A program made the position numbers and the translations under genes. A DNA stretch of 64,000 bases from Luteitalea sp. (lineage in GTDB: Bacteria > Acidobacteriota > Vicinamibacteria > Vicinamibacterales > Vicinamibacteraceae): contig WHTT01000008.1 in assembly GCA_009377605.1 (NCBI GenBank), forward strand, positions 1-64,000. Direction: 5' to 3'. Below are positions 1-64,000 of this stretch, piece after piece. Position 1 is the stretch's first letter, and each line of letters begins with the position of its first letter. A model generated the notes under the pieces. That model did not search any database, was not told the origin of the DNA, and was given only the letters and a program-made list of their open reading frames with translations.

Positions 1-2714
1 GTTCGACGTAGCCTTGGCGAAGTCGAAACGGGCGGACGAGTCGGCGAACGCGCCCTACCATTGCCGCGGGACGGTCGGCTCGCTGAGGTGTCCGTCTCAC
101 GCATCGGAACGAGCGTGATGGGCCCCAGCAGGCCAGACGGTTCGATCTCCCAACCGGAAGCATCGAACGGTTCGTAGCGGATATCCACGATGTTGATCTC
201 GCGCATGATCTTCCAGCGCTGTCCGCGACGGTCCATATCGCGGATGCGGTTGGCAGCAGTGTTCGTCACGTCGATCTCGAGAACGTTGCCACCGGGTCTG
301 AGATAGCGACCGACCCGCATCGTGAACGGGATGCTCCATGCGGTCTCCACGTCGCGGCCGTTGAGTCGCACGCGTGCGCTCTCGCGCACGTCGCCGAGAT
401 CCAGCAACCAGTCGTCCGCCTGCCGTTGGGGCAGCTCGAGCTCGATGCGGTAGCGTGCCGTCCCGCCGAACCGCCGTGCCTCGTCATCGCCCAGCTCCGT
501 CCAGGATTTCAGCTGGGTGGTTCGGATTCCCCGCGGCAAGACCGGGCCGCCTTCGAGAAACTCGATCGTCCAAGTTCCTGTGACCGCGACACGCGCGCCA
601 GACGAGGCGAGATACGTCCAGCCGTTTCCGTCCGGCCGCCCATCTCTCAACGTGCGCAGCACGAACGATTCGCCCGGCTCGATCTGCAGATACACCTCGA
701 GACGCCCGTTTGCACCTTGCCGCGTCGCGGCCATGCCTGTCGAGCCGGCGACAGGATCGAGAAGCATGGCTGAGCGCGCGGCGACGCCGAGTGGAATCCA
801 ACCTTCAACGCGCTCCGCCGAGAGATTCGCTAGAAAATAGTCGTGCCCGAGCTCGCTCTCGCGCCTGACGAACCCGATCCCGCTCCGGGCGATTGGCTCG
901 TAAGGCACGTTCGTGTGCTCGAGCGCGGAAAGCACATCGCCGCGGAACATGGCCCCGCGGCCGGCTCGGAGCTCGTCGACGCCGGCACTGCTGCTTTGCC
1001 GGAAAGCCAGTCCACCGACGAGGCGATGGAGCGCCCGACGACGCTCCTCGAGTCGTCCGTATCCCGGGACATCCTTCGGAAGATCAGCGAAGATCACTGT
1101 CGCGCCGCCCTCCGCAAGCTTCGCGATGTGTTGCAGTGTTGCCAGAGGGATGACTTCTGCGGCGGGCACGACCAGCACGCGGTAAACATTCCCGGGCGTG
1201 GCCAGCCTGCTTCGCTCGGCACGCGTTCGCATCAACTGATCGTCGGAGATGTAGTCGAAGGTATAACCAGCCTCGTCGAGCTGCTTCGCCAGCTTGCCAA
1301 CAGGCTCGTCGACGAGAAAGCCCACCTCGTGGACCGTGAGCTGCTTTGCGAGGCCTTCAGGGTCCTTCCAGACGTCGTAGACCGGCCAGTAGACCAGGAT
1401 GTCGTTGTCGGGACGACCGCGTTGGAGAATCGACTGCACCCGTTCCACGTATTGGTTGAGCGCTGCGAAGTCCTTCCACCAGGTGTTGCTTGGATTGAAC
1501 TGCGTGGCCGCATAGAACAACCAGCCAGGCCAGGGGATGTCCTGCGGCGAATAGACGGTGCCATGGTAGAAGATGTGGTTGATACCGTCGAGCCACACGC
1601 GATCGATCTCCGGCTTCACGTGGGCGAGCGTCACCTTCCAGTGGTCGCGCAGCCAGGTCGCCGTCTCGGACGACGTGAGCCGACGTCCCATCACGTGCGC
1701 AGCCGACGAAGCCATCCGGCTCACCAGGGGCTCTGGGAGATCCTGATCGTGACGGACGGCGGCCGGGTCGCGCCTCAAGCCTGGGACGGGAAAAGGCGTC
1801 GACCCGAAGATCTCGGTCTCGGGAATGTCGACCGCTCCATACAGGTCGAGCAGATTGGCGGGCGCTCCGTGCGACTGGTTGCGGACGATGAACCCATGCT
1901 CGTGCGACCATTCCGCCCAAGCGCGCAGGAAGTCCAGGTGTAACCGCGACAGCGTGGCGCGATAGTCGCTCTTGATCCGCCCGAGGCTTTCCGGGGCCAT
2001 CTCCTCGTTTCCGACGAGCGCAGGGGCAAACTGCTGAAGGTCGTATCCGTGCATCGCACAAAACAGGCCAGGGAGGCGGTCGGTCCAACTCGCATCGAAG
2101 TACTCGAAGGAATCGTGGAACTGCGCACGAATCAGCGTGTCGGGAAAACCGGTGAAGGCGCGGTCGAACGGCTGGAGGTAGCGTCGCAGCGCATCGACGG
2201 AGTACGGGTCGACGACGAGGCCTTCGCCGCCGCGCGCGGCGCGCTTGACCAGCATCGCGGTTGATTCACCGGAGAGGCGGCCGTCACGTATCACCGCCCG
2301 TGCGCTCGAATCGGGCTCTGTGACCCACGGGCCTCCAAAGGGCCACCCGGTGCCCGTTGCCATGTCGACACCGAGGCCGAGGCGCTTGGCTTCGCGTCCT
2401 GTGTGCGCGAGCATTTCCATGTATCTGGGCGTGAGGAAATCGATGTAGCGATTCTCGTAGCCACGTGCGCCGTAAATCGGCGCGATCTCGACGCCCCCAA
2501 TGCCCGCCGCCGCCAGCTTCTCGAGCTGCCATGTGAGGTTCTCCTTGTCCACGGCACTGCCTGGCCACCACCAACGCGTCCACGGCTTTGCGGTGTGCCC
2601 AGTGTGATGTTCCGGCCAGCCGAGATCGTCTGATCGCTGCTCCTGCGTGTGTGCGCCGGCGGACAGCCCGGCAACGGCCAACACAACCGCCAAGAAACTA
2701 GCTCTAAGACCCAT
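1..2714 (-). CDS. GH106-type alpha-L-rhamnosidase, secreted, 3' end cut by window
   Basis: This large secreted glycoside hydrolase probably removes alpha-L-rhamnose from rhamnose-containing polysaccharide (family-level inference, Glyco_hydro_106). The frame is open from ATG 2714 to the window edge, 904 codons. A signal peptide (MGLRASFLAVVLAVAGLSAG) leads into the motif TRWWWPGSAV, then GTGWPFGGPWV, HGFIVRNQSHGAP and INHIFYHGTVYSPQDIPWPG, an arrangement typical of GH106 catalytic regions. A C-terminal beta-sandwich-like part follows (RARVRLNG-type segment near residues 800-850). The last 25 or so codons read into low-complexity GC-rich sequence resembling the palindromic repeats elsewhere here, so the natural end is probably just outside the window. 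Rhamnose fits the RmlD gene downstream. The enzyme could trim or recycle the locus product or act on foreign polymer. Confidence 0.85.
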   Translation of the reverse strand, partial: MGLRASFLAVVLAVAGLSAGAHTQEQRSDDLGWPEHHTGHTAKPWTRWWWPGSAVDKENLTWQLEKLAAAGIGGVEIAPIYGARGYENRYIDFLTPRYMEMLAHTGREAKRLGLGVDMATGTGWPFGGPWVTEPDSSARAVIRDGRLSGESTAMLVKRAARGGEGLVVDPYSVDALRRYLQPFDRAFTGFPDTLIRAQFHDSFEYFDASWTDRLPGLFCAMHGYDLQQFAPALVGNEEMAPESLGRIKSDYRATLSRLHLDFLRAWAEWSHEHGFIVRNQSHGAPANLLDLYGAVDIPETEIFGSTPFPVPGLRRDPAAVRHDQDLPEPLVSRMASSAAHVMGRRLTSSETATWLRDHWKVTLAHVKPEIDRVWLDGINHIFYHGTVYSPQDIPWPGWLFYAATQFNPSNTWWKDFAALNQYVERVQSILQRGRPDNDILVYWPVYDVWKDPEGLAKQLTVHEVGFLVDEPVGKLAKQLDEAGYTFDYISDDQLMRTRAERSRLATPGNVYRVLVVPAAEVIPLATLQHIAKLAEGGATVIFADLPKDVPGYGRLEERRRALHRLVGGLAFRQSSSAGVDELRAGRGAMFRGDVLSALEHTNVPYEPIARSGIGFVRRESELGHDYFLANLSAERVEGWIPLGVAARSAMLLDPVAGSTGMAATRQGANGRLEVYLQIEPGESFVLRTLRDGRPDGNGWTYLASSGARVAVTGTWTIEFLEGGPVLPRGIRTTQLKSWTELGDDEARRFGGTARYRIELELPQRQADDWLLDLGDVRESARVRLNGRDVETAWSIPFTMRVGRYLRPGGNVLEIDVTNTAANRIRDMDRRGQRWKIMREINIVDIRYEPFDASGWEIEPSGLLGPITLVPMRETDTSASRPSRGNGRARSPTRPPVSTSPRLRR

Positions 2715-2737
2715 TTGTATTGCCAATCGTTGGCGCT

Positions 2738-2811
2738 CGTAGCGCAGGCCTTCAGGCCTGCCAATTGCGCGGCGTGGAATCCTGCAGGCAGGCCTAAAGG
2801 CCTGCGCTACG
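2738..2811. repeat. REP-like palindromic pair (GTAGCGCAGGCC family), copy 1
   Basis: Two 25-base arms (2738-2762 and 2787-2811) are inverted relative to each other with one mismatch, and each arm is itself a palindrome around GCAGGCC..GGCCTGC. The outer ends read CGTAG/CTACG. It lies between the GH106 start and the stop of the GT fusion. A nearly identical element is at 12320-12392. It could act as a hairpin in mRNA, but its recurrence suggests a dispersed REP-type element. Confidence 0.9.
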
Positions 2812-2823
2812 ACGGCCGCGATG

Positions 2824-5800
2824 TTACCCCACTCGCCGAGCGCGGAACATCGTCAGGCGATTGCGAACCGACATGCCGTAACGGACTGGTGCCAGCTGCT
2901 TGAAGGCTTCGAACTGACGCTCGGAGATGCCAAGCCGAAGGGCGGTCCGCTTCACGTACTTCGAGACCCGATATGCTCGCTCGAGGCGCGATCGCAGGCC
3001 CACGACGGCCCTTGCCCGATCTGCGGCGAAGTGCGGCGCTGCGCAGAAGCGTCGCATCGGTTCGACGACGCGCGACCAACGAAGCTCCTCCGCCAGCACC
3101 GCGCAATTGGCGGCGGCGGCGGCCCGCGCCCGCTCGTCATCCAGGAGCGCTGCGATGGCGGCGGCGAGCCGGTCGACATCGGCCGGCGGTACGACGCGTC
3201 CCAGACCTCGTGCGACGACCACATCGCTGAAATAGTCACCGGCTGTGCAGACAATGGGCAACCTCGCCCAAATGTAATCCAGCATCCGCGTGCGAAACGA
3301 GAAGTGCGTCTCGAGATGGGCGAGGTGCGTGCTCACACCGAGATCCGCTTCCAATAAGTACGCAGCGCGATCGTGATACGGCACCCAATCGTTGAAGAGC
3401 ACGTGCGTGTCGAGCAGGCCGAGCTCACGAGAGAGCTGGATGCTCGAATCGACGACCTTCATCGGGAGGACGGCTGGATTCGGATGCTTGGTTCCCATGA
3501 AGAAGAGCTTGAGGTCGCGCCGGCCCCCGTCCACGAGCTGCTTGACCGCTCTGATCAGCGTGTGCGGGTCCTGCCAATCGAGCAGCGAGCCGCCCCAGAG
3601 CAGGAGCGTGTCGTCCGGCCCGATTGCGGGGTGCACACCCTTGAGCATGCGGCGAGGCACCTCATCATCCGCAACGCCGCGTGCACGGGCTGCCTCCCGT
3701 TCGAAGCTGTCGGCGTCGAGCTCGGGGATGCCAAACGGCACGACGTCGATGAGCGCTCTCAGTGACGCGTCCGCGGAAATCGTCCTCGGGTTGACGCGCC
3801 CGGCCGTGTGCAACGCGCCGATCCAGAAGTCGCGCTGCTGCTCACTCGCGCAGATGAAGAAATCGCCGATACCGAGCTGATGGTTCTGAACGGCAAGGAT
3901 CTGACGCGCAGCGTGCTCGATCTGAGCCGTGCGCGCCTCCGTGCCTGACCTCATCTCTGCTCCGTGCTGCTCGAGGTGCTCGAGCGTGAATGGGCAGTAG
4001 AGATCGACCACGATAGGAACCAGCAGCGTGCTCAAATATGGGAACTTCGTGAACGCGAAGCCCCAGGCCAGCACGATGTCCGCCTCCTCGGCGAGCTTGC
4101 CCAGGCCGATCGGCCTATTCTCGTCGTACGGCACGATCGAGCAGCGACCGTCGCGGAGTGTCGTTCCGGTCGGCGCAGCAATCGTGACCCGCGCGACCGA
4201 CGCGAGCGCGCGTCCCATCTCGAGCGCACGGATGGCCGGCCCGGACATCTGGTCCTTCAAGGCTTCGTGAGTGACGATGAGGAGGCTGGGCCGGTCGCGG
4301 AGGAAGCGCGGGACTTCGAAGAGCTCGAGGAGTATCTCGTGCAGCTTTCGGTACGACGTGCGGCCGTTGAGCGGCCCCGGCGGTTCGAGAGCGCGCCCGA
4401 GCCGTGGTAGGACAACCGCATCCGGCACGCGGCGGCCGCGTTGCAAGACGGCCCGCTCTTCCGCGATGCGCGGCAGCGCCGAGAGCGCGACACCCGCCGC
4501 CGCAAACGGCACGACGGGAAAATCAGCGATGAGTCGCGCTTCGGGCGCGACCGGTGGGCCCATGTCGTACACCGGTGCGGCCCGTCTGGGCCGGAAGCGG
4601 CTTTGGCCGAGCCATGGACGTAGAGACTCGGCAAACCGCGTACGGCGCACGAGCGCGAGATCCTGTGTGACGCGGCGAGCGGCCAGGAGCAAGGCAGCGG
4701 GCAAGACACGGCGCAGGACGCGAGCCTCATAGTTCTTCAGCACCGTCCAGAGCGCGTTGCGCTGCATCAGGTACTGCTTCTGCCCGTCGGGGTAGCGCCT
4801 CGACGTGCCGCCGTGCCGGTGATACACGATGGCATCCAGCGCCGTGCGAACCTCGTAACCTGCTGCCCGTACGCGCCACCCAAGATCGACGTCGTCGTAA
4901 TAGGCGAAAAAGCTCGGGTCGAAACCGCCAGCCGCCAGGTACGCCCGGCGCGTGATGGCAAACGCGCCGCCATTGGCGAAGAACGTCTCGCCGCCACCCA
5001 GGTACTCGGTCGCATTTGGCTTGCCGTACCGCTCCTGGACGCCAAAGGCTTCGAACGTGCTCGTTCCGCCGACGAAGTCAATGCGCTTGCCGTCCCAGCT
5101 CAACACGCGTGCGGCGATGCACGCGTACTGGTCGTCGAGGGCGTCTATCAGACGGCGCACGGTCTCCGAGTCCACGCGCATGTCGTTGTTGAGGAACAGG
5201 AGGACGTCGCCCGTGGCGGCGTCGACGCCGGCAGCATTGGCGCCGGTGAAGCCTCGGTTCTCTGGAAGCGGAACGAGGCGCACGTCCGGGAACTCCTGTC
5301 CGAGAAGCGCTCGCGATTCGTCCGTCGAACCATTGTCCACACAGATGAGCTCGAGCCGATCCTCTGGGTAGTCGCTCTCGCGAAGTGAGCCGTAGCAGTC
5401 GCGGAGGTACTCGTGGCCATTCCAGTTGACGACAATGACGGAGACGCGCGGACGGAGCGGGCTCTCCGAGGAAGGCGCCGTTGGGACCCGCGCCGCGAGC
5501 GTCTCCCGAGCACGTGTAGGCCCGACCTTTAGGTCGGGCGGACGCAATGTCCGAGATTCGTCGTCGTCACTTTGCTCGCCGTTGTCGGCGTCGCCCGACC
5601 TAAAGGTCGGGCCTACATTGCTGACGCCTGACGCCTGATCCCTGACGCCTGACGCCTCTCCGGCGAGCTCATCCATGAAGCTGTGCAGGGCGAGCAGGGG
5701 AATGGCGGTCGCCGCTTCGTCTTCGGGCCAAGGCATCGACGGGGGCACGCCGCCGATTCGTGCCTGCACTCGTGAAAGAAGTGACTCCCGCCCCCATTGG

Positions 5801-6627
5801 CCACCGAAGCGCAAGTCGCCTGCATCGATACCGGCTGCGCGCCAAGCGGTCAGCAGCGCCGCAGTGGTCTTCGTGGCGACCACCGCTGCCAGCTCATCGC
5901 GCGACATCGTCTTGGCGGCGGTGATCAGCGGATTTCGCCATGTCAGAAAGTCGCGCACGTGGGCCGCGAGAGGATACGCGTCGGGGCCAGTCTGCCGGCC
6001 CATGGGACCGACAGTACGCACGACGATCCCGCGTGCCCGTGCCCGCGCAGCGAGATCGGCCACTACGCCCACCGACCACATGCGCTCATCGAGGCCGCTG
6101 AGGAGGTCGAACGTGTGACGGCTCATCGTCCACAGCGGCGGATCGAGGAGGGCGCGATGGGCAACGCCGGCCACCGTGTCGACGTACGCGTCGCACAGGC
6201 GCCGGATCGGGTCGGCTTGGGCCTCGGCGGTGCCTCTCCGCCGGCCTGCTGTCTGGGGCGCTTGCGCACCAGAAGAGGCGGAATCGTCTAGAGATCCAGA
6301 GCCGGACGCCGGGGACCGATGCGCCGGCGCGAGAACGAGGAGGTGGGGCTCTGCCTTGATCCGTGTTGCAGCCGTGAGCACCGCCAGATCCGCAGCGGTC
6401 CATTCGAACGCCGGATCCGCAAAGAGAAGCCAGGTGCCCCGCGCTTCGCGCGCCGCGTCGTTCATGCGTGCGGCTGCGCCGCGCGGCTGCTGTGGGTCGT
6501 CATGGGCGCGTATGACGTCGACGGTGTGGCCGACGGCCTGCTCGACGAGCGTACGGAGGGCCTCGAGCCGGTCACGGGCCGGCCAGCGCGCAGCGTGGAG
6601 AATGAGCGAGACGGAAGGTCCGGTCAC
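2824..6627 (-). CDS. GT2-GT4 fusion glycosyltransferase (1267 aa)
   Basis: A multidomain cytoplasmic glycosyltransferase likely to add two or more successive sugars to a lipid-linked glycan. Residues 1 to about 320 look like a degenerate GT-A region (VSLILHAARW start). Residues about 393-640 are a classic GT2 domain (RVSVIVVNWNG, ICVDNGSTDES, LFLNNDMRVD, FFAYYDDVDLGWR). Residues about 780-1190 are a GT4-like Rossmann pair (LLIVTHEALKDQMSGPAIR, LLLWGGSLLDWQDP, VVPPADVDRLAAAI). It starts with GTG at 6627. Residues about 323-371 are not ordinary protein: they translate a palindromic repeat plus TGACGCC direct repeats (VGPTFRSG, RPPDLKVGPTR). Before the IS/MITE insertion its start lay about 31 bases after the stop of the DesII-like gene, so the two were probably co-transcribed. 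The donors cannot be told from sequence. Confidence 0.92.
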   Translation of the reverse strand: MTGPSVSLILHAARWPARDRLEALRTLVEQAVGHTVDVIRAHDDPQQPRGAAARMNDAAREARGTWLLFADPAFEWTAADLAVLTAATRIKAEPHLLVLAPAHRSPASGSGSLDDSASSGAQAPQTAGRRRGTAEAQADPIRRLCDAYVDTVAGVAHRALLDPPLWTMSRHTFDLLSGLDERMWSVGVVADLAARARARGIVVRTVGPMGRQTGPDAYPLAAHVRDFLTWRNPLITAAKTMSRDELAAVVATKTTAALLTAWRAAGIDAGDLRFGGQWGRESLLSRVQARIGGVPPSMPWPEDEAATAIPLLALHSFMDELAGEASGVRDQASGVSNVGPTFRSGDADNGEQSDDDESRTLRPPDLKVGPTRARETLAARVPTAPSSESPLRPRVSVIVVNWNGHEYLRDCYGSLRESDYPEDRLELICVDNGSTDESRALLGQEFPDVRLVPLPENRGFTGANAAGVDAATGDVLLFLNNDMRVDSETVRRLIDALDDQYACIAARVLSWDGKRIDFVGGTSTFEAFGVQERYGKPNATEYLGGGETFFANGGAFAITRRAYLAAGGFDPSFFAYYDDVDLGWRVRAAGYEVRTALDAIVYHRHGGTSRRYPDGQKQYLMQRNALWTVLKNYEARVLRRVLPAALLLAARRVTQDLALVRRTRFAESLRPWLGQSRFRPRRAAPVYDMGPPVAPEARLIADFPVVPFAAAGVALSALPRIAEERAVLQRGRRVPDAVVLPRLGRALEPPGPLNGRTSYRKLHEILLELFEVPRFLRDRPSLLIVTHEALKDQMSGPAIRALEMGRALASVARVTIAAPTGTTLRDGRCSIVPYDENRPIGLGKLAEEADIVLAWGFAFTKFPYLSTLLVPIVVDLYCPFTLEHLEQHGAEMRSGTEARTAQIEHAARQILAVQNHQLGIGDFFICASEQQRDFWIGALHTAGRVNPRTISADASLRALIDVVPFGIPELDADSFEREAARARGVADDEVPRRMLKGVHPAIGPDDTLLLWGGSLLDWQDPHTLIRAVKQLVDGGRRDLKLFFMGTKHPNPAVLPMKVVDSSIQLSRELGLLDTHVLFNDWVPYHDRAAYLLEADLGVSTHLAHLETHFSFRTRMLDYIWARLPIVCTAGDYFSDVVVARGLGRVVPPADVDRLAAAIAALLDDERARAAAAANCAVLAEELRWSRVVEPMRRFCAAPHFAADRARAVVGLRSRLERAYRVSKYVKRTALRLGISERQFEAFKQLAPVRYGMSVRNRLTMFRARRVG
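5516..5660. repeat. Palindromic repeat plus TGACGCC direct repeats inside a coding region
   Basis: Arms 5516-5539 and 5593-5616 (GTAGGCCCGACCTTTAGGTC type, each self-palindromic) form a perfect inverted pair. They are followed at 5617-5660 by tandem TGACGCC units. The whole block is translated in frame in the GT fusion protein and falls exactly between its first and second glycosyltransferase domains. It has the same architecture as the intergenic REP pairs but a different arm sequence. Confidence 0.9.
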
Positions 6628-6661
6628 GGCCGCCTGTCGGAAAATGGCCGGGCTCGATCTA

Positions 6662-7853
6662 GTACATCGTCCGATTAGTACTTTATGTTATTCGCAGGCT
6701 CGTGTAACGTGGGTGCCATGCCACGAGTCGCGCCGGCGATCACCCTGAATGCCGTGACAGATACGATGTTGCGTCACCTGGTCCGGTCGCCGTCGACTCC
6801 GCAGGCGCTGGCCCTGCGGGGCCAGATTGTGCTGGCGGCCAGCGAGGGCCGCTCCAACCAACAGATTGCTGCCACGTTGCACATCCCCGAAGTGACCGTC
6901 GGCAAGTGGCGCCGCGCGTTTGCCCTCTCCGGCCTGGACGGCTTGCACGACGCGCCGCGGTCGGGGCGCCCGCCGAAACACAGCGACAAGGTGTGGCAGC
7001 GGATCCAGACGCGCGTCTGTGAGCAACCGGAGGCGTACAGCCGCTGGAGTGTGCGGACGTTGGCCCGGGATCTCGGGTTGCCGCCCACGACGGTGCATGA
7101 GGCGTTGGTGAGCGCCCGGCTGCAGCCCCATCGCGTCCGCACGTTTACCTTCAGTCCCGACTCCGACTTCGAAGCGAAATTGCTCGATCTCGTGGGGCTC
7201 TATCTGCATCCGCCAGACAACGCGATCGTCCTGTGCGTCGATGAAAAATCGGGGATTCAGGCGTTGGACCGGACGCAGCCCGGCCTGCCGCTGCGCGCGA
7301 CGCGTCCCCGGACGTGGACCAATGAATACGTGCGGCATGGCACCCAAGCGCTGCTGGCCGCGCTGGATATCGCCACCGGACGCGTGATTGGGCACGTCAA
7401 AGACCGGCGGACCTCCGCGAACTTTCTCCGCTTTATGAACGACGTCGTCGCAGCGTTTCCGAACCGGGATCTCCACATTATTCTCGACAATCTGAACATC
7501 CATAAGAACGCCGCGGCCCAACGGTGGCTCAAGCGCCATCCGTCGGTGCATTTCCATCACACGCCAACCCATGCGTCGTGGACCAATCTGATCGAGTGCT
7601 TCTTCAGCATCCTGGGAAAGCAGGGCCTCTCCCACCGAGTCGATCGATCAAAAACGTCGCTGCGCGAGTTTCTCATCGAGTATCTGACGACCTACAACGA
7701 GACGAGCGGCCCCTTTACCTGGACGAAAGGGCCAGAGCAGTTGCGAAGCATCATTGAGGCCACGAAAGCGTATCAGGCGGCGCATCCCCGGAAGCGCCGC
7801 CGCACACGCAAAACACGCGGCCAATAACATAAATCACTAATCGGACGATGTAC
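6662..7853 (+). mobile_element. IS630-family insertion sequence (1192 bp, intact)
   Basis: A complete element bounded by terminal inverted repeats: 6662-6695 matches the complement of 7820-7853 at 31 of 34 positions (GTACATCGTCCGATTAGT at both ends). It is flanked by TA dinucleotides at 6660-6661 and 7854-7855, the target duplication expected for IS630/Tc1-mariner elements. It carries one uninterrupted DDE transposase. Intact ORF and near-perfect ends suggest recent arrival. The right-hand TA is shared with the adjoining MITE. Confidence 0.95.
6718..7827 (+). CDS. IS630-family DDE transposase
   Basis: Cut-and-paste transposase of 369 residues. The N-terminal helix-turn-helix region (SNQQIAATLHIPEVTVGKWR) is followed by a second HTH (RDLGLPPTTVHEAL), then the RNase-H-like catalytic core with the three acidic positions of the family in VLCVDEKSGIQ, IILDNLNIHK and WTNLIECFFSIL. 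An upstream ATG at 6685 lies inside the left terminal repeat and would add 11 residues; ATG 6718 (MPRVAPAITL) looks more natural. No frameshift or premature stop is visible, so the element is probably active. Its orientation opposes the flanking biosynthetic genes. Confidence 0.95.
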   Translation: MPRVAPAITLNAVTDTMLRHLVRSPSTPQALALRGQIVLAASEGRSNQQIAATLHIPEVTVGKWRRAFALSGLDGLHDAPRSGRPPKHSDKVWQRIQTRVCEQPEAYSRWSVRTLARDLGLPPTTVHEALVSARLQPHRVRTFTFSPDSDFEAKLLDLVGLYLHPPDNAIVLCVDEKSGIQALDRTQPGLPLRATRPRTWTNEYVRHGTQALLAALDIATGRVIGHVKDRRTSANFLRFMNDVVAAFPNRDLHIILDNLNIHKNAAAQRWLKRHPSVHFHHTPTHASWTNLIECFFSILGKQGLSHRVDRSKTSLREFLIEYLTTYNETSGPFTWTKGPEQLRSIIEATKAYQAAHPRKRRRTRKTRGQ

Positions 7854-7855
7854 TA

Positions 7856-8015
7856 GTGTCCTGGAACAGTGATTCGCGACATAATTCCCGGGCGGGGCAT
7901 CCCGCCTGGCGGCGTTGCTCGTCAGTCACATACGGCCTGTATGCTCCCTCCTCGCGCCTTGCCAGCCGGGCGCCGCGCTCCGGGACTTATGCCACGAATC
8001 ACTGTTCCAGGACAC
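7856..8015. mobile_element. MITE-like non-coding element (160 bp) with TA duplication
   Basis: Termini 7856-7894 and 7977-8015 are inverted repeats of about 38 bases beginning GTGTCCTGGAACAGTGATTC, with 21 perfect outer bases. TA flanks both sides (7854-7855 and 8016-8017). The interior of about 80 bases has no ORF. These are the marks of a miniature element mobilised by an IS630-type transposase, but its ends differ from the neighbouring IS630 copy, so a different transposase would be needed. Confidence 0.88.
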
Positions 8016-9607
8016 TAGCGGTCGAGCCCGGCAGCGGTCGAGTGTACCACTGGCGTCGGTGGAAGCGTTGGATGAGCGATCGTCAGCGCGTGGTCTGGAT
8101 CCGTCACGGCACGTTGCCGAACGGGTCCGAGCTCGAACGGGACGCCGAAGGCCGCATCCGCATCGGCTTGGTTCAACAGCTTGGTGACCACGTGGTCGAA
8201 GGCGTCGAAGAACTTCGTGTCGCCTGGCTCCGGAACGATCGTACGGCCAGACTCGACGAAATCGCGCACGACCTGGTCGAGAGAGGTGGAGGGCGCGACC
8301 CGACCGATCGAGTAGCGGCGAGCCCCAGGACGGTCAAGGAATCCCGCCTCTCGATACAGATAAACGTCGCCAAGCAAGTCGACCACCACGGAGATCTGCG
8401 GGTAGCCGGATGGCCGCATCTCGGCATCACTCACCATCTCCAACGGCTGTCCTGGAGTCCCTTGGCTCAGAGCTTGAAGCGCATAGCCATAATCGATCTG
8501 CAGCTGGCACAGATCGTCACGTGTCCGGCGGTGCTCGAGCTCGCCGAAAATCTCGACGAGGCGCGCCCGCTCGGCGGGGCTCAAGCCCTCGGTGGGCGGC
8601 ACACTGTAGTCCTCACGCAGCGTGAGAAAGTCGATCTGGCGATCGCCACCGGCCTCGCGATTGATCTCGCCGATCAAGTCCGCCAGCCGGAGGACGTCAG
8701 CGGCGTGGCCTGGCAGGACAACGAAGTTGAATCCGAGGCGAAGGGATGAACCGGTGTGGTTACGCAGCCGCAGGACTTCCACGGCGTTGCGTACGACGAG
8801 ATCAAACGCCTTGGGATGTTGCGTGACCCGTGTCGTGCTCTCGTGATCGACGCCGTACAGCGAGATGCGAAGCGTGTGCAGCCGCCACAGACCTTCCTGC
8901 TTCTGCAGCAATTTCGGCGTCAGCATGAAGCCGTTCGTATAGAGCGACAGCTTGGCGCCGTGGTCGGCAGCCACGGCCACGATCTCCCCCAGCCCCGGGT
9001 TGGTCAAGGGCTCGAGGCCGCCGGACACATAGAACCGGTGCGGATCGTCGCCAGGAGCGTCCCGAAGCATGGCGCTGAAGAGCGCATTCCCGTGAGGGAC
9101 GGTATCCGACGCGTACTTGGCATCATGCTGCCTACCGCAGAACGTGCAGAAGAACATGCAAGAGACACCGGGATAGACGCCGACGCGAAGCGGATAACGA
9201 TGCGCCTTCAGTCGCACAGCGCTCACGACGCCCGTCCCGAGCATCGGCAGGATCGTGTTCTGCCAGTACTTGGCGCCCTGGCCATGCTGCGTGAGCAGCG
9301 CCTGCGCCACATCGCTCGTCGAGATCGCCGCGTTCAATTGTCTCAGCGTGTCCCGGTCGACGCCGAGATCGCGCGCCAGAGCAGCCTGGGTTGCAAACGG
9401 ATCACGGGCGAGCGTTTCTATCACCGTGAACGCCAAGCGTGTCCATCGATCGAGGGCTCCGTTGTCGGCCCGTGACCGAACGAGGCCTTGCTCCACGAAT
9501 CCCTGGACGAGATGCTCTCGAAGCGCTGCCGGACCTGCTGATGAGGGGTCGCCGCTCCCGTCACTCGTCAGGTAACGGCGGACGATGAAGTGCTGGCGAT
9601 CGGTCAT
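8015..9607 (-). CDS. desII: DesII-like radical SAM dTDP-aminosugar ammonia-lyase
   Basis: A 530-residue radical SAM protein closely resembling DesII, the enzyme that deaminates dTDP-4-amino-4,6-dideoxyglucose to the 3-keto-4,6-dideoxy sugar in desosamine biosynthesis. Shared features recognised from memory: GAKYWQNTILPM before the core, C150-x3-C154-x2-C157 (VSCMFFCTFC) for the 4Fe-4S cluster, FYVSGGLEPLTNPGLGE, LSLYTNGFMLT, LWRLHTLRISLYG, QIDFLTLREDYS and VVDLLGDVYLYREAGF. The N-terminal 110 residues match DesII's helical region. A good promoter lies at 9716-9745. The TAG stop codon sits exactly at the MITE junction. DesI/DesV-like partners could be the aminotransferases at 14474 and 43456. 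Activity as deaminase rather than dehydrogenase is inferred. Confidence 0.87.
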   Translation of the reverse strand: MTDRQHFIVRRYLTSDGSGDPSSAGPAALREHLVQGFVEQGLVRSRADNGALDRWTRLAFTVIETLARDPFATQAALARDLGVDRDTLRQLNAAISTSDVAQALLTQHGQGAKYWQNTILPMLGTGVVSAVRLKAHRYPLRVGVYPGVSCMFFCTFCGRQHDAKYASDTVPHGNALFSAMLRDAPGDDPHRFYVSGGLEPLTNPGLGEIVAVAADHGAKLSLYTNGFMLTPKLLQKQEGLWRLHTLRISLYGVDHESTTRVTQHPKAFDLVVRNAVEVLRLRNHTGSSLRLGFNFVVLPGHAADVLRLADLIGEINREAGGDRQIDFLTLREDYSVPPTEGLSPAERARLVEIFGELEHRRTRDDLCQLQIDYGYALQALSQGTPGQPLEMVSDAEMRPSGYPQISVVVDLLGDVYLYREAGFLDRPGARRYSIGRVAPSTSLDQVVRDFVESGRTIVPEPGDTKFFDAFDHVVTKLLNQADADAAFGVPFELGPVRQRAVTDPDHALTIAHPTLPPTPVVHSTAAGLDR

Positions 9608-9715
9608 GTGATGGGCGCCTCGCCAACGGCGGGCCGATTCGGCGGCCGCTGCCGGGCACTGACTTTTCTCGCCGGGGGCCCGTCAGAGGCCCAAACCTCC
9701 GACGGACGTTACTGG

Positions 9716-9745
9716 ACCGTAGCAGAGCCGTGATCGTTGTGTCAA
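9716..9745 (-). promoter_or_regulatory. Sigma-70-type promoter for the desII-like gene
   Basis: Reading the minus strand, TTGACA (9740-9745) is followed after 18 bases by TACGGT (9716-9721). The -35 is consensus and the -10 moderate. It lies about 100 bases upstream of the start codon and downstream of the YfhO gene stop, so the desII-like gene can be expressed independently. Confidence 0.55.
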
Positions 9746-9818
9746 GGGAGTTTAACTGATGCCATTTCAACGCCACTTTGATGCGAACCAAGGACGGGGT
9801 ATTAGGCCGGGGTCGCAG

Positions 9819-12281
9819 TCATCGACGCTCGAAGCGCAACGATGAGACTGCAACACCGGCCAGTGCCACTGCCGTCAGCACGCTTAGCCAGGCTCCCAGC
9901 CGAAAGGCGCGGGGCGAGTAGTGGAAACGAATTATGTGCTTGCCGGCAGGCACCGGGACGGCCCGAAATGCAACGTCCGCACGGAACAGTGGAACGTCTC
10001 GCTCGTCGACGGTTGCCGACCAGCCGGGCGCGTAGAGATCGGTCAGGACCAGGAGCCGCGGCTTGGCACATGACACCTCGAGCTCGATGAAGTCAGCGCG
10101 ATAGTGGCGCATGGCGACGGCATCGGCGTCCGCTCGATCCTGCTCCGGCCGATGCGAAGCCGGGATTTCCTCCGGTAGGATCGCGGTGTGCCGCGCGTCG
10201 ACCGTGCCATCCACGAGCGCCTGCGCGGCGGCCGCATCGCTTGGCTGGACCACGTACCGATCCGCAAGGAACGCGCGTGGGAGCACGTCGACGTTTCGAT
10301 AGAGCGCGGCCCGCCCGACGCGGAGCCGCTCGTAGGAGGGCGCTGGAAGCTGCAGGTCGGGCGGCCCGACCACGTATTTGACGTTCAAGAGGTCGAGAAC
10401 GACGTGGCTCGGCGATCGCGACGGTGGCATGTTGACCAGCTCAGCGCGCACGCCAAGCGCACGGTCGATGAGCGCATTGAAGCGTCGTGGCCCACCAAGG
10501 CCGTCATAGGTGCGGACGGAGGCAAAGCCAAACGGCAGATGTGAGTTCGGTTGGAGCGTGTCGTCGAGTCCGACCACCCTGAAGAGGCCAGGGTCCCGTA
10601 CAATGGCGTCGATCTCGGGCACGCGGGGATACTGCAGCGTTGCAGGCGCCAGGCGCTGGTAGCCCCGGCCAAAGCCCACGAGGTCGATGACGAGACAACC
10701 GAAGAGCAGCAAGGCAAATGCGCTCCGTCCGAGCCATCTTCGCCGCCGCGCAATGATGAGCCCGAGTGTGACGCCAACGAACACGAGGGCGGCGGCGGAG
10801 GCACGGAGCGTCCCCGGCCAGAGGCTCATCTCCTGAAGGATGGTGCGCTCGCGGATCAGGGACACGCCGATGATCATCACCGCCGCGGCCGCGACAATTA
10901 CCGCCGGCCACACGCGAAGCGTTGCCCCCGGTCCGGGCGCAGAGACGCCCTCGCTCGTGCGAATGTCGGCACGCCAGAGCGCGTCGAGCCCCCACGCTCC
11001 GAGCGCGACCGCACAAAAGACGATGTCGACACTGAAGTACGGCAGGGGCGTAGGGAGATGGCGCACGAGCTGCAGGAAGCCGGGCGCCCCGTATTTCAAT
11101 GCCGCCGCTGCGATGGCGGCGACGGCCAGCGCCTTGACGGCCCAGCGACGCCAGCAGGACACCACACCCACGGCCGCGAGCAGCCAAATAGCCACACCTG
11201 GGTAGACCAGCTGCGCCAGATAGTTCGTCGGCGTTCCCTCTCGGTTCGAGACAATCCTCCACGGTCCGGCGGGTGGACCAAAGAAGTCAGGCACCCACGC
11301 CACCACCATCGTCTTGCGTGGTGTGTACGACGCGTTGACGAGATCCCGGCGCTGTTCGAGCTTCCCGGTCTCCGGCAGGTACTCCAGGAACGGGCCAACT
11401 TGGATCGCCGCCAGGAGCAGCCCGGACAGCGCGGCACCCGCGAGCAGTCGCACTGCCGCGCCACGATGGCGCGGCAGCGCCGCAAGGCCGGCCACCGCGA
11501 AGGCCGCAACGACGAGGCTCATCTTGAAAACGGTTTCCGGATGCCCGGAGACGATGACGAGCCCGCAGATCACGGCGAGCAGAACGAAGCGGCGTCGATT
11601 GGGCGTGGCTATGGCGTCATGCACGGCCCAGAGGAGCCAAGGCAGGAGACAAGAGGCGGACGCGAATGGCCACCCGAGCCATCCGACGGTGAAGGAATTG
11701 AACATCCATGCTGTGCTGCCGACCAAGATGGCCGGTAGACCGAGACCGGCGGCGCGAAGGAGTAGCAGCATGCCCATGCCGCCGGCGAGCAACTGGAGCA
11801 CGCCGATGGCGAGCAAGCCATAGGGCGACGGTGCAAGCGCGCCGGCGAGCGTGAACGGCGAAAAGACTGCGGACTGATACAACGCCACGAATGGCTCGCC
11901 GGCGCCGCTCAAGGGGTTCCAGAGCGGAAGGGTCGCTTGGGTGAGCTGCGTCCGGATGTGCTCGAGCCATGGGCCGAATTGAAGCGCGAGGTCGACGGTC
12001 ATGGGGTTGGGCGGCCTCGGAGCAGCGTCGAAGTGGTAGGCAGCCCAGGGCCACGTGTTCAGCAGGAGCAACGGCGCGGCCAGCGTCCAACCGCGAAAGA
12101 CGGCTTCTGCGAACAGCGCGCACACGAGCAAGGCGTGCACAGCCAGACCAAGTGCGGCAACGCTCAGACCCGGCGGCGCATGCTGTCGGTCGGTACGGCG
12201 AACGAGACCGACCGCGAGAAGGAACGCGGCTGTCGTCAGGAGCACGGTGGCGGGTGGGTAAGTCGACGTGGGGTCGTTCAC
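9819..12281 (-). CDS. YfhO-family polytopic membrane protein
   Basis: An 820-residue integral membrane protein. Many hydrophobic segments cover residues about 10-540, and a hydrophilic C-terminal domain ends in the family hallmark: a VLTDLYAPGWSATVDERD segment, then PVPAGKHIIRFHYSP and a last transmembrane helix. YfhO proteins are GT-C-like and are implicated in glycosylating lipids or wall polymers with polyprenyl-linked donors; the substrate here is unknown. The FDAAPRPPNP loop after the second helix is where GT-C enzymes keep acidic catalytic residues. It is the first gene downstream of Wzt on this strand, separated by a palindromic repeat. Confidence 0.88.
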   Translation of the reverse strand: MNDPTSTYPPATVLLTTAAFLLAVGLVRRTDRQHAPPGLSVAALGLAVHALLVCALFAEAVFRGWTLAAPLLLLNTWPWAAYHFDAAPRPPNPMTVDLALQFGPWLEHIRTQLTQATLPLWNPLSGAGEPFVALYQSAVFSPFTLAGALAPSPYGLLAIGVLQLLAGGMGMLLLLRAAGLGLPAILVGSTAWMFNSFTVGWLGWPFASASCLLPWLLWAVHDAIATPNRRRFVLLAVICGLVIVSGHPETVFKMSLVVAAFAVAGLAALPRHRGAAVRLLAGAALSGLLLAAIQVGPFLEYLPETGKLEQRRDLVNASYTPRKTMVVAWVPDFFGPPAGPWRIVSNREGTPTNYLAQLVYPGVAIWLLAAVGVVSCWRRWAVKALAVAAIAAAALKYGAPGFLQLVRHLPTPLPYFSVDIVFCAVALGAWGLDALWRADIRTSEGVSAPGPGATLRVWPAVIVAAAAVMIIGVSLIRERTILQEMSLWPGTLRASAAALVFVGVTLGLIIARRRRWLGRSAFALLLFGCLVIDLVGFGRGYQRLAPATLQYPRVPEIDAIVRDPGLFRVVGLDDTLQPNSHLPFGFASVRTYDGLGGPRRFNALIDRALGVRAELVNMPPSRSPSHVVLDLLNVKYVVGPPDLQLPAPSYERLRVGRAALYRNVDVLPRAFLADRYVVQPSDAAAAQALVDGTVDARHTAILPEEIPASHRPEQDRADADAVAMRHYRADFIELEVSCAKPRLLVLTDLYAPGWSATVDERDVPLFRADVAFRAVPVPAGKHIIRFHYSPRAFRLGAWLSVLTAVALAGVAVSSLRFERR

Positions 12282-12319
12282 CGGCGTGTGCCAGGCTCGC
12301 GCTGATTCGAAGGGTCATT

Positions 12320-12392
12320 CGTAGCGCAGGCCTTTAGGCCTGCCTGCGGGAATTTCGCGCGGCGATGGGCAGGCCTAAAGGCCTGCGCTACG
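12320..12392. repeat. REP-like palindromic pair (GTAGCGCAGGCC family), copy 2
   Basis: Arms 12320-12344 and 12368-12392 are perfect inverted copies of each other, and each is internally palindromic (GCAGGCCTTTAGGCCTGC). They match the element at 2738-2811 almost base for base in the arms, while the spacer differs. It lies between the wzt stop and the yfhO-like start. Confidence 0.92.
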
Positions 12393-12428
12393 AGGACCAA
12401 TGATTGACAGTACATGTGAAGCCTGCGG

Positions 12429-13643
12429 TTAGGACTCATGGGGCTCGACCTGCGCATGAGCCTCGAGAGACCACTGACCGTTGAACGTGATCAGGCCGAA
12501 GCGCTCGGCGGTGCCGCTCTCGACGACGGTGAACGTCACCACCCGGTTGCGATGGTCGTAGGCATGCAGGAGGCTCTCATCGTACGCCGACACCGAGATC
12601 GCGTACTGACCAGGCAGGAGGGGCAGTTGGCGCACGGTGTATTCAATCACCCCCGCGCCGTCGACCAGCGGGATGGGATAGCGGCTCATCCGCGTATTGG
12701 GCCCCGTGAGATGCGTGCCGTCCTCGGCGAATACCGCCATGCCGAAGATGGGATAGCGCACCGGTTCTGTCGCCTCGTAGGAGATCAGCAGCCGGAACGC
12801 GTCGCCCGTCTTGAATGCGCGTGTGTCATGGCCTTCCTCGTCCAGGATGCGAACACCGGTGATGGTGATCTCGCGCGTGCCCCATCGATACTCGCTCGAG
12901 ATATCGTCTCCCCCCGCCGCGAGCTGATGATAGCGGGCGATCGCGTCCGCCGCCGGCCCGTAGGCCCGCACGCGGCCACGATCGAGCAGGCACACGTGGG
13001 TGCAGAGGCGCTCGATCAGCAAGAGGTCGTGAGAGACAATGAGGATGGTCACACCTTGGGACTTGAAGTCCTGGATCTTGCGCAGGCACTTACGCTGGAA
13101 TTGTTCGTCGCCCACGGCGAACGCTTCGTCGATCAGCACGATTTCCGGGTCGAGGTGTGCGGCAACCGAGAAACCAAGGCGCATGTACATGCCGGACGAG
13201 TAGTTTCGAACGGGGGAATCGATGAACGCTTCCAAGCCGGAGAATGCGACGATCTCGTCGAACCGTTGATCAATCACGTGGCGAGGCACGCCGTGCAGAG
13301 AGGCATTGAGATAGACGTTCTCGCGGCCGGACAGATCAGGGCTGAAGCCGGCCCCCAGCTCCAACAGCGATGTCACACGACCATCCACGTCGACCCGTCC
13401 CTCGTCGGCCTCGAGAATCCCCGCGATGATTTGGAGGAGCGTGCTCTTGCCAGAGCCATTGCCGCCGATGATGCCGAGGGTCGTGCCGCGCTCGGCGGCC
13501 AGCGAGACATCGCGGAGCGCCCATAACGTTTTCTTGACCTCGGGCCTCCCCATGACCCGCCCGACGAGCTTGTCCTTCAGCCCACCCGCCCGACGGACAT
13601 AAATGCTGTAGCGCTTCGACACGCCCTCGAGGGTGATGGCCAC
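12429..13643 (-). CDS. wzt: Wzt: ABC exporter ATPase with polysaccharide-binding C-terminal domain
   Basis: The nucleotide-binding subunit that powers export of a finished polysaccharide across the inner membrane together with Wzm. Residues 1-245 form the ABC domain: Walker A GGNGSGKST at 60-68, a signature region YSSGMYMRLGFSV and Walker B IVLIDEAFAVGD. Residues about 260-404 form a beta-rich Wzt_C-type domain (RWGTREITITGVRILDEEG, GQYAISVSAYDE), which in E. coli O8/O9a recognises the capped chain end. A C-terminal domain of this kind implies that a terminal modification licenses export; the coiled-coil methyltransferase at 59897 is a candidate for that cap. It lies 20 bases downstream of wzm. 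Confidence 0.95.
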   Translation of the reverse strand: MAITLEGVSKRYSIYVRRAGGLKDKLVGRVMGRPEVKKTLWALRDVSLAAERGTTLGIIGGNGSGKSTLLQIIAGILEADEGRVDVDGRVTSLLELGAGFSPDLSGRENVYLNASLHGVPRHVIDQRFDEIVAFSGLEAFIDSPVRNYSSGMYMRLGFSVAAHLDPEIVLIDEAFAVGDEQFQRKCLRKIQDFKSQGVTILIVSHDLLLIERLCTHVCLLDRGRVRAYGPAADAIARYHQLAAGGDDISSEYRWGTREITITGVRILDEEGHDTRAFKTGDAFRLLISYEATEPVRYPIFGMAVFAEDGTHLTGPNTRMSRYPIPLVDGAGVIEYTVRQLPLLPGQYAISVSAYDESLLHAYDHRNRVVTFTVVESGTAERFGLITFNGQWSLEAHAQVEPHES

Positions 13644-13663
13644 AGCGCGAGTCTAGCAAACGT

Positions 13664-14443
13664 TCACACGAACTCCGCGAACCGCCGCTGATGCCGACCA
13701 AAGATAGCCATGCCGAAGCCGAGAACTGCCAGGGCGACGGAGGTCATGACCACCATGGAGATCAAGCCGGGCGCGTGATGGTACACGACGATCTGTTGGT
13801 AGGCGGTGATGAAATGCGTCATGGGATTGAGCCAGAGGACGGGGCGGAGATCTTCGGGCGCGAGCGAGACGGCGTAGAGGATCGGCGTGAGCCAGAACCA
13901 GACTTGCAGGGCGACCTCCAGCAGGTGACGCGTATCGCGGAGATAGACGTAGGCGGTCGACAGCGCGAGGCCGAAGCCGACCGTGAACAGCATCTGCAAG
14001 AGGATCACCGGCACGAGGGCGAACAGCGCAGGGGAGAGGCCGACGCCGATCACGAGCGCGAGCGGGAACACGACGAGATACATCAGCAGAAACTGCACGA
14101 ACTGCGCGCCAATGGCTCCCATGGGGAGCACTACCCGAGGAAACGCCACCTTGCGCACGAGGTTGCCGTTGTCAGCGACCGCGCCTGTCGCCGCGCTGAC
14201 GGCCTGAGTGAAGAACATCCATGGCAAGAGGCCGCTCAAGAGGAACAGCGGAAAGAACTCAATCTCGATGTTGAGGATGTACTCGAATGCGATCGTGTAC
14301 ACCACCGCCATGGCCAGCGGGTGCAGCAGCGACCAGAAGAATCCAATCGCCGATCCCTTGTATTTCATCCGCAGATCTCGCAACACGAGATTGCGGAGCA
14401 GCTCGCGATAACGATAGACCATCAGGGCGTCGTTGGCCCACAT
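13664..14443 (-). CDS. wzm: Wzm: ABC-2 polysaccharide exporter permease
   Basis: A 259-residue permease with six predicted membrane helices and the family N-terminal amphipathic segment (YRELLRNLVLRDLRMKYKGS). Later segments such as FWSLLHPLAMAVVY, LPWMFFTQAVSAAT and WLNPMTHFITAYQQI are typical of Wzm/TagG-type ABC-2 transporters. It pairs with wzt immediately downstream. Its start is only 30 bases from the divergent aminotransferase start at 14474, leaving little room for two separate promoters; an alternative internal start at 14422 (MVYRYREL) would widen the gap to about 50 bases. Confidence 0.95.
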   Translation of the reverse strand: MWANDALMVYRYRELLRNLVLRDLRMKYKGSAIGFFWSLLHPLAMAVVYTIAFEYILNIEIEFFPLFLLSGLLPWMFFTQAVSAATGAVADNGNLVRKVAFPRVVLPMGAIGAQFVQFLLMYLVVFPLALVIGVGLSPALFALVPVILLQMLFTVGFGLALSTAYVYLRDTRHLLEVALQVWFWLTPILYAVSLAPEDLRPVLWLNPMTHFITAYQQIVVYHHAPGLISMVVMTSVALAVLGFGMAIFGRHQRRFAEFV

Positions 14444-14473
14444 CGCCTCGAGAGTGTAGCATTCTTCCGGACC

Positions 14474-15595
14474 ATGATCGTGCCGTTGCTCGACCTACAC
14501 GCGCAATTCCAGGGCATCCGAAACGACGTGCTTGCCGCGATCGAGCGGGCGTGCGACACGCAGCGGTTCGTTCTCGGCCCGGACGTCGAGGCGCTCGAGC
14601 AGGCGTTGGCGGAGGTCATCGGCGTCCGCCATGCGATTGGCGTGTCATCCGGCACCGACGCGCTGCTGGTGGCGCTCATGGCGCTCGGCATCGGCAGCGG
14701 CGACGAGGTCATCGTCCCGACCTACTCGTTCTTCGCCACAGCGGGATCGGTCAGCCGGGTTGGCGCGACGCCCGTCTTCGTCGACATCGATCCGGCGACG
14801 TTCAACATCGATCCCGACGAGGCGCGGCGCGCGGTGACGTCGCGAACCAAGGCGATCATCCCGGTGCATTTGTTCGGTCAGTGCGCGGAGATGGCGGAGC
14901 TGACGAGCCTGGCGCGCGAGACTGGCCTCGCGGTGGTGGAGGATGCGGCGCAGGCCATCGGGGCGAGATATCGCGATCAGCCAGCGGGCCGCCTCGGCAC
15001 GCTCGGGTGCTTCTCGTTCTATCCGAGCAAGAACCTGGGCGCGTTCGGCGACGGCGGCCTCGTCACCACGAACGAGCCGGCGCTCGCCGAGCGAGTCCGC
15101 TTGCTGCGCAACCATGGCGCGTCTCGCGCGTACCTCCACGAGCTGGTCGGCGGGAACTTCCGCCTGGATGCGCTGCAAGCCGTGGTGCTGCGCGTGAAGC
15201 TACCGCACCTGGCGGCCTGGACGGCGCGGCGGCAGGCCAATGCCGCGCGGTACCGGCGATTCTTCGCGGAATACGCGCCGGACGCACCCGTCGGCCTTCC
15301 CGTTGAAGCGGCGGAGCGGACGCACATCTACAATCAGTTCGTGGTGCGAGTGCCGGCGCGAGACGATCTACGCAGACATCTCGCAGCGGCGGGCGTTGGC
15401 AGCGAAGTGTACTACCCGCTCCCGTTTCATTTGCAGCCCTGCTTCGCGTCGCTCGGATACGGCCCCGGGCGGTTGCCGGAGGCGGAACGGGCCGCGGGGG
15501 AGTCGCTTGCCCTCCCGGTGTTCCCGGAGCTGACGGAGGAGCAGCAGCGATATGTCGTGGAGCAGATTGCGGCGTTTTATCGCGGGAAGTTGTGA
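14474..15595 (+). CDS. DegT/DnrJ/EryC1-family sugar aminotransferase (3-amino type likely)
   Basis: A PLP-dependent aminotransferase of 373 residues that installs an amino group on a keto-sugar nucleotide. Visible features: the N-terminus IVPLLDLHAQFQGI, VSSGTDALLVALMALGIG, VEDAAQAIGARYRD and the PLP lysine K186 in FSFYPSKNLGAFGDGG. The later segment LRNHGASRAYLHELVGGNFR with LDALQAVVLRVKLPHL resembles DesV/FdtB/WlbE-type enzymes that act at C3. The open frame extends upstream to 13691, but ATG 14474 gives a family-typical start and the longer form would overlap wzm. The product of the DesII-like enzyme would be a chemically suitable substrate; this link is inferred. Confidence 0.9.
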   Translation: MIVPLLDLHAQFQGIRNDVLAAIERACDTQRFVLGPDVEALEQALAEVIGVRHAIGVSSGTDALLVALMALGIGSGDEVIVPTYSFFATAGSVSRVGATPVFVDIDPATFNIDPDEARRAVTSRTKAIIPVHLFGQCAEMAELTSLARETGLAVVEDAAQAIGARYRDQPAGRLGTLGCFSFYPSKNLGAFGDGGLVTTNEPALAERVRLLRNHGASRAYLHELVGGNFRLDALQAVVLRVKLPHLAAWTARRQANAARYRRFFAEYAPDAPVGLPVEAAERTHIYNQFVVRVPARDDLRRHLAAAGVGSEVYYPLPFHLQPCFASLGYGPGRLPEAERAAGESLALPVFPELTEEQQRYVVEQIAAFYRGKL

Positions 15596-15610
15596 GTCTT
15601 GAGTTGTGAG
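15589..15610. repeat. GTTGTGAG direct repeat at the aminotransferase 3' end
   Basis: GTTGTGAG occurs at 15589-15596 and 15603-15610 with GTCTTGA-type sequence between. The TGA stop of the aminotransferase (15593-15595) lies inside the first unit. The remaining 76 bases before rfbD show nothing recognisable apart from a possible weak hairpin. Confidence 0.6.
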
Positions 15611-15686
15611 CTCTCAGACGTAGTGCGCCTTGATTCCAGCCTTCGCTCGCCTCCGGGGAGCTACGGCTAGGCAAGCCTAATTCCTG

Positions 15687-16553
15687 ATGCCTATGATTCT
15701 CGTCCTTGGAGCCAACGGGCAGCTCGGTTCGACCATCGTGGAGCGGCTCCGGCGTGCCGGCGAGGCGGAAGAAGCGCCTGCGCCGGTGGCGCTGACGCGA
15801 CAAGAGTTGGACGTGACCGACACCCACGCCCTACGCAGTGCCATTGTCGGGCACCACCCAACGGTGATTATCAACTGCACGGCCTACAACGACGTGGACG
15901 GTGCGGAGGAGCACGCCACCGATGCGCTGACCGTCAATGCGCTGGCGGTGCAGGCCATGGCGCGTGTGGCTGCCGAGATCGGTGCCACGCTCGTGCACTA
16001 CAGCACCGACTTCGTCTTCGACGGAGAGGGGACGACGCCGTACCGCGAAGAGGATCGAGCGCGTCCCCTCAGCGTGTACGGGGCCTCCAAGCTCCTGGGA
16101 GAGTGGTTCGCGGCGGATGCGCCGCGACACTACGTGCTTCGCGTCGAGAGCCTCTTTGGGGGGCCGGCGGCGAGAAGCAGCTTCGACAAGATCATGGCCG
16201 GCCTGATGGCCGGTCGTGAGGTTCGCGTGTTCTCGGACCGCATCGTGTCACCGAGTTACGTCCAAGACGTGGTGGACGCGACGCTGGGGCTCGTGGCCCG
16301 CGATGCGCCGAGTGGCCTGTATCACTGCGTGAATACAGGGACGACGACGTGGTATCGGGCGGCGGAACACATCGCGGCCAGACTGGGAGCATCGGCGTCG
16401 TTGCTCGTGCCGGTGTCCGTGGACGAGGTCACGCTTCGAGCGAGACGCCCGCGCTACTGCGCGTTGGCCAACGAGAAGCTGCGGCAGGCTGGGATTGCGA
16501 TGCCGGGCTGGGAAGAGGCGCTCACGCGATACGTCGCGTTGCGAACAGGATAA
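15687..16553 (+). CDS. rfbD: RmlD-like dTDP-4-dehydrorhamnose reductase
   Basis: An NAD(P)H-dependent reductase of the extended SDR class, 288 residues, expected to reduce dTDP-4-dehydro-L-rhamnose to dTDP-L-rhamnose. Residues 4-13 (ILVLGANGQLG) are the nucleotide-binding loop; INCTAYNDVDGAE, HYSTDFVFDGEG and the catalytic YGASK follow, then FSDRIVSPSYVQDV as in RmlD. RmlA, RmlB and RmlC are not in the window, so either they lie elsewhere or this enzyme reduces another 4-keto sugar. The TAA stop is the outer end of a 14-base inverted repeat shared with the convergent PEP-CTERM gene. Confidence 0.88.
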   Translation: MPMILVLGANGQLGSTIVERLRRAGEAEEAPAPVALTRQELDVTDTHALRSAIVGHHPTVIINCTAYNDVDGAEEHATDALTVNALAVQAMARVAAEIGATLVHYSTDFVFDGEGTTPYREEDRARPLSVYGASKLLGEWFAADAPRHYVLRVESLFGGPAARSSFDKIMAGLMAGREVRVFSDRIVSPSYVQDVVDATLGLVARDAPSGLYHCVNTGTTTWYRAAEHIAARLGASASLLVPVSVDEVTLRARRPRYCALANEKLRQAGIAMPGWEEALTRYVALRTG

Positions 16554-16762
16554 AGGTTCGAGGTGCGAGGTTCGAGGTGGGGGCGAGTTCAGTGCTTCGG
16601 GCTAACGCCGGGCAGCTCGCTCCCCCCGAGCCATTCCCCACGCGAGCCTCAACGCCGAGCTCGACCTCGAAGCTCGACCCTTCACGTTCGACGAAGCCAC
16701 CGAAGCTGCGCCCTGCCACCACCTCGGACCTCTTACCTCTTACCTCTTACCTCGAACCTTTA
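16551..16762. repeat. Inverted-repeat element whose ends carry both flanking stop codons
   Basis: 16551-16564 (TAAAGGTTCGAGGT) is perfectly complementary to 16749-16762. The arms also carry short direct repeats (GAGGTTCGAGG on the left, CTTACCT units on the right). The TAA at 16551-16553 is the rfbD stop, and the complement of 16760-16762 is the TAA stop of the convergent PEP-CTERM gene. The interior of about 185 bases has no convincing ORF. Confidence 0.8.
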
Positions 16763-17572
16763 CTTGCGGCGGCCGACTACCCAGGCGAACCCGAGCAGCC
16801 CGAGTCCGAGGAGCGCGGTCATGCCCGGCTCTGGCACCTTCGAAACCGGTCTCCACGACACGATCAGGTCGTTGTAGTCATAGTCCGAGCAGGCGCCTGC
16901 AACGCATCCAGACGTCGAGGCGGCCCCGAAAAGATCCTCGAGCCCAAGCCATGACCCGTCCCCGTCGGTCATGTACGCGAACTGTTGGCCAGGCATCACG
17001 CCGTACATGTCACTGAAGTAGCCGCCGATATTCCACGACGACTGCGTGAAGAATGTCTGACCCAAGTCCGTGTTGAAGTAGTAGAAGCCAAAGAGCGAGG
17101 GTAATTCAGCGCTTGCTACGGCGTCGACGGTCTGGTCTGGAGAGAAGAGCTGGTGACGTTCCCCCGTGAGCGGGTCGTACCACCCGAACTCATTGTTGCC
17201 GTCGAGCGCGGTGAACTCCCCTGCGAGGGTGAATTCGTAGTTATATGCAGCACCCTCGTCGAAGTAGAAGTCGTCGACTCCGGTGCCGGACGCCTGTCCC
17301 AAGTAGCTCAAGGGCCCGCCTGCCGTCTGGGGCAAGGTGTGCAGAGACCCTCCAATCCAGTCACACACCGAGCCTTGTGTGAGACTGCCCATGTTGCAGG
17401 CGCCGTTCACGCTGTCCCATGAGTCGCCGTCCCAGTACGGGTTGAAAGACTGCGTGGCCGAATCGACGCCTTGAAGGCTGCCCGAACCGACGACGATCGG
17501 GGCGGCCGAAGCCGACGTGGACGTCAGCCAGGCCACACCAACGAGAAGGACAAATACGAGCGAACGCTTCAT
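16760..17572 (-). CDS. PEP-CTERM sorting-domain protein 1
   Basis: A secreted 270-residue protein with a signal peptide (MKRSLVFVLLVGVAWLTSTS, cleavage near ASA-AP) and a classic C-terminal sorting tag: VPEPG, a short hydrophobic helix and GRRK. An exosortase would cleave the tag; none is in this window. The mature region has two close cysteine pairs and an acidic segment, CSDYDYNDLIVSWRP, similar to DUF4114-type motifs. It is the same length as, and clearly paralogous to, the protein at 18182. The frame is open to 17818, but ATG 17572 gives the signal peptide. It is expressed from a sigma-54-type promoter at 17741-17756. Likely a matrix or surface protein co-exported with exopolysaccharide. 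Confidence 0.93.
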   Translation of the reverse strand: MKRSLVFVLLVGVAWLTSTSASAAPIVVGSGSLQGVDSATQSFNPYWDGDSWDSVNGACNMGSLTQGSVCDWIGGSLHTLPQTAGGPLSYLGQASGTGVDDFYFDEGAAYNYEFTLAGEFTALDGNNEFGWYDPLTGERHQLFSPDQTVDAVASAELPSLFGFYYFNTDLGQTFFTQSSWNIGGYFSDMYGVMPGQQFAYMTDGDGSWLGLEDLFGAASTSGCVAGACSDYDYNDLIVSWRPVSKVPEPGMTALLGLGLLGFAWVVGRRK

Positions 17573-17730
17573 AGTGGCTCCGAATTCCTGTTCCGTCGCA
17601 AGTAAACGATGTCTACGCTCGAGCCGACTTTCGTTGGCCCGAAGGGAACCAACAGGTTCGCGGGTCGCTCCCTGCCTGCCTGAATACTTGGGCTGTTCCG
17701 CGCATTCCAGGCACATCCACCGCGTCCGTA
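17573..17730 (-). promoter_or_regulatory. Conserved 5' leader of PEP-CTERM gene 1
   Basis: About 158 bases between the predicted sigma-54 start and ATG. It aligns over its whole length, with the same spacing, to the leader of the second PEP-CTERM gene. Conserved blocks are AGCCCAAG, CCCGCGAACCTGTTGG, AACGAAAGTC and CTTGCGAC. A small hairpin before the CGCGAACC block is kept with different bases (GGG-AGCGA-CCC here, GGGC-AAAT-GCCC in the other). It may be a structured regulatory RNA, or simply recent duplication. Confidence 0.5.
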
Positions 17731-17740
17731 GCAGTATCAA

Positions 17741-17756
17741 TGCAGGCGGCGTGCCA
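17741..17756 (-). promoter_or_regulatory. Sigma-54-type promoter, PEP-CTERM gene 1
   Basis: The minus strand reads TGGCACGCCGCCTGCA: GG and GC are separated by 10 bases and the -24 half is the consensus TGGCACG. It sits about 170 bases before the start codon, at the same distance as in the paralogue. Sigma-54 control fits the PrsK/PrsR regulation reported for PEP-CTERM systems. Confidence 0.75.
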
Positions 17757-18181
17757 TGTTCGTATTTGATGTGGCCAGCTCTGGCGAGGCCTGTGGCGCC
17801 TGGGCCGCCTGCAGTCAAGCTACTTACTGGACACCAGTTATGGTTACCAGCTCAAATGCTTGAACCACGGCATACAAAGCTTCTGCCGCATCAGGCTCGC
17901 GCTGGTGCCGATTGACGAGGTCACCATTGGAGTGAGACGTCCCGACTGCCGCGCTGACCAACCAGAAGGGGCGGCGCGTGGGCTTTGGGATACCGCGTTG
18001 GGAAGAGACGTTCAGGCGAGACGTCGCGCTCCGGACGGCGTGAGAACGGTGCCAGGTAGAAGGAGGACTGTCCCCGTTTCAGCTGGCACCGCTCCACGCA
18101 GGCGACGGACGAGGCAGGGGAGCTGGGAGCAGGTTTTCCGCAGAGCTACGCGCGAGGCACAGCGCGTTCGGCAAACAGAGC
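17757..18181. other. Gene-free interval between the two PEP-CTERM genes
   Basis: No convincing gene is seen here. It should hold any enhancer-like binding sites for the sigma-54 activator of PEP-CTERM gene 1; none could be identified by eye. A hairpin at 18047-18091 (CGGTGCCAG / CTGGCACCG arms around a purine-rich and CTGTCCCCGTTTC segment) looks like another dispersed repeat. Confidence 0.5.
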
Positions 18182-18994
18182 CTACCGTCGGCGACCGATT
18201 GCCCAGGCGAACCCCAGGAGCCCGAGCCCGAGGAGCGCGGTCGTGCCCGGCTCCGGCACCTTCGAAATCGGCCTCCACGATACGATCACGTCGTTGTAGT
18301 CATAGTCCGAGCACGAGCCCGGAATGCAGTCGGGCGTTGCGAGGGTCCCGAACAAATCCTCCACCCCCAGCCAGAAATTACTGCCGTCGGTCATGTAACC
18401 AAACTGTTGGCCAGGAATGTGCCCGTACGTGTCGGTGAAATACGCCCCGTCGTTCAATGTCGAGTCCGTGAAGTACGACTGACCGAACTCGGTGTTGAAA
18501 TAGTAGAAGCCAAACTGGGCCGGCAGGGCGACCGTCGCCACGTCGCCAAAGGTCTGCTCCGGCGAGAAGAGCTGGTGGCGCTCGCCGGTGAGCGGGTCGT
18601 ACCACCCGAACTCGTTGCTGCCGTTGAGGACGCTGAACTCGCCTACCAAGGCGATCTCGTAGTTGTACGCGGCGCCTTCGTCGAAGTAGAACGCGTCAAC
18701 CGCGGAGCCGTCCGCCTGGCCCAGATAGCTCAAGGGGTCGCTCGTCGTCTGGGAGAGAACGGTCGGCGAACCGCCAACCCAGTCGCAGACCGTCCCTTGC
18801 GCGAGGCTGGCGAGGTGGCAGGGTCCGGTGTTGCTGTCCCACGAGTCGCCGTTCCAGTAGGGGTTGAACGTCTGATCGGTGGATGTCACAGGCTGAAGAC
18901 TACCCGAACCGACGATAATAGGAGCGGCCGAAGCCGACGCGGACGTGAGCCAGGCCGTGCCAACGAAAAGAGCAGATGCGAGCGAACGTTTCAT
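18182..18994 (-). CDS. PEP-CTERM sorting-domain protein 2
   Basis: A paralogue of the upstream PEP-CTERM protein, also 270 residues. It has a signal peptide (MKRSLASALFVGTAWLTSAS), a mature region with matching motifs (YFDEGAAYNYE, NEFGWYDPLTGERHQLFSP, CSDYDYNDVIVSWRP) and a C-terminal tag VPEPGTTALLGLGLLGFA ending GRRR. The conserved FGWYDPLTGERHQLF block implies a shared fold, possibly a beta-sandwich carbohydrate- or metal-binding module (inference). ATG 18994 was chosen because it begins the signal peptide; the frame extends 12 codons further. It has its own sigma-54-type promoter and leader, so the two copies are separately transcribed though adjacent. The exosortase must be elsewhere in the genome. 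Confidence 0.93.
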   Translation of the reverse strand: MKRSLASALFVGTAWLTSASASAAPIIVGSGSLQPVTSTDQTFNPYWNGDSWDSNTGPCHLASLAQGTVCDWVGGSPTVLSQTTSDPLSYLGQADGSAVDAFYFDEGAAYNYEIALVGEFSVLNGSNEFGWYDPLTGERHQLFSPEQTFGDVATVALPAQFGFYYFNTEFGQSYFTDSTLNDGAYFTDTYGHIPGQQFGYMTDGSNFWLGVEDLFGTLATPDCIPGSCSDYDYNDVIVSWRPISKVPEPGTTALLGLGLLGFAWAIGRRR

Positions 18995-19153
18995 AGTGAC
19001 TCTCAGTTTCGGGCTCTGTCGCAAGTTCACGACGTCTACGGTTCAGCTGACTTTCGTTATTCGTGGGGTAGCCAACAGGTTCGCGGGCATTTGCCCTCAG
19101 TACCAGAATGCTTGGGCTTTCCGGGTTTTCCAAGGCAAAGCGACCGCGTGCCT
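18995..19153 (-). promoter_or_regulatory. Conserved 5' leader of PEP-CTERM gene 2
   Basis: About 159 bases from the predicted sigma-54 start to ATG, matching the gene 1 leader in order and spacing of blocks (AGCCCAAG, CCCGCGAACCTGTTGG, AACGAAAGTC, CTTGCGAC). GGGC-AAAT-GCCC forms the hairpin that has different paired bases in the other copy. No known riboswitch class was recognised. Confidence 0.5.
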
Positions 19154-19164
19154 ACCAGAGCTAC

Positions 19165-19180
19165 TGCAGGGTGCGTGCCA
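19165..19180 (-). promoter_or_regulatory. Sigma-54-type promoter, PEP-CTERM gene 2
   Basis: The minus strand reads TGGCACGCACCCTGCA: consensus TGGCACG at -24, then GC ten bases after GG. It lies about 171 bases before ATG, the same architecture as the first PEP-CTERM gene. It falls upstream of the divergent dehydrogenase start at 19279, supporting that start over an upstream one. Confidence 0.75.
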
Positions 19181-19278
19181 TTTCACCTACTGAGATGGAG
19201 GTTCCCGTGGGCATGCCGACGGCGCCCCGGATGGCGCCCACGCCGCGCCGGAACATCACATCGAGAGTGCTCATCCCA

Positions 19279-20580
19279 ATGTCTGATGTCCTGATTGAAA
19301 AGCTACGCGCTCGCCAGGCTCGCGCCGGGGTCATTGGTCTCGGCTACGTGGGCTTGCCCCTAGCGATCGAGTTCGCCCGGGCAGGCCTTCACGTGACCGG
19401 CATTGACGTGGACCGGAACAAGGTCGCGGCGCTCAACGCCGGCGAGTCGTACATCCTCGACGTGCCGGCCTGCCACGTGAATCAAGCGGTGCAGGATGGC
19501 CGCTTTCGTGCGACCACCGACTTCGCGGCGCTCTCGGAGGTCGACACGATCAACATCTGCGTGCCGACCCCGTTGCGGAAAACGAAGGACCCGGACCTTT
19601 CGTACGTGGCTTCGGCGGTGGCGGAAGCGGCGAAGTATCTCCGCAAGGGACAGCTCGTGATTCTCGAATCGACGACCTATCCGGGAACCACCGAAGAGGT
19701 CGTGCAACCCATGCTGGAGGAAGCGGGGCTCAAGGCTGGCACCGACTTCTACCTTGCGTTCTCGCCGGAGCGCGTGGATCCAGGCAACCCACACTTCCAG
19801 ACGCACAATATTCCCAAGGTGGTTGGTGGCTTCGACGCCGCGTCGACCGGCGCCGCGGTCGCGCTGTACTCGACCATCGTCAACGAGGTGGTGCCGGTGT
19901 CGAACCCTCGAGTGGCCGAGATGGTCAAGCTGCTCGAGAACACCTTTCGTGCGGTGAACATTGGTCTCGTCAACGAGTTGGCGCTGATGTGTCGGGACCT
20001 CGGCATCAATGTGTGGCAGGTCATCGATGCGGCGAAGACCAAGCCGTTCGGCTTCATGCCGTTCTATCCGGGACCGGGCCTCGGTGGCCACTGCATTCCG
20101 ATCGATCCGTTCTATCTCAGTTGGAAGGCGCGTCAGAGCGGCTTCGAGAGCCGCTTCATCGAGTTGGCGGGTCACGTCAACGCAGGGATGCCGAAATACG
20201 TGGTCAGCCTCGTGGCCGACGCGCTCAACAGCCTCGGAAAGGCGATTCGAGGATCCCGCCTTCACCTCCTTGGTATGGCGTACAAACCGGATGTGAGCGA
20301 CCACCGCGAGTCTCCCGCCCTCGACATCGCGCAACTGTTGCGGCAGCGAGGGGCACGGGTCACCTACAGTGACCCGCACGTTCCCGATGTGGAGCATGGC
20401 GACTTACGCTTGACCGCGGTGCCGCTGGAGGAGGCCTATCGTGACGGATTCGACTGCGCCATCATTGCCACGAATCATCGGGCCTTCGACTATGCTGAGC
20501 TGGCGGAGCGCGCCCCGCTCATCGTGGACACGCGGAACGCCTTGAAGGGTATTGCCGGCGCGCACATCTTTCGGCTGTAG
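19279..20580 (+). CDS. wbpA: UDP-sugar 6-dehydrogenase (UDP-N-acetylglucosamine type)
   Basis: An NAD-dependent nucleotide-sugar 6-dehydrogenase that oxidises C6 to a uronic acid. 433 residues: Rossmann motif GVIGLGYVGLPLA, VPTPLRKTKDPDLSYV, LESTTYPGTTEE, FSPERVDPGNP and the catalytic cysteine C272 in PGLGGHCIPIDPFYLSW. The segment LRKTKDPDLSYV with HCIPIDPFYLSW resembles WbpA/WbpO/TviB enzymes using UDP-GlcNAc or UDP-GalNAc more than UDP-glucose dehydrogenases; this is family-level judgement. ATG 19279 (MSDVLIEKL) was chosen over earlier in-frame starts that would overlap the divergent promoter. It heads a plus-strand run with gmd 15 bases downstream. Confidence 0.9.
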   Translation: MSDVLIEKLRARQARAGVIGLGYVGLPLAIEFARAGLHVTGIDVDRNKVAALNAGESYILDVPACHVNQAVQDGRFRATTDFAALSEVDTINICVPTPLRKTKDPDLSYVASAVAEAAKYLRKGQLVILESTTYPGTTEEVVQPMLEEAGLKAGTDFYLAFSPERVDPGNPHFQTHNIPKVVGGFDAASTGAAVALYSTIVNEVVPVSNPRVAEMVKLLENTFRAVNIGLVNELALMCRDLGINVWQVIDAAKTKPFGFMPFYPGPGLGGHCIPIDPFYLSWKARQSGFESRFIELAGHVNAGMPKYVVSLVADALNSLGKAIRGSRLHLLGMAYKPDVSDHRESPALDIAQLLRQRGARVTYSDPHVPDVEHGDLRLTAVPLEEAYRDGFDCAIIATNHRAFDYAELAERAPLIVDTRNALKGIAGAHIFRL

Positions 20581-20595
20581 TAATCTATTCACGTC

Positions 20596-21594
20596 ATGCC
20601 GAAGTGTGCTGTCATCACGGGCATCACGGGACAAGACGGCTCGTATCTGGCCGAGTTCCTCGTCGAGAAGGGCTATCGCGTGGTGGGTGTGATCCGCCGC
20701 GCCAGCGCGCCAAACCTGTGGCGCATCGAGCCGCTTCAGGATCGGATCGAGCTCCGGCACGCCGACCTGCTCGACCAGCTCTCCATCATCCGCCTCCTCG
20801 ACGAGGTGCAGCCAGACGAGCTCTACAACCTTGCCGCGATGTCGTTCGTGCCTACCTCCTGGCAGCAGCCGGTCCTGACCGGCGACTACAACGCGCAGGG
20901 CGTGACGCGGGTGCTCGAGGCGATCCGACAGGTCAATGTCAAAATCCGGTTCTACCAGGCGAGCTCGAGCGAGATGTTCGGCAAAGTGCGTGAGGTGCCC
21001 CAGACAGAGCTCACGCCGTTCTACCCGCGCAGCCCGTATGGCGTCTCGAAGGTCTTCGGCCATTACATGACGGTGAACTACCGCGAGAGCTTCGGCATCT
21101 TCGGTTGCTCGGGGATCCTGTTCAACCACGAATCACCTCGACGGGGGCTGGAGTTCGTCACGCGCAAGGTGAGCGACGGCGTCGCCCGGATCAAGCTCGG
21201 GCTCGCGCCGACGCTCGCCCTCGGCACACTGGACGCGAAGCGCGACTGGGGCTTTGCCGGCGATTACATTCGTGCCATCTGGCTCATGCTCCAGCAAGAT
21301 CAGCCAGACGATTACGTGGTGGCAAGCGGTGTGACGCACTCGGTGCGCGAGCTGGTGGAGGTGGCGTTCGGCCACGCCGGTCTCGACTGGCGCGAGCACG
21401 TGGTGGTCGATCCACAGTTCCACCGGCCGGCGGAAGTCGATCTGTTGGTCGGCGACGCCACGAAGGCGCGCAGCGAGCTGGGATGGGAGCCGACGGTCGA
21501 CTTCAAGACGCTCGTGATGATGATGGTGGACGCTGATCTCGAGCGCCTCCGCAGGCGCCAGCTCGTTTCCAGCACGTCGGCCGCGAGCGCGTAA
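20596..21594 (+). CDS. gmd: GDP-mannose 4,6-dehydratase
   Basis: Converts GDP-D-mannose to GDP-4-keto-6-deoxy-D-mannose, the precursor of GDP-fucose, GDP-rhamnose or GDP-perosamine. 332 residues, extended [19 protein letters not shown] at the N-terminus, [24 protein letters not shown], the catalytic YGVSK and FNHESPRRG followed by FVTRKV, all typical of GMD. It is somewhat shorter than E. coli Gmd. No fucose synthase or perosamine synthase follows directly; RmlD-like or aminotransferase genes in the window might serve, but this is speculative. Confidence 0.96.
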
Positions 21595-21627
21595 GTCCTT
21601 GTAGGTCCCTGAGGACCAAGCACCTGG

Positions 21628-22617
21628 ATGCTGCCTTCGCTCGACGTCGTCGTCGTCAACTGGAACGGTGGGCGCTTGCTCCACGACTGCATCGAGTCAG
21701 TGGGCGCCATCCACGACCATCGGTTCGAGTTACGTCGGGTCGTCGTCGTCGACAACGGATCCAGTGACGGTTCGATGGATGGTCTCGAATGGCTCGACTC
21801 GAGAGTCGAGGTCATTCGTAGCCGCCGTAATCTCGGTTTTGCGGCCGCGTGCAATCGAGGCGCCATCGGATCGACAGCAGACTATCTCCTTTTCTTGAAC
21901 CCAGACACGCGCGTGACGGCGGATGCCCTCGCGAGGCCTGTCGAGTATCTCGCGTCTCCATCGGGGCGAGACGTGGGCATTGTCGGCCCTCGACTGGTCG
22001 ATGACGAAGGGGCGACGAGCCGGAGCTGTGCGCGATTCCCGACTCCCGCCATGTTCGTGAGCGTCGTGCTCGGGCTCAATCGGCTCTTCCCCCGGCGCTG
22101 GCCGTCCCACGTGATGAGTGAGTGGGACCATCGGGATACGCGGCAGGTCGAGCACGTCTGCGGCGCGTTCTATGCCGTACGGCGCTTGCTCTTCCAAGCC
22201 CTTGATGGCTTCGACGAGCGATTCTTCTTGTATCTCGAAGACCTCGACTTCTCGCGTCGGGCCGCGCTCCGCGGTTCGCGGACCATGTTCCTCGCTGACG
22301 CCGTCGTTTACCATAAGGGTGGCGGTGCATCGCAAGCGGTGAAGGCACTGAGGCTTGGCTACGCGCTGCACAGCCGGATTCTCTACGGGTACAAGCATTT
22401 TCCCCGGCGGAGCGCGACGGCGCTCGCGGTGGGGACGCTCTGTGTCGAGCCCCTGATCCGCCTGGCTCACGCGCTTGGTCATCTCGACGGTCGAGAAATC
22501 ACGGACGTCGTGCTCGGGTACGTGCGGCTCTGGAGGCGGGTCCTTGGCGATCTGTGGAGGCATCGGGGCATCCAGAGATGGACGCAAATAAGGACGGATA
22601 CCGAGGGACACGGATAA
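21628..22617 (+). CDS. GT2 glycosyltransferase (rhamnosyltransferase-like)
   Basis: A GT-A-fold transferase of 329 residues. LDVVVVNWNGGRLL, VVVDNGSSDGSMDG, RNLGFAAACNRG, LFLNPDTRV (the DXD-type site) and FFLYLEDLDFSRRAALRG are the hallmark segments of WbbL/RfbF-like enzymes that transfer rhamnose or related deoxysugars. A short hydrophobic stretch near residue 265 could attach it to the membrane. The C-terminal 14 or so residues (QIRTDTEGHG) are encoded by GGACGGATA-type repeats, and the TAA stop lies inside that repeat. It sits in a co-directional run after gmd. Confidence 0.9.
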   Translation: MLPSLDVVVVNWNGGRLLHDCIESVGAIHDHRFELRRVVVVDNGSSDGSMDGLEWLDSRVEVIRSRRNLGFAAACNRGAIGSTADYLLFLNPDTRVTADALARPVEYLASPSGRDVGIVGPRLVDDEGATSRSCARFPTPAMFVSVVLGLNRLFPRRWPSHVMSEWDHRDTRQVEHVCGAFYAVRRLLFQALDGFDERFFLYLEDLDFSRRAALRGSRTMFLADAVVYHKGGGASQAVKALRLGYALHSRILYGYKHFPRRSATALAVGTLCVEPLIRLAHALGHLDGREITDVVLGYVRLWRRVLGDLWRHRGIQRWTQIRTDTEGHG

Positions 22618-22619
22618 GG
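22578..22619. repeat. Short GGACGGATA-type repeats covering a gene 3' end
   Basis: Imperfect units (GGACGCAAATA, GGACGGATACC, GGACACGGATAAGG) run through the last codons and stop of the GT2 gene. Such arrays occur as dispersed repeats in many genomes. Here they form the extreme C-terminus. Confidence 0.5.
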
Positions 22620-22651
22620 GCACGTCTTTGGACTAATCGTCTAACAGGCGT

Positions 22652-23746
22652 ATGAGGGTGTTATTCCTCGTTCAGCATACCGGGTCCTCTCCCGGGACGC
22701 GCTATCGGGTTCTGCAGTACCTGCCGGCCTTGGAGTCGGCCGGCTTTCTCTGCACCGTCCGCGTGGCGCAGAGTCAAGTGTCGACCGCTGCAGCGCTCGG
22801 CAGCCTCGGGCGCGCACGCCACGTGCGGACGCTGCAGCTGGCTCGAAGTTGGAGCGAGACACACGCCAGCCTGGCGCGTCTCATCTCGCTGCTGCCGCGG
22901 TTCGATCGATGCGTGTTCTATCGGATTCCGCTGCCGGCCTGGACGACCACGTGGCTCGGCCCGTATCGCGATCGGCTCGTGTACGATTTCGACGATGCGT
23001 TGGACGTGCAGGAAGCAGGAGAAACGCATCTCATGGCCAAGCTGCGCGGCCGCTTGTGGCGCGACAGCCTGGCACGGGCCATCGCCTGCTGCCGGGTGAT
23101 CGTCACCTCGAACCACCGTAACGCCGCGGTCGTCCAAGCGGCCGGCGGGGAAGCCGTGCTCATTCCGACGTCTGTCGACATCGATCGATACCCCTTTCCG
23201 GCACCGCCCCGTACCGCGGCGCGGCTGGTCCTTGGCTGGATTGGCACACCGTCCACGGCCGCTTACCTGACCCTCATCGAGGAGCCGTTGCGGCGGATCC
23301 TCTGCCGTTACGATGTCGAGCTTCGACTGGTGGGCGCCGGGCGGAGCCCGTTGCGCGGCGTTCCGGTCACGATCCATCCGTGGTGTCTCGAGACGGAGGT
23401 CAACGACGTCTCCGCGTTCGATATCGGATTGATGCCGATGCCGGACACCGCGTGGACACGGGGCAAAGCCGCCCTCAAGGCGCTTCAGTACGGTGCATCC
23501 GGCGCGCCAACGATCGCCTCGTGGACGGAGACCAACGAGCAGATCCTCGGGAGTGACACCGGCACGCTCTTTTGCCGGTCAGACGCCGAGTGGGAACGGG
23601 CCCTTGCGCAGCTCATCGAAGACCGGACGCTGCGCGAACAGCTTGGGAGGCGTGCCCGCGATCGCGTCGCATCGCTCTATTCCGTGCAAGCGAATGCGCC
23701 AAAATGGATTGCCTTGCTACGGAAGGCAGAGAAAGTCGGTTCGTAG
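22652..23746 (+). CDS. Glycosyltransferase, GT-B fold (GT4-like)
   Basis: A 364-residue predicted GT-B transferase. The N-terminus VLFLVQHTGSSPGTRYRVLQ matches a sub-family seen again at 34177 (GGPDVPSARFRVRQYV). YDFDDALDVQEAGETHLMAK, VTSNHRNAAVVQAAGG and VLIPTSVDIDRYP precede the nucleotide-binding half (LVLGWIGTPSTAAYLTLI, LVGAGRSPLRGVPV, MPMPDTAWTRGKAALKALQY). The family typically uses a sugar nucleotide to extend lipid-linked glycans at the cytoplasmic face. The stop codon lies in the loop of a GGTTCG/CGAACC hairpin. Donor and acceptor are unknown. Confidence 0.88.
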   Translation: MRVLFLVQHTGSSPGTRYRVLQYLPALESAGFLCTVRVAQSQVSTAAALGSLGRARHVRTLQLARSWSETHASLARLISLLPRFDRCVFYRIPLPAWTTTWLGPYRDRLVYDFDDALDVQEAGETHLMAKLRGRLWRDSLARAIACCRVIVTSNHRNAAVVQAAGGEAVLIPTSVDIDRYPFPAPPRTAARLVLGWIGTPSTAAYLTLIEEPLRRILCRYDVELRLVGAGRSPLRGVPVTIHPWCLETEVNDVSAFDIGLMPMPDTAWTRGKAALKALQYGASGAPTIASWTETNEQILGSDTGTLFCRSDAEWERALAQLIEDRTLREQLGRRARDRVASLYSVQANAPKWIALLRKAEKVGS

Positions 23747-23756
23747 CGCGCGAACC
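23738..23756 (+). terminator. Hairpin with the GT4 stop codon in its loop
   Basis: GGTTCG (23738-23743) pairs with CGAACC (23751-23756) around loop TAGCGCG, whose first three bases are the stop codon of the preceding gene. There is no T-tract, so termination is uncertain. The arrangement resembles the split hairpin at the end of the desII-like gene. Confidence 0.35.
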
Positions 23757-23782
23757 CTCTGTCACCCTATCACCCGCCAGCC

Positions 23783-25627
23783 GTGCCACCTGCCCACCCT
23801 GTCACCCCCTCACCATCTCCCCCTTCTTCCCTGTGGATCAACGTCGGCGTGTTGGGCGTCGTCACGCTCGCCTCCGCGCTATTCGTCACGCGGTTCTGGG
23901 TGGACGTGCCTCTGGGCGACGAATGGGACATCGTTCCCCCCACGTGGACCTGGCTGAGGAGCGGCTCGGTTGAGTTGGGCGAGTTGTTCTCTCAACACAA
24001 CGAGCACCGACCCGCCGTTGCCCGCCTGCTCTACACGGCCCTCGCTGTCCTCACACACTGGGATACACGGGCCGGCATGGCTGCAACGCAGTTGCTGCTG
24101 CTGGTGTCCGGCTTGGCTTGCCTGGCGTTCGCCCGTGAATCGATACGACGCAGTGGCCTCCGCTCGGTCGTCCCCATGACGCTCGTGTTTCTCGCGCTGT
24201 TCACGCCTGCGCAGCGGGAGAACACCCTGTGGGGGCTCCAGTTCATGATGTACCTCCCTGGCTTCTGCCTGCTGCTCGTGTTGTGGCTGGCTCAGGCGCT
24301 TCCGAAGCGGCCGTGGATCGTCATCGTCTCGCTCCTGCTCGTCATGCTTGCCAGCTTCACGGTGGCGACCGGACTGCTTTGTTGGTTTCTCGCCCCCTGG
24401 GTGTGGGCTCGATCGAGGCACGATCGCGTCCTGTGGCTGACCGCCGGAGGCGCCACCTTCTGGTTGTATTTTGCCGACTACGTGAAGCCTGGCTACCATC
24501 CGAGCGCCTTTACCGCGCTTCAGACGCCGCACGCTACTCTGGACGGTCTCCTGCTCTTTCTCGGTAGCTCGTTTGCGATCGGTGAGGAGGCACGCGTCGC
24601 CACGGCTTGGTGGAGCGGGCTCGTGCTGTGCGTGCTCCTGTTCGCCCTCACCGTGTGGCTGCTGAGGAGCCGCCGCGAGCGCGAGCTCACGGACCGTGCG
24701 AAGCCATGGGTGATTCTCGGCTTGTACGGTCTTGGGGCGGGGCTGGTGACCCTGATTGGACGGATTGGCTTCGGCGCGCCCTGGATGCTGGCATCCCGAT
24801 ACATCGCATTCTCATCCTGGGTCGTGATTGCCTGCGTCATGCTCGCGTGGCTTTGGATGGAGCAGCGGCGTGCAGCCCTTCCTCGCGGGGCTGCGCCGCG
24901 CTTCTGGTGGCAAGCCTGCGTATTGGTACCCGTCGCAGCCTTCATCGTGATGTACGGTTTGGCGCTGCCAGACACATGGCGCGCGGCAAGTGCGTATCGG
25001 ATTCGGTTGCTCCAAGCGAAAGCTGCTCTCGTGTTCGCTGACGTCTCGCCCGAAGGTGATTCAGGAAACGGGCTGCTGTATCCGATCTGGGAGCGTGTTC
25101 GCGGCAACCTCCCTCGGTGGCGTCAGGCAGGCATCGTTCGCGAATCGCTGTCGCGAGTGGTGTGGCTCGTGCCCGAGCGATGCGAGATGGGGCAGGTGAC
25201 AGGTGTGGAAGCACGCGGCAGCGATGTCTTGATGAAGGGCTGGGCGTATCTTCCCGGTCCCCAGCGCGTGGCGGACGCCGTGGTTGTGACAGCCTCCGGT
25301 CATCCCCCGCGCCCCATCCTTTCGGTCGCTCCGCGACCCGAGAATCCGAGCTCAGGTCGCCGTAGTTTGTGGCAGGGAAGCGTGCCAGGAAACCCCGATC
25401 ATGTTGCGGTTTGGGCGTACGACGCGGAACGAGAGCGCGCCTATCGGCTCTGTGCTGGTGCCTCCATCCGCGGGTCGTCTTCAGACGGTGGTGGCTTCCG
25501 AGCCAGCAGCACGAGCTCTTCGCCGGAATCAGTTGTGCCAATGCGCTTGGCGAGCACGGACAGATATCCTTCCATCCGCTCCCGGTTGGAGGGTGGCCGA
25601 TACAGATCGGCGACGCCTTCCCGTTGA
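23783..25627 (+). CDS. Paralogous membrane protein family, member 1 (possible GT-C)
   Basis: A polytopic membrane protein of 614 residues with about ten hydrophobic helices and a C-terminal soluble domain; no named family was recognised. It is paralogous to 44721 and 56712. Shared signatures: VDVPLGDEWD (residues 40-49) after the first helix, QHNEHRP, TPAQRENTLWG, a block around LPDTWRAASAYRIR, GWAYLPGPQRVADAVVV and VAWAYDAERERAYRLC. Acidic residues in the first extracytoplasmic loop suggest a GT-C-type glycosyltransferase (inference). The GTG start and proline-rich N-terminus come from CACCCTGTCACC-type repeats. The last 55 or so residues beyond AYRLC have no counterpart in the third paralogue and are read through the antisense of the convergent methyltransferase. 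Confidence 0.85.
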   Translation: MPPAHPVTPSPSPPSSLWINVGVLGVVTLASALFVTRFWVDVPLGDEWDIVPPTWTWLRSGSVELGELFSQHNEHRPAVARLLYTALAVLTHWDTRAGMAATQLLLLVSGLACLAFARESIRRSGLRSVVPMTLVFLALFTPAQRENTLWGLQFMMYLPGFCLLLVLWLAQALPKRPWIVIVSLLLVMLASFTVATGLLCWFLAPWVWARSRHDRVLWLTAGGATFWLYFADYVKPGYHPSAFTALQTPHATLDGLLLFLGSSFAIGEEARVATAWWSGLVLCVLLFALTVWLLRSRRERELTDRAKPWVILGLYGLGAGLVTLIGRIGFGAPWMLASRYIAFSSWVVIACVMLAWLWMEQRRAALPRGAAPRFWWQACVLVPVAAFIVMYGLALPDTWRAASAYRIRLLQAKAALVFADVSPEGDSGNGLLYPIWERVRGNLPRWRQAGIVRESLSRVVWLVPERCEMGQVTGVEARGSDVLMKGWAYLPGPQRVADAVVVTASGHPPRPILSVAPRPENPSSGRRSLWQGSVPGNPDHVAVWAYDAERERAYRLCAGASIRGSSSDGGGFRASSTSSSPESVVPMRLASTDRYPSIRSRLEGGRYRSATPSR

Positions 25628-26544
25628 ATGCGACGGCTCAGTATCCAATTGAGCCAGGCGCTGCGAAGGCTCGTGGTGAGCCGTTCGATGGTCAACCCTG
25701 CCGCCTCTACGACCTGGCGAAGGGGAGGCGCGTGAAACAGCATGATGTGTCGGGGCGGGTCCAGATGAAACCAGCTCGCGCCGAATCGTGCATGAAAGAG
25801 GCTCGCCGTGTTCGGCGTGACCACGACCAGCCGTCCGCCTGGCTTGAGAATGCGCGCGCACTCCCGGAGGAGCTGCAAGGGATCGAACAGGTGCTCGATG
25901 ACGTGGCTCAAGACAATGGCATCGAATGACGCCGCGGCGTAGCGTTGTGCCTCCACCGTACCACACCGCACTTCCAGTCCGCGCGTCCGCGCCGCGTCAA
26001 CCGCGGAGGGATCGAAGTCCACACCTTCGGCGCTCCAGCCAAGTCGCCGCAGCAAGAGGAGACCGTCCCCTCTACCGCACCCGACGTCGAGGAGCCGCCC
26101 GCCAGAGAGGGCGCTCAGATGCGCCACTTGGAAGTCGCACGCGGCGCGCCTGAGCGGAAGCCCTCCCAAGGCATGCCCAGCCAGGCGTTGCCACGACCTG
26201 ACCTCTGGACCGTCGTAGCCGAACGCGTCGGCGAAGTAACCTCTCTCGACCCTGGAGTAGAAGCGACGGACAAGGCTTGGTGGTGGGGTCAGCACCACGT
26301 GCGATGGATACGAGTCCCCATAGGCGAGCGTGATGTCCTCAGACAGGGGCTGGGGGTCGAGCCACAGCAGCCCGCATGCCGTGTGTTCGCAGCGCACGAG
26401 CGACCACGCCTCGGGACGGTCCAACAGCCGGTCCCGAAGGCCGCTGTGGAGCGGGGCGCCGAGCTCTCCGCAGAGGGGACAGCTCGGCTGCCGGCGAGAC
26501 CGTAGGAGCGTTGTCGCGGCTTCAGCGGCGCGGAGGGGCGCCAT
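25441..26544 (-). CDS. SAM-dependent methyltransferase with N-terminal zinc-ribbon
   Basis: A class I methyltransferase of 367 residues. Residues about 20-60 carry CPLCGE and a later C/H pair (RCEHTACGLLWLDP), a small zinc-binding module common in sugar C- or O-methyltransferases of polysaccharide loci. The SAM core follows: GRLLDVGCGRGDGLLLLRRL, GVDFDPSAVDAA, DAIVLSHVIEHLFDP, LKPGGRLVVVTPN. It starts at ATG 26544, overlapping the upstream GT4 by 23 bases, so the two are translationally coupled. Its 3' part overlaps the convergent membrane-protein gene by 187 bases. It likely methylates a sugar in the polymer; position unknown. Confidence 0.9.
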   Translation of the reverse strand: MAPLRAAEAATTLLRSRRQPSCPLCGELGAPLHSGLRDRLLDRPEAWSLVRCEHTACGLLWLDPQPLSEDITLAYGDSYPSHVVLTPPPSLVRRFYSRVERGYFADAFGYDGPEVRSWQRLAGHALGGLPLRRAACDFQVAHLSALSGGRLLDVGCGRGDGLLLLRRLGWSAEGVDFDPSAVDAARTRGLEVRCGTVEAQRYAAASFDAIVLSHVIEHLFDPLQLLRECARILKPGGRLVVVTPNTASLFHARFGASWFHLDPPRHIMLFHAPPLRQVVEAAGLTIERLTTSLRSAWLNWILSRRIQREGVADLYRPPSNRERMEGYLSVLAKRIGTTDSGEELVLLARKPPPSEDDPRMEAPAQSR

Positions 26545-27784
26545 GAGTGGTCACGTTCTTCAGCGCTATAGGCTGCCGCTCCTGCCCGTCGAAGCGCCGC
26601 AGTCGTTCGGGATATTGGTCGAGCAACGTGCGGTAGAGCGCCGCGATCTCTTGCACCATGGTCTCGGCCCGGAAGGCAGGATCGACACGACGCCGGCCCG
26701 CCTCGCCCATCCGCCTGCGCAAGTCCGGGTCCGCCAGCAACCGCGTGACCGCATGCGCCAACCCATCGGCGTCGCCCGGGCGGACAAGGTAGCCAGTCTG
26801 GCCCGGGATAACGACCTCCGGAGCACCGTCGAGGTCGAACGAGACGCACGGCTTGCCCATGGCCAGTGCTTGCGGCAGCACGCGCGCTAGACCTTCCCGC
26901 AGCGACGTGTGCACGAGGACGTCCATCGCGGAGAGCATCTCCGGAATACGCTCGCGGTCGACGAGCCCGGCGAAGACGAAATGTCGAAGGATGCCTTGCT
27001 CCTGCGCGCGTTGTCGCAGGTGATCGAGGAGGATGCCGTCGCCGACCAGAAAGAAGCGCACGTCTGGATTTCGTCGGACGATGGCCGGCGCGGCATCGAA
27101 GAGCTGATCATGTCCCTTCAAATGGAACAACCGCGCGATCTTGCCGACGACACGGGCACCTTCGGGAATACCGAACTCACGACGCACCGCGGCTGGATCG
27201 ACGCTGGGGTTGAGATACCAATCCAGCTCCATGCCGCTGTAGACGGTGGTAAACAGTTCCGGACGCCCCATGCCGGCAACGATGGCCCTCTGAGCCATCA
27301 GGCTCGAGACGCTGATGAAATGGTCGGTGAGCGGTACGCACATCCTCTCCGTGAGCCACCACAGACGGTTCACCAACCACGATTGATAGTCGTGAAACGC
27401 CAGGCCGTGCACGGTGTGGACGATGAGCGGTGCTCCTGCGGCCTTCGCCGCGATGCGACCGAGCACGCCTGCCTTCGAGGAATGTGTGTGAACGATGTGG
27501 TAACGCCCAGCGCGAATCAACCGGTACAGCTTCCACAGGGCCACGAGATCCGCCAGGGGACTGACCGCGCGGCCCAGCTCCGGCACGATGGCCAGCTTCG
27601 TGCTGTTTCGTGCTCGTACCAGCAGATCTCCTTCCGGACCGCGGTCGACGCCGCTGACGAGCGTGACGTCGTATTCCGGCAGACGGTCCAGGCCTTCGAC
27701 GGAGAGCAGCGTGTTTTCTTGGGCCCCGCCGACAATCATCCGCGTGATGATGTGCAGGACCCTGACGGGTGTGTCGACGCTCAT
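26522..27784 (-). CDS. GT4 glycosyltransferase
   Basis: A retaining GT-B transferase of 420 residues. VRVLHIITRMIVGGAQENTL is the family N-terminus; HTHSSKAGVLGRIAAKAAG, VHTVHGLAFH, VYSGMELDWY, GKIARLFHLKGHDQLFDA and FFLVGDGILLDHL follow. The C-terminal EX7E motif is altered: SLREGLARVLPQALA has Gln in place of the second Glu, which may change donor handling. It is close to the glycosyltransferases usually annotated as GT4 exopolysaccharide enzymes. It is the upstream partner of the overlapping methyltransferase gene. The short segment after residue 400 is low complexity. Confidence 0.92.
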   Translation of the reverse strand: MSVDTPVRVLHIITRMIVGGAQENTLLSVEGLDRLPEYDVTLVSGVDRGPEGDLLVRARNSTKLAIVPELGRAVSPLADLVALWKLYRLIRAGRYHIVHTHSSKAGVLGRIAAKAAGAPLIVHTVHGLAFHDYQSWLVNRLWWLTERMCVPLTDHFISVSSLMAQRAIVAGMGRPELFTTVYSGMELDWYLNPSVDPAAVRREFGIPEGARVVGKIARLFHLKGHDQLFDAAPAIVRRNPDVRFFLVGDGILLDHLRQRAQEQGILRHFVFAGLVDRERIPEMLSAMDVLVHTSLREGLARVLPQALAMGKPCVSFDLDGAPEVVIPGQTGYLVRPGDADGLAHAVTRLLADPDLRRRMGEAGRRRVDPAFRAETMVQEIAALYRTLLDQYPERLRRFDGQERQPIALKNVTTHGAPPRR

Positions 27785-27829
27785 GGGCGACGTGATTCTA
27801 GCACCTCGTTCATGCGTGTCGCGGTGCAG

Positions 27830-29779
27830 TCACGAGCTGCCCGTCGCATACAGTCTCACGTTGTCGGTTGGCAGTGTCGTTCGGCTGACCATCTCGCGAT
27901 GCCACAACTCGAGCATGAGCAGGTTCCACAGACGGAAGCCATGATCGGCGCGGCCCTCCAGGTGGGCGGTGACGAGCTGCTGGACCGCCGCGGTGTTGAA
28001 GCAGTCCCGAAGGAGCGTGGGCTCCGCGATCAGCGTGTCCGCGAGCAGGCCCTGCAACGGTCCCCGCAACCACTGACCGACCGGTACGCCAAAGCCCATC
28101 TTCCCCCGCGCCATGTTCTCTGGAGGCAACACATCCGCGAACGCGCGCCGGAGGAGGTACTTGGACACGCGGCCTCGCAGCTTGAAGGCGACCGGCAGGC
28201 GGGCCGCCAACTCCATGACCTCGTGATCGAGCAGCGGGGATCGCGCTTCGAGGCTGTTGGCCATGGAGGTGATGTCGACCTTGACCAACAGATCGAAAGG
28301 GAGATACGCCGCGACATCCACGGCCATGGCGGCATCCACAGGATCGAGATCGGCGGCGGTGGCAAACAGCGACGCCATCCAGTCGACAGGACGCCGGCCA
28401 TCGAGCGCCGCCCACATGCGGTTGCGGTACAGCTGCACCTTGTCTGCTTCGGTGAAATGTCCCGTGGAGCCACCGACCCAGCGGCCATATCGCTCAGCGG
28501 GCGACTCGGTCAAGGCGGTCAGGAATCGACTCGCGCGCTGCCAGCGATTCTTGAAGTCCCTTGATGAGGGCAGGAGGCCGCCAGCGGCCCGCGCTGTCAT
28601 CGCCAGGCCGGGGACGCGCTGGATGCGTGCAGCGAGGCGGCTGGCGAGGTAGCGCTGATAGCCGGCAAAGCTCTCGTCGCCGCCGTCGCCCGTGAGCGCG
28701 ACGGTGACGTGCCGGCGCGTCATCTCCGACACGTAATACGTGGGGATCGCCGAGGCATCCGCAAACGGCTCGCCGAAATGGCGCACGAGCTTTGGCAATA
28801 TCGCCAGCGCGTCGGGCTTCACGATGAACTCGTGATGGTCGGTGCCGAAGCGCGTGGCGACGCGGCGGGCGTGCACGAGCTCGTTGTAATCGGCTTCTTC
28901 GAAGCCGATCGAGAAGGTCTTGACGGGACCACTGGACAGGCCCGCCATCAAGCCGACGATGAGGCTCGAGTCGATGCCGCCTGAAAGGAAAGCCCCCAGC
29001 GGGACGTCGCTGATCATTCGCAAGCGCACCGCCTCGGTCAGCGTGTCGCGAAGTGCCTCGGCCGCCTCCGCTTCGCTCAGCCGCAACTTCGCCTGATAGC
29101 CAAGCGACCAGTATCGCTCGAGACGAGTGACCGGCCCTGCCGGCGTCAGTGTCAGCGTTAGATAATGCGCTGGCGGCAGCTTGAAGACGTTCTCGAAGGC
29201 GGTTTGTGGGGCTGGCACGTAGCCCCACGACAGATAGGTGTCTATGGCCGGCAGATCGACCGTTCGTGGCACGGCGGGGTCGGCGAGCAGGCTCTGCAGC
29301 TCCGAGGCGAAGAGCAGGCGCCCGCCGGCGGTCGTGTAGAAGAGCGGCTTCTTGCCAACACGATCGCGCGCCAGCAGCAGTCGCCGGCGAGGAGCGTCCC
29401 ACAGAGCAAAGGCGAACATGCCGCGGAGACGCGTGAGACAGTCGAGTCCCCACTTCTCGTACGCGGAGAGGATCACTTCCGTATCGGTGCGGGTGCGGAA
29501 GACGTAGCCGTCCTGCTCGAGCTCGCGGCGCAGCGTCTGAAAGTTGTAGATCTCGCCGTTGAAGGTGATCCACACGCTGCCCTGGCGATTGGAAAGCGGT
29601 TGACGTCCGGCAGGCGACAGGTCGATGATTGCGAGCCTCTTGTGACCGAGCCGACACCAGGCGTCGGCCCAGACCCCCTCGTCATCGGGCCCGCGGTGAC
29701 GCTCTCGTTCGAGCATCGGCTCGAGGGGCTCACCTGGCGGCTTTCCGGTCAGCGTCACGGCTCCGGCGATGCCACACAT
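27830..29779 (-). CDS. asnB: Glutamine-hydrolysing asparagine synthase-like amidotransferase
   Basis: An AsnB-family enzyme of 649 residues. The N-terminal glutaminase has nucleophile Cys2 (MCGIAGAVTL), RHRGPDDEG and FNGEIYNF. The C-terminal ATP-pyrophosphatase has GAFLSGGIDSSLIVGLM, FSIGFEEADYNE and ALTGDGGDESFAGYQRY. Members in polysaccharide loci are thought to amidate uronic acids or other sugar carboxylates rather than make asparagine (family-context inference). The nucleotide-sugar 6-dehydrogenase at 19279 could provide such a carboxylate. ATG 29779 is chosen because Cys must follow Met; the frame continues 94 codons upstream without relevance. Confidence 0.95.
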   Translation of the reverse strand: MCGIAGAVTLTGKPPGEPLEPMLERERHRGPDDEGVWADAWCRLGHKRLAIIDLSPAGRQPLSNRQGSVWITFNGEIYNFQTLRRELEQDGYVFRTRTDTEVILSAYEKWGLDCLTRLRGMFAFALWDAPRRRLLLARDRVGKKPLFYTTAGGRLLFASELQSLLADPAVPRTVDLPAIDTYLSWGYVPAPQTAFENVFKLPPAHYLTLTLTPAGPVTRLERYWSLGYQAKLRLSEAEAAEALRDTLTEAVRLRMISDVPLGAFLSGGIDSSLIVGLMAGLSSGPVKTFSIGFEEADYNELVHARRVATRFGTDHHEFIVKPDALAILPKLVRHFGEPFADASAIPTYYVSEMTRRHVTVALTGDGGDESFAGYQRYLASRLAARIQRVPGLAMTARAAGGLLPSSRDFKNRWQRASRFLTALTESPAERYGRWVGGSTGHFTEADKVQLYRNRMWAALDGRRPVDWMASLFATAADLDPVDAAMAVDVAAYLPFDLLVKVDITSMANSLEARSPLLDHEVMELAARLPVAFKLRGRVSKYLLRRAFADVLPPENMARGKMGFGVPVGQWLRGPLQGLLADTLIAEPTLLRDCFNTAAVQQLVTAHLEGRADHGFRLWNLLMLELWHREMVSRTTLPTDNVRLYATGSS

Positions 29780-29830
29780 AGACGTCGGTATTGTCGCCCG
29801 CTCGGCCGTCCCGTTCAACTGCGAGGGTCC

Positions 29831-30712
29831 ATGGTGCCACGAGCTTCGAGTCTCACTCACGAACACCTGGCGACGGTCGTTGCTACGGAAGCGGCCATGC
29901 GCGGGCTGGGCCCAACGGTCCGCGTGCTCGACGCGGGATGCGGTAGCGGCGCTATGCTGGCGTACTTCGCTCGCGCTCTCGAGCAGATCGATACCGATCG
30001 TGAGTACGAGCTGTACGGGTTCGACGTTGCCGACCGCGGTCCAGAAGGGCACGGCTTCCACGATGGGCTGGTCGCACGACTAGCGGTCGCCGATCCACGT
30101 ACGGACTGGGCCCGTCGAGTCTCGGCGATCCGCCAGGCCGATCCTTGGCCCTATACCGATCAGAGTTTCGACGTTGTCGTGTCGAACCAGGTGCTCGAAC
30201 ATGTCTTCGATCACCATCATTTTTTTGGCCAGCTTTCGCGGGTGCTGCGCCGAGGGGGGTTCTCCGCGCATCTCTTCCCGCTAAGGAACTACGTCTACGA
30301 AGGTCATCTCTTGATCCCTTACGTCCACCGCGTGAAGGAGCACGACCTGCTGTGCTGGTATATCAAGTGGTTGAGCCGGCTCGGCTTTGGTCGGTATCGG
30401 CAGCACCGCCGTGATTCGGGCACCAGCCTCGAGATCTTTTCAGAGCGGCACGCTGACTACATGCACTATTTCACGAATTACCTCAGTTACCATGACGTGA
30501 TCCAACTGGCGAAGACGCATCGCCTTCGTGCGTCTTTCCGCTATACCGGGGACTTCTACGCGCGTAAGGTACGTGACGTGCTCGGGCGGTCTCCGCGGTG
30601 GCGGTATCATCGAACCGTGGCTCCCCGGCAGTGGATTAGCACTGCGGTGCTCAAGTACGCCAACTGCATCAGCCTGTTCCTGGAACGGCAGGAGCGTTAC
30701 AGTGGCGGCTAG
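29831..30712 (+). CDS. SAM-dependent methyltransferase
   Basis: A class I methyltransferase of 293 residues. VRVLDAGCGSGAMLAYFARA (motif I) is followed by YELYGFDVADRG, WPYTDQSFDVVVSNQVLEHV and LSRVLRRGGFSAHLFPLRNYV, as in methyltransferases that modify sugars or lipid-linked glycans. The C-terminal half (YGRY-type aromatic-rich region, residues 170-290) is not assignable. ATG 29831 is chosen; the frame extends far upstream antisense to asnB without evidence of coding. It is divergent from asnB with about 50 bases between starts and leads the large 29831-40197 operon. Confidence 0.87.
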   Translation: MVPRASSLTHEHLATVVATEAAMRGLGPTVRVLDAGCGSGAMLAYFARALEQIDTDREYELYGFDVADRGPEGHGFHDGLVARLAVADPRTDWARRVSAIRQADPWPYTDQSFDVVVSNQVLEHVFDHHHFFGQLSRVLRRGGFSAHLFPLRNYVYEGHLLIPYVHRVKEHDLLCWYIKWLSRLGFGRYRQHRRDSGTSLEIFSERHADYMHYFTNYLSYHDVIQLAKTHRLRASFRYTGDFYARKVRDVLGRSPRWRYHRTVAPRQWISTAVLKYANCISLFLERQERYSGG

Positions 30713-30768
30713 CACCCGCGCCAGCATGGGCTACAATACCTACCGGCGCTGGCGATGATTCGAGCGAG

Positions 30769-32082
30769 ATGCTGACACCACCATCGGGATCGAATCCTGG
30801 ACCCGACCCAACCTCACTAGCCGGCCACGACACCCACCGGCCTCCGGTTCAGCGGTGGACTCCTGAGGATGATGAGCATCAGATCCTCGACCACGTACGG
30901 CTGCTTTGGGGCCGCCGTCGCCTGGTCATCGTTCTCACGCTCGTCGGTGGACTCGGAGGGCTTGCCGCTGGGCTGCTGGCGACTCGAGCCTACGAAGCGC
31001 AGACCATCCTCGGTGTGAGCCAAACGCAGCTGGACGCAAGTCAACGGGAGCAACCGGCAGACGCCTTGCTCGGGACGTTCAGGTCGATTCTCACTAGCCA
31101 GGCAATCGCCCGAGGGATCGTCAGGGATTTCCGGCTCAACCAGCCGCCGCACGAGATGACAGCGGCGCAGTTTCTGATCCGGGCGGTCACCGTGGAAGCC
31201 ATCCCCTCGACAACGCTGCTCAACCTGCGTGTCACGCTTGCCGACGCGGCGCTCGCGGCGAACGTGGCAAACGCGATGGCGAACCGCTCGGCCGATATCG
31301 GGAAGGCGCTCACGCTCGAGGAAGCGGTTCAGGCCCGTGACGGCATTGCGGCGCAGGTGAAAGAGTCGCGCGAAAACCTCGACAAGATTGCGCAGCAGCT
31401 GGAGGAGACCAAGAAGGAGGCGCAAGTCGAGCTCCAAGAGAAGGACATCGACGCCATTCTCGAGCAGCGTGGCGAGCTGCGCGAGCTCATCGTCGAGGCC
31501 GCCGGGGAGCGCGCTGCCCTGGAGCGGGCGGAAGAAGAGTTGGCGAAACGCGAGCGGATCCAGACGCTCAGCCGGTCGATTGATGCCGATCCAGCGCTGG
31601 CGGAGGCCGCGAGAAGTAGCGGCACCCAGAGCATCCTCGGATTGACGCTGAAGGATGAAGCAGTGAACCCGACCTACGACAAGTTGGACGAGGAGGTGGC
31701 GCTCGCGCGCGCGCGGGTGACGGATCTCGAACGTCGACGGACACAGTTGACCACGCAGCACAACCTCAAAGGTGTGAGTATTCCTCTCTTGAACAGACTG
31801 TACGAATCGCAACGGCGGATATCGCGACTCGAGACCGACCTCGAGATTGCGCGCGTGGTCTACGTCGACGTTGCGACTCGCTATGAGCAAGCCCGGGTCC
31901 AGGTGGCCAGCCGGAGTGCTCGGCTGCTGGTGATCGATCCAGCCGTGCCGCCGACGGTGCCGGTCTCGCGTCATCTGCTGCGCAATCTCGTGCTCGGCGC
32001 CGTTGCGGGTCTGCTGTTGGCCATCGTCTACGTCTTGTCGTCGCGAACCATCGCAGCGTTGCGCCAAGCACCATCGGCATAG
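30769..32082 (+). CDS. wzz: Wzz/GumC-type polysaccharide chain-length regulator
   Basis: An inner-membrane co-polymerase of 437 residues. HVRLLWGRRRLVIVLTLVGG begins the N-terminal helix, followed by the periplasmic Wzz domain. A long coiled-coil region (residues about 180-330, rich in E/Q/R: LEETKKEAQVELQEKDIDA) lies before the second membrane helix LGAVAGLLLAIVYVLSS. There is no tyrosine kinase domain, so control resembles O-antigen Wzz or separate-kinase GumC systems. It sits in an operon with a Wzy-like polymerase, so a Wzy-dependent pathway is likely; the Wzx is at 40211. Confidence 0.93.
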   Translation: MLTPPSGSNPGPDPTSLAGHDTHRPPVQRWTPEDDEHQILDHVRLLWGRRRLVIVLTLVGGLGGLAAGLLATRAYEAQTILGVSQTQLDASQREQPADALLGTFRSILTSQAIARGIVRDFRLNQPPHEMTAAQFLIRAVTVEAIPSTTLLNLRVTLADAALAANVANAMANRSADIGKALTLEEAVQARDGIAAQVKESRENLDKIAQQLEETKKEAQVELQEKDIDAILEQRGELRELIVEAAGERAALERAEEELAKRERIQTLSRSIDADPALAEAARSSGTQSILGLTLKDEAVNPTYDKLDEEVALARARVTDLERRRTQLTTQHNLKGVSIPLLNRLYESQRRISRLETDLEIARVVYVDVATRYEQARVQVASRSARLLVIDPAVPPTVPVSRHLLRNLVLGAVAGLLLAIVYVLSSRTIAALRQAPSA

Positions 32083-32109
32083 CGCCCTGCCGAGCCGACT
32101 GGAATCGAC

Positions 32110-32958
32110 GTGGCAATGTTCGATTCGCTCTACGCCAAGCGTCCGTTGTCAGCAGGCTGTCCCGACCTCGAGCGGCTCGGAGCCGAGTACCACGCCACGC
32201 ATGCCGACACCAGCCACCAGTTCAGCCGGGCGGCGCTCGACTGCCTTGAGCGCCTGATAGATCTCGCCACGGGCTCCCGGGCGGCGCTCGTGGTCGGCTG
32301 CGGTCCGAAACCGGGCGCAGTCCGCGACCTCTTGGACCGGGGCCTCGATGCCAGAGCCGTCGAGCCAGTGGCGCAGAACGTGGCGTCCGCAAGACAGTTT
32401 CTGCAGGATGACAGTCTGGTCCAGCAGGGATCCGCTGAATCGCTGGCCTTTCCAGACGAGTCGTTCCGCATCATCCTCATGGAAAGCGTGCTCGAGCACG
32501 TCGACTCGCCAATCAAGGCCCTGAACGAGATGTACCGCGTCTTGGTCCCGGGTGGCGTTCTCTATGTTTACACGACGAATCGCTGGAAGTTCTCTCCACG
32601 GGGCGTCAACGGCGAGTACCGCGTCCCCTTCTTCAACTGGTTTCCGGCAATTGTGAAGGAGTCGTACGTCTTCCAGCAGCTCCACTACGATCCGAGCTTG
32701 GCAAACTTCAATGCACGGCCGGCCTTTCACTGGTTCACGTACAGCGAGCTGTGCCAGCTCGGGCGGATGGCGGGCTTCGCGCACTTCTATTCGTGGATTG
32801 ATCTTGCCGGGCGACAGAACGCTTTTGTGAGGGCGAGCAGGCTGCGACGGTTGATGGTCGAGCGCATCCGATACCGGCCCTGGCTCCGTGCCCTGGCCCT
32901 CACGCAGAGCGGTGGCTCGATCTTCATGTACAAGCGGCCGAGCGCTGGGGAGCCATGA
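32110..32958 (+). CDS. SAM-dependent methyltransferase
   Basis: A 282-residue class I methyltransferase. AALVVGCGPKPGAVRDLLDRG is motif I; ARAVEPVAQNVASARQFL, LAFPDESFRIILMESVLEHV and YRVLVPGGVLYVYTTNRWKF complete the core. The region NGEYRVPFFNWFPAIVKESY is typical of large aromatic-lined sugar methyltransferases seen in polysaccharide operons. It starts with GTG 32110 or ATG 32116. Its TGA overlaps the ATG of the next gene (ATGA), implying translational coupling with the polymerase. Confidence 0.88.
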   Translation: MAMFDSLYAKRPLSAGCPDLERLGAEYHATHADTSHQFSRAALDCLERLIDLATGSRAALVVGCGPKPGAVRDLLDRGLDARAVEPVAQNVASARQFLQDDSLVQQGSAESLAFPDESFRIILMESVLEHVDSPIKALNEMYRVLVPGGVLYVYTTNRWKFSPRGVNGEYRVPFFNWFPAIVKESYVFQQLHYDPSLANFNARPAFHWFTYSELCQLGRMAGFAHFYSWIDLAGRQNAFVRASRLRRLMVERIRYRPWLRALALTQSGGSIFMYKRPSAGEP

Positions 32959-34184
32959 CATCGGGGCAGCAGGCGAAGAGCTCGCGCGCCGCCCGCGGAA
33001 TCGTGATCGTGGGCGTCGTCTTCGCGTTGCTCTTCCCGACCTCCGTTGGCGGCGTCATCTCACCGACACTCGATCGCGTCGCGATCCTGCTCAACGTCGC
33101 CGTCTTTGGAGCACTCCTCCTTCTCGGAAAATGTCACGGTAGTCGTCTGCTGGCGATCGTGAACCTCGCGATGATCGCCTGGCTCTCGGCGATGACGCTG
33201 TTGTTTCCACATGCGCGATTGGCTCCCGGTCTCGTCGCGATCTTCGTTGGTCTCGCGCTCATGTTGTCGACGAGCGTCAGGCGTGTCAGCGCTCCCCAGG
33301 CGACCGCCCTGACACTAGCGTTCATCAACCTGTTCGCGTTCACGCTGGGAACGGCTCTTGCCTTCGATGTGCAGTGGGCTGACCGCTTCGTGAAGGCGTA
33401 CTACACGGCGTTCTGGCAGGACATCCTCGTGTCCATGCTCGACTGGTACGATAAGCCCGTGCTGACCTTCGCCACGCACTCCCTGGCGGGCTTCTTCTAC
33501 TACTTGTTCTTTTACCTGAACTTCAGGAACTACGTCGTGACCGGCAGCCGCTGGGGTCTTGCTGCGGCCATCGGTCACATGACGCTTGGCATGGCCCTTC
33601 GATCCACAACCGGTTGGATCTTGATGACGATTGCGGGCGGGCAACTTCTCCTTGCGGTCTGGCGGCGTCATGGTCGGCAGCTGGCGTGGGTGCCGGTGTT
33701 GGCCCCGCTGCTGATCGTGGGTGCGGTCGTGCTCGAGATGGAGCGGCTTACCGCGGCCGTCGAGCCGGTGCGCGAGATGCTGGTGGGCACCGAGGTGAGT
33801 GGCCTCATGGCCCGCTATTCGGAGAGCGGGCTCCTGGCTGGCAATCTGAGGTACCTGCGTGATTCGACATTCTCTCCCCTCGGCTTCAACTATGGCCTCG
33901 ATCAGGACCTGTACTACAGCGACTCGGGATGGATTCAATACATGCTCAGGGGTTCCCTGCCCCTCGTCCTGCTCATCTACGGTGGTCTCTACGCGTTTCT
34001 GAGAGCGAACCTCAAGAGCCGGAGCGATATCCGGTGGCTCTATTTCGTGATTCTCCTGTTCGAGGTTGGATACACGCCGTTTTTCCGGTTCCGGTTCACA
34101 TCCTTTCTGCCCTTCATGGTGGTGTACCTCAACGATCTCGTGACAAGTCGATCGCCTGAGGAGCGGGTCGAGGGTGATGCTTAA
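32955..34184 (+). CDS. wzy: Wzy-like O-antigen/exopolysaccharide polymerase
   Basis: A polytopic inner-membrane protein of 409 residues with about ten helices, tightly coupled to neighbouring glycan genes. The layout, with a large extracytoplasmic loop around residues 260-330 (EVSGLMARYSESGLL, FSPLGFNYGLDQDLYYSDSG) between helix clusters, is what Wzy polymerases show, though they are too divergent for a firm sequence call. Proximity to wzz and, nearby, wzx supports the assignment. Alternative: another membrane glycan enzyme. Confidence 0.65.
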   Translation: MTSGQQAKSSRAARGIVIVGVVFALLFPTSVGGVISPTLDRVAILLNVAVFGALLLLGKCHGSRLLAIVNLAMIAWLSAMTLLFPHARLAPGLVAIFVGLALMLSTSVRRVSAPQATALTLAFINLFAFTLGTALAFDVQWADRFVKAYYTAFWQDILVSMLDWYDKPVLTFATHSLAGFFYYLFFYLNFRNYVVTGSRWGLAAAIGHMTLGMALRSTTGWILMTIAGGQLLLAVWRRHGRQLAWVPVLAPLLIVGAVVLEMERLTAAVEPVREMLVGTEVSGLMARYSESGLLAGNLRYLRDSTFSPLGFNYGLDQDLYYSDSGWIQYMLRGSLPLVLLIYGGLYAFLRANLKSRSDIRWLYFVILLFEVGYTPFFRFRFTSFLPFMVVYLNDLVTSRSPEERVEGDA

Positions 34185-35208
34185 GGTCTCGGCATTCACG
34201 GGCGGACCCGACGTGCCTTCGGCGCGGTTTCGGGTGCGTCAATATGTTGCCGCCTTGCGGCGACACGACATCCATGTCACCGAGCGATTCACGCGGCTCG
34301 GTCGATATCCTCCCGCTCGCCGCTGGCCACGGCCGTTCTGGGCGATTGGATCGATGGCCAGCCGTATTCCGGCAGTCCTCGCGTCTCACGGAAGTGACGT
34401 CACGCTGCTTCAGCGGGAGCTGCTGTCGACGTTCGTCACGTTGGAGCCGTTCACGAAGTCGCCGCGTCTCCTCGATGTCGACGATGCCATTTGGCTCAAT
34501 CGCCGCGGCCGCTACGTTCGTCGGCTGGCCGCCATGTGTGATGGAGTGGTCTGCGGGAACGACTATCTGGCGGAGCACTTCAGGCAATGGAATTCTCACA
34601 TCGACATTCTTCCAACCGCCGTAGATACCGATGTGTTCGCGCCAGCAGGGGCACCTGCAAAGCACCCAGGGCGGATTGGCTGGGTGGGCGTGAGCGCCAA
34701 TCTCCCGAACCTCGATCTGTGCGCCCCCGCCCTGGAATCGGTGCTGAAGCGTCATGCTGGCGCCGAGCTCTGGATCGTGTGCGATCGGCCGCCGACGTCA
34801 ACCTCTCTCCGGCACGTGCCTCTGCGGTTCGTGCCGTGGTCGCCGCAGACGGAGCTCGAGGTCGTGCAATCGTTGACGGCCGGGATCATGCCCTTGCACG
34901 ATTCGCAGTGGGCGCGGGGGAAATGCAGCTTCAAGATGCTCCTGTACATGGCCTGTAGCGTGCCGGTCGTCGTGTCGCCCGTCGGCATGAACGCGCAGGT
35001 GCTCAACCGCGGCTCCGTAGGTTTCGGTGCGCAGTCGGTTCGCGACTGGGAAGCGGCGCTCGACTTGCTCGTGACCGACCACACGGCCGCGACCGAGATG
35101 GGTGAAGAGGGTCGGCGCGTGGTGGACCGAGAGTTCAGCGTGCGCGCGTTGACGCCACGCCTGGCCGGAATCTTGAAGCGCGCGGGAGGGATGCCGTCAG
35201 AGCCATGA
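34177..35208 (+). CDS. Glycosyltransferase, GT-B fold (GT4-like)
   Basis: A 343-residue predicted glycosyltransferase, paralogous in layout to the one at 22652: PSARFRVRQYVAALRRHDIH, LLDVDDAIWLNRRGRYV, GVVCGNDYLAEHF, DILPTAVDTDVF, GRIGWVGVSANLPNLDL, MPLHDSQWARGKCSFKMLLY. The shared WARGKCSFK/WTRGKAALK segment lies at the donor site of GT4 enzymes. ATG 34177 is preferred over GTG 34174; it overlaps the wzy stop by 8 bases. The next GT starts within its stop codon. Confidence 0.88.
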   Translation: MLKVSAFTGGPDVPSARFRVRQYVAALRRHDIHVTERFTRLGRYPPARRWPRPFWAIGSMASRIPAVLASHGSDVTLLQRELLSTFVTLEPFTKSPRLLDVDDAIWLNRRGRYVRRLAAMCDGVVCGNDYLAEHFRQWNSHIDILPTAVDTDVFAPAGAPAKHPGRIGWVGVSANLPNLDLCAPALESVLKRHAGAELWIVCDRPPTSTSLRHVPLRFVPWSPQTELEVVQSLTAGIMPLHDSQWARGKCSFKMLLYMACSVPVVVSPVGMNAQVLNRGSVGFGAQSVRDWEAALDLLVTDHTAATEMGEEGRRVVDREFSVRALTPRLAGILKRAGGMPSEP

Positions 35209-36350
35209 GGGTGGTTCACCTCATCACCGGGCTCCAGATCGGCGGCGCCGAGCGAGCGCTCTGCCGGATCGTCCCACGACTGGCCCCGCGGGTCGATTCC
35301 CACGTGATCTCGATGCTCGGTCATGGTCCGCTCGCCGACGAACTGACGCGCGCCGGCGTCCCAGTCGTGTGTCTCGACATGCGGCCCGGACGCCCCACCG
35401 CCTCGGCCCTGTGGAGGTGCACTCGCGAGCTTCGACGGTTGAGACCAGACCTATTGCAGACGTGGATGTATCACGCCGACTTGCTCGGCCTCGTGTCTGG
35501 AATCGCTGCCCGCGTACCCCGGATCGTGTGGAACATTCGTGCGTCGGACATGGACTTGACACCTTACGGGCACGTTTCGTCGCTCACGCGCCGGCTCTGC
35601 ACCTGGACGTCCGCCATCCCGGCTGCCGTCGTCGTGAACTCGCGCGCTGGTCGTCAGGCCCACCGCAAACTGGGTTATCGGGCCCGCGAATGGGTCTTGA
35701 TTCCCAACGGCGTCGATCCCGAGGAGTTCCGACCACGAGCCACCGATCGCGCCGCGATCCGGAAGGAACTGGGGTGCGCTGAGACGACCGTTGTCATCGG
35801 CCTTGTCGCGCGCTTCGATCCGGTAAAGGGCCACGATACGTTTCTCCGCGCGGCGGCGCAGCTGACCGAGACAGGTGACGATGTGCACTTCGTGCTGATT
35901 GGCGAGGGCGCGACACGAGACAATCCGTCATTTGCCGCGCTGCTGGCCCGGGAAGCGCCAGGGGTGCGTCTGACATGCTTTGGTTCGCGAAACGACGTGA
36001 GCCGCCTCTTGACGGGTGTGGACATCGCCACCTGTTCGTCCGTTAGCGAAGGCTTCCCCAATGTCGTGGTCGAGAACATGGCGAGTGGCGTGCCTTGTGT
36101 CGTGGCAGACGTGGGTGATGCAGCGGCGATCGTGGGCTCGACTGGGCTGGTGGTGCCCGCTGCCGCGCCGGACCGGCTCGCCGACGCCTGGCGCCGGTTG
36201 ATCGCGCTCGGCCCGGCCGACCGGCAAGCGTTGGGTCAGGCGGCGAGAGCCCGCGTGCTTGAGCAGTTCACCCTAGAGAAAATCGTCGGCCAGTATGAGA
36301 TGCTATACACACGCTTAGTAGGGGAGGCCCGCAAGAAGGACGATGGGTAA
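35205..36350 (+). CDS. GT4 glycosyltransferase
   Basis: A GT-B transferase of 381 residues: VVHLITGLQIGGAERALCRI, PDLLQTWMYHADLLGLVSG, VVVNSRAGRQAHRKLGY, IPNGVDPEEFRPRA, GLVARFDPVKGHDTFLRA, FVLIGEGATRD. An intact EX7E motif (SEGFPNVVVENMASGVPCV) contrasts with the altered one at 26522. Family members add hexoses or deoxyhexoses during O-antigen or capsule assembly. Its ATG overlaps the preceding stop by 4 bases and its stop overlaps the next start by 8 bases, so it belongs to the coupled operon. Confidence 0.92.
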   Translation: MRVVHLITGLQIGGAERALCRIVPRLAPRVDSHVISMLGHGPLADELTRAGVPVVCLDMRPGRPTASALWRCTRELRRLRPDLLQTWMYHADLLGLVSGIAARVPRIVWNIRASDMDLTPYGHVSSLTRRLCTWTSAIPAAVVVNSRAGRQAHRKLGYRAREWVLIPNGVDPEEFRPRATDRAAIRKELGCAETTVVIGLVARFDPVKGHDTFLRAAAQLTETGDDVHFVLIGEGATRDNPSFAALLAREAPGVRLTCFGSRNDVSRLLTGVDIATCSSVSEGFPNVVVENMASGVPCVVADVGDAAAIVGSTGLVVPAAAPDRLADAWRRLIALGPADRQALGQAARARVLEQFTLEKIVGQYEMLYTRLVGEARKKDDG

Positions 36351-39300
36351 CGACGTGACTCGACTCCGGTCGTGGGAGGTCCTGGCGAGGGTTGGCTCCG
36401 GCGCTCGGATCGCCTGCCAGCTCACGGTCGCGCTGCTCGCGGCGGGCGTCACGCCTCTCTTCGCGCAGGAGCACACGCAGTCCATTTCGACCAGCGCCGA
36501 AACCTATACGGTGAGTCCTGGAGGAACCGGAGAGCCGGTCGAGACCTCCGTCAGCATCCGAAATACCGGCACGACCGCGGTCGTCAATCCAAAGGTCGTG
36601 ATTGGCGGCAAGGATTGGTCGAGCGTCGACAGCATCCTGGCGAGCATTCTCACGCCAGACATGTTGGACGAGCAGAAGGCGCGCGCCATTTGGAGCTTCG
36701 CTCGCACCAACGGATACCACTACGCACCTCCAACGCTGGGCTACGACGGCGACGATCCGGTCAAGCTGTTCAACGCGTACGGATATGGGCTTTGCAACAA
36801 TGTCATGGGCGCTCAAGCCGTACTGTACGAGCGCGTTGGCCTCCCGTTCAGACAACGCCACCTTGGTGCCGGTCAGCACAGCGTCGTCGAGGTCTATTAC
36901 GACAATGCGTGGCACGTGTTGGATGCTGACCGCGACGGGCTGTACCTGAAGGGGGACAACCGAACGATCGCCGGCGTCGACGACCTCATCGCGGACCCTG
37001 ACCTGGTTGCCCGTGCAGGTCCCGCCCACGCCGATCTCGTCGACATTTACCGGCGTACGCGGCCCGGCGGCTGGTCCACTTATGGCGCAGCAGGCCATAC
37101 GATGGATCTGACGCTTCGGCCAGGCGAGGAGCTGACGCTCAATTGGCAATCCTCCTCCGCTCGCTATCACGACGACACGAGCTTCAACAGGCCGCCTCCG
37201 CCGGTACTAGCCGACGGCCTTTTGACCAGCCCCTTCACGCCGTCGGAGCCGGGCGCGCGCCAATGGCTGGTCCGCGACTCGTGGATTCGGATGAGTGGTG
37301 AGGATGACCGCGACTTGGCGTTGAGCCCATCGCTCATCGGTGTCACCGGAGAGCTGGTCTATGAGGTGTCATCCCCGTACCCAATGATTGGCGCCAGCTT
37401 CGAGGGCGATCTCTACCGGGCTGGCGAGAACGACCGCATCGAGATTGCGGCCATCCCGGATGTGCAATCGGTTCGTTTGAACTGGCTCGATCTCGCCTCC
37501 GGCTGGTACGACATCGCCGGGCTGAACGCCGAAGCCGACGGGCTCGTCACGATGTGGGACGATGGCAATTGGCCCGCCCTGCATCCGGCGGCCGTGGGCA
37601 CGACCGCGACGCTGACATACAGGATGCGGCGCAGTGGGCGAGACGAGCCCACACGCATCGGTGGGGAGTTCTTTCGTCGAGGCGTCGAGGATGGCCTCGA
37701 GGTTGCCATCTCGGCGGACGGCAGGCTGTGGACAGTCGTCTGGCGGGCGGCGAGCGACCAGGTTGGATACTTCACGCACCAGGCCGACATCACCAACTGG
37801 ATTCGGCTGTACGACAATTTCTTCGTGCAGTTTCGGTTTCAATCCAGCACCGAGGGTTGGAATACGGGGCTGCAGGAGCTGATGCTGGATGGCATCGAGC
37901 CCTACGAGTTCCGCGTGGTGTGGTCGACAGAGAGCGCGGACGCTGCCGGCACGACTGGGCACTTCTCGATATCGGAGGACTTCACCGACGCGATCGTGCC
38001 ACGCGGGCATCCGCCCGTCTATCGGTACCTCATTCGAATTCGGCTCTACTCGCTGACTGGCTCCCTGAACGCCGGCCTGGATCAGTTCGCGGCGAGAACG
38101 ACCATTCAAGTGAACCCGAAATCGCTCCCCGACCTCGTCGCGGGCCCCAATGAGGTCAAATACTCTGACGAGACCACCGAAACCCATCAGGTCGAAGTGA
38201 CACACCGCTGGGAGGAACGGCACGGACCAGCGCCGCCGTCCGCGCCCGCTGCGCCGGTGTCCCCGGCGCGCGACGGATCGGTGACATGGGACGACGCGAT
38301 AACGTTTCGCTGGGAGCGTTCCGTGGATCCAAACGAGCCCATCTTCCTCTACGATGTGCAGCTGTGCGATAGCGCAAGCTGCGTTTCACCACTGAGTAGC
38401 ATCTTCGACCTCTACGTGCACAACACCGATGTCGGACCCGACGGCAGGCTCGGCACGGCCGACGACGGTCCCGTTGTCGAAGCCGAGCCGACGTGGACGA
38501 CCCCGTTCGGCGAATGGCTCATTCCAGGTGAGACGTACTACTGGCGTGTGCGCGCCAGGGATCGGATGCTTCAGGCGAGTCCATGGAGCGAGCCTTGGCC
38601 ATTCGAGGTTGCGCCGGTTCCGCCCGGGACGCCCGCGCCGACGATCACGCTCTCCGATCCCCTGGGGAACGACCCGATAGAGGTGACAGCGCCATTTGTG
38701 AGCCTCTCCGGACAGGCACGCGACGGAGCCGCCAGGGTCGCATCCGTGACATGGCGTACAAATACTGGCGCGAGCGGCGTGGCGGACGGGACATCGACCT
38801 GGTCCGTCGCTAACGTGCCGCTTCATGCGGGACAGAACACGATCACGATCACCGCCACGGACGTGGCAGGGCAGAGCGCGCGTGAAGAGATCGTCTTCAC
38901 GCTGCCCCGCATCGAATACCTCCTGGCGGAGGGCTCGACCGGCAGCTTCTTCGACCTAGACGTCGCCGTCGCCAATCCAAACGACCAGCCGGCGCCGGTC
39001 ACACTCGAGTTCCTGAGAGAGGATGGCGAACGCGTTGTTCAAACTGACGTCCTGGCGCCCATGTCGCAGCGCACGATACGCGTTGACGACATCCCTGGCC
39101 TCGAATCGACGGCCGTCTCCACTATTGTGACGTCCACCGACGCGGTGCCACTCATCGTCGAGCGGACGATGTTTTGGGACGCGGCGCGCTATGGTGGACA
39201 CAGTACGGGTGCGGTCAACAGCGCCAGCACGCGATGGTGGTTTGCTGAAGGGTTTCAGGGAGCGTTCGAGACGTTTCTCCTGCTGGCCAACGGCAACGAC

Positions 39301-40197
39301 AATCCAGCGTCCGTGACGCTGTCCTTCCTCCTCGACGGCGGGGAGGTCGTCACGCGAGATGTGGCACTGCCGCCTCTGGCGCGGCGGACCATTTACGCCG
39401 GCGACATCCCGGAGCTCGTCGGCCGCGCGTTCTCGATCGAGGTCGCATCGGACGCACCGATAGCGGCGGAGCGCGCCATGTACTTCGGCGTGAACCGGTT
39501 CTGGGACGGCGGTCATGCGAGCCCGGGTACCACCGCTCCGGCTCGTCGCTGGTTCTTCGCGGAAGGTGCGACCGGCGCATTCTTCAACACGTTCTTACTC
39601 GTGGGCAATCCGGACAGCAACGCGGCCAACATTCACGTCACGTATCTTCTGCCCAACGGCGAGCAGCTTGGCAAGGACCATCAGATTGCCGGCCGCAGCC
39701 GCTTGACGCTGAACATCGCGCTCGAGGATCCCGCGTTGGTGGATACCGCGGTCTCCGCAATCGTCGAGTCGGATCGTCCCGTCATTGCTGAGCGTGCGAT
39801 GTACTGGGGCGGCGATTGGCGAGAGGGCCACGATGCGCTTGGTGTATCGGAGCCGGGTCTCCGGTGGGGCGTGGCCGATGGACGTGTCGGGGGCGACATG
39901 GCGTACGAGACCTTCATACTGGTTGCCAATCCTGACGAGCAGCGAGCCTCCCAACTGTCGGTGTCGTTCCTCACGCGCGATGGTCGGACGATTCGGCGCA
40001 CCTACGAGGTCGGACCGAAGACCCGCTTCACCATTCCCGTGAGCACGTTCGTCACGGAGCTCGCCGGGCAGGAGTTCGGCGCAACGATCGAGAGCGTGAA
40101 CGGCGTGCCCATCTTCGTCGAACGCGCGACGTACTGGTCGACGTCGGCCCCGTGGGACGGCGGTAGCGCGGTTCCAGCGACGCGGCTGCCGGATTGA
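36343..40197 (+). CDS. Secreted 1284-aa transglutaminase-like protein with C-terminal FAEG repeats
   Basis: A large secreted protein. A signal peptide ends near LFAQ. Residues about 100-215 form a transglutaminase-like core with a plausible triad: C151 (YGLCNNVMGAQ), H179 (GAGQHSVVEVYY) and D194 (WHVLDADRDG), as in bacterial protein-crosslinking or peptidase folds. The middle (residues 300-850) has beta-rich, fibronectin-like segments (TYYWRVRARDR). The C-terminus has four tandem units of about 105 residues, each opening with a variant of RWFFAEG.TG.F...LL.ANP, ending near residue 1284. It lies at the end of the wzz-wzy operon and overlaps the upstream GT by 8 bases. Its role on the polymer or in the cell envelope is unknown. 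Confidence 0.9.
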   Translation: MGNDVTRLRSWEVLARVGSGARIACQLTVALLAAGVTPLFAQEHTQSISTSAETYTVSPGGTGEPVETSVSIRNTGTTAVVNPKVVIGGKDWSSVDSILASILTPDMLDEQKARAIWSFARTNGYHYAPPTLGYDGDDPVKLFNAYGYGLCNNVMGAQAVLYERVGLPFRQRHLGAGQHSVVEVYYDNAWHVLDADRDGLYLKGDNRTIAGVDDLIADPDLVARAGPAHADLVDIYRRTRPGGWSTYGAAGHTMDLTLRPGEELTLNWQSSSARYHDDTSFNRPPPPVLADGLLTSPFTPSEPGARQWLVRDSWIRMSGEDDRDLALSPSLIGVTGELVYEVSSPYPMIGASFEGDLYRAGENDRIEIAAIPDVQSVRLNWLDLASGWYDIAGLNAEADGLVTMWDDGNWPALHPAAVGTTATLTYRMRRSGRDEPTRIGGEFFRRGVEDGLEVAISADGRLWTVVWRAASDQVGYFTHQADITNWIRLYDNFFVQFRFQSSTEGWNTGLQELMLDGIEPYEFRVVWSTESADAAGTTGHFSISEDFTDAIVPRGHPPVYRYLIRIRLYSLTGSLNAGLDQFAARTTIQVNPKSLPDLVAGPNEVKYSDETTETHQVEVTHRWEERHGPAPPSAPAAPVSPARDGSVTWDDAITFRWERSVDPNEPIFLYDVQLCDSASCVSPLSSIFDLYVHNTDVGPDGRLGTADDGPVVEAEPTWTTPFGEWLIPGETYYWRVRARDRMLQASPWSEPWPFEVAPVPPGTPAPTITLSDPLGNDPIEVTAPFVSLSGQARDGAARVASVTWRTNTGASGVADGTSTWSVANVPLHAGQNTITITATDVAGQSAREEIVFTLPRIEYLLAEGSTGSFFDLDVAVANPNDQPAPVTLEFLREDGERVVQTDVLAPMSQRTIRVDDIPGLESTAVSTIVTSTDAVPLIVERTMFWDAARYGGHSTGAVNSASTRWWFAEGFQGAFETFLLLANGNDNPASVTLSFLLDGGEVVTRDVALPPLARRTIYAGDIPELVGRAFSIEVASDAPIAAERAMYFGVNRFWDGGHASPGTTAPARRWFFAEGATGAFFNTFLLVGNPDSNAANIHVTYLLPNGEQLGKDHQIAGRSRLTLNIALEDPALVDTAVSAIVESDRPVIAERAMYWGGDWREGHDALGVSEPGLRWGVADGRVGGDMAYETFILVANPDEQRASQLSVSFLTRDGRTIRRTYEVGPKTRFTIPVSTFVTELAGQEFGATIESVNGVPIFVERATYWSTSAPWDGGSAVPATRLPD

Positions 40198-40210
40198 GAG
40201 CGACACCGCA

Positions 40211-41515
40211 CTAGGTCCGGTGAAGTCCGATGGAGCGCACGAGGAACGTGTAGAGGAGTCGCAGGTCGCCCGGCGAGAGGAACAGGAATCGCGTCGTTGG
40301 AATGCGCGTCGTTCTGAAGTGGACGATCATCATCACCACGGTTGACAGCGTGTAGGCAACCGTCCCCGCGAGCGCTGCACCCAGCAGTCCCCACCTCGGT
40401 ACCAGCACGATGTAGAGGGTTGTCGAGAGCACGAGGGTTACCAGTGCGACCGCGCTGCTCAGACGTGGGTACCCACGCGCGACGAGGTCGCTGGACAGGA
40501 GCAAGGTGATCGAGAACATCGCCGTGCCCGGCAAGAGCAGGCGGAGCGGCGACACGACTTCCAGATACTCGGATCCGAAGCACCAGCGGACCAGCCATGG
40601 CGCGCACAACGCGACGCCGACGGCGACGAGAAAGATTGTCGTCACCGCCAGCCGGTACGAAATACCGACGCCGCGAGTCAGCAGGCTGGAATCCAGGGTG
40701 GCTGAGACCTTGGGAAGATTCACGTTCGCCACGCTCGCCGCAACCTGCCAGAGCGCTTCTGCCACAACCGTGGCAATCGAGTAGATTCCCACGGCATGCG
40801 CATCGAGGTGTAGGCTGATCACGAACAAACTAATACGATACGTGAGAAGCTGCACCACCTGGCCGACTGCGCTCTGGAGCCCGAACGAGAGCACTCGCTT
40901 GAACGCTTGCGCCTCGGGCATGTGTGCAAAAGTGGGTACCAGCGGCAAGCCAAGGCCGCGCCGGATCAGCGCGACCCAGAGGGTGTGGGAGATCATCCAG
41001 GCGAACAACGCTGGAGCTGGCGACGGCCAGAACGAGAGCACGACGACGAGGCCGGTGAGCCACACGATCTGCTGCACGATTAACGTGACGTTGAACCTGA
41101 CGAGACGCTGCTGCGACAGCAGCACAGCGCCGAGCGCATGGGCGGCAAGCAATTGGGGGATGGTGAGGAAGGCGGCGAGACACGCTGGCCAGGAGGCACC
41201 GCCCACGAGTCGCGGAAACACAGCCGCGGCGACCACGGCGGCGGCCATCACGAAGGCGCCGCTCAGCAGTGAGATCCACTCGGCGGCCCGGCACAGGGTC
41301 TGAAACCCGACGAGGCCCCGGCTGCCCATGTAGATGGCGCCCGTCCGAAAGCCCGCCAGTCCGAGCAACGCCAGAACCTGAGCTCCACCAGTCAGCAACG
41401 CGTACTGTCCGCGTCCCTCGGGGCCGAGCCAACGTGCCACGAGCACGAGCGAGAGCGCCGCGGTGGTGAGGCCGACGGCTTGGGATATTGCCGAAGCGAT
41501 GTAGTCTCGAGCCAT
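40211..41515 (-). CDS. wzx: Wzx-like oligosaccharide flippase (polysaccharide biosynthesis family)
   Basis: A 434-residue membrane protein with 12-14 predicted helices. The N-terminus MARDYIASAISQAVGLTTAA and the next segment VLVARWLGPEGRGQYALL match the MOP-superfamily O-antigen flippases that move lipid-linked repeat units to the periplasm. It is transcribed opposite to the wzz/wzy operon, whose last gene ends 13 bases away. ATG 41515 starts at the first helix; the frame is open for 137 further codons that do not look like protein. It shares a 105-base divergent region with the methyltransferase at 41621. Confidence 0.9.
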   Translation of the reverse strand: MARDYIASAISQAVGLTTAALSLVLVARWLGPEGRGQYALLTGGAQVLALLGLAGFRTGAIYMGSRGLVGFQTLCRAAEWISLLSGAFVMAAAVVAAAVFPRLVGGASWPACLAAFLTIPQLLAAHALGAVLLSQQRLVRFNVTLIVQQIVWLTGLVVVLSFWPSPAPALFAWMISHTLWVALIRRGLGLPLVPTFAHMPEAQAFKRVLSFGLQSAVGQVVQLLTYRISLFVISLHLDAHAVGIYSIATVVAEALWQVAASVANVNLPKVSATLDSSLLTRGVGISYRLAVTTIFLVAVGVALCAPWLVRWCFGSEYLEVVSPLRLLLPGTAMFSITLLLSSDLVARGYPRLSSAVALVTLVLSTTLYIVLVPRWGLLGAALAGTVAYTLSTVVMMIVHFRTTRIPTTRFLFLSPGDLRLLYTFLVRSIGLHRT

Positions 41516-41620
41516 GCGTGCGACCGGGCAGCGCTCGAAACCGTACCACACTCGCGATGTCGAGAGGTTGTTGACGCCGACGGAGAGGGATGGCAAGTTA
41601 AGGCCGCGTGCGCTGAACCG

Positions 41621-42508
41621 ATGACAACTGCTCGCCTGCCTTCGCCGCCACACACGAGCCACCGCGCGTCTCGCGGCCTCGACGCGTGCGGCAGCGGCTT
41701 GGAACAGGATGCGGACGGAGTCTGGACCATCGCTGGGGTCCCCACCGCAGGCGTGAGCTACCCGGAAGCCGCTGCCGATCGGTTGTACGAAATCGAGGAC
41801 CGCTCCTTCTGGTTCCAGCATCGGAATGCGTGCATTCTCGCTGCTTTGGGTCGGTTTCCACCGGAGGGTCCCATCTTCGACATCGGCGGCGGAAATGGCG
41901 TTGTCGCGAAGGCCATGCAGGACCACGGGCTCGATGTGGTCCTGATCGAGCCGGGTGAGTCAGCACCCCGCAACGCCCGGCGACGCGGCGTACACGTGTG
42001 CGTGCGCGCGCGGCCCGAGCAACTACAGGTCGAGCCCGGCGTGGTTGGTGCGGTCACGCTCTGTGACGTCCTCGAGCATATCGACGAGCACGAGACGTTT
42101 CTCGACCAAATCCATCGTTACTTGTCGCCGGGCGGACGACTGCTGTTGACGGTGCCGGCATACGGGTTCCTGTGGTCCTCCGAAGACGTCGCGGCTGGGC
42201 ACATCCGTCGATACACGCTCAGTGGCCTCTCAGCGCTGCTTGCACACCGGGGATACACAGTGGAATATGGCACCTATATGTTCCAGGCTCTGGTGATTCC
42301 GATAGCCATGCTGCGGACGCTCCCGAGTAGGCTCTTTGGCGCACCCAGCGAGCGGCATCGACCGACCGTGACCTCGAGCCACGTGCCACGCTCGCGCCAC
42401 ATGGGGCTGTTCGTACGCGCGATGCTGGCGCGCGAAGTGAGACGCATTGGGGCAGGTCGTCGCCTCTCGTGGGGAGCAAGCTGTCTTGTTGTGGCGCGCA
42501 AGGTTTAG
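41621..42508 (+). CDS. SAM-dependent methyltransferase
   Basis: A 295-residue class I methyltransferase. PIFDIGGGNGVVAKAMQDHG is motif I, then VVLIEPGESAPRNARRRG, AVTLCDVLEHIDEHETFL and LSPGGRLLLTVPAYGFLWS. The preceding region (YPEAAADRLYEIEDRSFWFQ) is characteristic of a subgroup encoded beside polyprenyl-type GT2 enzymes, and such a gene follows 1 base after its stop. ATG 41621 is chosen; upstream frame reads into the divergent region. Confidence 0.88.
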   Translation: MTTARLPSPPHTSHRASRGLDACGSGLEQDADGVWTIAGVPTAGVSYPEAAADRLYEIEDRSFWFQHRNACILAALGRFPPEGPIFDIGGGNGVVAKAMQDHGLDVVLIEPGESAPRNARRRGVHVCVRARPEQLQVEPGVVGAVTLCDVLEHIDEHETFLDQIHRYLSPGGRLLLTVPAYGFLWSSEDVAAGHIRRYTLSGLSALLAHRGYTVEYGTYMFQALVIPIAMLRTLPSRLFGAPSERHRPTVTSSHVPRSRHMGLFVRAMLAREVRRIGAGRRLSWGASCLVVARKV

Positions 42509-42509
42509 C

Positions 42510-43454
42510 ATGCAGGGAGACGTCGCGGTATCAGTCGTCGTTCCAGTGTTCGGGGATGGACGCGCGCTCCAAGAGCTCGTGAACCGGACCATGGCCACCC
42601 TGGAGCGCAGGGGCGAGCCGTGGGAGATCATCCTTGTCAACGATGGCAGCCCAGCGCCGACGTGGCACTGTGTCCGTGAGATCGGACGCCATGATCCTCG
42701 CATCGTCGGGATCAACCTCTCCAGGAACTTCGGACAGCACAACGCCCTCCTGGCGGGAATTCGGCTCGCGCGGGGTGAAGCTATCGTGACGCTCGATGAT
42801 GACCTGCAGCAGCCGCCGGAGGAAATTCCGAGATTGTTGGAGGCGCTCGATTCGCACGATCTCGTGTACGGCCGGCCGCGCGAGGCAACGCACGGGATCT
42901 GGCGCGATTTGGCGACGCTGCTCGTCAAGCTGGCGTTGCGCGCTGCGCTCGGCGCCGCGGTATCCCGCGACGTCAGCGCGTTTCGCGCCTTTCGCGGGCG
43001 TATCGCCCGCGCGTTTGCCGATGTGCGCGGGCCGTACGTCAACGTGGACGTCTGGCTCAACTGGGTCACCGACAACGTGGCAGCGCGTGACGTCGTCTTC
43101 GAGCAGCGAAAGTACGGCAAGTCACAGTACAGCGTCGCCGGGCTGGCGCGGCACGCGGTGAACATGCTGACGGGATTCAGCGTGTGGCCGCTGCGGCTGG
43201 CCAGCCTCATCGGTTTCGCCTGCACGACCGTGGGGCTGGTGCTGCTGTGTTACGTGCTGGGGCGGTACGCATGGCAGGGGAGCTCGGTGCCAGGATTCCC
43301 CTTTCTCGCGTCGATGATTGCGATCTTCTCCGGCGCGCAACTCTTCGCGCTGGGAGTGATGGGCGAGTACCTGGCGCGCATGTATTTCCGCATCATGGAG
43401 CGACCGGCCTATGTAATCGACGCGGTGGCGGACCAGCGTCGCGACAGCGATTGA
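42510..43454 (+). CDS. Polyprenyl-phosphate-type GT2 glycosyltransferase with two C-terminal helices
   Basis: A 314-residue enzyme of the GtrB/ArnC class that would transfer a sugar from a nucleotide to undecaprenyl phosphate. VSVVVPVFGDGRALQEL, IILVNDGSPAPTWH, NLSRNFGQHNALLAG and VTLDDDLQQPPEEIPRLL are the GT-A motifs. Two C-terminal membrane helices (LIGFACTTVGLVLLCYVLG and a second near residue 280) anchor it. Such lipid-linked sugars feed GT-C enzymes, which suits the membrane protein two genes downstream at 44721. Confidence 0.92.
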   Translation: MQGDVAVSVVVPVFGDGRALQELVNRTMATLERRGEPWEIILVNDGSPAPTWHCVREIGRHDPRIVGINLSRNFGQHNALLAGIRLARGEAIVTLDDDLQQPPEEIPRLLEALDSHDLVYGRPREATHGIWRDLATLLVKLALRAALGAAVSRDVSAFRAFRGRIARAFADVRGPYVNVDVWLNWVTDNVAARDVVFEQRKYGKSQYSVAGLARHAVNMLTGFSVWPLRLASLIGFACTTVGLVLLCYVLGRYAWQGSSVPGFPFLASMIAIFSGAQLFALGVMGEYLARMYFRIMERPAYVIDAVADQRRDSD

Positions 43455-43455
43455 C

Positions 43456-44598
43456 ATGCCACCACCGCGCATTCCGTTCAACCGTGCATCGTTCGAGGAG
43501 TCGGAGTGGACGGCGATGCGGGAGGCCGTCGCCGGCGGGCACATTTCCGGGAACGGCACGTTCACGCGGCGCTGTGAAGCCCGGCTCGAGCAGCAGCTTG
43601 GTGCGGCCAGAGTCCTTCTGACGACCTCTGGCACTCACGCCCTGGAGATGGCTGCCTTTTTGCTCGATCTTGGTCCAGGTGACGAGGTGATCTTGCCTTC
43701 CTTTACCTTCGTCTCCACCGCAAACGCGTTCGTGCTTCGCGGCGCACGGCCGATCTTCGTCGACATCCGCGACGACACGCTGAACCTGGACGAGACGCAG
43801 TTGAACGAGGTGATCTCAGCAAGGACCCGCGCCATCGTCCCCGTGCACTATGGTGGTGTCGGTTGCGAGATGGATGCGATCCAGGCTCTTGCACGATTGC
43901 GAGGGCTGGCGATCGTCGAAGACAACGCGCACGGCCTCTTCGGCCGATACAAGGAGCGCGCCCTTGGGAGCTTCGGGCGGTTCGCCGCGTTGAGCTTCCA
44001 CGAGACGAAAAACGTCACGTGCGGTGAGGGAGGGGCGCTCGTGGTCAACGACGAGAGTCAGGTCAATCGTGCCGAGATCATTCGTGAGAAAGGGACGAAC
44101 CGCGCAGCCTTCTTTCGTGGCGACGTCGAGAAGTACACCTGGATCGACGTTGGATCCAGCTACGTCATGAGTGAGCTGCTGGCGGCCTGCCTACTGGCGC
44201 AGCTCGATCGACATGACGCGAGCCAGGCCCGAAGGCGTGCCGTGTGTGAGCGCTACGCCGCGGATCTCGCGGGCTGGGCGCGCAGCAACGGCATTCGACT
44301 CCCTTTCGTGCCGTCGACCTGCTCGCCTGCGTTTCATCTGTTCTATCTGCGCTTTCCGAACGGCGACAGCCGAGATCGATTCCTGGCGTTCATGTGGGAT
44401 CGGGGAGTCTATTGTGCGTTTCATTATGTGCCGCTGCACACCGCTCCTATGGGCCAGCACTTCGGCGGTCGGCAGGGAGCGCTTCCGGTGACCGAGCGGG
44501 CCAGCCGTGAGCTAGTCCGCCTGCCGCTCTTTGCTTCTCTGACCGAGGACGAGCTCGAGCTCATCATCGAGGCGGTGTTGGCTTTTGACGAATTCTAG
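43456..44598 (+). CDS. wecE: WecE/RffA-type dTDP-4-amino-4,6-dideoxyhexose transaminase
   Basis: A PLP aminotransferase of 380 residues strongly resembling E. coli WecE, which forms dTDP-4-amino-4,6-dideoxy-D-galactose. RIPFNRASFEESEW, VLLTTSGTHALEMAAFLLDL, GDEVILPSFTFVSTANAFV, VPVHYGGVGCEMD, PLP lysine K185 in LSFHETKNVTCGEGGA, REKGTNRAAFFRG and VEKYTWIDVGSSYVMS all match recalled WecE segments. It starts one base after the GT2 gene. As a 4-aminotransferase it could supply the 4-amino substrate of the DesII-like enzyme if it makes the gluco form, or a Fuc4N residue. Its TAG stop adjoins a palindromic repeat. Confidence 0.94.
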   Translation: MPPPRIPFNRASFEESEWTAMREAVAGGHISGNGTFTRRCEARLEQQLGAARVLLTTSGTHALEMAAFLLDLGPGDEVILPSFTFVSTANAFVLRGARPIFVDIRDDTLNLDETQLNEVISARTRAIVPVHYGGVGCEMDAIQALARLRGLAIVEDNAHGLFGRYKERALGSFGRFAALSFHETKNVTCGEGGALVVNDESQVNRAEIIREKGTNRAAFFRGDVEKYTWIDVGSSYVMSELLAACLLAQLDRHDASQARRRAVCERYAADLAGWARSNGIRLPFVPSTCSPAFHLFYLRFPNGDSRDRFLAFMWDRGVYCAFHYVPLHTAPMGQHFGGRQGALPVTERASRELVRLPLFASLTEDELELIIEAVLAFDEF

Positions 44599-44599
44599 C

Positions 44600-44660
44600 G
44601 GCCGCCTCGGCGAGGCGGCCCTACCGTCGTCTGCGGTAGGGCGGGTTCGCCGAACGCGCC
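44600..44660. repeat. GC-rich palindromic repeat cluster (GGCCGCCTCGGCGAGGCGGCC)
   Basis: Stem-loops at 44600-44620 and 44621-44639 are followed by a GGCGGGTTCGCCGAACGCGCC segment to 44660. The left end abuts the wecE stop TAG. A related sequence occurs at 61472-61528 and another, partial, at the left window edge. No gene lies in 44661-44720 before the next start. Confidence 0.8.
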
Positions 44661-44720
44661 GTGCTCGCACGCCACAACTCTTGACATCACGCGTCACGTT
44701 TCGGGTTCGCAAGGGTTCCA

Positions 44721-46529
44721 ATGAAGCGAGGGTGGCTGATCTGGTTATTGGCCGTCAGCCCGGCGGCGTTCACCGCCTATCTGGTCTGGCGCTACGGCGT
44801 CGACGTTCCCATTGGCGATCAATGGCGCTTCGTTGCACCGCTCCTGGAGCACGCGACGACCGGGCGGTTTTCCGTGGCCGAGCTGTTCGAGCAAGCCAAC
44901 GAGAGTAGACCGGCCTTCCCGCGTCTTGTCTTCCTGCTCAGCGCGCTACTCACCGGGTGGAACACACGCGTCGAGATGGCCATATCCGTGGTGCTCCTCA
45001 TTTCGATGAGCCTCGGCTGCTGGCTGCTCTTGCGTCGTTGGGCGCCCAGACGATCGTGGGCATTGCTCGGACCGCTGTTCGTGACGAACCTGGTCCTCTT
45101 CTCGCCCGCTCAATACGATGGGCTGCTCTGGGGTATTCCCCTGATAGGTTATGCGACCACTGCTTGCCTCCTCGCCGGCTTGGTCGTGGCGCTGGAGCCC
45201 TCGTTGTCTGACGCGATTGCATGGGCGCTGGTCATCCCCCTCTGCGTGATAGCCACGTTCTCGTATGCCAATGGCTTCCTCGTGTGGCTGCTACTGGCGC
45301 CGACCCTTTGGATCCGCCGCTGCCCCAAGGACCAGCCCCTGCTCCTCTGGTTCGTCTGGGCATGCGTGCTGGCAGCGTGTGTCAGCGTGTACTTCCTCGG
45401 ATACGTCAAGCCAGCGCGGCACCCGTCTTGGTGGATCGCGCTGGAGCGTCCGCGAGAGGTGCTGCTGGCGTATTTGGCGTATCTGGGCGGGGCCTTTGGC
45501 TTTGGCGCCCGGCGCTTCGGAGTGGCTGGGGTCGTTGGCGCTGGAGTCTTGACACTGTTTGCCGTGACGTGCGTCTGGATAGCGACCGTCGGTCGACGCT
45601 ACAGCGACCGTACGAGCTATCTGCCTTGGCTGCTCGTCGCCCTGTACGGATTCGGCTCCGGTGTGCCAATCGTGATTGGGCGTATTGGCCTCGGTAGCGA
45701 GTTGGTGCTGAGGTCGCACTACGTGATGTTCTCGGCGTGGGCGGTCGTCGGCACGCTGCTACTCGTATGCTCCTGTTGGTTGCATGTGTCCGACGACGAC
45801 CGCGCCTCGCCTCGCCGGGGCCTTCGGCCGCGCGCCGTCTGGTTCGCCTCGGTCTCCGCGGCGATGTGGGTGAGCTTGGCGGTGCTCCACGCCCTTGCCC
45901 TGCCGGACATCATGGTCCGCGTCAAGAGTGCGCATCGTGACCGGCTCATCGCCAAGTCCTTGCTCCGGTTCATCGATCAGGCCCCGGATGACGAGGTGAA
46001 CCCCTTCCTGGACTCGATTGCCACTGCGCCGTATGTGCGCGCGCGCGTTCACGGCCTGCGGCGCGCAGGCATGTTGCGCGAGGCAGACATCGATTGGGCG
46101 TCCAGCCCGAGTGACGATTGCCGAATGGGGTGGGTCGACACGCTGAGCGTCCAGCACACTCGTGCGCTCCGCGTGGCTGGATGGGCCTATCTTCCCGAAG
46201 CGGATCGTCCCGGGGACGCAGTAGTCCTAACCGCACAAAAGTCCGGAGCCCGCAACGCGGTGGCCTTCGTGCGCCCTCGCCAGCCGCGCGAGGACGTCGC
46301 CAAACGCCTCGGCAGGCCGCGCGCTGCGTCGGCTGGATGGACCTTGTCACTCGAGTGGCCTCAGCCCGGCCAGATCCAAGCGTGGGTGATCGATGCCGAG
46401 ACCATGCAGGCGTACGCCTTGTGCGTGATCAATGACCGGTTCTTGCCCGATAGCCGTGCGCCCACCGCGGCAGACGCACGAGGCAGACCGCCAGCCACGC
46501 CAGCCACAGGCCTAGCACGCCGACCATGA
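44721..46529 (+). CDS. Paralogous membrane protein family, member 2 (possible GT-C)
   Basis: A 602-residue polytopic membrane protein related to 23783 and 56712. The first helix is followed by GVDVPIGDQWRFV (residues 27-38), then EQANESRPAFPRLVFLL, FSPAQYDGLLWG, an ALPDIMVRVKSAHRDR block, VAGWAYLPEADRPGDAVVL and QAWVIDAETMQAYALC near the end. In this copy the DEWD motif is DQWR and the HNEHR motif is ANESR, so key polar residues vary. If GT-C-like, it would use the lipid-linked donor made by the GT2 two genes upstream (inference). The last 35 or so residues beyond AYALC are translated antisense to the convergent DUF2142 gene and are probably not functional. Confidence 0.85.
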   Translation: MKRGWLIWLLAVSPAAFTAYLVWRYGVDVPIGDQWRFVAPLLEHATTGRFSVAELFEQANESRPAFPRLVFLLSALLTGWNTRVEMAISVVLLISMSLGCWLLLRRWAPRRSWALLGPLFVTNLVLFSPAQYDGLLWGIPLIGYATTACLLAGLVVALEPSLSDAIAWALVIPLCVIATFSYANGFLVWLLLAPTLWIRRCPKDQPLLLWFVWACVLAACVSVYFLGYVKPARHPSWWIALERPREVLLAYLAYLGGAFGFGARRFGVAGVVGAGVLTLFAVTCVWIATVGRRYSDRTSYLPWLLVALYGFGSGVPIVIGRIGLGSELVLRSHYVMFSAWAVVGTLLLVCSCWLHVSDDDRASPRRGLRPRAVWFASVSAAMWVSLAVLHALALPDIMVRVKSAHRDRLIAKSLLRFIDQAPDDEVNPFLDSIATAPYVRARVHGLRRAGMLREADIDWASSPSDDCRMGWVDTLSVQHTRALRVAGWAYLPEADRPGDAVVLTAQKSGARNAVAFVRPRQPREDVAKRLGRPRAASAGWTLSLEWPQPGQIQAWVIDAETMQAYALCVINDRFLPDSRAPTAADARGRPPATPATGLARRP

Positions 46530-47952
46530 GCGCGTTGCCGCTCAGCAGGGATGGACGAGCGAGATACGGCAGTACCCGTGCGGGATCCGCACCTTTACCC
46601 GCTGTGCCCTGGACGAAGATGCCCGCCAGGCGATAGGTCTCGGGGAAGTTCACGTAGTAATAGGGGATTACCACCACAACCATCGCCGTTACGGCGTAGG
46701 TCGCGAGCAGCCAGCCGATGAGCGGACTGAGGCGGTCCGGCTGCGGCCAGAGCGCCGACCATCCGGCGGTCAGCGCCACAGCGATCGCACCCATCATCGG
46801 GAAGAGCCACCGCCCCTGGAACAGATCATCTGCGTCGAGCAGGACTTGGCGCACCGCGGGCTGGAGGAGGAGGAGGAGCGCTCCACCGATCAGAAGCAGC
46901 GTCACGCCAGCGCGCGACTCGAGGGCTTCGTCGGTCGAGGAAGGACGCCGCCAGGCGGCCAGGAGAAGTCCGACTCCGGCGAGCAGTGTAGCCACCAGAA
47001 TCACGCGCATGACGGCCGCCGGTATCGGAACAATCGTGGCGCCGAAGTTCCCGAGGTTGCCCCAGAAGGAATCAAAGAGGCTCGGGATCTGCTGCCACGT
47101 GGTTGCCACCATTTCGAGGCCGAGGGCAGGAATTCGGGAGAGGGACAGCGCTCCGTTCAGGTTCATCTCGTACGGCGAGGCAAGGACGGACGACACGGTG
47201 CTTGTGAGCAGGGACACGACGAGCACGACCGACACGGATACCGGAAGCGCCACGAGCCAGGGGTCGGACCGTATCCACGCGAGGAGATCACCATGCGTTG
47301 TCTGGACGCCGATTCGCAGGCGAAGCAGGAAGCTGCACGGCACCAGCGCCGCCAGGAAGAAGCTGGTATCTTTGAGCGCGATTGCGACGGCCGACACCAG
47401 GAGGGCAACCAGGGGCTCGATCCCGCGTGCGGTGCCATCGGCGATCCGCACCGCGAGCCACACGGCGAACATGGCTGCGGCGTTCGCCCAAGCGTCTGGT
47501 GTGACAGCGGCCGAGTATTTGACGAATACAGGATGGAGAGCCACGAAGAGTGGAGCGCACAACAAGACGGTCCGGTTGCCTGGTGCGAGACGACTGGCCA
47601 AGAGCCACGTGGCGAGCACCGCGACCGGCAGGGACAGCACGTAGAACAAGCGCAGCAGCAGTGCGCCGTCTGGTAGACGAACGATGTGACTGAGCGCGAT
47701 GTACGCCGCTCCACCGGCGTATCGAAACAGGGGCTTGCCCGCTGGGGCGTCGTAGACGAAGAGATCGTGGTGCAGCAAGCGCGCCCGATCAGGATCTCCC
47801 GGTTGCCTCGCGACCAGCCTGACGGCCGCCTCCTGCGCGCCCGCGAAATAGGTCAGCTCATCCGAGACCTGGAACATGGGCCTGACCAACACCATCGTCA
47901 CCCCGTGCAACAGGGCGAGAAGCATGAAGGCCGGGAGCGGATGACGAGCCAT
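46429..47952 (-). CDS. DUF2142-like predicted membrane protein
   Basis: A 507-residue multi-helix membrane protein. The N-terminal helix is followed by RPMFQVSDELTYFAGAQEAA, then FRYAGGAAYIALSHIVRLPD, VFVKYSAAVTPDAWANAAAM and IALKDTSFFLAAL. The layout (SDE/DE acidic motif in the first loop, V.PDAW block) resembles the DUF2142 and ArnT/PMT-like group of GT-C enzymes. A role in adding sugars from polyprenyl donors is plausible but untested. It converges on, and overlaps by 101 bases, the membrane gene at 44721. It starts at ATG 47952, divergent from the small secreted protein at 48097. Confidence 0.8.
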   Translation of the reverse strand: MARHPLPAFMLLALLHGVTMVLVRPMFQVSDELTYFAGAQEAAVRLVARQPGDPDRARLLHHDLFVYDAPAGKPLFRYAGGAAYIALSHIVRLPDGALLLRLFYVLSLPVAVLATWLLASRLAPGNRTVLLCAPLFVALHPVFVKYSAAVTPDAWANAAAMFAVWLAVRIADGTARGIEPLVALLVSAVAIALKDTSFFLAALVPCSFLLRLRIGVQTTHGDLLAWIRSDPWLVALPVSVSVVLVVSLLTSTVSSVLASPYEMNLNGALSLSRIPALGLEMVATTWQQIPSLFDSFWGNLGNFGATIVPIPAAVMRVILVATLLAGVGLLLAAWRRPSSTDEALESRAGVTLLLIGGALLLLLQPAVRQVLLDADDLFQGRWLFPMMGAIAVALTAGWSALWPQPDRLSPLIGWLLATYAVTAMVVVVIPYYYVNFPETYRLAGIFVQGTAGKGADPARVLPYLARPSLLSGNALMVGVLGLWLAWLAVCLVRLPRWAHGYRARTGH

Positions 47953-48096
47953 CGTGCGAATGAGTATAGGCGCTCGTCATGCTGCGCCATCTCGGCTAAC
48001 ATCACGACCCAGAGCGCGACGACGGGCTTGTCGTTCGACTCGCCGTTCACACCACGACACTCGCTTGCCTTCTGAGCGAGACCGCGAGGACCTGAC

Positions 48097-48567
48097 ATGA
48101 ATCTCTCGGCCTTCGTCATCGTCCTGCCGCTCGGCTTCTGTCTGCAGGCCACACCTCAGCCGGTGCAGCCGCCCGCAGCAGAGACCGCTCGCGCACCGAA
48201 GCTGGAACCAGCCGAGCAACGCGTCTTGGAGGATCGGGTCCTGGCGTGGTGGAAGGCTCGTGTTGCGCGTGATCATCGCGCTATGTACGACCTCTACGAG
48301 CCCGCGTATCGTGACCGCGTCCCGTACGAGAAGTTCGTGGAGGAGAGCGTGGTCAGGAGCCGGATCGATCTTCGCGAGCCGACCATCCGGGAGACGACGC
48401 CGGAAGGGCCAGAGCAGATTCGTGTGCTTGTCGGATTCGTCGCGGCGCCTCCCAAGCGAGAGCCGTATCCGGAGACATTCGAAGAGCGTTGGGTCCGCCA
48501 CGACGGGGAGTGGTTCAAGCGCTACGAGCCCGTGAAGACGCCGTTTTCATCAATCGCACGACACTAG
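48097..48567 (+). CDS. Small secreted protein, unknown function
   Basis: A 156-residue protein with a signal-like N-terminus (MNLSAFVIVLPLGFCLQATP), a proline/alanine-rich spacer and a domain from about residue 45 (RVLEDRVLAWWKARVARDHR, MYDLYEPAYRDRVPYEKFVE). Alternating helix and strand with a WW-containing helix is reminiscent of SnoaL/NTF2-like folds, but no family could be named. It is monocistronic between the divergent DUF2142 gene and the WecA-like fusion. No lipobox is convincing. Confidence 0.75.
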   Translation: MNLSAFVIVLPLGFCLQATPQPVQPPAAETARAPKLEPAEQRVLEDRVLAWWKARVARDHRAMYDLYEPAYRDRVPYEKFVEESVVRSRIDLREPTIRETTPEGPEQIRVLVGFVAAPPKREPYPETFEERWVRHDGEWFKRYEPVKTPFSSIARH

Positions 48568-48705
48568 CGCTCCGTTTGTAGAGATCACGGGAGAAGGTGC
48601 CTGCGGAGCCCGAGCGGGCTATACTGCAAGCGGTCACGGCCGCCGGTCGGGCCAGACGAGCGCATACCTTCGGCACGCGAAGAGTGAAGGCGCTCGCGAT
48701 GTACC

Positions 48706-50496
48706 ATGCTTGGCCCCAGTCAGCCCCTGCTCGTCGTCGGAGCCATCGGGTTCGTGGTCAGCCTGCTCCTCGCAGGCGGGCTGAAGCCGATCGCCGCTCG
48801 GCTCGGTGCCGTCGCGCATCCCAAGGCCGATCGCTGGCACCGGAAGGCGATTCCGCTGCTCGGCGGCCTCGCCATCGCCGGAGGCGTGTTCATCGGCTTT
48901 GCGATGGCGCCTCCGAGCAGCCCGAGGATCCTGATTCTGCTCGCGGCGGCGCTGGTCATCTGCTTCGTGGGCGTGGTCGATGACTTGCGACCGATCCGGC
49001 CACAGTCGAAGTTCATTGTGCAGATCGTCGTGGCGAGCGCCCTGGCCGCTCTGGGGCTGCGGCTCACCCTCACGGATCTGCCCTTCCTCAACGTCCTCAT
49101 CACGATCTTTTGGATCGTGGGCATCACGAACGCGTTCAACCTCCTCGACAACATGGACGGCCTGGCCGCAGGCATCGCGGCCATCACGGCCAGCTTCTGG
49201 CTGGTGTTCTTCTCGTGGGACGGCAACGTCGAAGGGGCGCGGCTGGCGGCGTTGCTGGTGGGAGCCTGTCTCGGCTTTCTCGTCCACAACTTCAATCCAG
49301 CGTCGATCTTCATGGGTGACGCCGGGAGCCTGTTCCTCGGCGTCATGGTGAGCGGTCTGAGCTTGGTCGGCGACTGGGCGTACTCGCGGAACGCCGCGTC
49401 GGTCTTGCTGTTCCCCGTGCTGATCCTGCTCGTCCCGATCTTCGACACGACGCTGGTGACGGTCGCTCGCGTGCTGGCCGGGCGCTCGGTCTCGACCGGC
49501 GGCCGTGACCATTCGTCTCACCGGCTCGTCGCTCTTGGCATCTCGGAGCGCGGCGCGGTCATCGTCCTGTATGTCGTCGCAGCGCTCTCGGGCGCCGTTG
49601 CTTTCCTCTCATACCGCACCGGCTTCTCGTATAGCGTCATCCTCATTTGTCTTCTCGTGATCGGCCTGGGCTTGTTCGGCATCTACCTGGGCCGGCTGGA
49701 GGTTTATCCAGAGAACCAAGTCGGGATCGGCGAGCGCGCCCGCGTCGTGCGGCTGGTCGCGGCCTTCCCGTACAAGCGGCAGATTGCCACCGTCGTCATC
49801 GACGTGACGCTGATTGTCGTGGCCTACTACAGTGCGTACGTTCTGCGGTTCGAGAACGAGCTGGGTGCCGAGCAAGCGTACTTCATCGACTCCCTTCCCA
49901 TCGTCCTCGGGTGCCAGCTCTTCGCGCTTGCCGTGTTCCGCGTCTATCGGGGGCTCTGGCGATATACGGGCCTGCGTGATCTCATCCGAATCACCCAGGC
50001 CACGAGCGTCGGTACCGTGGCCGCGATCCTGGTGCTGCTCTTTGCCACACGTTTCGAGGGCTATTCACGGGCCGTCTTCGTGATCGACTGGGTGCTGGTC
50101 CTCGGATTCATCGGCGGCAGCCGCATTTTCTTCCGTGCGCTCGACGAGATTCTTCGGCAAGGTGTCGGCGAGAACCAGCGGGTCCTCATCTATGGTGCGG
50201 GCGACGGCGGCGTCATGGTGCTTCGGGAAATCCGGAGCAACCGCGATCTGAACCGGAATGCCGTGGGGTTCTTGGACGATGATCGGGACAAGCACGGGAC
50301 ACGAGTGCTGGACGTGCCGGTATTGGGCGGAATGGAGCGCCTCGAGGATGCGCTGTTGACCATGGAAGTCTCGGAAGTGATTATTTCGACGTCGCGCCTC
50401 TCGTCAGAGCAGGTTCAGGCAGTCCTGGACTTCTGCGAACCGCTCGAGATACCGGTCCGGCGAGCATTGCTGCGCCTCGAACACGCCAAGCACTAG
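48706..50496 (+). CDS. WecA/MraY-type phosphoglycosyltransferase fused to a CapD/FlaA1-type N-terminal half
   Basis: A fusion of 596 residues. Residues 1-330 form a polyprenyl-phosphate sugar-1-phosphate transferase: D92-D93 (VGVVDDLRP), NAFNLLDNMDGLAAG (141-156), GDAGS (204-208) and RDHSSHRL (267-274), the Mg2+ and UDP-sugar motifs of WecA. Residues 350-480 contain membrane helices and 490-596 a Rossmann domain (VLIYGAGDGGVMVLREIR), matching the N-terminal half of WbpM/CapD-type proteins but lacking the SDR dehydratase half. The next gene (50565) is a separate NAD-dependent epimerase that could complement it. Likely the enzyme that primes undecaprenyl phosphate for repeat-unit synthesis. Confidence 0.9.
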   Translation: MLGPSQPLLVVGAIGFVVSLLLAGGLKPIAARLGAVAHPKADRWHRKAIPLLGGLAIAGGVFIGFAMAPPSSPRILILLAAALVICFVGVVDDLRPIRPQSKFIVQIVVASALAALGLRLTLTDLPFLNVLITIFWIVGITNAFNLLDNMDGLAAGIAAITASFWLVFFSWDGNVEGARLAALLVGACLGFLVHNFNPASIFMGDAGSLFLGVMVSGLSLVGDWAYSRNAASVLLFPVLILLVPIFDTTLVTVARVLAGRSVSTGGRDHSSHRLVALGISERGAVIVLYVVAALSGAVAFLSYRTGFSYSVILICLLVIGLGLFGIYLGRLEVYPENQVGIGERARVVRLVAAFPYKRQIATVVIDVTLIVVAYYSAYVLRFENELGAEQAYFIDSLPIVLGCQLFALAVFRVYRGLWRYTGLRDLIRITQATSVGTVAAILVLLFATRFEGYSRAVFVIDWVLVLGFIGGSRIFFRALDEILRQGVGENQRVLIYGAGDGGVMVLREIRSNRDLNRNAVGFLDDDRDKHGTRVLDVPVLGGMERLEDALLTMEVSEVIISTSRLSSEQVQAVLDFCEPLEIPVRRALLRLEHAKH

Positions 50497-50500
50497 GTAA

Positions 50501-50530
50501 GGGGAAAAAGGAACCGGGTACCTTTTCCCC
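50501..50530. repeat. GGGGAAAAAGG palindrome after the WecA-like gene
   Basis: GGGGAAAAAGGAACC is followed by GGTACC and CCTTTTCCCC, an imperfect inverted repeat five bases after the stop codon. The T-run in the right arm could help termination. The same sequence type is inside the methyltransferase at 60618-60692, showing it is a dispersed repeat. Confidence 0.75.
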
Positions 50531-50564
50531 CTGCCCAACATCAGACTCGAACGATAGCATCATC

Positions 50565-51527
50565 ATGCGCGCATTGATCACAGGAGGAGCGGGGTTCATC
50601 GGATCGCATCTGTCAGAAGCGTTGCTCGACGCGGGGCATGACGTCTTCGTCCTCGACGATTTGTCCACGGGCTCGATCACGAACATCGAGCACTTGAAGG
50701 CTCGACGTGAGTTTCACTACACGATCGACAGCGTGACGAACGAGCCGGTGCTCGCCGAGCTCGTGGATCGCGCCGATGTGGTCTTTCATCTGGCGGCGAC
50801 CGTCGGCGTGAGGAAGATCGTCGAAGAGCCGGTTCAGACAATCGAGAACAACGTCCACGGCACCGAGGTCGTGCTGCAGCACGCGAACAAGAAGAAGAAG
50901 CTGGTCGTGTTGGCCTCGACGTCGGAGGTGTACGGGAAGAACGACACCGTGCCCTTTCGCGAGGATGCCGACCTCGTGATGGGCCCAACGTTCAAGCATC
51001 GGTGGGCCTACGCCTGCAGCAAGGCCATCGACGAGTTTCTCGCGCTCGCCTACTGGAAAGAGAAGAAGCTGCCCATCATCATCATTCGACTCTTCAACAC
51101 GGTTGGGCCGCGCCAGACCGGCCAGTACGGCATGGTGATTCCCAGCTTCGTGCGACAGGCGCTGGCTGACAGGCCGATCACCGTTTTCGGCGATGGTAAC
51201 CAGACGCGCAGCTTTACCTATGTAGGAGACGTGATCCGGGCGGTCCTGGCGCTCGTCGAGCATCCCCGTGCCGTCGGCGACGTGTTCAACATCGGGAACG
51301 GCCAGGAGATCTCGATTCTCGATCTCGCGCGGAAGGTCAAGACGCTGAGCCGCAGCAGCTCGGAGATCGTCACCGTTCCTTACGAGAAGGCGTACGAAGC
51401 CGGCTTCGAGGACATGCAGCGCCGAGTACCGGACATCACGAAGATTCGCAACCTCGTCGGATACGAGCCGCGCGTGGATCTCGACGAAATCCTCGCCAAG
51501 GTCATCGATTACTTCCAAAAGCGCTGA
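50565..51527 (+). CDS. NAD-dependent nucleotide-sugar epimerase/dehydratase
   Basis: An extended SDR of 320 residues: LITGGAGFIGSHLSEALLDA at the N-terminus, FVLDDLSTGS, FHLAATVGVRKIVEEP, ASTSEVYGKND, catalytic tyrosine/lysine in WAYACSKAIDE, RLFNTVGPRQTGQYGMVIP and GDGNQTRSFTYVGDVIRA. The family includes UDP-glucose 4-epimerases and UDP-glucuronate decarboxylases (the latter carry TVGPRQTG..GMVIP-like segments); the exact reaction is unclear. It may act with the WecA-CapD fusion upstream. Confidence 0.92.
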   Translation: MRALITGGAGFIGSHLSEALLDAGHDVFVLDDLSTGSITNIEHLKARREFHYTIDSVTNEPVLAELVDRADVVFHLAATVGVRKIVEEPVQTIENNVHGTEVVLQHANKKKKLVVLASTSEVYGKNDTVPFREDADLVMGPTFKHRWAYACSKAIDEFLALAYWKEKKLPIIIIRLFNTVGPRQTGQYGMVIPSFVRQALADRPITVFGDGNQTRSFTYVGDVIRAVLALVEHPRAVGDVFNIGNGQEISILDLARKVKTLSRSSSEIVTVPYEKAYEAGFEDMQRRVPDITKIRNLVGYEPRVDLDEILAKVIDYFQKR

Positions 51528-51557
51528 GGCAGATACTTGGAGGAGAGCGTCGGATAC

Positions 51558-51822
51558 TCACTGAGCCGACACGGCAGCTAGATGACTGGCACCTTCTCTC
51601 CGATACTTCTCGAGTAAGGCCGTCAGGCGTTCGACGATTTCCGGACGTTGCTGGTGCCGGGCCACCGAGCGATGAAGGGAATCCGGTGGCCGCCTTCCCA
51701 GATATCGGCCTTCTGCCCACGAAGGCGCCCATTGGCCCTGTGGTTGAACTCGCGAATATCGCTCGTCAGCCAGTGGGCACCGTTGTCGCTGGTAAAGACA
51801 ACCAAGGTGTTGTAACGAAGGT
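51558..51822 (-). pseudogene. Remnant of an arylsulfatase gene
   Basis: On the minus strand, 51650-51822 encodes VVFTSDNGAHW, then HRANGRLRGQKADIWEGG and RIPFIARWPG, the metal-site region near the C-terminal third of sulfatases. In another frame, 51558-51650 encodes PEIVERLTALLEKYRREG, the usual sulfatase C-terminus. The interval that normally separates them is missing, the two parts are out of frame, and the N-terminal catalytic half is absent. It abuts the stop of the 51827 gene. This is a deletion-generated fossil. Confidence 0.8.
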
Positions 51823-51826
51823 GATT

Positions 51827-53875
51827 CTAGTAGTACGGCAGCGCAGCAACAACGCCACGCCAATCGTCGACGTAGTAGCGGCGCGCGGTGACGTCGACCA
51901 ACACGAGATGGCAGACGATGACGAGCACGACGAAGGCCAACCGGACGGCCTGGCCGCGGTGCATCAAGAGAACCGCCAACGCCGGAAGCGCCGGGAGAAA
52001 GTAGCGTCCTTGAAGCGTCAAGCCGACACGCGACAGCGTGAGGTACTCGGCGGCCAGCAGTGCGCCGCCGAGCGACACTGCACTGATGACCGCAAACCAG
52101 GCGAACGCGCTATAGCGGCGCGAGCGGTCAGCGAGATAGTAGCCCGCGTTCATCACACAGAGCACAGCAAGCGCGACGTACCAACCCCACTCGAGCCGGT
52201 AATCGAGCCAGCCAAGGTGTCCCCAGAAACCGGCCCACAGAAAGGAGGCGCGCCGGGGCAACAACTCGAGGTACGCGGTGGGCGAGAGATCGAGCGGCAC
52301 GCCGAGCAGATGAGGCGACACCCACGCGTAGTACACGACGTACGCCACCGCCATCGCGCGTACGCAAACCAAGGTCGCGTCCTGTCCCGCTGGCAGGTCC
52401 GGAGATCGGCGCACAACCGTCGTGAGGATTAGCGCCGCGGCGAGGCTCAGGATCACCACAACCGCGGCTGGCTTACTGAGCGCGAGCGCCAGCAGCACGA
52501 CAAACGTCTGGAGATGGCCGCGGCCATTTCTCGCCAGGTCCCACACGAGCAACGTGGCCAGCACCGAAAGCGGCAGCATTGCTGCGTCGGCGTTCACGCT
52601 GCTGGCCAGGAAGGTCACCATGGGCGTCGACACCATCAGGAGAAATGCGAGGCGTCGATCCCCAGATCTGGTGAACACGCCACCGAGCGCACGCGCCACC
52701 AGCACCCACAGGAGAGCCGAGAGCGCCGCTGAGGCGAGCCTGTACGCATAGAACGCGTCGTAAGGTGAAAGCGCCAGCCCGCCTGTCAACGCCCGGCCAA
52801 CGAGGAACACGGGCAGGTAATACGCGGGTGGGTACGCCCAGGCGTGCGAGAGCACGTGGTCGTCATCGGCAGCCGTGAAGCCGAGCGCGCTCCGCTTGAG
52901 GTCGGTGATCTCGCTCCTTGTGAGCTGAGCCTCGCCATCGAACATCAATTTCCGGGCGCCGACCGGCTCGTTGCCTCGCAAAACGAATGGCGTGAGCAGC
53001 CCTCCAGGCAGCCGCACTTCCTCACCAAAGGCGACCCACGGTTGGCGCGCCATCGAGAGGACTCGTGCGAAATGGTCCACCTCGTCCGGCGACTGCAGCG
53101 GCGGACGGATCACGGCCCACGAGCCGAAGAGCACGAACAGCGCCGCCCATGTTACGAGGTGGGCGCGTAGGCGCGCAGCGTTGGCACGCACCCGCCCATG
53201 AAGGTTCCAGCTCCCCGCCTTGGCCCCGGTCGCGGCATCCGAGCCTTCCGTCGTGCCAGGCTGCCATACAGGCGTCGAGGCCGCCGCGCCAAACAACCAC
53301 CGGTGCCACATGACCGGCCAGACGAGCGTCCAGAGCAGGAGGCCGACGATGACTCCTCCGACAGCACGTCGCGCGACGATTTGCGTGATGCGACCCGCCG
53401 CGCGACACGGTGCCCAGGCATTTGCCCGAACGTCATCTACGACCGCGGCGAATCCCCACGGATTGGGTGGCACTTCCGAGTACAGATCCAGACGCTCGAT
53501 TCCACGCGCTCCATCGGTGTCGGGCACCCGGACGTTGATCCACTGCGCCGGCTCTCGCACCTGCGCGTCGGCGAGCGTGCGTCCCGATGCCGCCAGCCGA
53601 ACATCGAGCCTGAGCTTCCGGCTACCGGAGCGCACCCGAACGAATGTGTCGAGTGGCCCGCAGCCGAGATCGTGGATGTAGATGGCAGAGTGCGCATACG
53701 CGAAGCGCCGGAATCCCTCGTCGGCGTCGCGCTGATAATAGAAATCGCGATAGATTGGCTGTCGGAGCGACGTGAGGCTCAGCTCCGCTGCACCAAACGC
53801 GGCACCTCCGAGCGCGAACAGCAGAGCGCCAACGATGGGGGCGCGGGAGAGACGAAACATTCGATCGCATATCAT
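51827..53875 (-). CDS. DUF2142-family membrane protein, large
   Basis: A 682-residue membrane protein. The N-terminal 200 residues form an extracytoplasmic domain after a single helix (IYRDFYYQRDADEGFRRF). From about residue 240 the multi-helix core begins with WAVIRPPLQSPDEVDHFARV, the DUF2142 acidic loop signature, then GEAQLTRSEITDL, SHAWAYPPAYYLPVFLVGRA and FLASSVNADAAMLPLSVLA. GT-C-like function is plausible from the SPDE loop, but no substrate is known. It is divergent from the GT2 at 53884 with only 8 bases between the start codons, unless the true start is ATG 53860. Confidence 0.88.
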   Translation of the reverse strand: MICDRMFRLSRAPIVGALLFALGGAAFGAAELSLTSLRQPIYRDFYYQRDADEGFRRFAYAHSAIYIHDLGCGPLDTFVRVRSGSRKLRLDVRLAASGRTLADAQVREPAQWINVRVPDTDGARGIERLDLYSEVPPNPWGFAAVVDDVRANAWAPCRAAGRITQIVARRAVGGVIVGLLLWTLVWPVMWHRWLFGAAASTPVWQPGTTEGSDAATGAKAGSWNLHGRVRANAARLRAHLVTWAALFVLFGSWAVIRPPLQSPDEVDHFARVLSMARQPWVAFGEEVRLPGGLLTPFVLRGNEPVGARKLMFDGEAQLTRSEITDLKRSALGFTAADDDHVLSHAWAYPPAYYLPVFLVGRALTGGLALSPYDAFYAYRLASAALSALLWVLVARALGGVFTRSGDRRLAFLLMVSTPMVTFLASSVNADAAMLPLSVLATLLVWDLARNGRGHLQTFVVLLALALSKPAAVVVILSLAAALILTTVVRRSPDLPAGQDATLVCVRAMAVAYVVYYAWVSPHLLGVPLDLSPTAYLELLPRRASFLWAGFWGHLGWLDYRLEWGWYVALAVLCVMNAGYYLADRSRRYSAFAWFAVISAVSLGGALLAAEYLTLSRVGLTLQGRYFLPALPALAVLLMHRGQAVRLAFVVLVIVCHLVLVDVTARRYYVDDWRGVVAALPYY

Positions 53876-53883
53876 AGTGGCCG

Positions 53884-54912
53884 ATGAGCAGTCTGGCCGT
53901 GCCCCGAGGCGCGGCGCGCCGGCGCTCGGCCGCGTCGTTCCCTCGCGTGGCGGTTGTGATTCCCGCGTATCGGGCCGCGGCCCACATCGGCGGTGTCCTC
54001 GCCAGCATCCCCGCCTGGGTCAGCATCATCGTGGTCGTCGACGATGCCAGCCCGGATGAGACAGCAGAGGTGGTCGCTACCCAAGGCGATCCACGTGTGC
54101 ACTACTTCCGGCACGATACGAACTGCGGCGTCGGTGGCGCCATGCTCACAGGCTATCGCCAAGCCGCCCGGCTGGGCGCAGAGATCCTCGTCAAGATGGA
54201 TGCCGACGGCCAGATGGATGCCGCGCAGCTGCCGCGTCTCGTCGCGCCCATCGTCAACGGCGAGGCAGACTACACGAAGGGCAATCGCTTTCTGCACGCG
54301 CCGCAGCTGGCGGCGATGCCGCCGCTCCGGCGGATCGGCAACATGGGGCTCTCGTTCCTGACAAAGATGGCCTCCGGCTATTGGGACGTCTTCGACCCGA
54401 CCAACGGCTACACCGCCATCCACGCCTCGGTGTTGCCCATGATCAACCAGGAGGCGCTCGACCGGCGATTCTTCTTCGAGACGAGCATGCTCGTGGAGCT
54501 GAGCATGTGCCGCGCCGTCGTGCGGGACGTGCCGATGCCGGCGCGCTATCGCGGCGAGAGGAGCTCGCTCTCCGAGTCGCGCGCGTTCGTCTCGTTCCCC
54601 CCGCGCCTCATCCGGAGCCTGGTTCGGCGCGTGGTCGTGCATCACTTCGTGCAAGACTTTGGTCTCTTCGCGCTGTTCCTCGTCAGCGGCGTGCTCCTCA
54701 GCGCGTTTGGCGCAGGTTTTGGAGCGTGGGCTTGGGCGAGCAATGCACACCGCAATGTGGAGACCAGCGCCGGCACCGTCATGATTGCGGTGTTGCCCAT
54801 CATCCTCGGCATCCAGCTCCTGCTCCAGGCGCTCACCCTCGACATCCAGAGCACGCCGGTGCATCCCGTGCACCACTCCCTAGAGGATGAAGCGCGTCTG
54901 GGCGGCGCATGA
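53884..54912 (+). CDS. Dolichyl-phosphate-mannose-synthase-like GT2 with C-terminal helices
   Basis: A 342-residue GT-A glycosyltransferase. VAVVIPAYRAAAHIGGVLAS, IIVVVDDASPDETAEVV, NCGVGGAMLTGYRQAARLG and VKMDADGQMDAAQLPRLV (DXD) define the domain; WDVFDPTNGYTAIHASVL and FFFETSMLVELSM mark the acceptor side. Two C-terminal hydrophobic helices anchor it. It probably charges polyprenyl phosphate with a sugar. It overlaps the next GT2 start by 4 bases. Confidence 0.9.
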   Translation: MSSLAVPRGAARRRSAASFPRVAVVIPAYRAAAHIGGVLASIPAWVSIIVVVDDASPDETAEVVATQGDPRVHYFRHDTNCGVGGAMLTGYRQAARLGAEILVKMDADGQMDAAQLPRLVAPIVNGEADYTKGNRFLHAPQLAAMPPLRRIGNMGLSFLTKMASGYWDVFDPTNGYTAIHASVLPMINQEALDRRFFFETSMLVELSMCRAVVRDVPMPARYRGERSSLSESRAFVSFPPRLIRSLVRRVVVHHFVQDFGLFALFLVSGVLLSAFGAGFGAWAWASNAHRNVETSAGTVMIAVLPIILGIQLLLQALTLDIQSTPVHPVHHSLEDEARLGGA

Positions 54913-56042
54913 GCCAGCCGACACCCGTGCCCCCACCCGGTGGTAGTGCCATGCCCGCGGCCTCCAGCGCCACTGCTGCGCTTGCGACACCGCTTGCGAC
55001 ACCGCTGGTGTCGGTCGTCGTCGTGACCCACAACTCGGCCGATGACATCGCGTGCTGCGTGTCGTCGTTGGGCTCGCAGACCTGGTCCCACTGGGAGCTG
55101 ATCGTCGTCGACAATGCCTCTACCGACGACACGGTCGCGCGCGTGCAGGCGAGCTGGCCACAGGCGCGGCTCATTCGACGCGATGAGAACGTCGGCTATG
55201 CGGCGGGCAACAACATGGGGTTTCGCCATGCGCGCGGCGACGTTCTCGCCGTGCTGAATCCAGATACGCGGGTCGCGCCAGGGTGGCTCGAGCCGCTGGT
55301 GGAGGCCCTTGGCCGCGATCCGCAAGTCGGGCTGGCCACGCCAAAGATCGCGCTGATCGACCGGCCGAGTCTGATCAACACATGCGGCAATGCCGTCACG
55401 TTCGCCGGCCTCACCGTGTGCCGAGGCCTCGAGGCGCCGGTGACCGCTTACACGCAGGCCGAGGATGTTGCGGCTGTCTCGGGAGCGGCGTTCGTCATCA
55501 GGCGCGACGTGCTCGAAGCAATTGGCGGCTTCAACGAGTCGTTCTTCACCTACTACGAGGACACGGATCTCTCCTTGCGAGCGCGGGTTGCCGGCTGGCG
55601 ATGTCGTTTCGTGCCGGCGTCGCTCGTCCAGCACAAGTTCCACTTTCGCATGAGCCCAAGCAAGTGTTATTGGATCGAGCGCAACCGGTACGCGGCCTTG
55701 GCGCAGAACTTACGCTGGCCAACGCTCCTCGCCTTGCTCCCGGCGTTGGCCTTCAGCGAGCTGGTCGTGTGGACGTATGTGATCGGAGGCGGACCGGGGC
55801 TGATTGCTGCAAAGCTGCGCAGCCTGCGCTGGTTACTGACACACACCGGCGAGATCCGAAGAAACCACCGCGTCGTTCAGCGTCTGCGGCGCACGCCGGA
55901 TCGCGAGCTGCTGCGGAGCTTCACGTCGAAGCTCACGCTCACCCAGACCGTGCCGCCTGTGATCGCACGCCCGACTGAGGCGCTGGTGACCACGGTGCTC
56001 TGGGTGTGTGGACGCTTTGCGCGTCTCATCGTGTGGTGGTGA
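54909..56042 (+). CDS. GT2 glycosyltransferase (rhamnosyltransferase-like)
   Basis: A 377-residue GT-A transferase: LVSVVVVTHNSADDIACCVS, LIVVDNASTDDTVARVQ, RRDENVGYAAGNNMGFRHAR, AVLNPDTRVAPGWLEPL and FFTYYEDTDLSLRARVAG. The N-terminal 35 residues are unusual: a proline/alanine-rich segment ending in two ATPL units encoded by a tandem GCTTGCGACACC DNA repeat. Its ATG overlaps the previous stop by 4 bases (ATGA). Same subgroup as the gene at 21628. Confidence 0.9.
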   Translation: MSQPTPVPPPGGSAMPAASSATAALATPLATPLVSVVVVTHNSADDIACCVSSLGSQTWSHWELIVVDNASTDDTVARVQASWPQARLIRRDENVGYAAGNNMGFRHARGDVLAVLNPDTRVAPGWLEPLVEALGRDPQVGLATPKIALIDRPSLINTCGNAVTFAGLTVCRGLEAPVTAYTQAEDVAAVSGAAFVIRRDVLEAIGGFNESFFTYYEDTDLSLRARVAGWRCRFVPASLVQHKFHFRMSPSKCYWIERNRYAALAQNLRWPTLLALLPALAFSELVVWTYVIGGGPGLIAAKLRSLRWLLTHTGEIRRNHRVVQRLRRTPDRELLRSFTSKLTLTQTVPPVIARPTEALVTTVLWVCGRFARLIVWW

Positions 56043-56091
56043 GGCCGCGATGGATCTTCGTGGTTCAACTCCGGGCTAAGGAAGCGAGACC

Positions 56092-56679
56092 GTGTACGAC
56101 GAGCGCTACACCGATTATCAACGGCGGCGCGGTCGCCTGCGACGTCTCGTCCGGCGAGCGTATCTGGCGCACGCGGCGCGGCTCTGTCGCGGGCGCGTGC
56201 TCGACTTCGGGTGCGGTATCGGTGCTCTGCTCGAACGCTTGCCGGCGGGCTCGATGGGGCTGGAGGTGAACGCGGCCAGCGTCGCGTACTGCCGCTCGCG
56301 AGGGCTGAACGTGACGCTCTACGATCCTGACACGGACGGCTACGGCTTGCGCGACCTGCCGATCGATCGATTCGAGACGCTCATTGCGAGCCATGTGCTC
56401 GAGCATCTCGAGCGCCCGGACCGGGCGCTGCGGCTGCTCTTCGACGCATGCGGTCGGCTCGGCATCACGCGTGTCGTCATCATCGTGCCGGGACCCAAGG
56501 GGTTTGCCAGTGACGCCACTCACCGCACCTTCGTTGACGAGGCGTATCTTCGCGAGCGGCTCCTCCTCGACGTTGCCGGTTGGCGAAGGGTGTACGTGCG
56601 GCGGTTTCCGCTCGACAATGCGTGGCTCGGTCGAGTGTTCACACATAACGAGCTGTCGCTGGCGTGGGAGAAGACCTAA
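56092..56679 (+). CDS. Class I SAM-dependent methyltransferase, small
   Basis: A 195-residue methyltransferase with core RVLDFGCGIGALLERLPAG, LEVNAASVAYCRSRG, TLIASHVLEHLERPDRALR and VVIIVPGPKGFASDATH. It starts with GTG 56092. Such small enzymes occur as sugar or lipid-carrier methyltransferases in polysaccharide loci, but the target is not evident. Its 3' end may overlap the next membrane protein if the latter starts at 56664. Confidence 0.85.
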   Translation: MYDERYTDYQRRRGRLRRLVRRAYLAHAARLCRGRVLDFGCGIGALLERLPAGSMGLEVNAASVAYCRSRGLNVTLYDPDTDGYGLRDLPIDRFETLIASHVLEHLERPDRALRLLFDACGRLGITRVVIIVPGPKGFASDATHRTFVDEAYLRERLLLDVAGWRRVYVRRFPLDNAWLGRVFTHNELSLAWEKT

Positions 56680-56711
56680 AGCGAAGTCCTCGAGGGCTCT
56701 GGCAGGTACAA

Positions 56712-58487
56712 ATGCGCCAAGAACCTGTGCCCGCCCCGCTCGAGCGCGACTATTCCTCTCTGCCGGCGGTCGCTGCGGTTCTGAGCGCGGCGTTGCTCAG
56801 TCTGGTGTTTCTGCGGCAGTACGCGGTCGACGTCCCCTACATGGACGAGTGGGACTTCGTCCCCCCGTTGTGGAAGGCGCTGAACGGGGGAACGCTCGAT
56901 CTCGAGATCTTGCTGCGACAGCACAACGAGCACCGGCTCCTCATCGTCGCGCTGCTCTACGTGGCGCTGCTGGTCACCATCGGCTGGAACGAAATAGCGG
57001 CGATGATCGTCACTCAGGGCTGTCTCCTGGCTGGCGCAATTGGCTGCGCCATCCTCGCGCGCCAGACGGTCTCCCCTCGTCTTTCGCGGTATCTCTTGCC
57101 GCTCGTCGCGGTGCTGGCGCTGCTGTACACGCCGGCACAGGCCGAGACGCTGCTCTGGGGCTTCACGATGCAGCTCGTGCTGCCCAGCGTTTGCGTGATG
57201 GCATGCGTGCTCCTGGCGCGAAGCCGACTGCCTCTGCTGCAGACGCTCGTCGTGTCGGCGCTGTTGGCCAGCGTGGCGACCTTCTCGCTCCTCAACGGCA
57301 GCGTCTGTTGGGCAGTGATGCCACCGATCATTTGGTGGACGCATCGCGAGGAAAGCCGTGAGCGGCCTTGGATGTGGTTGCTGTGGCTCGCGGCGCTCGC
57401 CGTGGTCGGCTGGACCTTTGTCGATGGCTATCACACGACTCGGCCGCACGGCCTGATCGAGGGAGCGTTCGCGAATCCATGGCTGACGATCAGGGCGCCG
57501 TTTGCCCTCTTGGGGCGGCCGCTGGCCTTTGGCGCGACCGTTGAGGAGCGTATGTATTGGGCCGAGCTCGTGGGATTCACTGCGGCCGGCTTCGCCCTCC
57601 TGCCTCTGGCCTATCTGGTTCGCAACCGACGCGACGAAGGGCTGATCGATCGCGTGGCGCCGTGGCTCAGCCTCGGCGGCTACGGTCTCGCTTCCGTGCT
57701 GCTGGTGGCGGTTGGGCGCTCGGCGTATGGCATGCTGGGACTCTCCGCCAGTCGTTACGTCAGCCTGTCCGTATGGATTCTCATCGCCGTCGTGATGGTG
57801 ACCGCGATATGTCTTGCGCACGATCGCGAGTCGCGGCAGGGGCGGCTCCATCCGTGGTCTTCTCACGCAGCTCTCGCTTGTTGGGTCGTCGGCGCCATGC
57901 TGTACGGACTCGCGTTCGGTGACGGCCTACTGGAGGCGCGGGAGATGCGCACGCTGCGCCTCCAGGGAAAGGCTGCGCTCGAGTTTTCGACGGTTGCCCT
58001 GCCCGTGGATCACTTGTTGCATCCGAATTGGGATCGTGACGTACGGGACCAGGCCGCTGCCTTACGAGACGCGGGCTTGCTCCCCCTGCAGGGTGCACGC
58101 ACGCGATGGATGCTTCGCGATGCGGAGGCGTCGCGTTGCGCATTTGGGGCGGTGACGCGAGCCAGGCGCGCTGAGGATGGAGGGCTCGATCTCGCCGGCT
58201 GGGCCTGGTTGCCGCGAGAGCGCCGGGCCCCGGACGGCGTGGTCATGACCGAGCGAGATCCGAGGGAGCCCTATCCCACGCCAGTCCGGTTCGTTGTGCC
58301 GGCCGCCGAGCGTTCACGTAGTGCGGCGCGCCAGGGCGTGGCCGAGGCACGTCCCAAAACCAGGCCCAAAACCAGGGCTGGTTGGCACGCTCGATTCAGC
58401 TCTGGGTTGTCACCACGCGCCGTGCAAGCGTGGGCCATCGATGCCGCGGCCGGCCGGGCGTACCCACTCTGCGGCGTCGGGCGGTGA
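56712..58487 (+). CDS. Paralogous membrane protein family, member 3 (possible GT-C)
   Basis: A 591-residue polytopic membrane protein, the best-preserved of the three paralogues. After the first helix comes VDVPYMDEWDFVPPLWKAL, then LLRQHNEHRLLIVALLY, YTPAQAETLLWG, a block around EAREMRTLRLQGKA, AGWAWLPRERRAPDGVVM and AWAIDAAAGRAYPLC just before the stop. An alternative GTG start at 56664 overlaps the methyltransferase. In the C-terminal region a tandem RPKTRPKTR is encoded by a duplicated 12-base unit (58361-58384). The stop TGA is the first base triplet of a GTGACC/GGTCAC repeat. Likely extracytoplasmic sugar or acyl transfer to the glycan (inference). Confidence 0.85.
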   Translation: MRQEPVPAPLERDYSSLPAVAAVLSAALLSLVFLRQYAVDVPYMDEWDFVPPLWKALNGGTLDLEILLRQHNEHRLLIVALLYVALLVTIGWNEIAAMIVTQGCLLAGAIGCAILARQTVSPRLSRYLLPLVAVLALLYTPAQAETLLWGFTMQLVLPSVCVMACVLLARSRLPLLQTLVVSALLASVATFSLLNGSVCWAVMPPIIWWTHREESRERPWMWLLWLAALAVVGWTFVDGYHTTRPHGLIEGAFANPWLTIRAPFALLGRPLAFGATVEERMYWAELVGFTAAGFALLPLAYLVRNRRDEGLIDRVAPWLSLGGYGLASVLLVAVGRSAYGMLGLSASRYVSLSVWILIAVVMVTAICLAHDRESRQGRLHPWSSHAALACWVVGAMLYGLAFGDGLLEAREMRTLRLQGKAALEFSTVALPVDHLLHPNWDRDVRDQAAALRDAGLLPLQGARTRWMLRDAEASRCAFGAVTRARRAEDGGLDLAGWAWLPRERRAPDGVVMTERDPREPYPTPVRFVVPAAERSRSAARQGVAEARPKTRPKTRAGWHARFSSGLSPRAVQAWAIDAAAGRAYPLCGVGR

Positions 58488-58516
58488 CCGACAAGATGAC
58501 CCTGTCACCCGGTCAC
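58484..58516. repeat. GTGACC...GGTCAC inverted repeat at a gene 3' end
   Basis: GTGACC (58484-58489) pairs with GGTCAC (58511-58516); CCTGTCACC units lie between. The TGA stop of the preceding gene is within the left arm. Related CACCCTGTCACC repeats precede the first paralogue at 23755-23820. Confidence 0.55.
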
Positions 58517-58553
58517 GATAGACTAGGCGCGACAATTGGCCGTTCGATTGCCT

Positions 58554-59249
58554 ATGAAGCTCTCTGTTGTCATTGCCGCTTATAACGAGCGCACAACGCT
58601 CCCGCAAGTCCTAGAGCGAGTCGCGGCCGTGCCACTCGACGTGGACCGCGAGATCATCGTCGTCGACGACTGTTCGACCGACGGCACAGGGGAGTACCTG
58701 CGACAGACAGCACATCCGCCGAATGTGCGTGTGATCTTTCACGAGCAGAATCGCGGGAAGGGCGCTGCGTTGCGGAGTGGGTTTGCCGCGGCCACGGGTG
58801 ACATGGTCGTCGTCCAAGACGCCGACTTGGAGTTCGATCCCCGCGAGTATCCCAAGCTGATTCAGCCAATCCTCGAGGGAAGAGCGGACGTCGTTTATGG
58901 CTCGCGGTTCACCGGGGGCGACTCGCACCGGGTGCTGTACTTCTGGCATTCGATGGGCAACAAGTTTCTTACGCTGCTCTCGAACATGCTGACAGGCCTC
59001 AACCTCACCGATATGGAGACCTGTCACAAGGTCTTTCGCCGAGAGGTGCTGGAGCGTATCGAGCTCGAGGAGGACCGCTTCGGATTCGAGCCAGAGGTGA
59101 CTGCCAAGATCGCACGCCTGAAGGTCCGCATCTATGAGGTTGGGATCTCGTACTCCGGCCGAACCTACGAGGAGGGCAAGAAGATCGGCTGGAAGGATGG
59201 CGTGCGTGCCGTGTGGTGCATCTTGAAGTACAACCTTCGGCGGCAGTAA
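58554..59249 (+). CDS. DPM1-like GT2 glycosyltransferase (soluble)
   Basis: A 231-residue GT-A enzyme: [55 protein letters not shown] and [17 protein letters not shown] (DXD), then [10 protein letters not shown] and GYSSR-like [17 protein letters not shown]. No membrane helix. This widespread subgroup is thought to act on polyprenyl phosphate or lipid acceptors. ATG 58554 is chosen over the upstream in-frame ATG 58536. It is followed by about 40 bases to the convergent DUF2442 gene. Confidence 0.92.
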
Positions 59250-59292
59250 GGATTCCCAGACGAGCCCCTATACGTGCTCAGCCCCGATGAGA

Positions 59293-59634
59293 TCAGCGCT
59301 TGCCTCGCTTCTTCCCAGCCCCGCCGTGCGCGGGCGGCGGCTCCAATCGCCTCTTGACAACAGGCTGTACTCTGCTCACCAAAGGGAACTTCTCCGGATG
59401 ATCCAAAGATTCCACTGCCAGATCGATGTCAAGATCTGGCCAATGGAGATGATGTGGACTGGACAGCTGTACATTCGCAATCTCGCGAATTGAGCTTTCC
59501 CTGAACCATGGGAACTCGCCGAACGGCACGAACAGCTCTCGCTCCTCGATGAGGATCCAGAAACCGTGTGGCGAGACGTTCGTCACTTCAATCTGCGAAG
59601 TGTGCCGCCCAAGCGTTTCGGATTTCATCAACAT
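59293..59634 (-). CDS. DUF2442 protein
   Basis: A 113-residue protein with the DUF2442 pattern: SQIEVTNVSPHGFWILIEER, FVPFGEFPWFRESS and SPHHLHWPDLDIDLAVESLD, ending in a basic tail (GKKRGKR). Members are usually encoded next to DUF4160, as here, and the pair is considered a candidate toxin-antitoxin-like or regulatory module. It overlaps the DUF4160 gene by 47 bases, so they are co-translated. Confidence 0.88.
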   Translation of the reverse strand: MLMKSETLGRHTSQIEVTNVSPHGFWILIEERELFVPFGEFPWFRESSIREIANVQLSSPHHLHWPDLDIDLAVESLDHPEKFPLVSRVQPVVKRRLEPPPAHGGAGKKRGKR

Positions 59635-59827
59635 GCTCCTCGATCAATGCCTGGACCTCGGTCAGCTGCTTTGCTGTGAGCCCATAGTTCACTGCGAGCC
59701 CCACCTTCGGCTCGATCCAGAATTTTGCTTCGCCATCGGCATGCTGCACATGAACGTGCACTCGCCGCTCCTCGCGCGAGAAGAAGTAAAAGCGAAACCC
59801 GCGGATTCGCAGAACCGTCGGACTCAC
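59588..59827 (-). CDS. DUF4160 protein
   Basis: A 79-residue protein with SPTVLRIRGFRFYFFSREER, VHVHVQHADGEAKFWIEPKV and LTAKQLTEVQALIEEHVDEI, matching DUF4160. GTG 59827 gives the family-typical start MSPTVLRIRG; a TTG at 59866 would add 13 residues. With the overlapping DUF2442 gene it forms a two-gene unit that looks unrelated to the polysaccharide genes around it. Confidence 0.85.
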   Translation of the reverse strand: MSPTVLRIRGFRFYFFSREERRVHVHVQHADGEAKFWIEPKVGLAVNYGLTAKQLTEVQALIEEHVDEIRNAWAAHFAD

Positions 59828-59896
59828 GCGACCAGGATAACGCAGCTGTTTCTGTGATGCGACCAAGACACTCGCGAGATATTGGGCGTCGCGTGC

Positions 59897-61402
59897 CTAC
59901 TTGGTTCCAATCACCGCGTAATCGAGGTGCGTGAACAGCAGGTCATTCAATCGATCGACGTTTCGATTGAACGCAAAGTGCAGCTCGTCATCGCCGGCAG
60001 CGTGCAGAAGGCGATGTTCCGCTGGTAACGGGCTGGAGAAGCGTACCGCGATCTGTTGGAATCCACTCGCGCGGACGAAGTGCGACAGCGTGTCCGGGTG
60101 CAGCGGCCGGATATGCGTGACGTCGCGAATATAGCTCTGAAAGAACGCGAACCAGCACGCGACGTTCACCGTCTCCAGCACGATCCGCGCGCCGGGCCGG
60201 AGCTTCGTCTGCGCCGTCGCGAGCATCTGCACCAGGTAGTCGGGCTGAAGGTGCTCGACGACCTGCGCCGCGAGGAGGCCGCCGAGCGATTCGTCCGGGA
60301 GCGATGCAAGGAACGTCAGCGCATCTCCCTCGTCTACGCGTAAGCCCCGCTCGCGGCAGATCTGCACCATCTCCGGGTTGATATCGAGCCCACGCGCTGC
60401 GATCCCGTGCTCGCGCAACAGGGCCAGGAACTCGCCCCGGCCACAGCCGAGATCGACGATGTCGCTCGCACCCTCGAAGGTTGGCAGGTATTCGGCGAGA
60501 CGCGCCCGGATGTCCTCCGGTCGTCCACGAAACGCGTCCTCGAACGCCACGTACTTGTAGGCGTCCTGATCGCGTGCGGCGAGCTGCGAAGAGGAGATTG
60601 GCTCGGATGAGGCAACCGGGGAAAAAGGAACCGCGTCCTTCGCGGCTTCTTCGTCCTCGAAAAGGAACCCGGTTCCTCTTTCCGAAAAGGGGCCTGTCCG
60701 CCTTGGTCCGGCAAGCTGTTCGACCTCACGGGCAAGCGCCTGTTGCGCGCGTTGTAGCAGTGCGAGGCTTCCCCGAAAGTCCTCGTGTGCAGCGGTCACA
60801 CTGGACACGCGCGCTTCGAACCGGTGCTCGCGCGCTCCGAGCAGCTCGAGCCGCTTCTGCAGCTCGTCACCCACGCCCCCGACCGCGCCAATCAGCTCCT
60901 GCAGGTCTTCGATGCGTCGGCGCGCCAAGCCCTCCATCTCGTAGTCCTTCGTGTCGGTATATGAAGTGATCTGCTGGACGAATCCCATCAACAACACCTG
61001 AAAGTGCACAACGTCATAGATGTGATGCTGGAGGCGATCCAGCACGTCGGTGACTGCCGCATGCGTGGCACGGGCCACCGGCACGTTGTTGTTCAGGTGC
61101 TCGACGAGCGCCGCATTGAACGCTTGCTGGCGGGCAAAGAACGGCTCGACCGAACGCCGGACGAACCGCACGACACGGCCCCGCCAACCCGCCGGCGCCT
61201 CGACATCCTTCAACACGGGCCAGCGCTCGTTCAACGTCGGCCCGAGCCGTTCGTCCGGCACGGGCGGGCTCGCCGGCAGCTCCCGTCCCGAGGGCAACGC
61301 CGCATAGAGGGCGCTGAGCGCATCGTTGTACCGGCGATCCGCCTCTTCACGCGCGGCCTTGAGCTGTGCCAGCTCGTCAGGCGTGATGGTACGCGTCGTC
61401 AT
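59897..61402 (-). CDS. Coiled-coil methyltransferase, possible O-chain terminator
   Basis: A 501-residue protein: residues 1-235 are largely helical and coiled-coil (EEADRRYNDALSALYAAL, QHHIYDVVHFQVLLMGFVQQ), and residues about 300-501 a class I methyltransferase (DIVDLGCGRGEFLALLREHG, ARGLDINPEMVQIC, LAAQVVEHLQPDYLVQML, VLETVNVACWFAFFQSYI). The plan resembles WbdD-type chain terminators that methylate the non-reducing end and measure length with a coiled coil, though the kinase half is absent. This would match the Wzt C-terminal domain at 12429. The linker at residues 237-261 is encoded by a dispersed palindrome. Confidence 0.88.
   Translation of the reverse strand: MTTRTITPDELAQLKAAREEADRRYNDALSALYAALPSGRELPASPPVPDERLGPTLNERWPVLKDVEAPAGWRGRVVRFVRRSVEPFFARQQAFNAALVEHLNNNVPVARATHAAVTDVLDRLQHHIYDVVHFQVLLMGFVQQITSYTDTKDYEMEGLARRRIEDLQELIGAVGGVGDELQKRLELLGAREHRFEARVSSVTAAHEDFRGSLALLQRAQQALAREVEQLAGPRRTGPFSERGTGFLFEDEEAAKDAVPFSPVASSEPISSSQLAARDQDAYKYVAFEDAFRGRPEDIRARLAEYLPTFEGASDIVDLGCGRGEFLALLREHGIAARGLDINPEMVQICRERGLRVDEGDALTFLASLPDESLGGLLAAQVVEHLQPDYLVQMLATAQTKLRPGARIVLETVNVACWFAFFQSYIRDVTHIRPLHPDTLSHFVRASGFQQIAVRFSSPLPAEHRLLHAAGDDELHFAFNRNVDRLNDLLFTHLDYAVIGTK
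60618..60692. repeat. GGGGAAAAAGG palindrome inside the coiled-coil methyltransferase gene
   Basis: GGGGAAAAAGGAACCGCGTC and the inverted GGTTCCTCTTTCC / CCGAAAAGGGG sequences form imperfect stems and are translated in frame (RGTGFLFEDEEAAKDAV). They lie between the coiled coil and the methyltransferase domain. The short twin is at 50501-50530. Confidence 0.8.
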
Positions 61403-61471
61403 CTATCAGTGCAAAATGTAAGATGCAGCGTGAAAATGCAAGAGGGCGCCTCGCTTCGCGTCGAGCGGCCA

Positions 61472-61528
61472 GGTAGGGCCGCCTCGCCGAGGCGGCCGTG
61501 ACGGCGCGGGAGGCTGACGCGCCCTACC
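61472..61528. repeat. GTAGGG...CCCTAC palindromic repeat overlapping the thiG stop
   Basis: GGTAGGG at 61472 and CCCTACC ending at 61528 are the inverted outer ends; a GGCCGCCTCGCCGAGGCGGCC hairpin lies inside. The thiG stop (TAG, 61524-61526 complement) is in the right end. The element is related to that at 44600-44660. The remaining bases to the methyltransferase start at 61402 show nothing else. Confidence 0.75.
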
Positions 61529-62309
61529 TGCTGCCGATGACGCCTTCCAGCGGGCTGCTCGCCGTGGCGTACGCCTTACGCGGGATGCGGCCGGCGAGAT
61601 GCGCGAGACGACCGGCTTCCACCCCGAGCCGCATGGCCCGCGCCATGGCCAGCGGGTCGCTCGCCCCGGCTATGCCGGTGTTCATGAGCACTGCGTCCGC
61701 GCCAAGCTCCATGGCCACGGCGGCATCCGATGCCGTCCCAACGCCGGCGTCCACGATGACCGGCACGCTCGCGAACGCCTTGATGATGCGAATGTTGTTT
61801 GGATTCTGAATGCCCAGACCGGATCCAATCGGGGCACCGAGCGGCATCACCGCCGCGGCGCCAGCATCCTCGAGCTTTCGGCACACCACCGGATCATCGT
61901 TGGTGTAAGGGAGCACGACGAAGCCTTCCTCCACCAGCACGCGCGTGGCTTCCAGCAACGCTTGGTTGTCCGGATAGAGCGTACGCTCGTCGCCAATCAC
62001 CTCTAGCTTCACCCAGTTCGACAGCCCCGCCTCGCGAGCCAGGTGCGCGGAGCGTATCGCGTCCGCGGCGGTATAGCAGCCGGCCGTGTTTGGCAAGATC
62101 GCGATGCGAGCGCTATCCAAGTGATCCAGGAGGGAGCCGCCCGCGCGGTCGTGCACGTTGACGCGCCGGACTGCCACCGTGACCATCTCCGCCGCCGACG
62201 CTTCGATGGCGCGCAGCATGAGGTCGAACGAGGCATACTTGCCGGTTCCAACGATGAGCCGAGAGGAGAAGGTGCGATCGGCGATACGCAGTCCATCGAT
62301 ATCAGGCAT
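61524..62309 (-). CDS. thiG: Thiazole synthase ThiG
   Basis: A TIM-barrel enzyme of 261 residues that forms the thiazole phosphate of thiamine from DXP, dehydroglycine and ThiS thiocarboxylate. Recognisable segments: [50 protein letters not shown] with the Schiff-base lysine, [50 protein letters not shown] and [10 protein letters not shown]. It lies 11 bases after thiS, an operon pair unrelated to polysaccharide synthesis. Confidence 0.97.
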
Positions 62310-62320
62310 GAGCTTCTGTC

Positions 62321-62530
62321 CTATCCTCCTCCGACGAAGTTCACGATCTCGACTTCATCCCCTTCGCGCACGATGGTCCCGTCGTACTGCCCGCGCTTGA
62401 TCACCGTGAGGTTGACCTCCACGGCAACGCGACGCGGGTCGATTCCCAGCCGATCGAGCAGTGCATGGACTGCAAGCGGCTCCGGCAGCTCGTACACTTC
62501 TCCGTTGAGCCGAATCTCCACTTCCTGCAT
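62321..62530 (-). CDS. thiS: Sulfur carrier protein ThiS
   Basis: A 69-residue beta-grasp protein: [20 protein letters not shown], then [19 protein letters not shown] and EIVNFVGGG, with the C-terminal Gly-Gly needed for adenylation and thiocarboxylation. The frame extends nine codons upstream to 62557, but ATG 62530 matches family length. No TPP riboswitch is seen in the 45 bases before it. It partners thiG. Confidence 0.95.
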
Positions 62531-62575
62531 TGTGTCTCGTGTCTTGCGCCTTGACAAGCGATGAGGACCACGATG

Positions 62576-64000
62576 CTAGAAGAGGTCTGTCGTCGTGCCC
62601 AGCTCTTCGAGCGTGCGGCGCACGTTGCCCGTCCCATCCGCGGTCAGGTGCGCTGGAAACCTCGGCGGGATCGCGGGCTCGGGTAGATTACCGCACCACT
62701 CGAGAGCCTGGGCGAGGTCGGCCTGCATGTGCGACTCGGTGTGGTGCGCTTCCCAGAAGCGCCTGGCATTGGCGCCGAGAGTGGCGCGAAGCTCGCCGTC
62801 GCGCGCGAGGCGCAACAGCGCCTGCCGAATCGTGGTCTCCTCGCGTCGTATGTCCACCGCCACGGCGACGGCCTCCCGCCAGGTCGGTGGATCGAGTGTT
62901 GCTGCCGCGTCCTCGCGCGCGTGAAGCAGCGTCCAGTCGAGCGGCTCGAGGAGAGGCAGGTCGACCAGGGTCGCCTCGTCTGCCACGATGGTCGGGAGGC
63001 CCGCAGCCAGCGCCTGCAGCCAGCGCGTCGACGTCTCGCGCCAGGTTGGCCATCGGACGGACACCACGATGCTGGCCTCGGCAAGATGTGGCGCGAGCGC
63101 CACATCCGGGATGTACCCGCGTGCCTCGATGCGCGCCGTCACACTCGCATCGACGCCAGCGGTTGCCGTGACGAGCGCCTCCGTGGCGTCGTCGAGCAAC
63201 AGCAGTCGTGCGTCCGGGTGGTGTCGCACGACGGCCGCGAACGCCTGGACGAGCGGCCTCAGCCGCGGCGCGAGGCGCGGCCCGATCGCGGCGACGACGA
63301 GCTGGGTTCCTGCGTGACGCGGAGTCGCGACTGGCGCGTCGCAGACGCCGGCCGTTACCTGCCGCAGCGGCGATCCCGGAAACTCCTCTCGCAGCTCTTC
63401 CAGGAGTCGTCTGTTGTGGACGACCACACCTCGCGCACGCTCCACGAGCGCGCGCGCCATGGGCCAGAGACCCGACGGCCGGTTTTCCACCTCCGCAATC
63501 ACGTACTCCGGCGCGCGCGTGTCGATACCTGGGTGGTTGTACGCGAACTCCGCACGATAGTTGTTTGGCTGCGCGAGGTAGAGCAGACGCCGCGCCCGCG
63601 CGTCGTGCAGGTCGGCGTGGTGGAGGATGACGAGACCCGGCCAGCGGAACGTATACGGCCACACGAAGTCGTGCGCCGCGTCGTTGCTCATCTGATAGAC
63701 CTTGAGGTCGTACGGGGCGTGTTGCTCCGCGAAGATGAACTCCCATGCCCGAAACAGCCGGGCGTGGCCGAGCGGCGCCGGTGGCGTGCGAGCCCCGCGC
63801 CACGTGCTCGGCGCGAGCACCGCTTCGTCTGGCCGAGGGGGCCCTTCCTCACGTGGTATGCTCCCACGCTTGGGCCGGCGCCCGACATACGGCAGATCAG
63901 CGGTAGGCGTGCCCGTCCAGCGCGCCCACGGCAGCCAGTACTCGTCACCGGTAAAGACATCGACCGAGTGCGAGGCGACGGCCCGGCGGAGCAGCGACAC
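62576..64000 (-). CDS. Glycosyltransferase, GT-B fold (partial, 5' end beyond window)
   Basis: 474 codons are visible, from the window edge (GTG at 64000 could be internal) to TGA 62576. Features: YDLKVYQMSNDAAHDFVWPY, GLVILHHADLHDARAR, VVVHNRRLLEELREEFPGSP, LVVAAIGPRLAPRLRPLVQA, ASIVVSVRWPTWRETSTRWL and LAAGLPTIVADEATLVDLPL, typical of the GT4 nucleotide-binding half. A glycosyltransferase role is likely; sugar and acceptor are unknown. It is upstream of thiS, but the two are unlikely to be functionally related. Confidence 0.85.
   Translation of the reverse strand: MSLLRRAVASHSVDVFTGDEYWLPWARWTGTPTADLPYVGRRPKRGSIPREEGPPRPDEAVLAPSTWRGARTPPAPLGHARLFRAWEFIFAEQHAPYDLKVYQMSNDAAHDFVWPYTFRWPGLVILHHADLHDARARRLLYLAQPNNYRAEFAYNHPGIDTRAPEYVIAEVENRPSGLWPMARALVERARGVVVHNRRLLEELREEFPGSPLRQVTAGVCDAPVATPRHAGTQLVVAAIGPRLAPRLRPLVQAFAAVVRHHPDARLLLLDDATEALVTATAGVDASVTARIEARGYIPDVALAPHLAEASIVVSVRWPTWRETSTRWLQALAAGLPTIVADEATLVDLPLLEPLDWTLLHAREDAAATLDPPTWREAVAVAVDIRREETTIRQALLRLARDGELRATLGANARRFWEAHHTESHMQADLAQALEWCGNLPEPAIPPRFPAHLTADGTGNVRRTLEELGTTTDLF

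Follow-up and report, generated by a model that had tools for sequence, protein, structure and literature searches.

Tandem insertion of an IS630-family element and a MITE at a CTAG stop codon in a Luteitalea genome

IS630 of Shigella sonnei, a member of the IS630-Tc1-mariner superfamily, prefers the TA within CTAG as its target, as stated in the title of Tenzen and Ohtsubo (1991), cited in PMC2170065. ISY100 of Synechocystis transposes in vitro by cut-and-paste with duplication of TA (PMC2170065). RUP of Streptococcus pneumoniae, a MITE of IS630-Spn1, has been proposed to move in trans and is reported to insert into IS elements (PMC2229807, PMC3049150). In this study we analyzed a locus of Luteitalea sp. 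at which an IS630-family element and a MITE lie side by side at the stop codon of a gene. It is part of the window, by which we mean the whole stretch of 64,000 nucleotides that was analyzed, and has the following features.

2824-6627, minus strand: glycosyltransferase gene, the next gene downstream of the DesII-like gene and in the same direction
6647-6657, no strand: left arm of the interrupted hairpin, GCCGGGCTCGA
6659-6662, no strand: CTAG at the outer junction of the IS, made up of the target-derived C, the TA duplicate and the G of the element
6660-7855, plus strand: IS630-family insertion sequence, 1196 bp from TA to TA, inverted repeats beginning TAGTACATCGTCCGATTAGT
6718-7827 (ORF start possibly 6685), plus strand: intact IS630 transposase with a DD(35)E motif
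7853-7856, no strand: CTAG common to the right end of the IS and the left end of the MITE
7854-8017, no strand: MITE, 164 bp from TA to TA, inverted repeats TAGTGTCCTGGAACAGTGATTC
7889-7982, no strand: MITE core of 94 bp, common to MITEs with other ends
8015-8018, no strand: CTAG at the outer MITE junction, its complement containing the TAG stop of the DesII-like gene
8015-9607, minus strand: gene for a DesII-like radical SAM protein, its stop codon being the target (TIGR04426 rSAM_desII, 4.5e-132)
8022-8032, no strand: right arm of the interrupted hairpin, TCGAGCCCGGC

Judged from its sequence, the larger element is a member of the IS630 family, with a DDE transposase, terminal inverted repeats with a TA duplication, and a CTAG target. 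The inverted repeats (6659-6695/7820-7856) are 37 nt long and 92% identical. The transposase matches Pfam DDE_3 (6.1e-21) and NCBIfam NF033545 (3.3e-68, 230 bits against a cut-off of 100), and its catalytic D-D-(35)-E residues are D175, D257 and E293. The smaller element has the properties of a MITE: it is short (164 bp), lacks a transposase gene, ends in terminal repeats (7853-7910/7961-8018; 58 nt, 81% identical, the outer 22 nt fully so) and is multicopy. Eight further full or nearly full copies are present in the genome, and matches occur in 66 of 162 genomes of the order. Searches of plasmids, phages and viral contigs returned no copy of this MITE.

The region 6640-8040 contains three CTAGs, at 6659-6662, 7853-7856 and 8015-8018, which bound the two elements, and the IS (6660-7855) and the MITE (7854-8017) have one TA in common. 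A preliminary description had placed both elements at a single CTAG that was regenerated at each junction and had kept the stop codon intact; our coordinates agree on all three points, and the TAG of the minus-strand DesII-like ORF lies in the CTAG at 8015-8018. The DesII-like ORF scores 441.1 bits against TIGR04426, slightly below the cut-off of 450. Its stop would have been about 30 bp from the glycosyltransferase gene before the insertions and is now 1.39 kb away.

We are confident that this arrangement arose by two independent cut-and-paste insertions into CTAG, made by two different IS630-type systems, with a surrounding hairpin that was incidental. Each transposase would insert its element into the TA within CTAG and duplicate the TA. 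Just inside its TAs, each element has G as its first and C as its last base. Every insertion therefore restores CTAG on either side, and the second element could use the CTAG bordering the first as its target. Because the target CTAG is the stop of the DesII-like gene, the protein is left whole. The hairpin around CTAG would have played no part in this and is now split by the insertions. The stack is an ordinary tandem insertion by element types already known, and stacking follows in the ordinary way when insertion recreates the target that it uses. Exact adjacency of two elements is nevertheless rare: we found one similar junction elsewhere in the genome, a count that is a lower bound, as the junction pattern used undercounts stacks and was off by one at the IS/MITE junction of the window. 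This further junction, CAGCCCACTAGTGGGCTG (L018, G000:C120:5699-5716), has 14 bp left over from a second end placed after a whole MITE. At another locus (L024, G000:C38:23662-23671), CTAGTACTAG immediately precedes a TAGTGTCC MITE end. This 10-mer, which is found in 3 places in the genome, looks like the excision footprint (TA-GT-AC-TA) of a TAGTAC-ended IS630 once stacked there, and it might also be due to chance.

We analyzed the target sites of 68 other MITE copies taken from this genome and the order, 67 of them with sufficient flank. The left TA was preceded by C in 61 of the 67, and the right TA was followed by G in 65. Where a copy deviates from CTAG, the outer base is changed and the inner G or C is kept, except in a few with a mutated TA. 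That only the outer base varies fits duplication of TA, with the G and C being the terminal bases of the element itself. CTAG lies at either end of all 16 IS630 elements of the order with recognised ends, and likewise of one on contig C103 of this genome (17/17). In the genome, a further five ends belonging to the same TIR class also all have C ahead of TA. The CTAG preference put forward earlier for IS630, and the CTAG bias expected at other copies, are thus both borne out. CTAG is scarce, its observed/expected ratio being 0.49 for this genome and 0.29 for relatives.

The location at a stop codon is not a one-off but a family-wide tendency of the MITE, at about twice the frequency for background CTAGs. 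Using a home-made codon log-odds classifier trained on long ORFs of these genomes, we compared MITE sites outside this genome with CTAGs from eight MITE-carrying genomes. Gene stops accounted for 30 of 56 MITE sites and 23 of 88 background CTAGs (odds ratio 3.3, p = 0.0013), and for 30/42 versus 23/53 when gene-interior sites were left out (p = 0.007). With the strictest threshold the effect was weaker, 24 of 56 MITE sites and 20 of 88 background CTAGs being stops (p = 0.015). An earlier version of this comparison (p down to 7e-9) was discarded for overstating the effect; its background, mostly from this genome, has fewer stop CTAGs, hence the larger difference. Among sampled gene ends at MITE stop sites, 8 of 10 had a Pfam domain, and most of these domains reach or approach the end of the profile, indicating that most sampled ends are natural C-termini. 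Full-length IS630 elements, with 4 of 14 at stops, showed no clear bias.

The enrichment is probably due to the scarcity of CTAG in these GC-rich genomes, the fairly common occurrence of the remaining CTAGs at gene ends of the form C-TAG and the loss of insertions that break genes, with selection as the presumed cause. More generally, a scarce four-base target that often coincides with stop codons allows insertion without breaking genes. It is improbable that gene ends are actively favoured by the transposition machinery itself, over and above CTAG and selection, as might happen via transcription termination or ribosome release. Such a preference would account for the excess of stops over other non-interior CTAGs noted above, but this excess is modest and, under stricter gene calls, reaches only p = 0.052, selection is expected to remove intergenic insertions upstream of genes as well, and the full IS630 copies do not clearly share it.

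The flanks of the stack, joined at one TA, form GCCGGGCTCGA-TCTAGCGG-TCGAGCCCGGC, a perfect 11-bp stem enclosing CTAG in its loop, with an RNA folding energy of -24.7 kcal/mol. The sequence with both elements excised and one TA kept reads GCCGGGCTCGATCTAGCGGTCGAGCCCGGC, and its complement includes the TAG stop of the DesII-like gene. The loop had been described as TAGC, which is correct for the four central bases when the T-G and C-G pairs are included in the stem, whereas the perfect stem leaves a loop of 8 nt. A scan of 462 kb of this genome yielded 15 perfect hairpins with stems of at least 11 bp and a loop of 3-12. None of the others carries CTAG in its loop, and so the half-arms, now 1.36 kb apart, very probably belonged to one interrupted sequence. 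Hence, the IS and the MITE very probably interrupted a single ancestral sequence, which we infer from the arms. The hairpin was also considered as a repeated element, and its exact stem was found nowhere else in the genome. No known RNA family was detected in the region.

We searched close relatives for the empty site and found none. The only one carrying the gene was the Luteitalea sp. MAG G001 (L068), whose DesII-like protein is 77% identical. The DNA beyond its gene is unrelated and cannot be aligned, so that this genome speaks neither for nor against the empty site. The gene of G001 extends to a TAG within a different palindrome, GGCGCGGCTTTAGCCGCGCC. REP-like palindromic repeats, centred on CCTTTAGG or GCTTTAGCC and bordered by GTAGG/CCTAC, are present in the window (5515-5625) and at L237:13088-13149 and L068:6591-6720, and two MITE copies (L011 and L015) adjoin palindromes that end in CCTAC.

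The hairpin at the target is a coincidence, one among about 80 sites, and a role for it as a target is not supported. The preliminary description implied a hairpin bias at other copies as well, and this part of it failed: none of 67 other MITE sites and 13 testable IS630 sites had a hairpin comparable to the 11 bp of the window. The longest flank stem was 5 bp at the MITE sites (mean 2.96 bp versus 3.29 bp for shuffled flank pairs) and 6 bp at the IS630 sites (2.92 versus 3.33 bp shuffled), and unlike those of a hairpin-targeting insertion sequence, the sites do not lie in palindromes. It is thus very improbable that the hairpin attracted the transposases, a TA in the loop of an extruded palindrome being preferred and the stop codon being incidental. 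Although the empty site is the single CTAG-loop hairpin in the 462 kb, pairing at other copies stays below the shuffled means, and 0 of 80 comparable sites puts the true rate probably below about 4%.

The two elements differ in their ends, TAGTACATCGTCCG for the window IS and TAGTGTCCTGGAAC for the MITE, and their terminal repeats diverge beyond the first four bases (TAGTACATCG versus TAGTGTCCTG). Autonomous IS630 elements with ends matching the MITE were found at three loci: on contig C103 of the same genome (L196), with ends TAGTGTCCTGACCGCGTGGTTCGCG..CACTA; at L184 in another genome of the order, with ends TAGTGTCCTGTCTCAGTGGTTCGTGA, to be compared with the MITE variant TAGTGTCCTGTCTCAGTGATTCGCGA; and at L177. 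The match with the C103 and L184 elements places the MITE with that subfamily. Most likely, then, the MITE was moved by an IS630 subfamily with TAGTGTCC ends, one member of which is in the same genome, and not by the neighbouring IS. That the MITE derives from the adjoining IS630 by internal deletion, or was mobilised by it, is hardly credible, for adjacency, duplication of TA by both and the common location in CTAG are set against terminal repeats that differ after four bases and against IS630s that bear the MITE-type ends, one of them in this genome.

Assuming two independent insertions into CTAG by two systems, the sequences bear on their order, which the preliminary description had left undecided. 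We agree with that assessment and add one comparison. The end of the window IS was found again at another contig end, identical over 54 bp, and the MITE matches its closest other copy at 94%, so the IS perhaps arrived second. This weakly suggests that the MITE inserted first. Contigs C4, C36, C44, C63 and C102 of the genome terminate 54 bp within IS630 copies; several near-identical IS copies were therefore probably collapsed in the assembly.

The core of the MITE is shared with MITEs that have other ends. In this genome it also occurs inside MITEs with TAGTGGGCTG ends, which target CTAG, and inside MITEs that have TTA or TAA as flanks and GGG or GGA at the start of their ends. Further end types are found in other genomes, among them GGTTTTCGG arms on copies of the core alone, and ends that start with TAGCAGCC. 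Overall, the core goes with five or more kinds of ends and with two kinds of flanking duplication (TA in CTAG; TTA/TAA) and is found in several classes (L017-L027, L216-L235, L325-L345); a sample of 396 genomes from across the phylum, other classes included, contained it in 30. Its islands GCATCCCG, GCGTTGCTC and TCGCGCCT hardly vary among 124 copies. In this genome, cores of the first two end types are 88.9% alike, compared with 87.1% within the first type, while left arms are 48.9% alike between these types and 71.4% within the first. The cores are thus alike across types although the arms are not, which is most simply read as an exchange, either of ends or of cores. Tentatively, and with less than even expectation on our part, the core of about 80-94 bp might have been passed between ends of different transposase types (several IS630 subfamilies and TTA/TAA elements) and kept by a function of its own, the CTAG rule offering a safe haven at stop codons in CTAG-poor genomes. 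The conserved core poses the question of what maintains an internal sequence while the ends change.

Compared with the known systems, the window elements resemble IS630 of Shigella sonnei in the DDE transposase, the TA duplication and the CTAG preference; they differ in belonging to other subfamilies with other ends and in their host, a Luteitalea relative. For ISY100, the available part of PMC2170065 scores in vitro insertions as TA and does not state a CTAG rule. RUP, likened here by description and not by sequence, is small like the window MITE, with IS630-type ends and insertion at TA. Unlike RUP, the window MITE targets CTAG, often at stop codons, and its core is found in MITEs with other ends.
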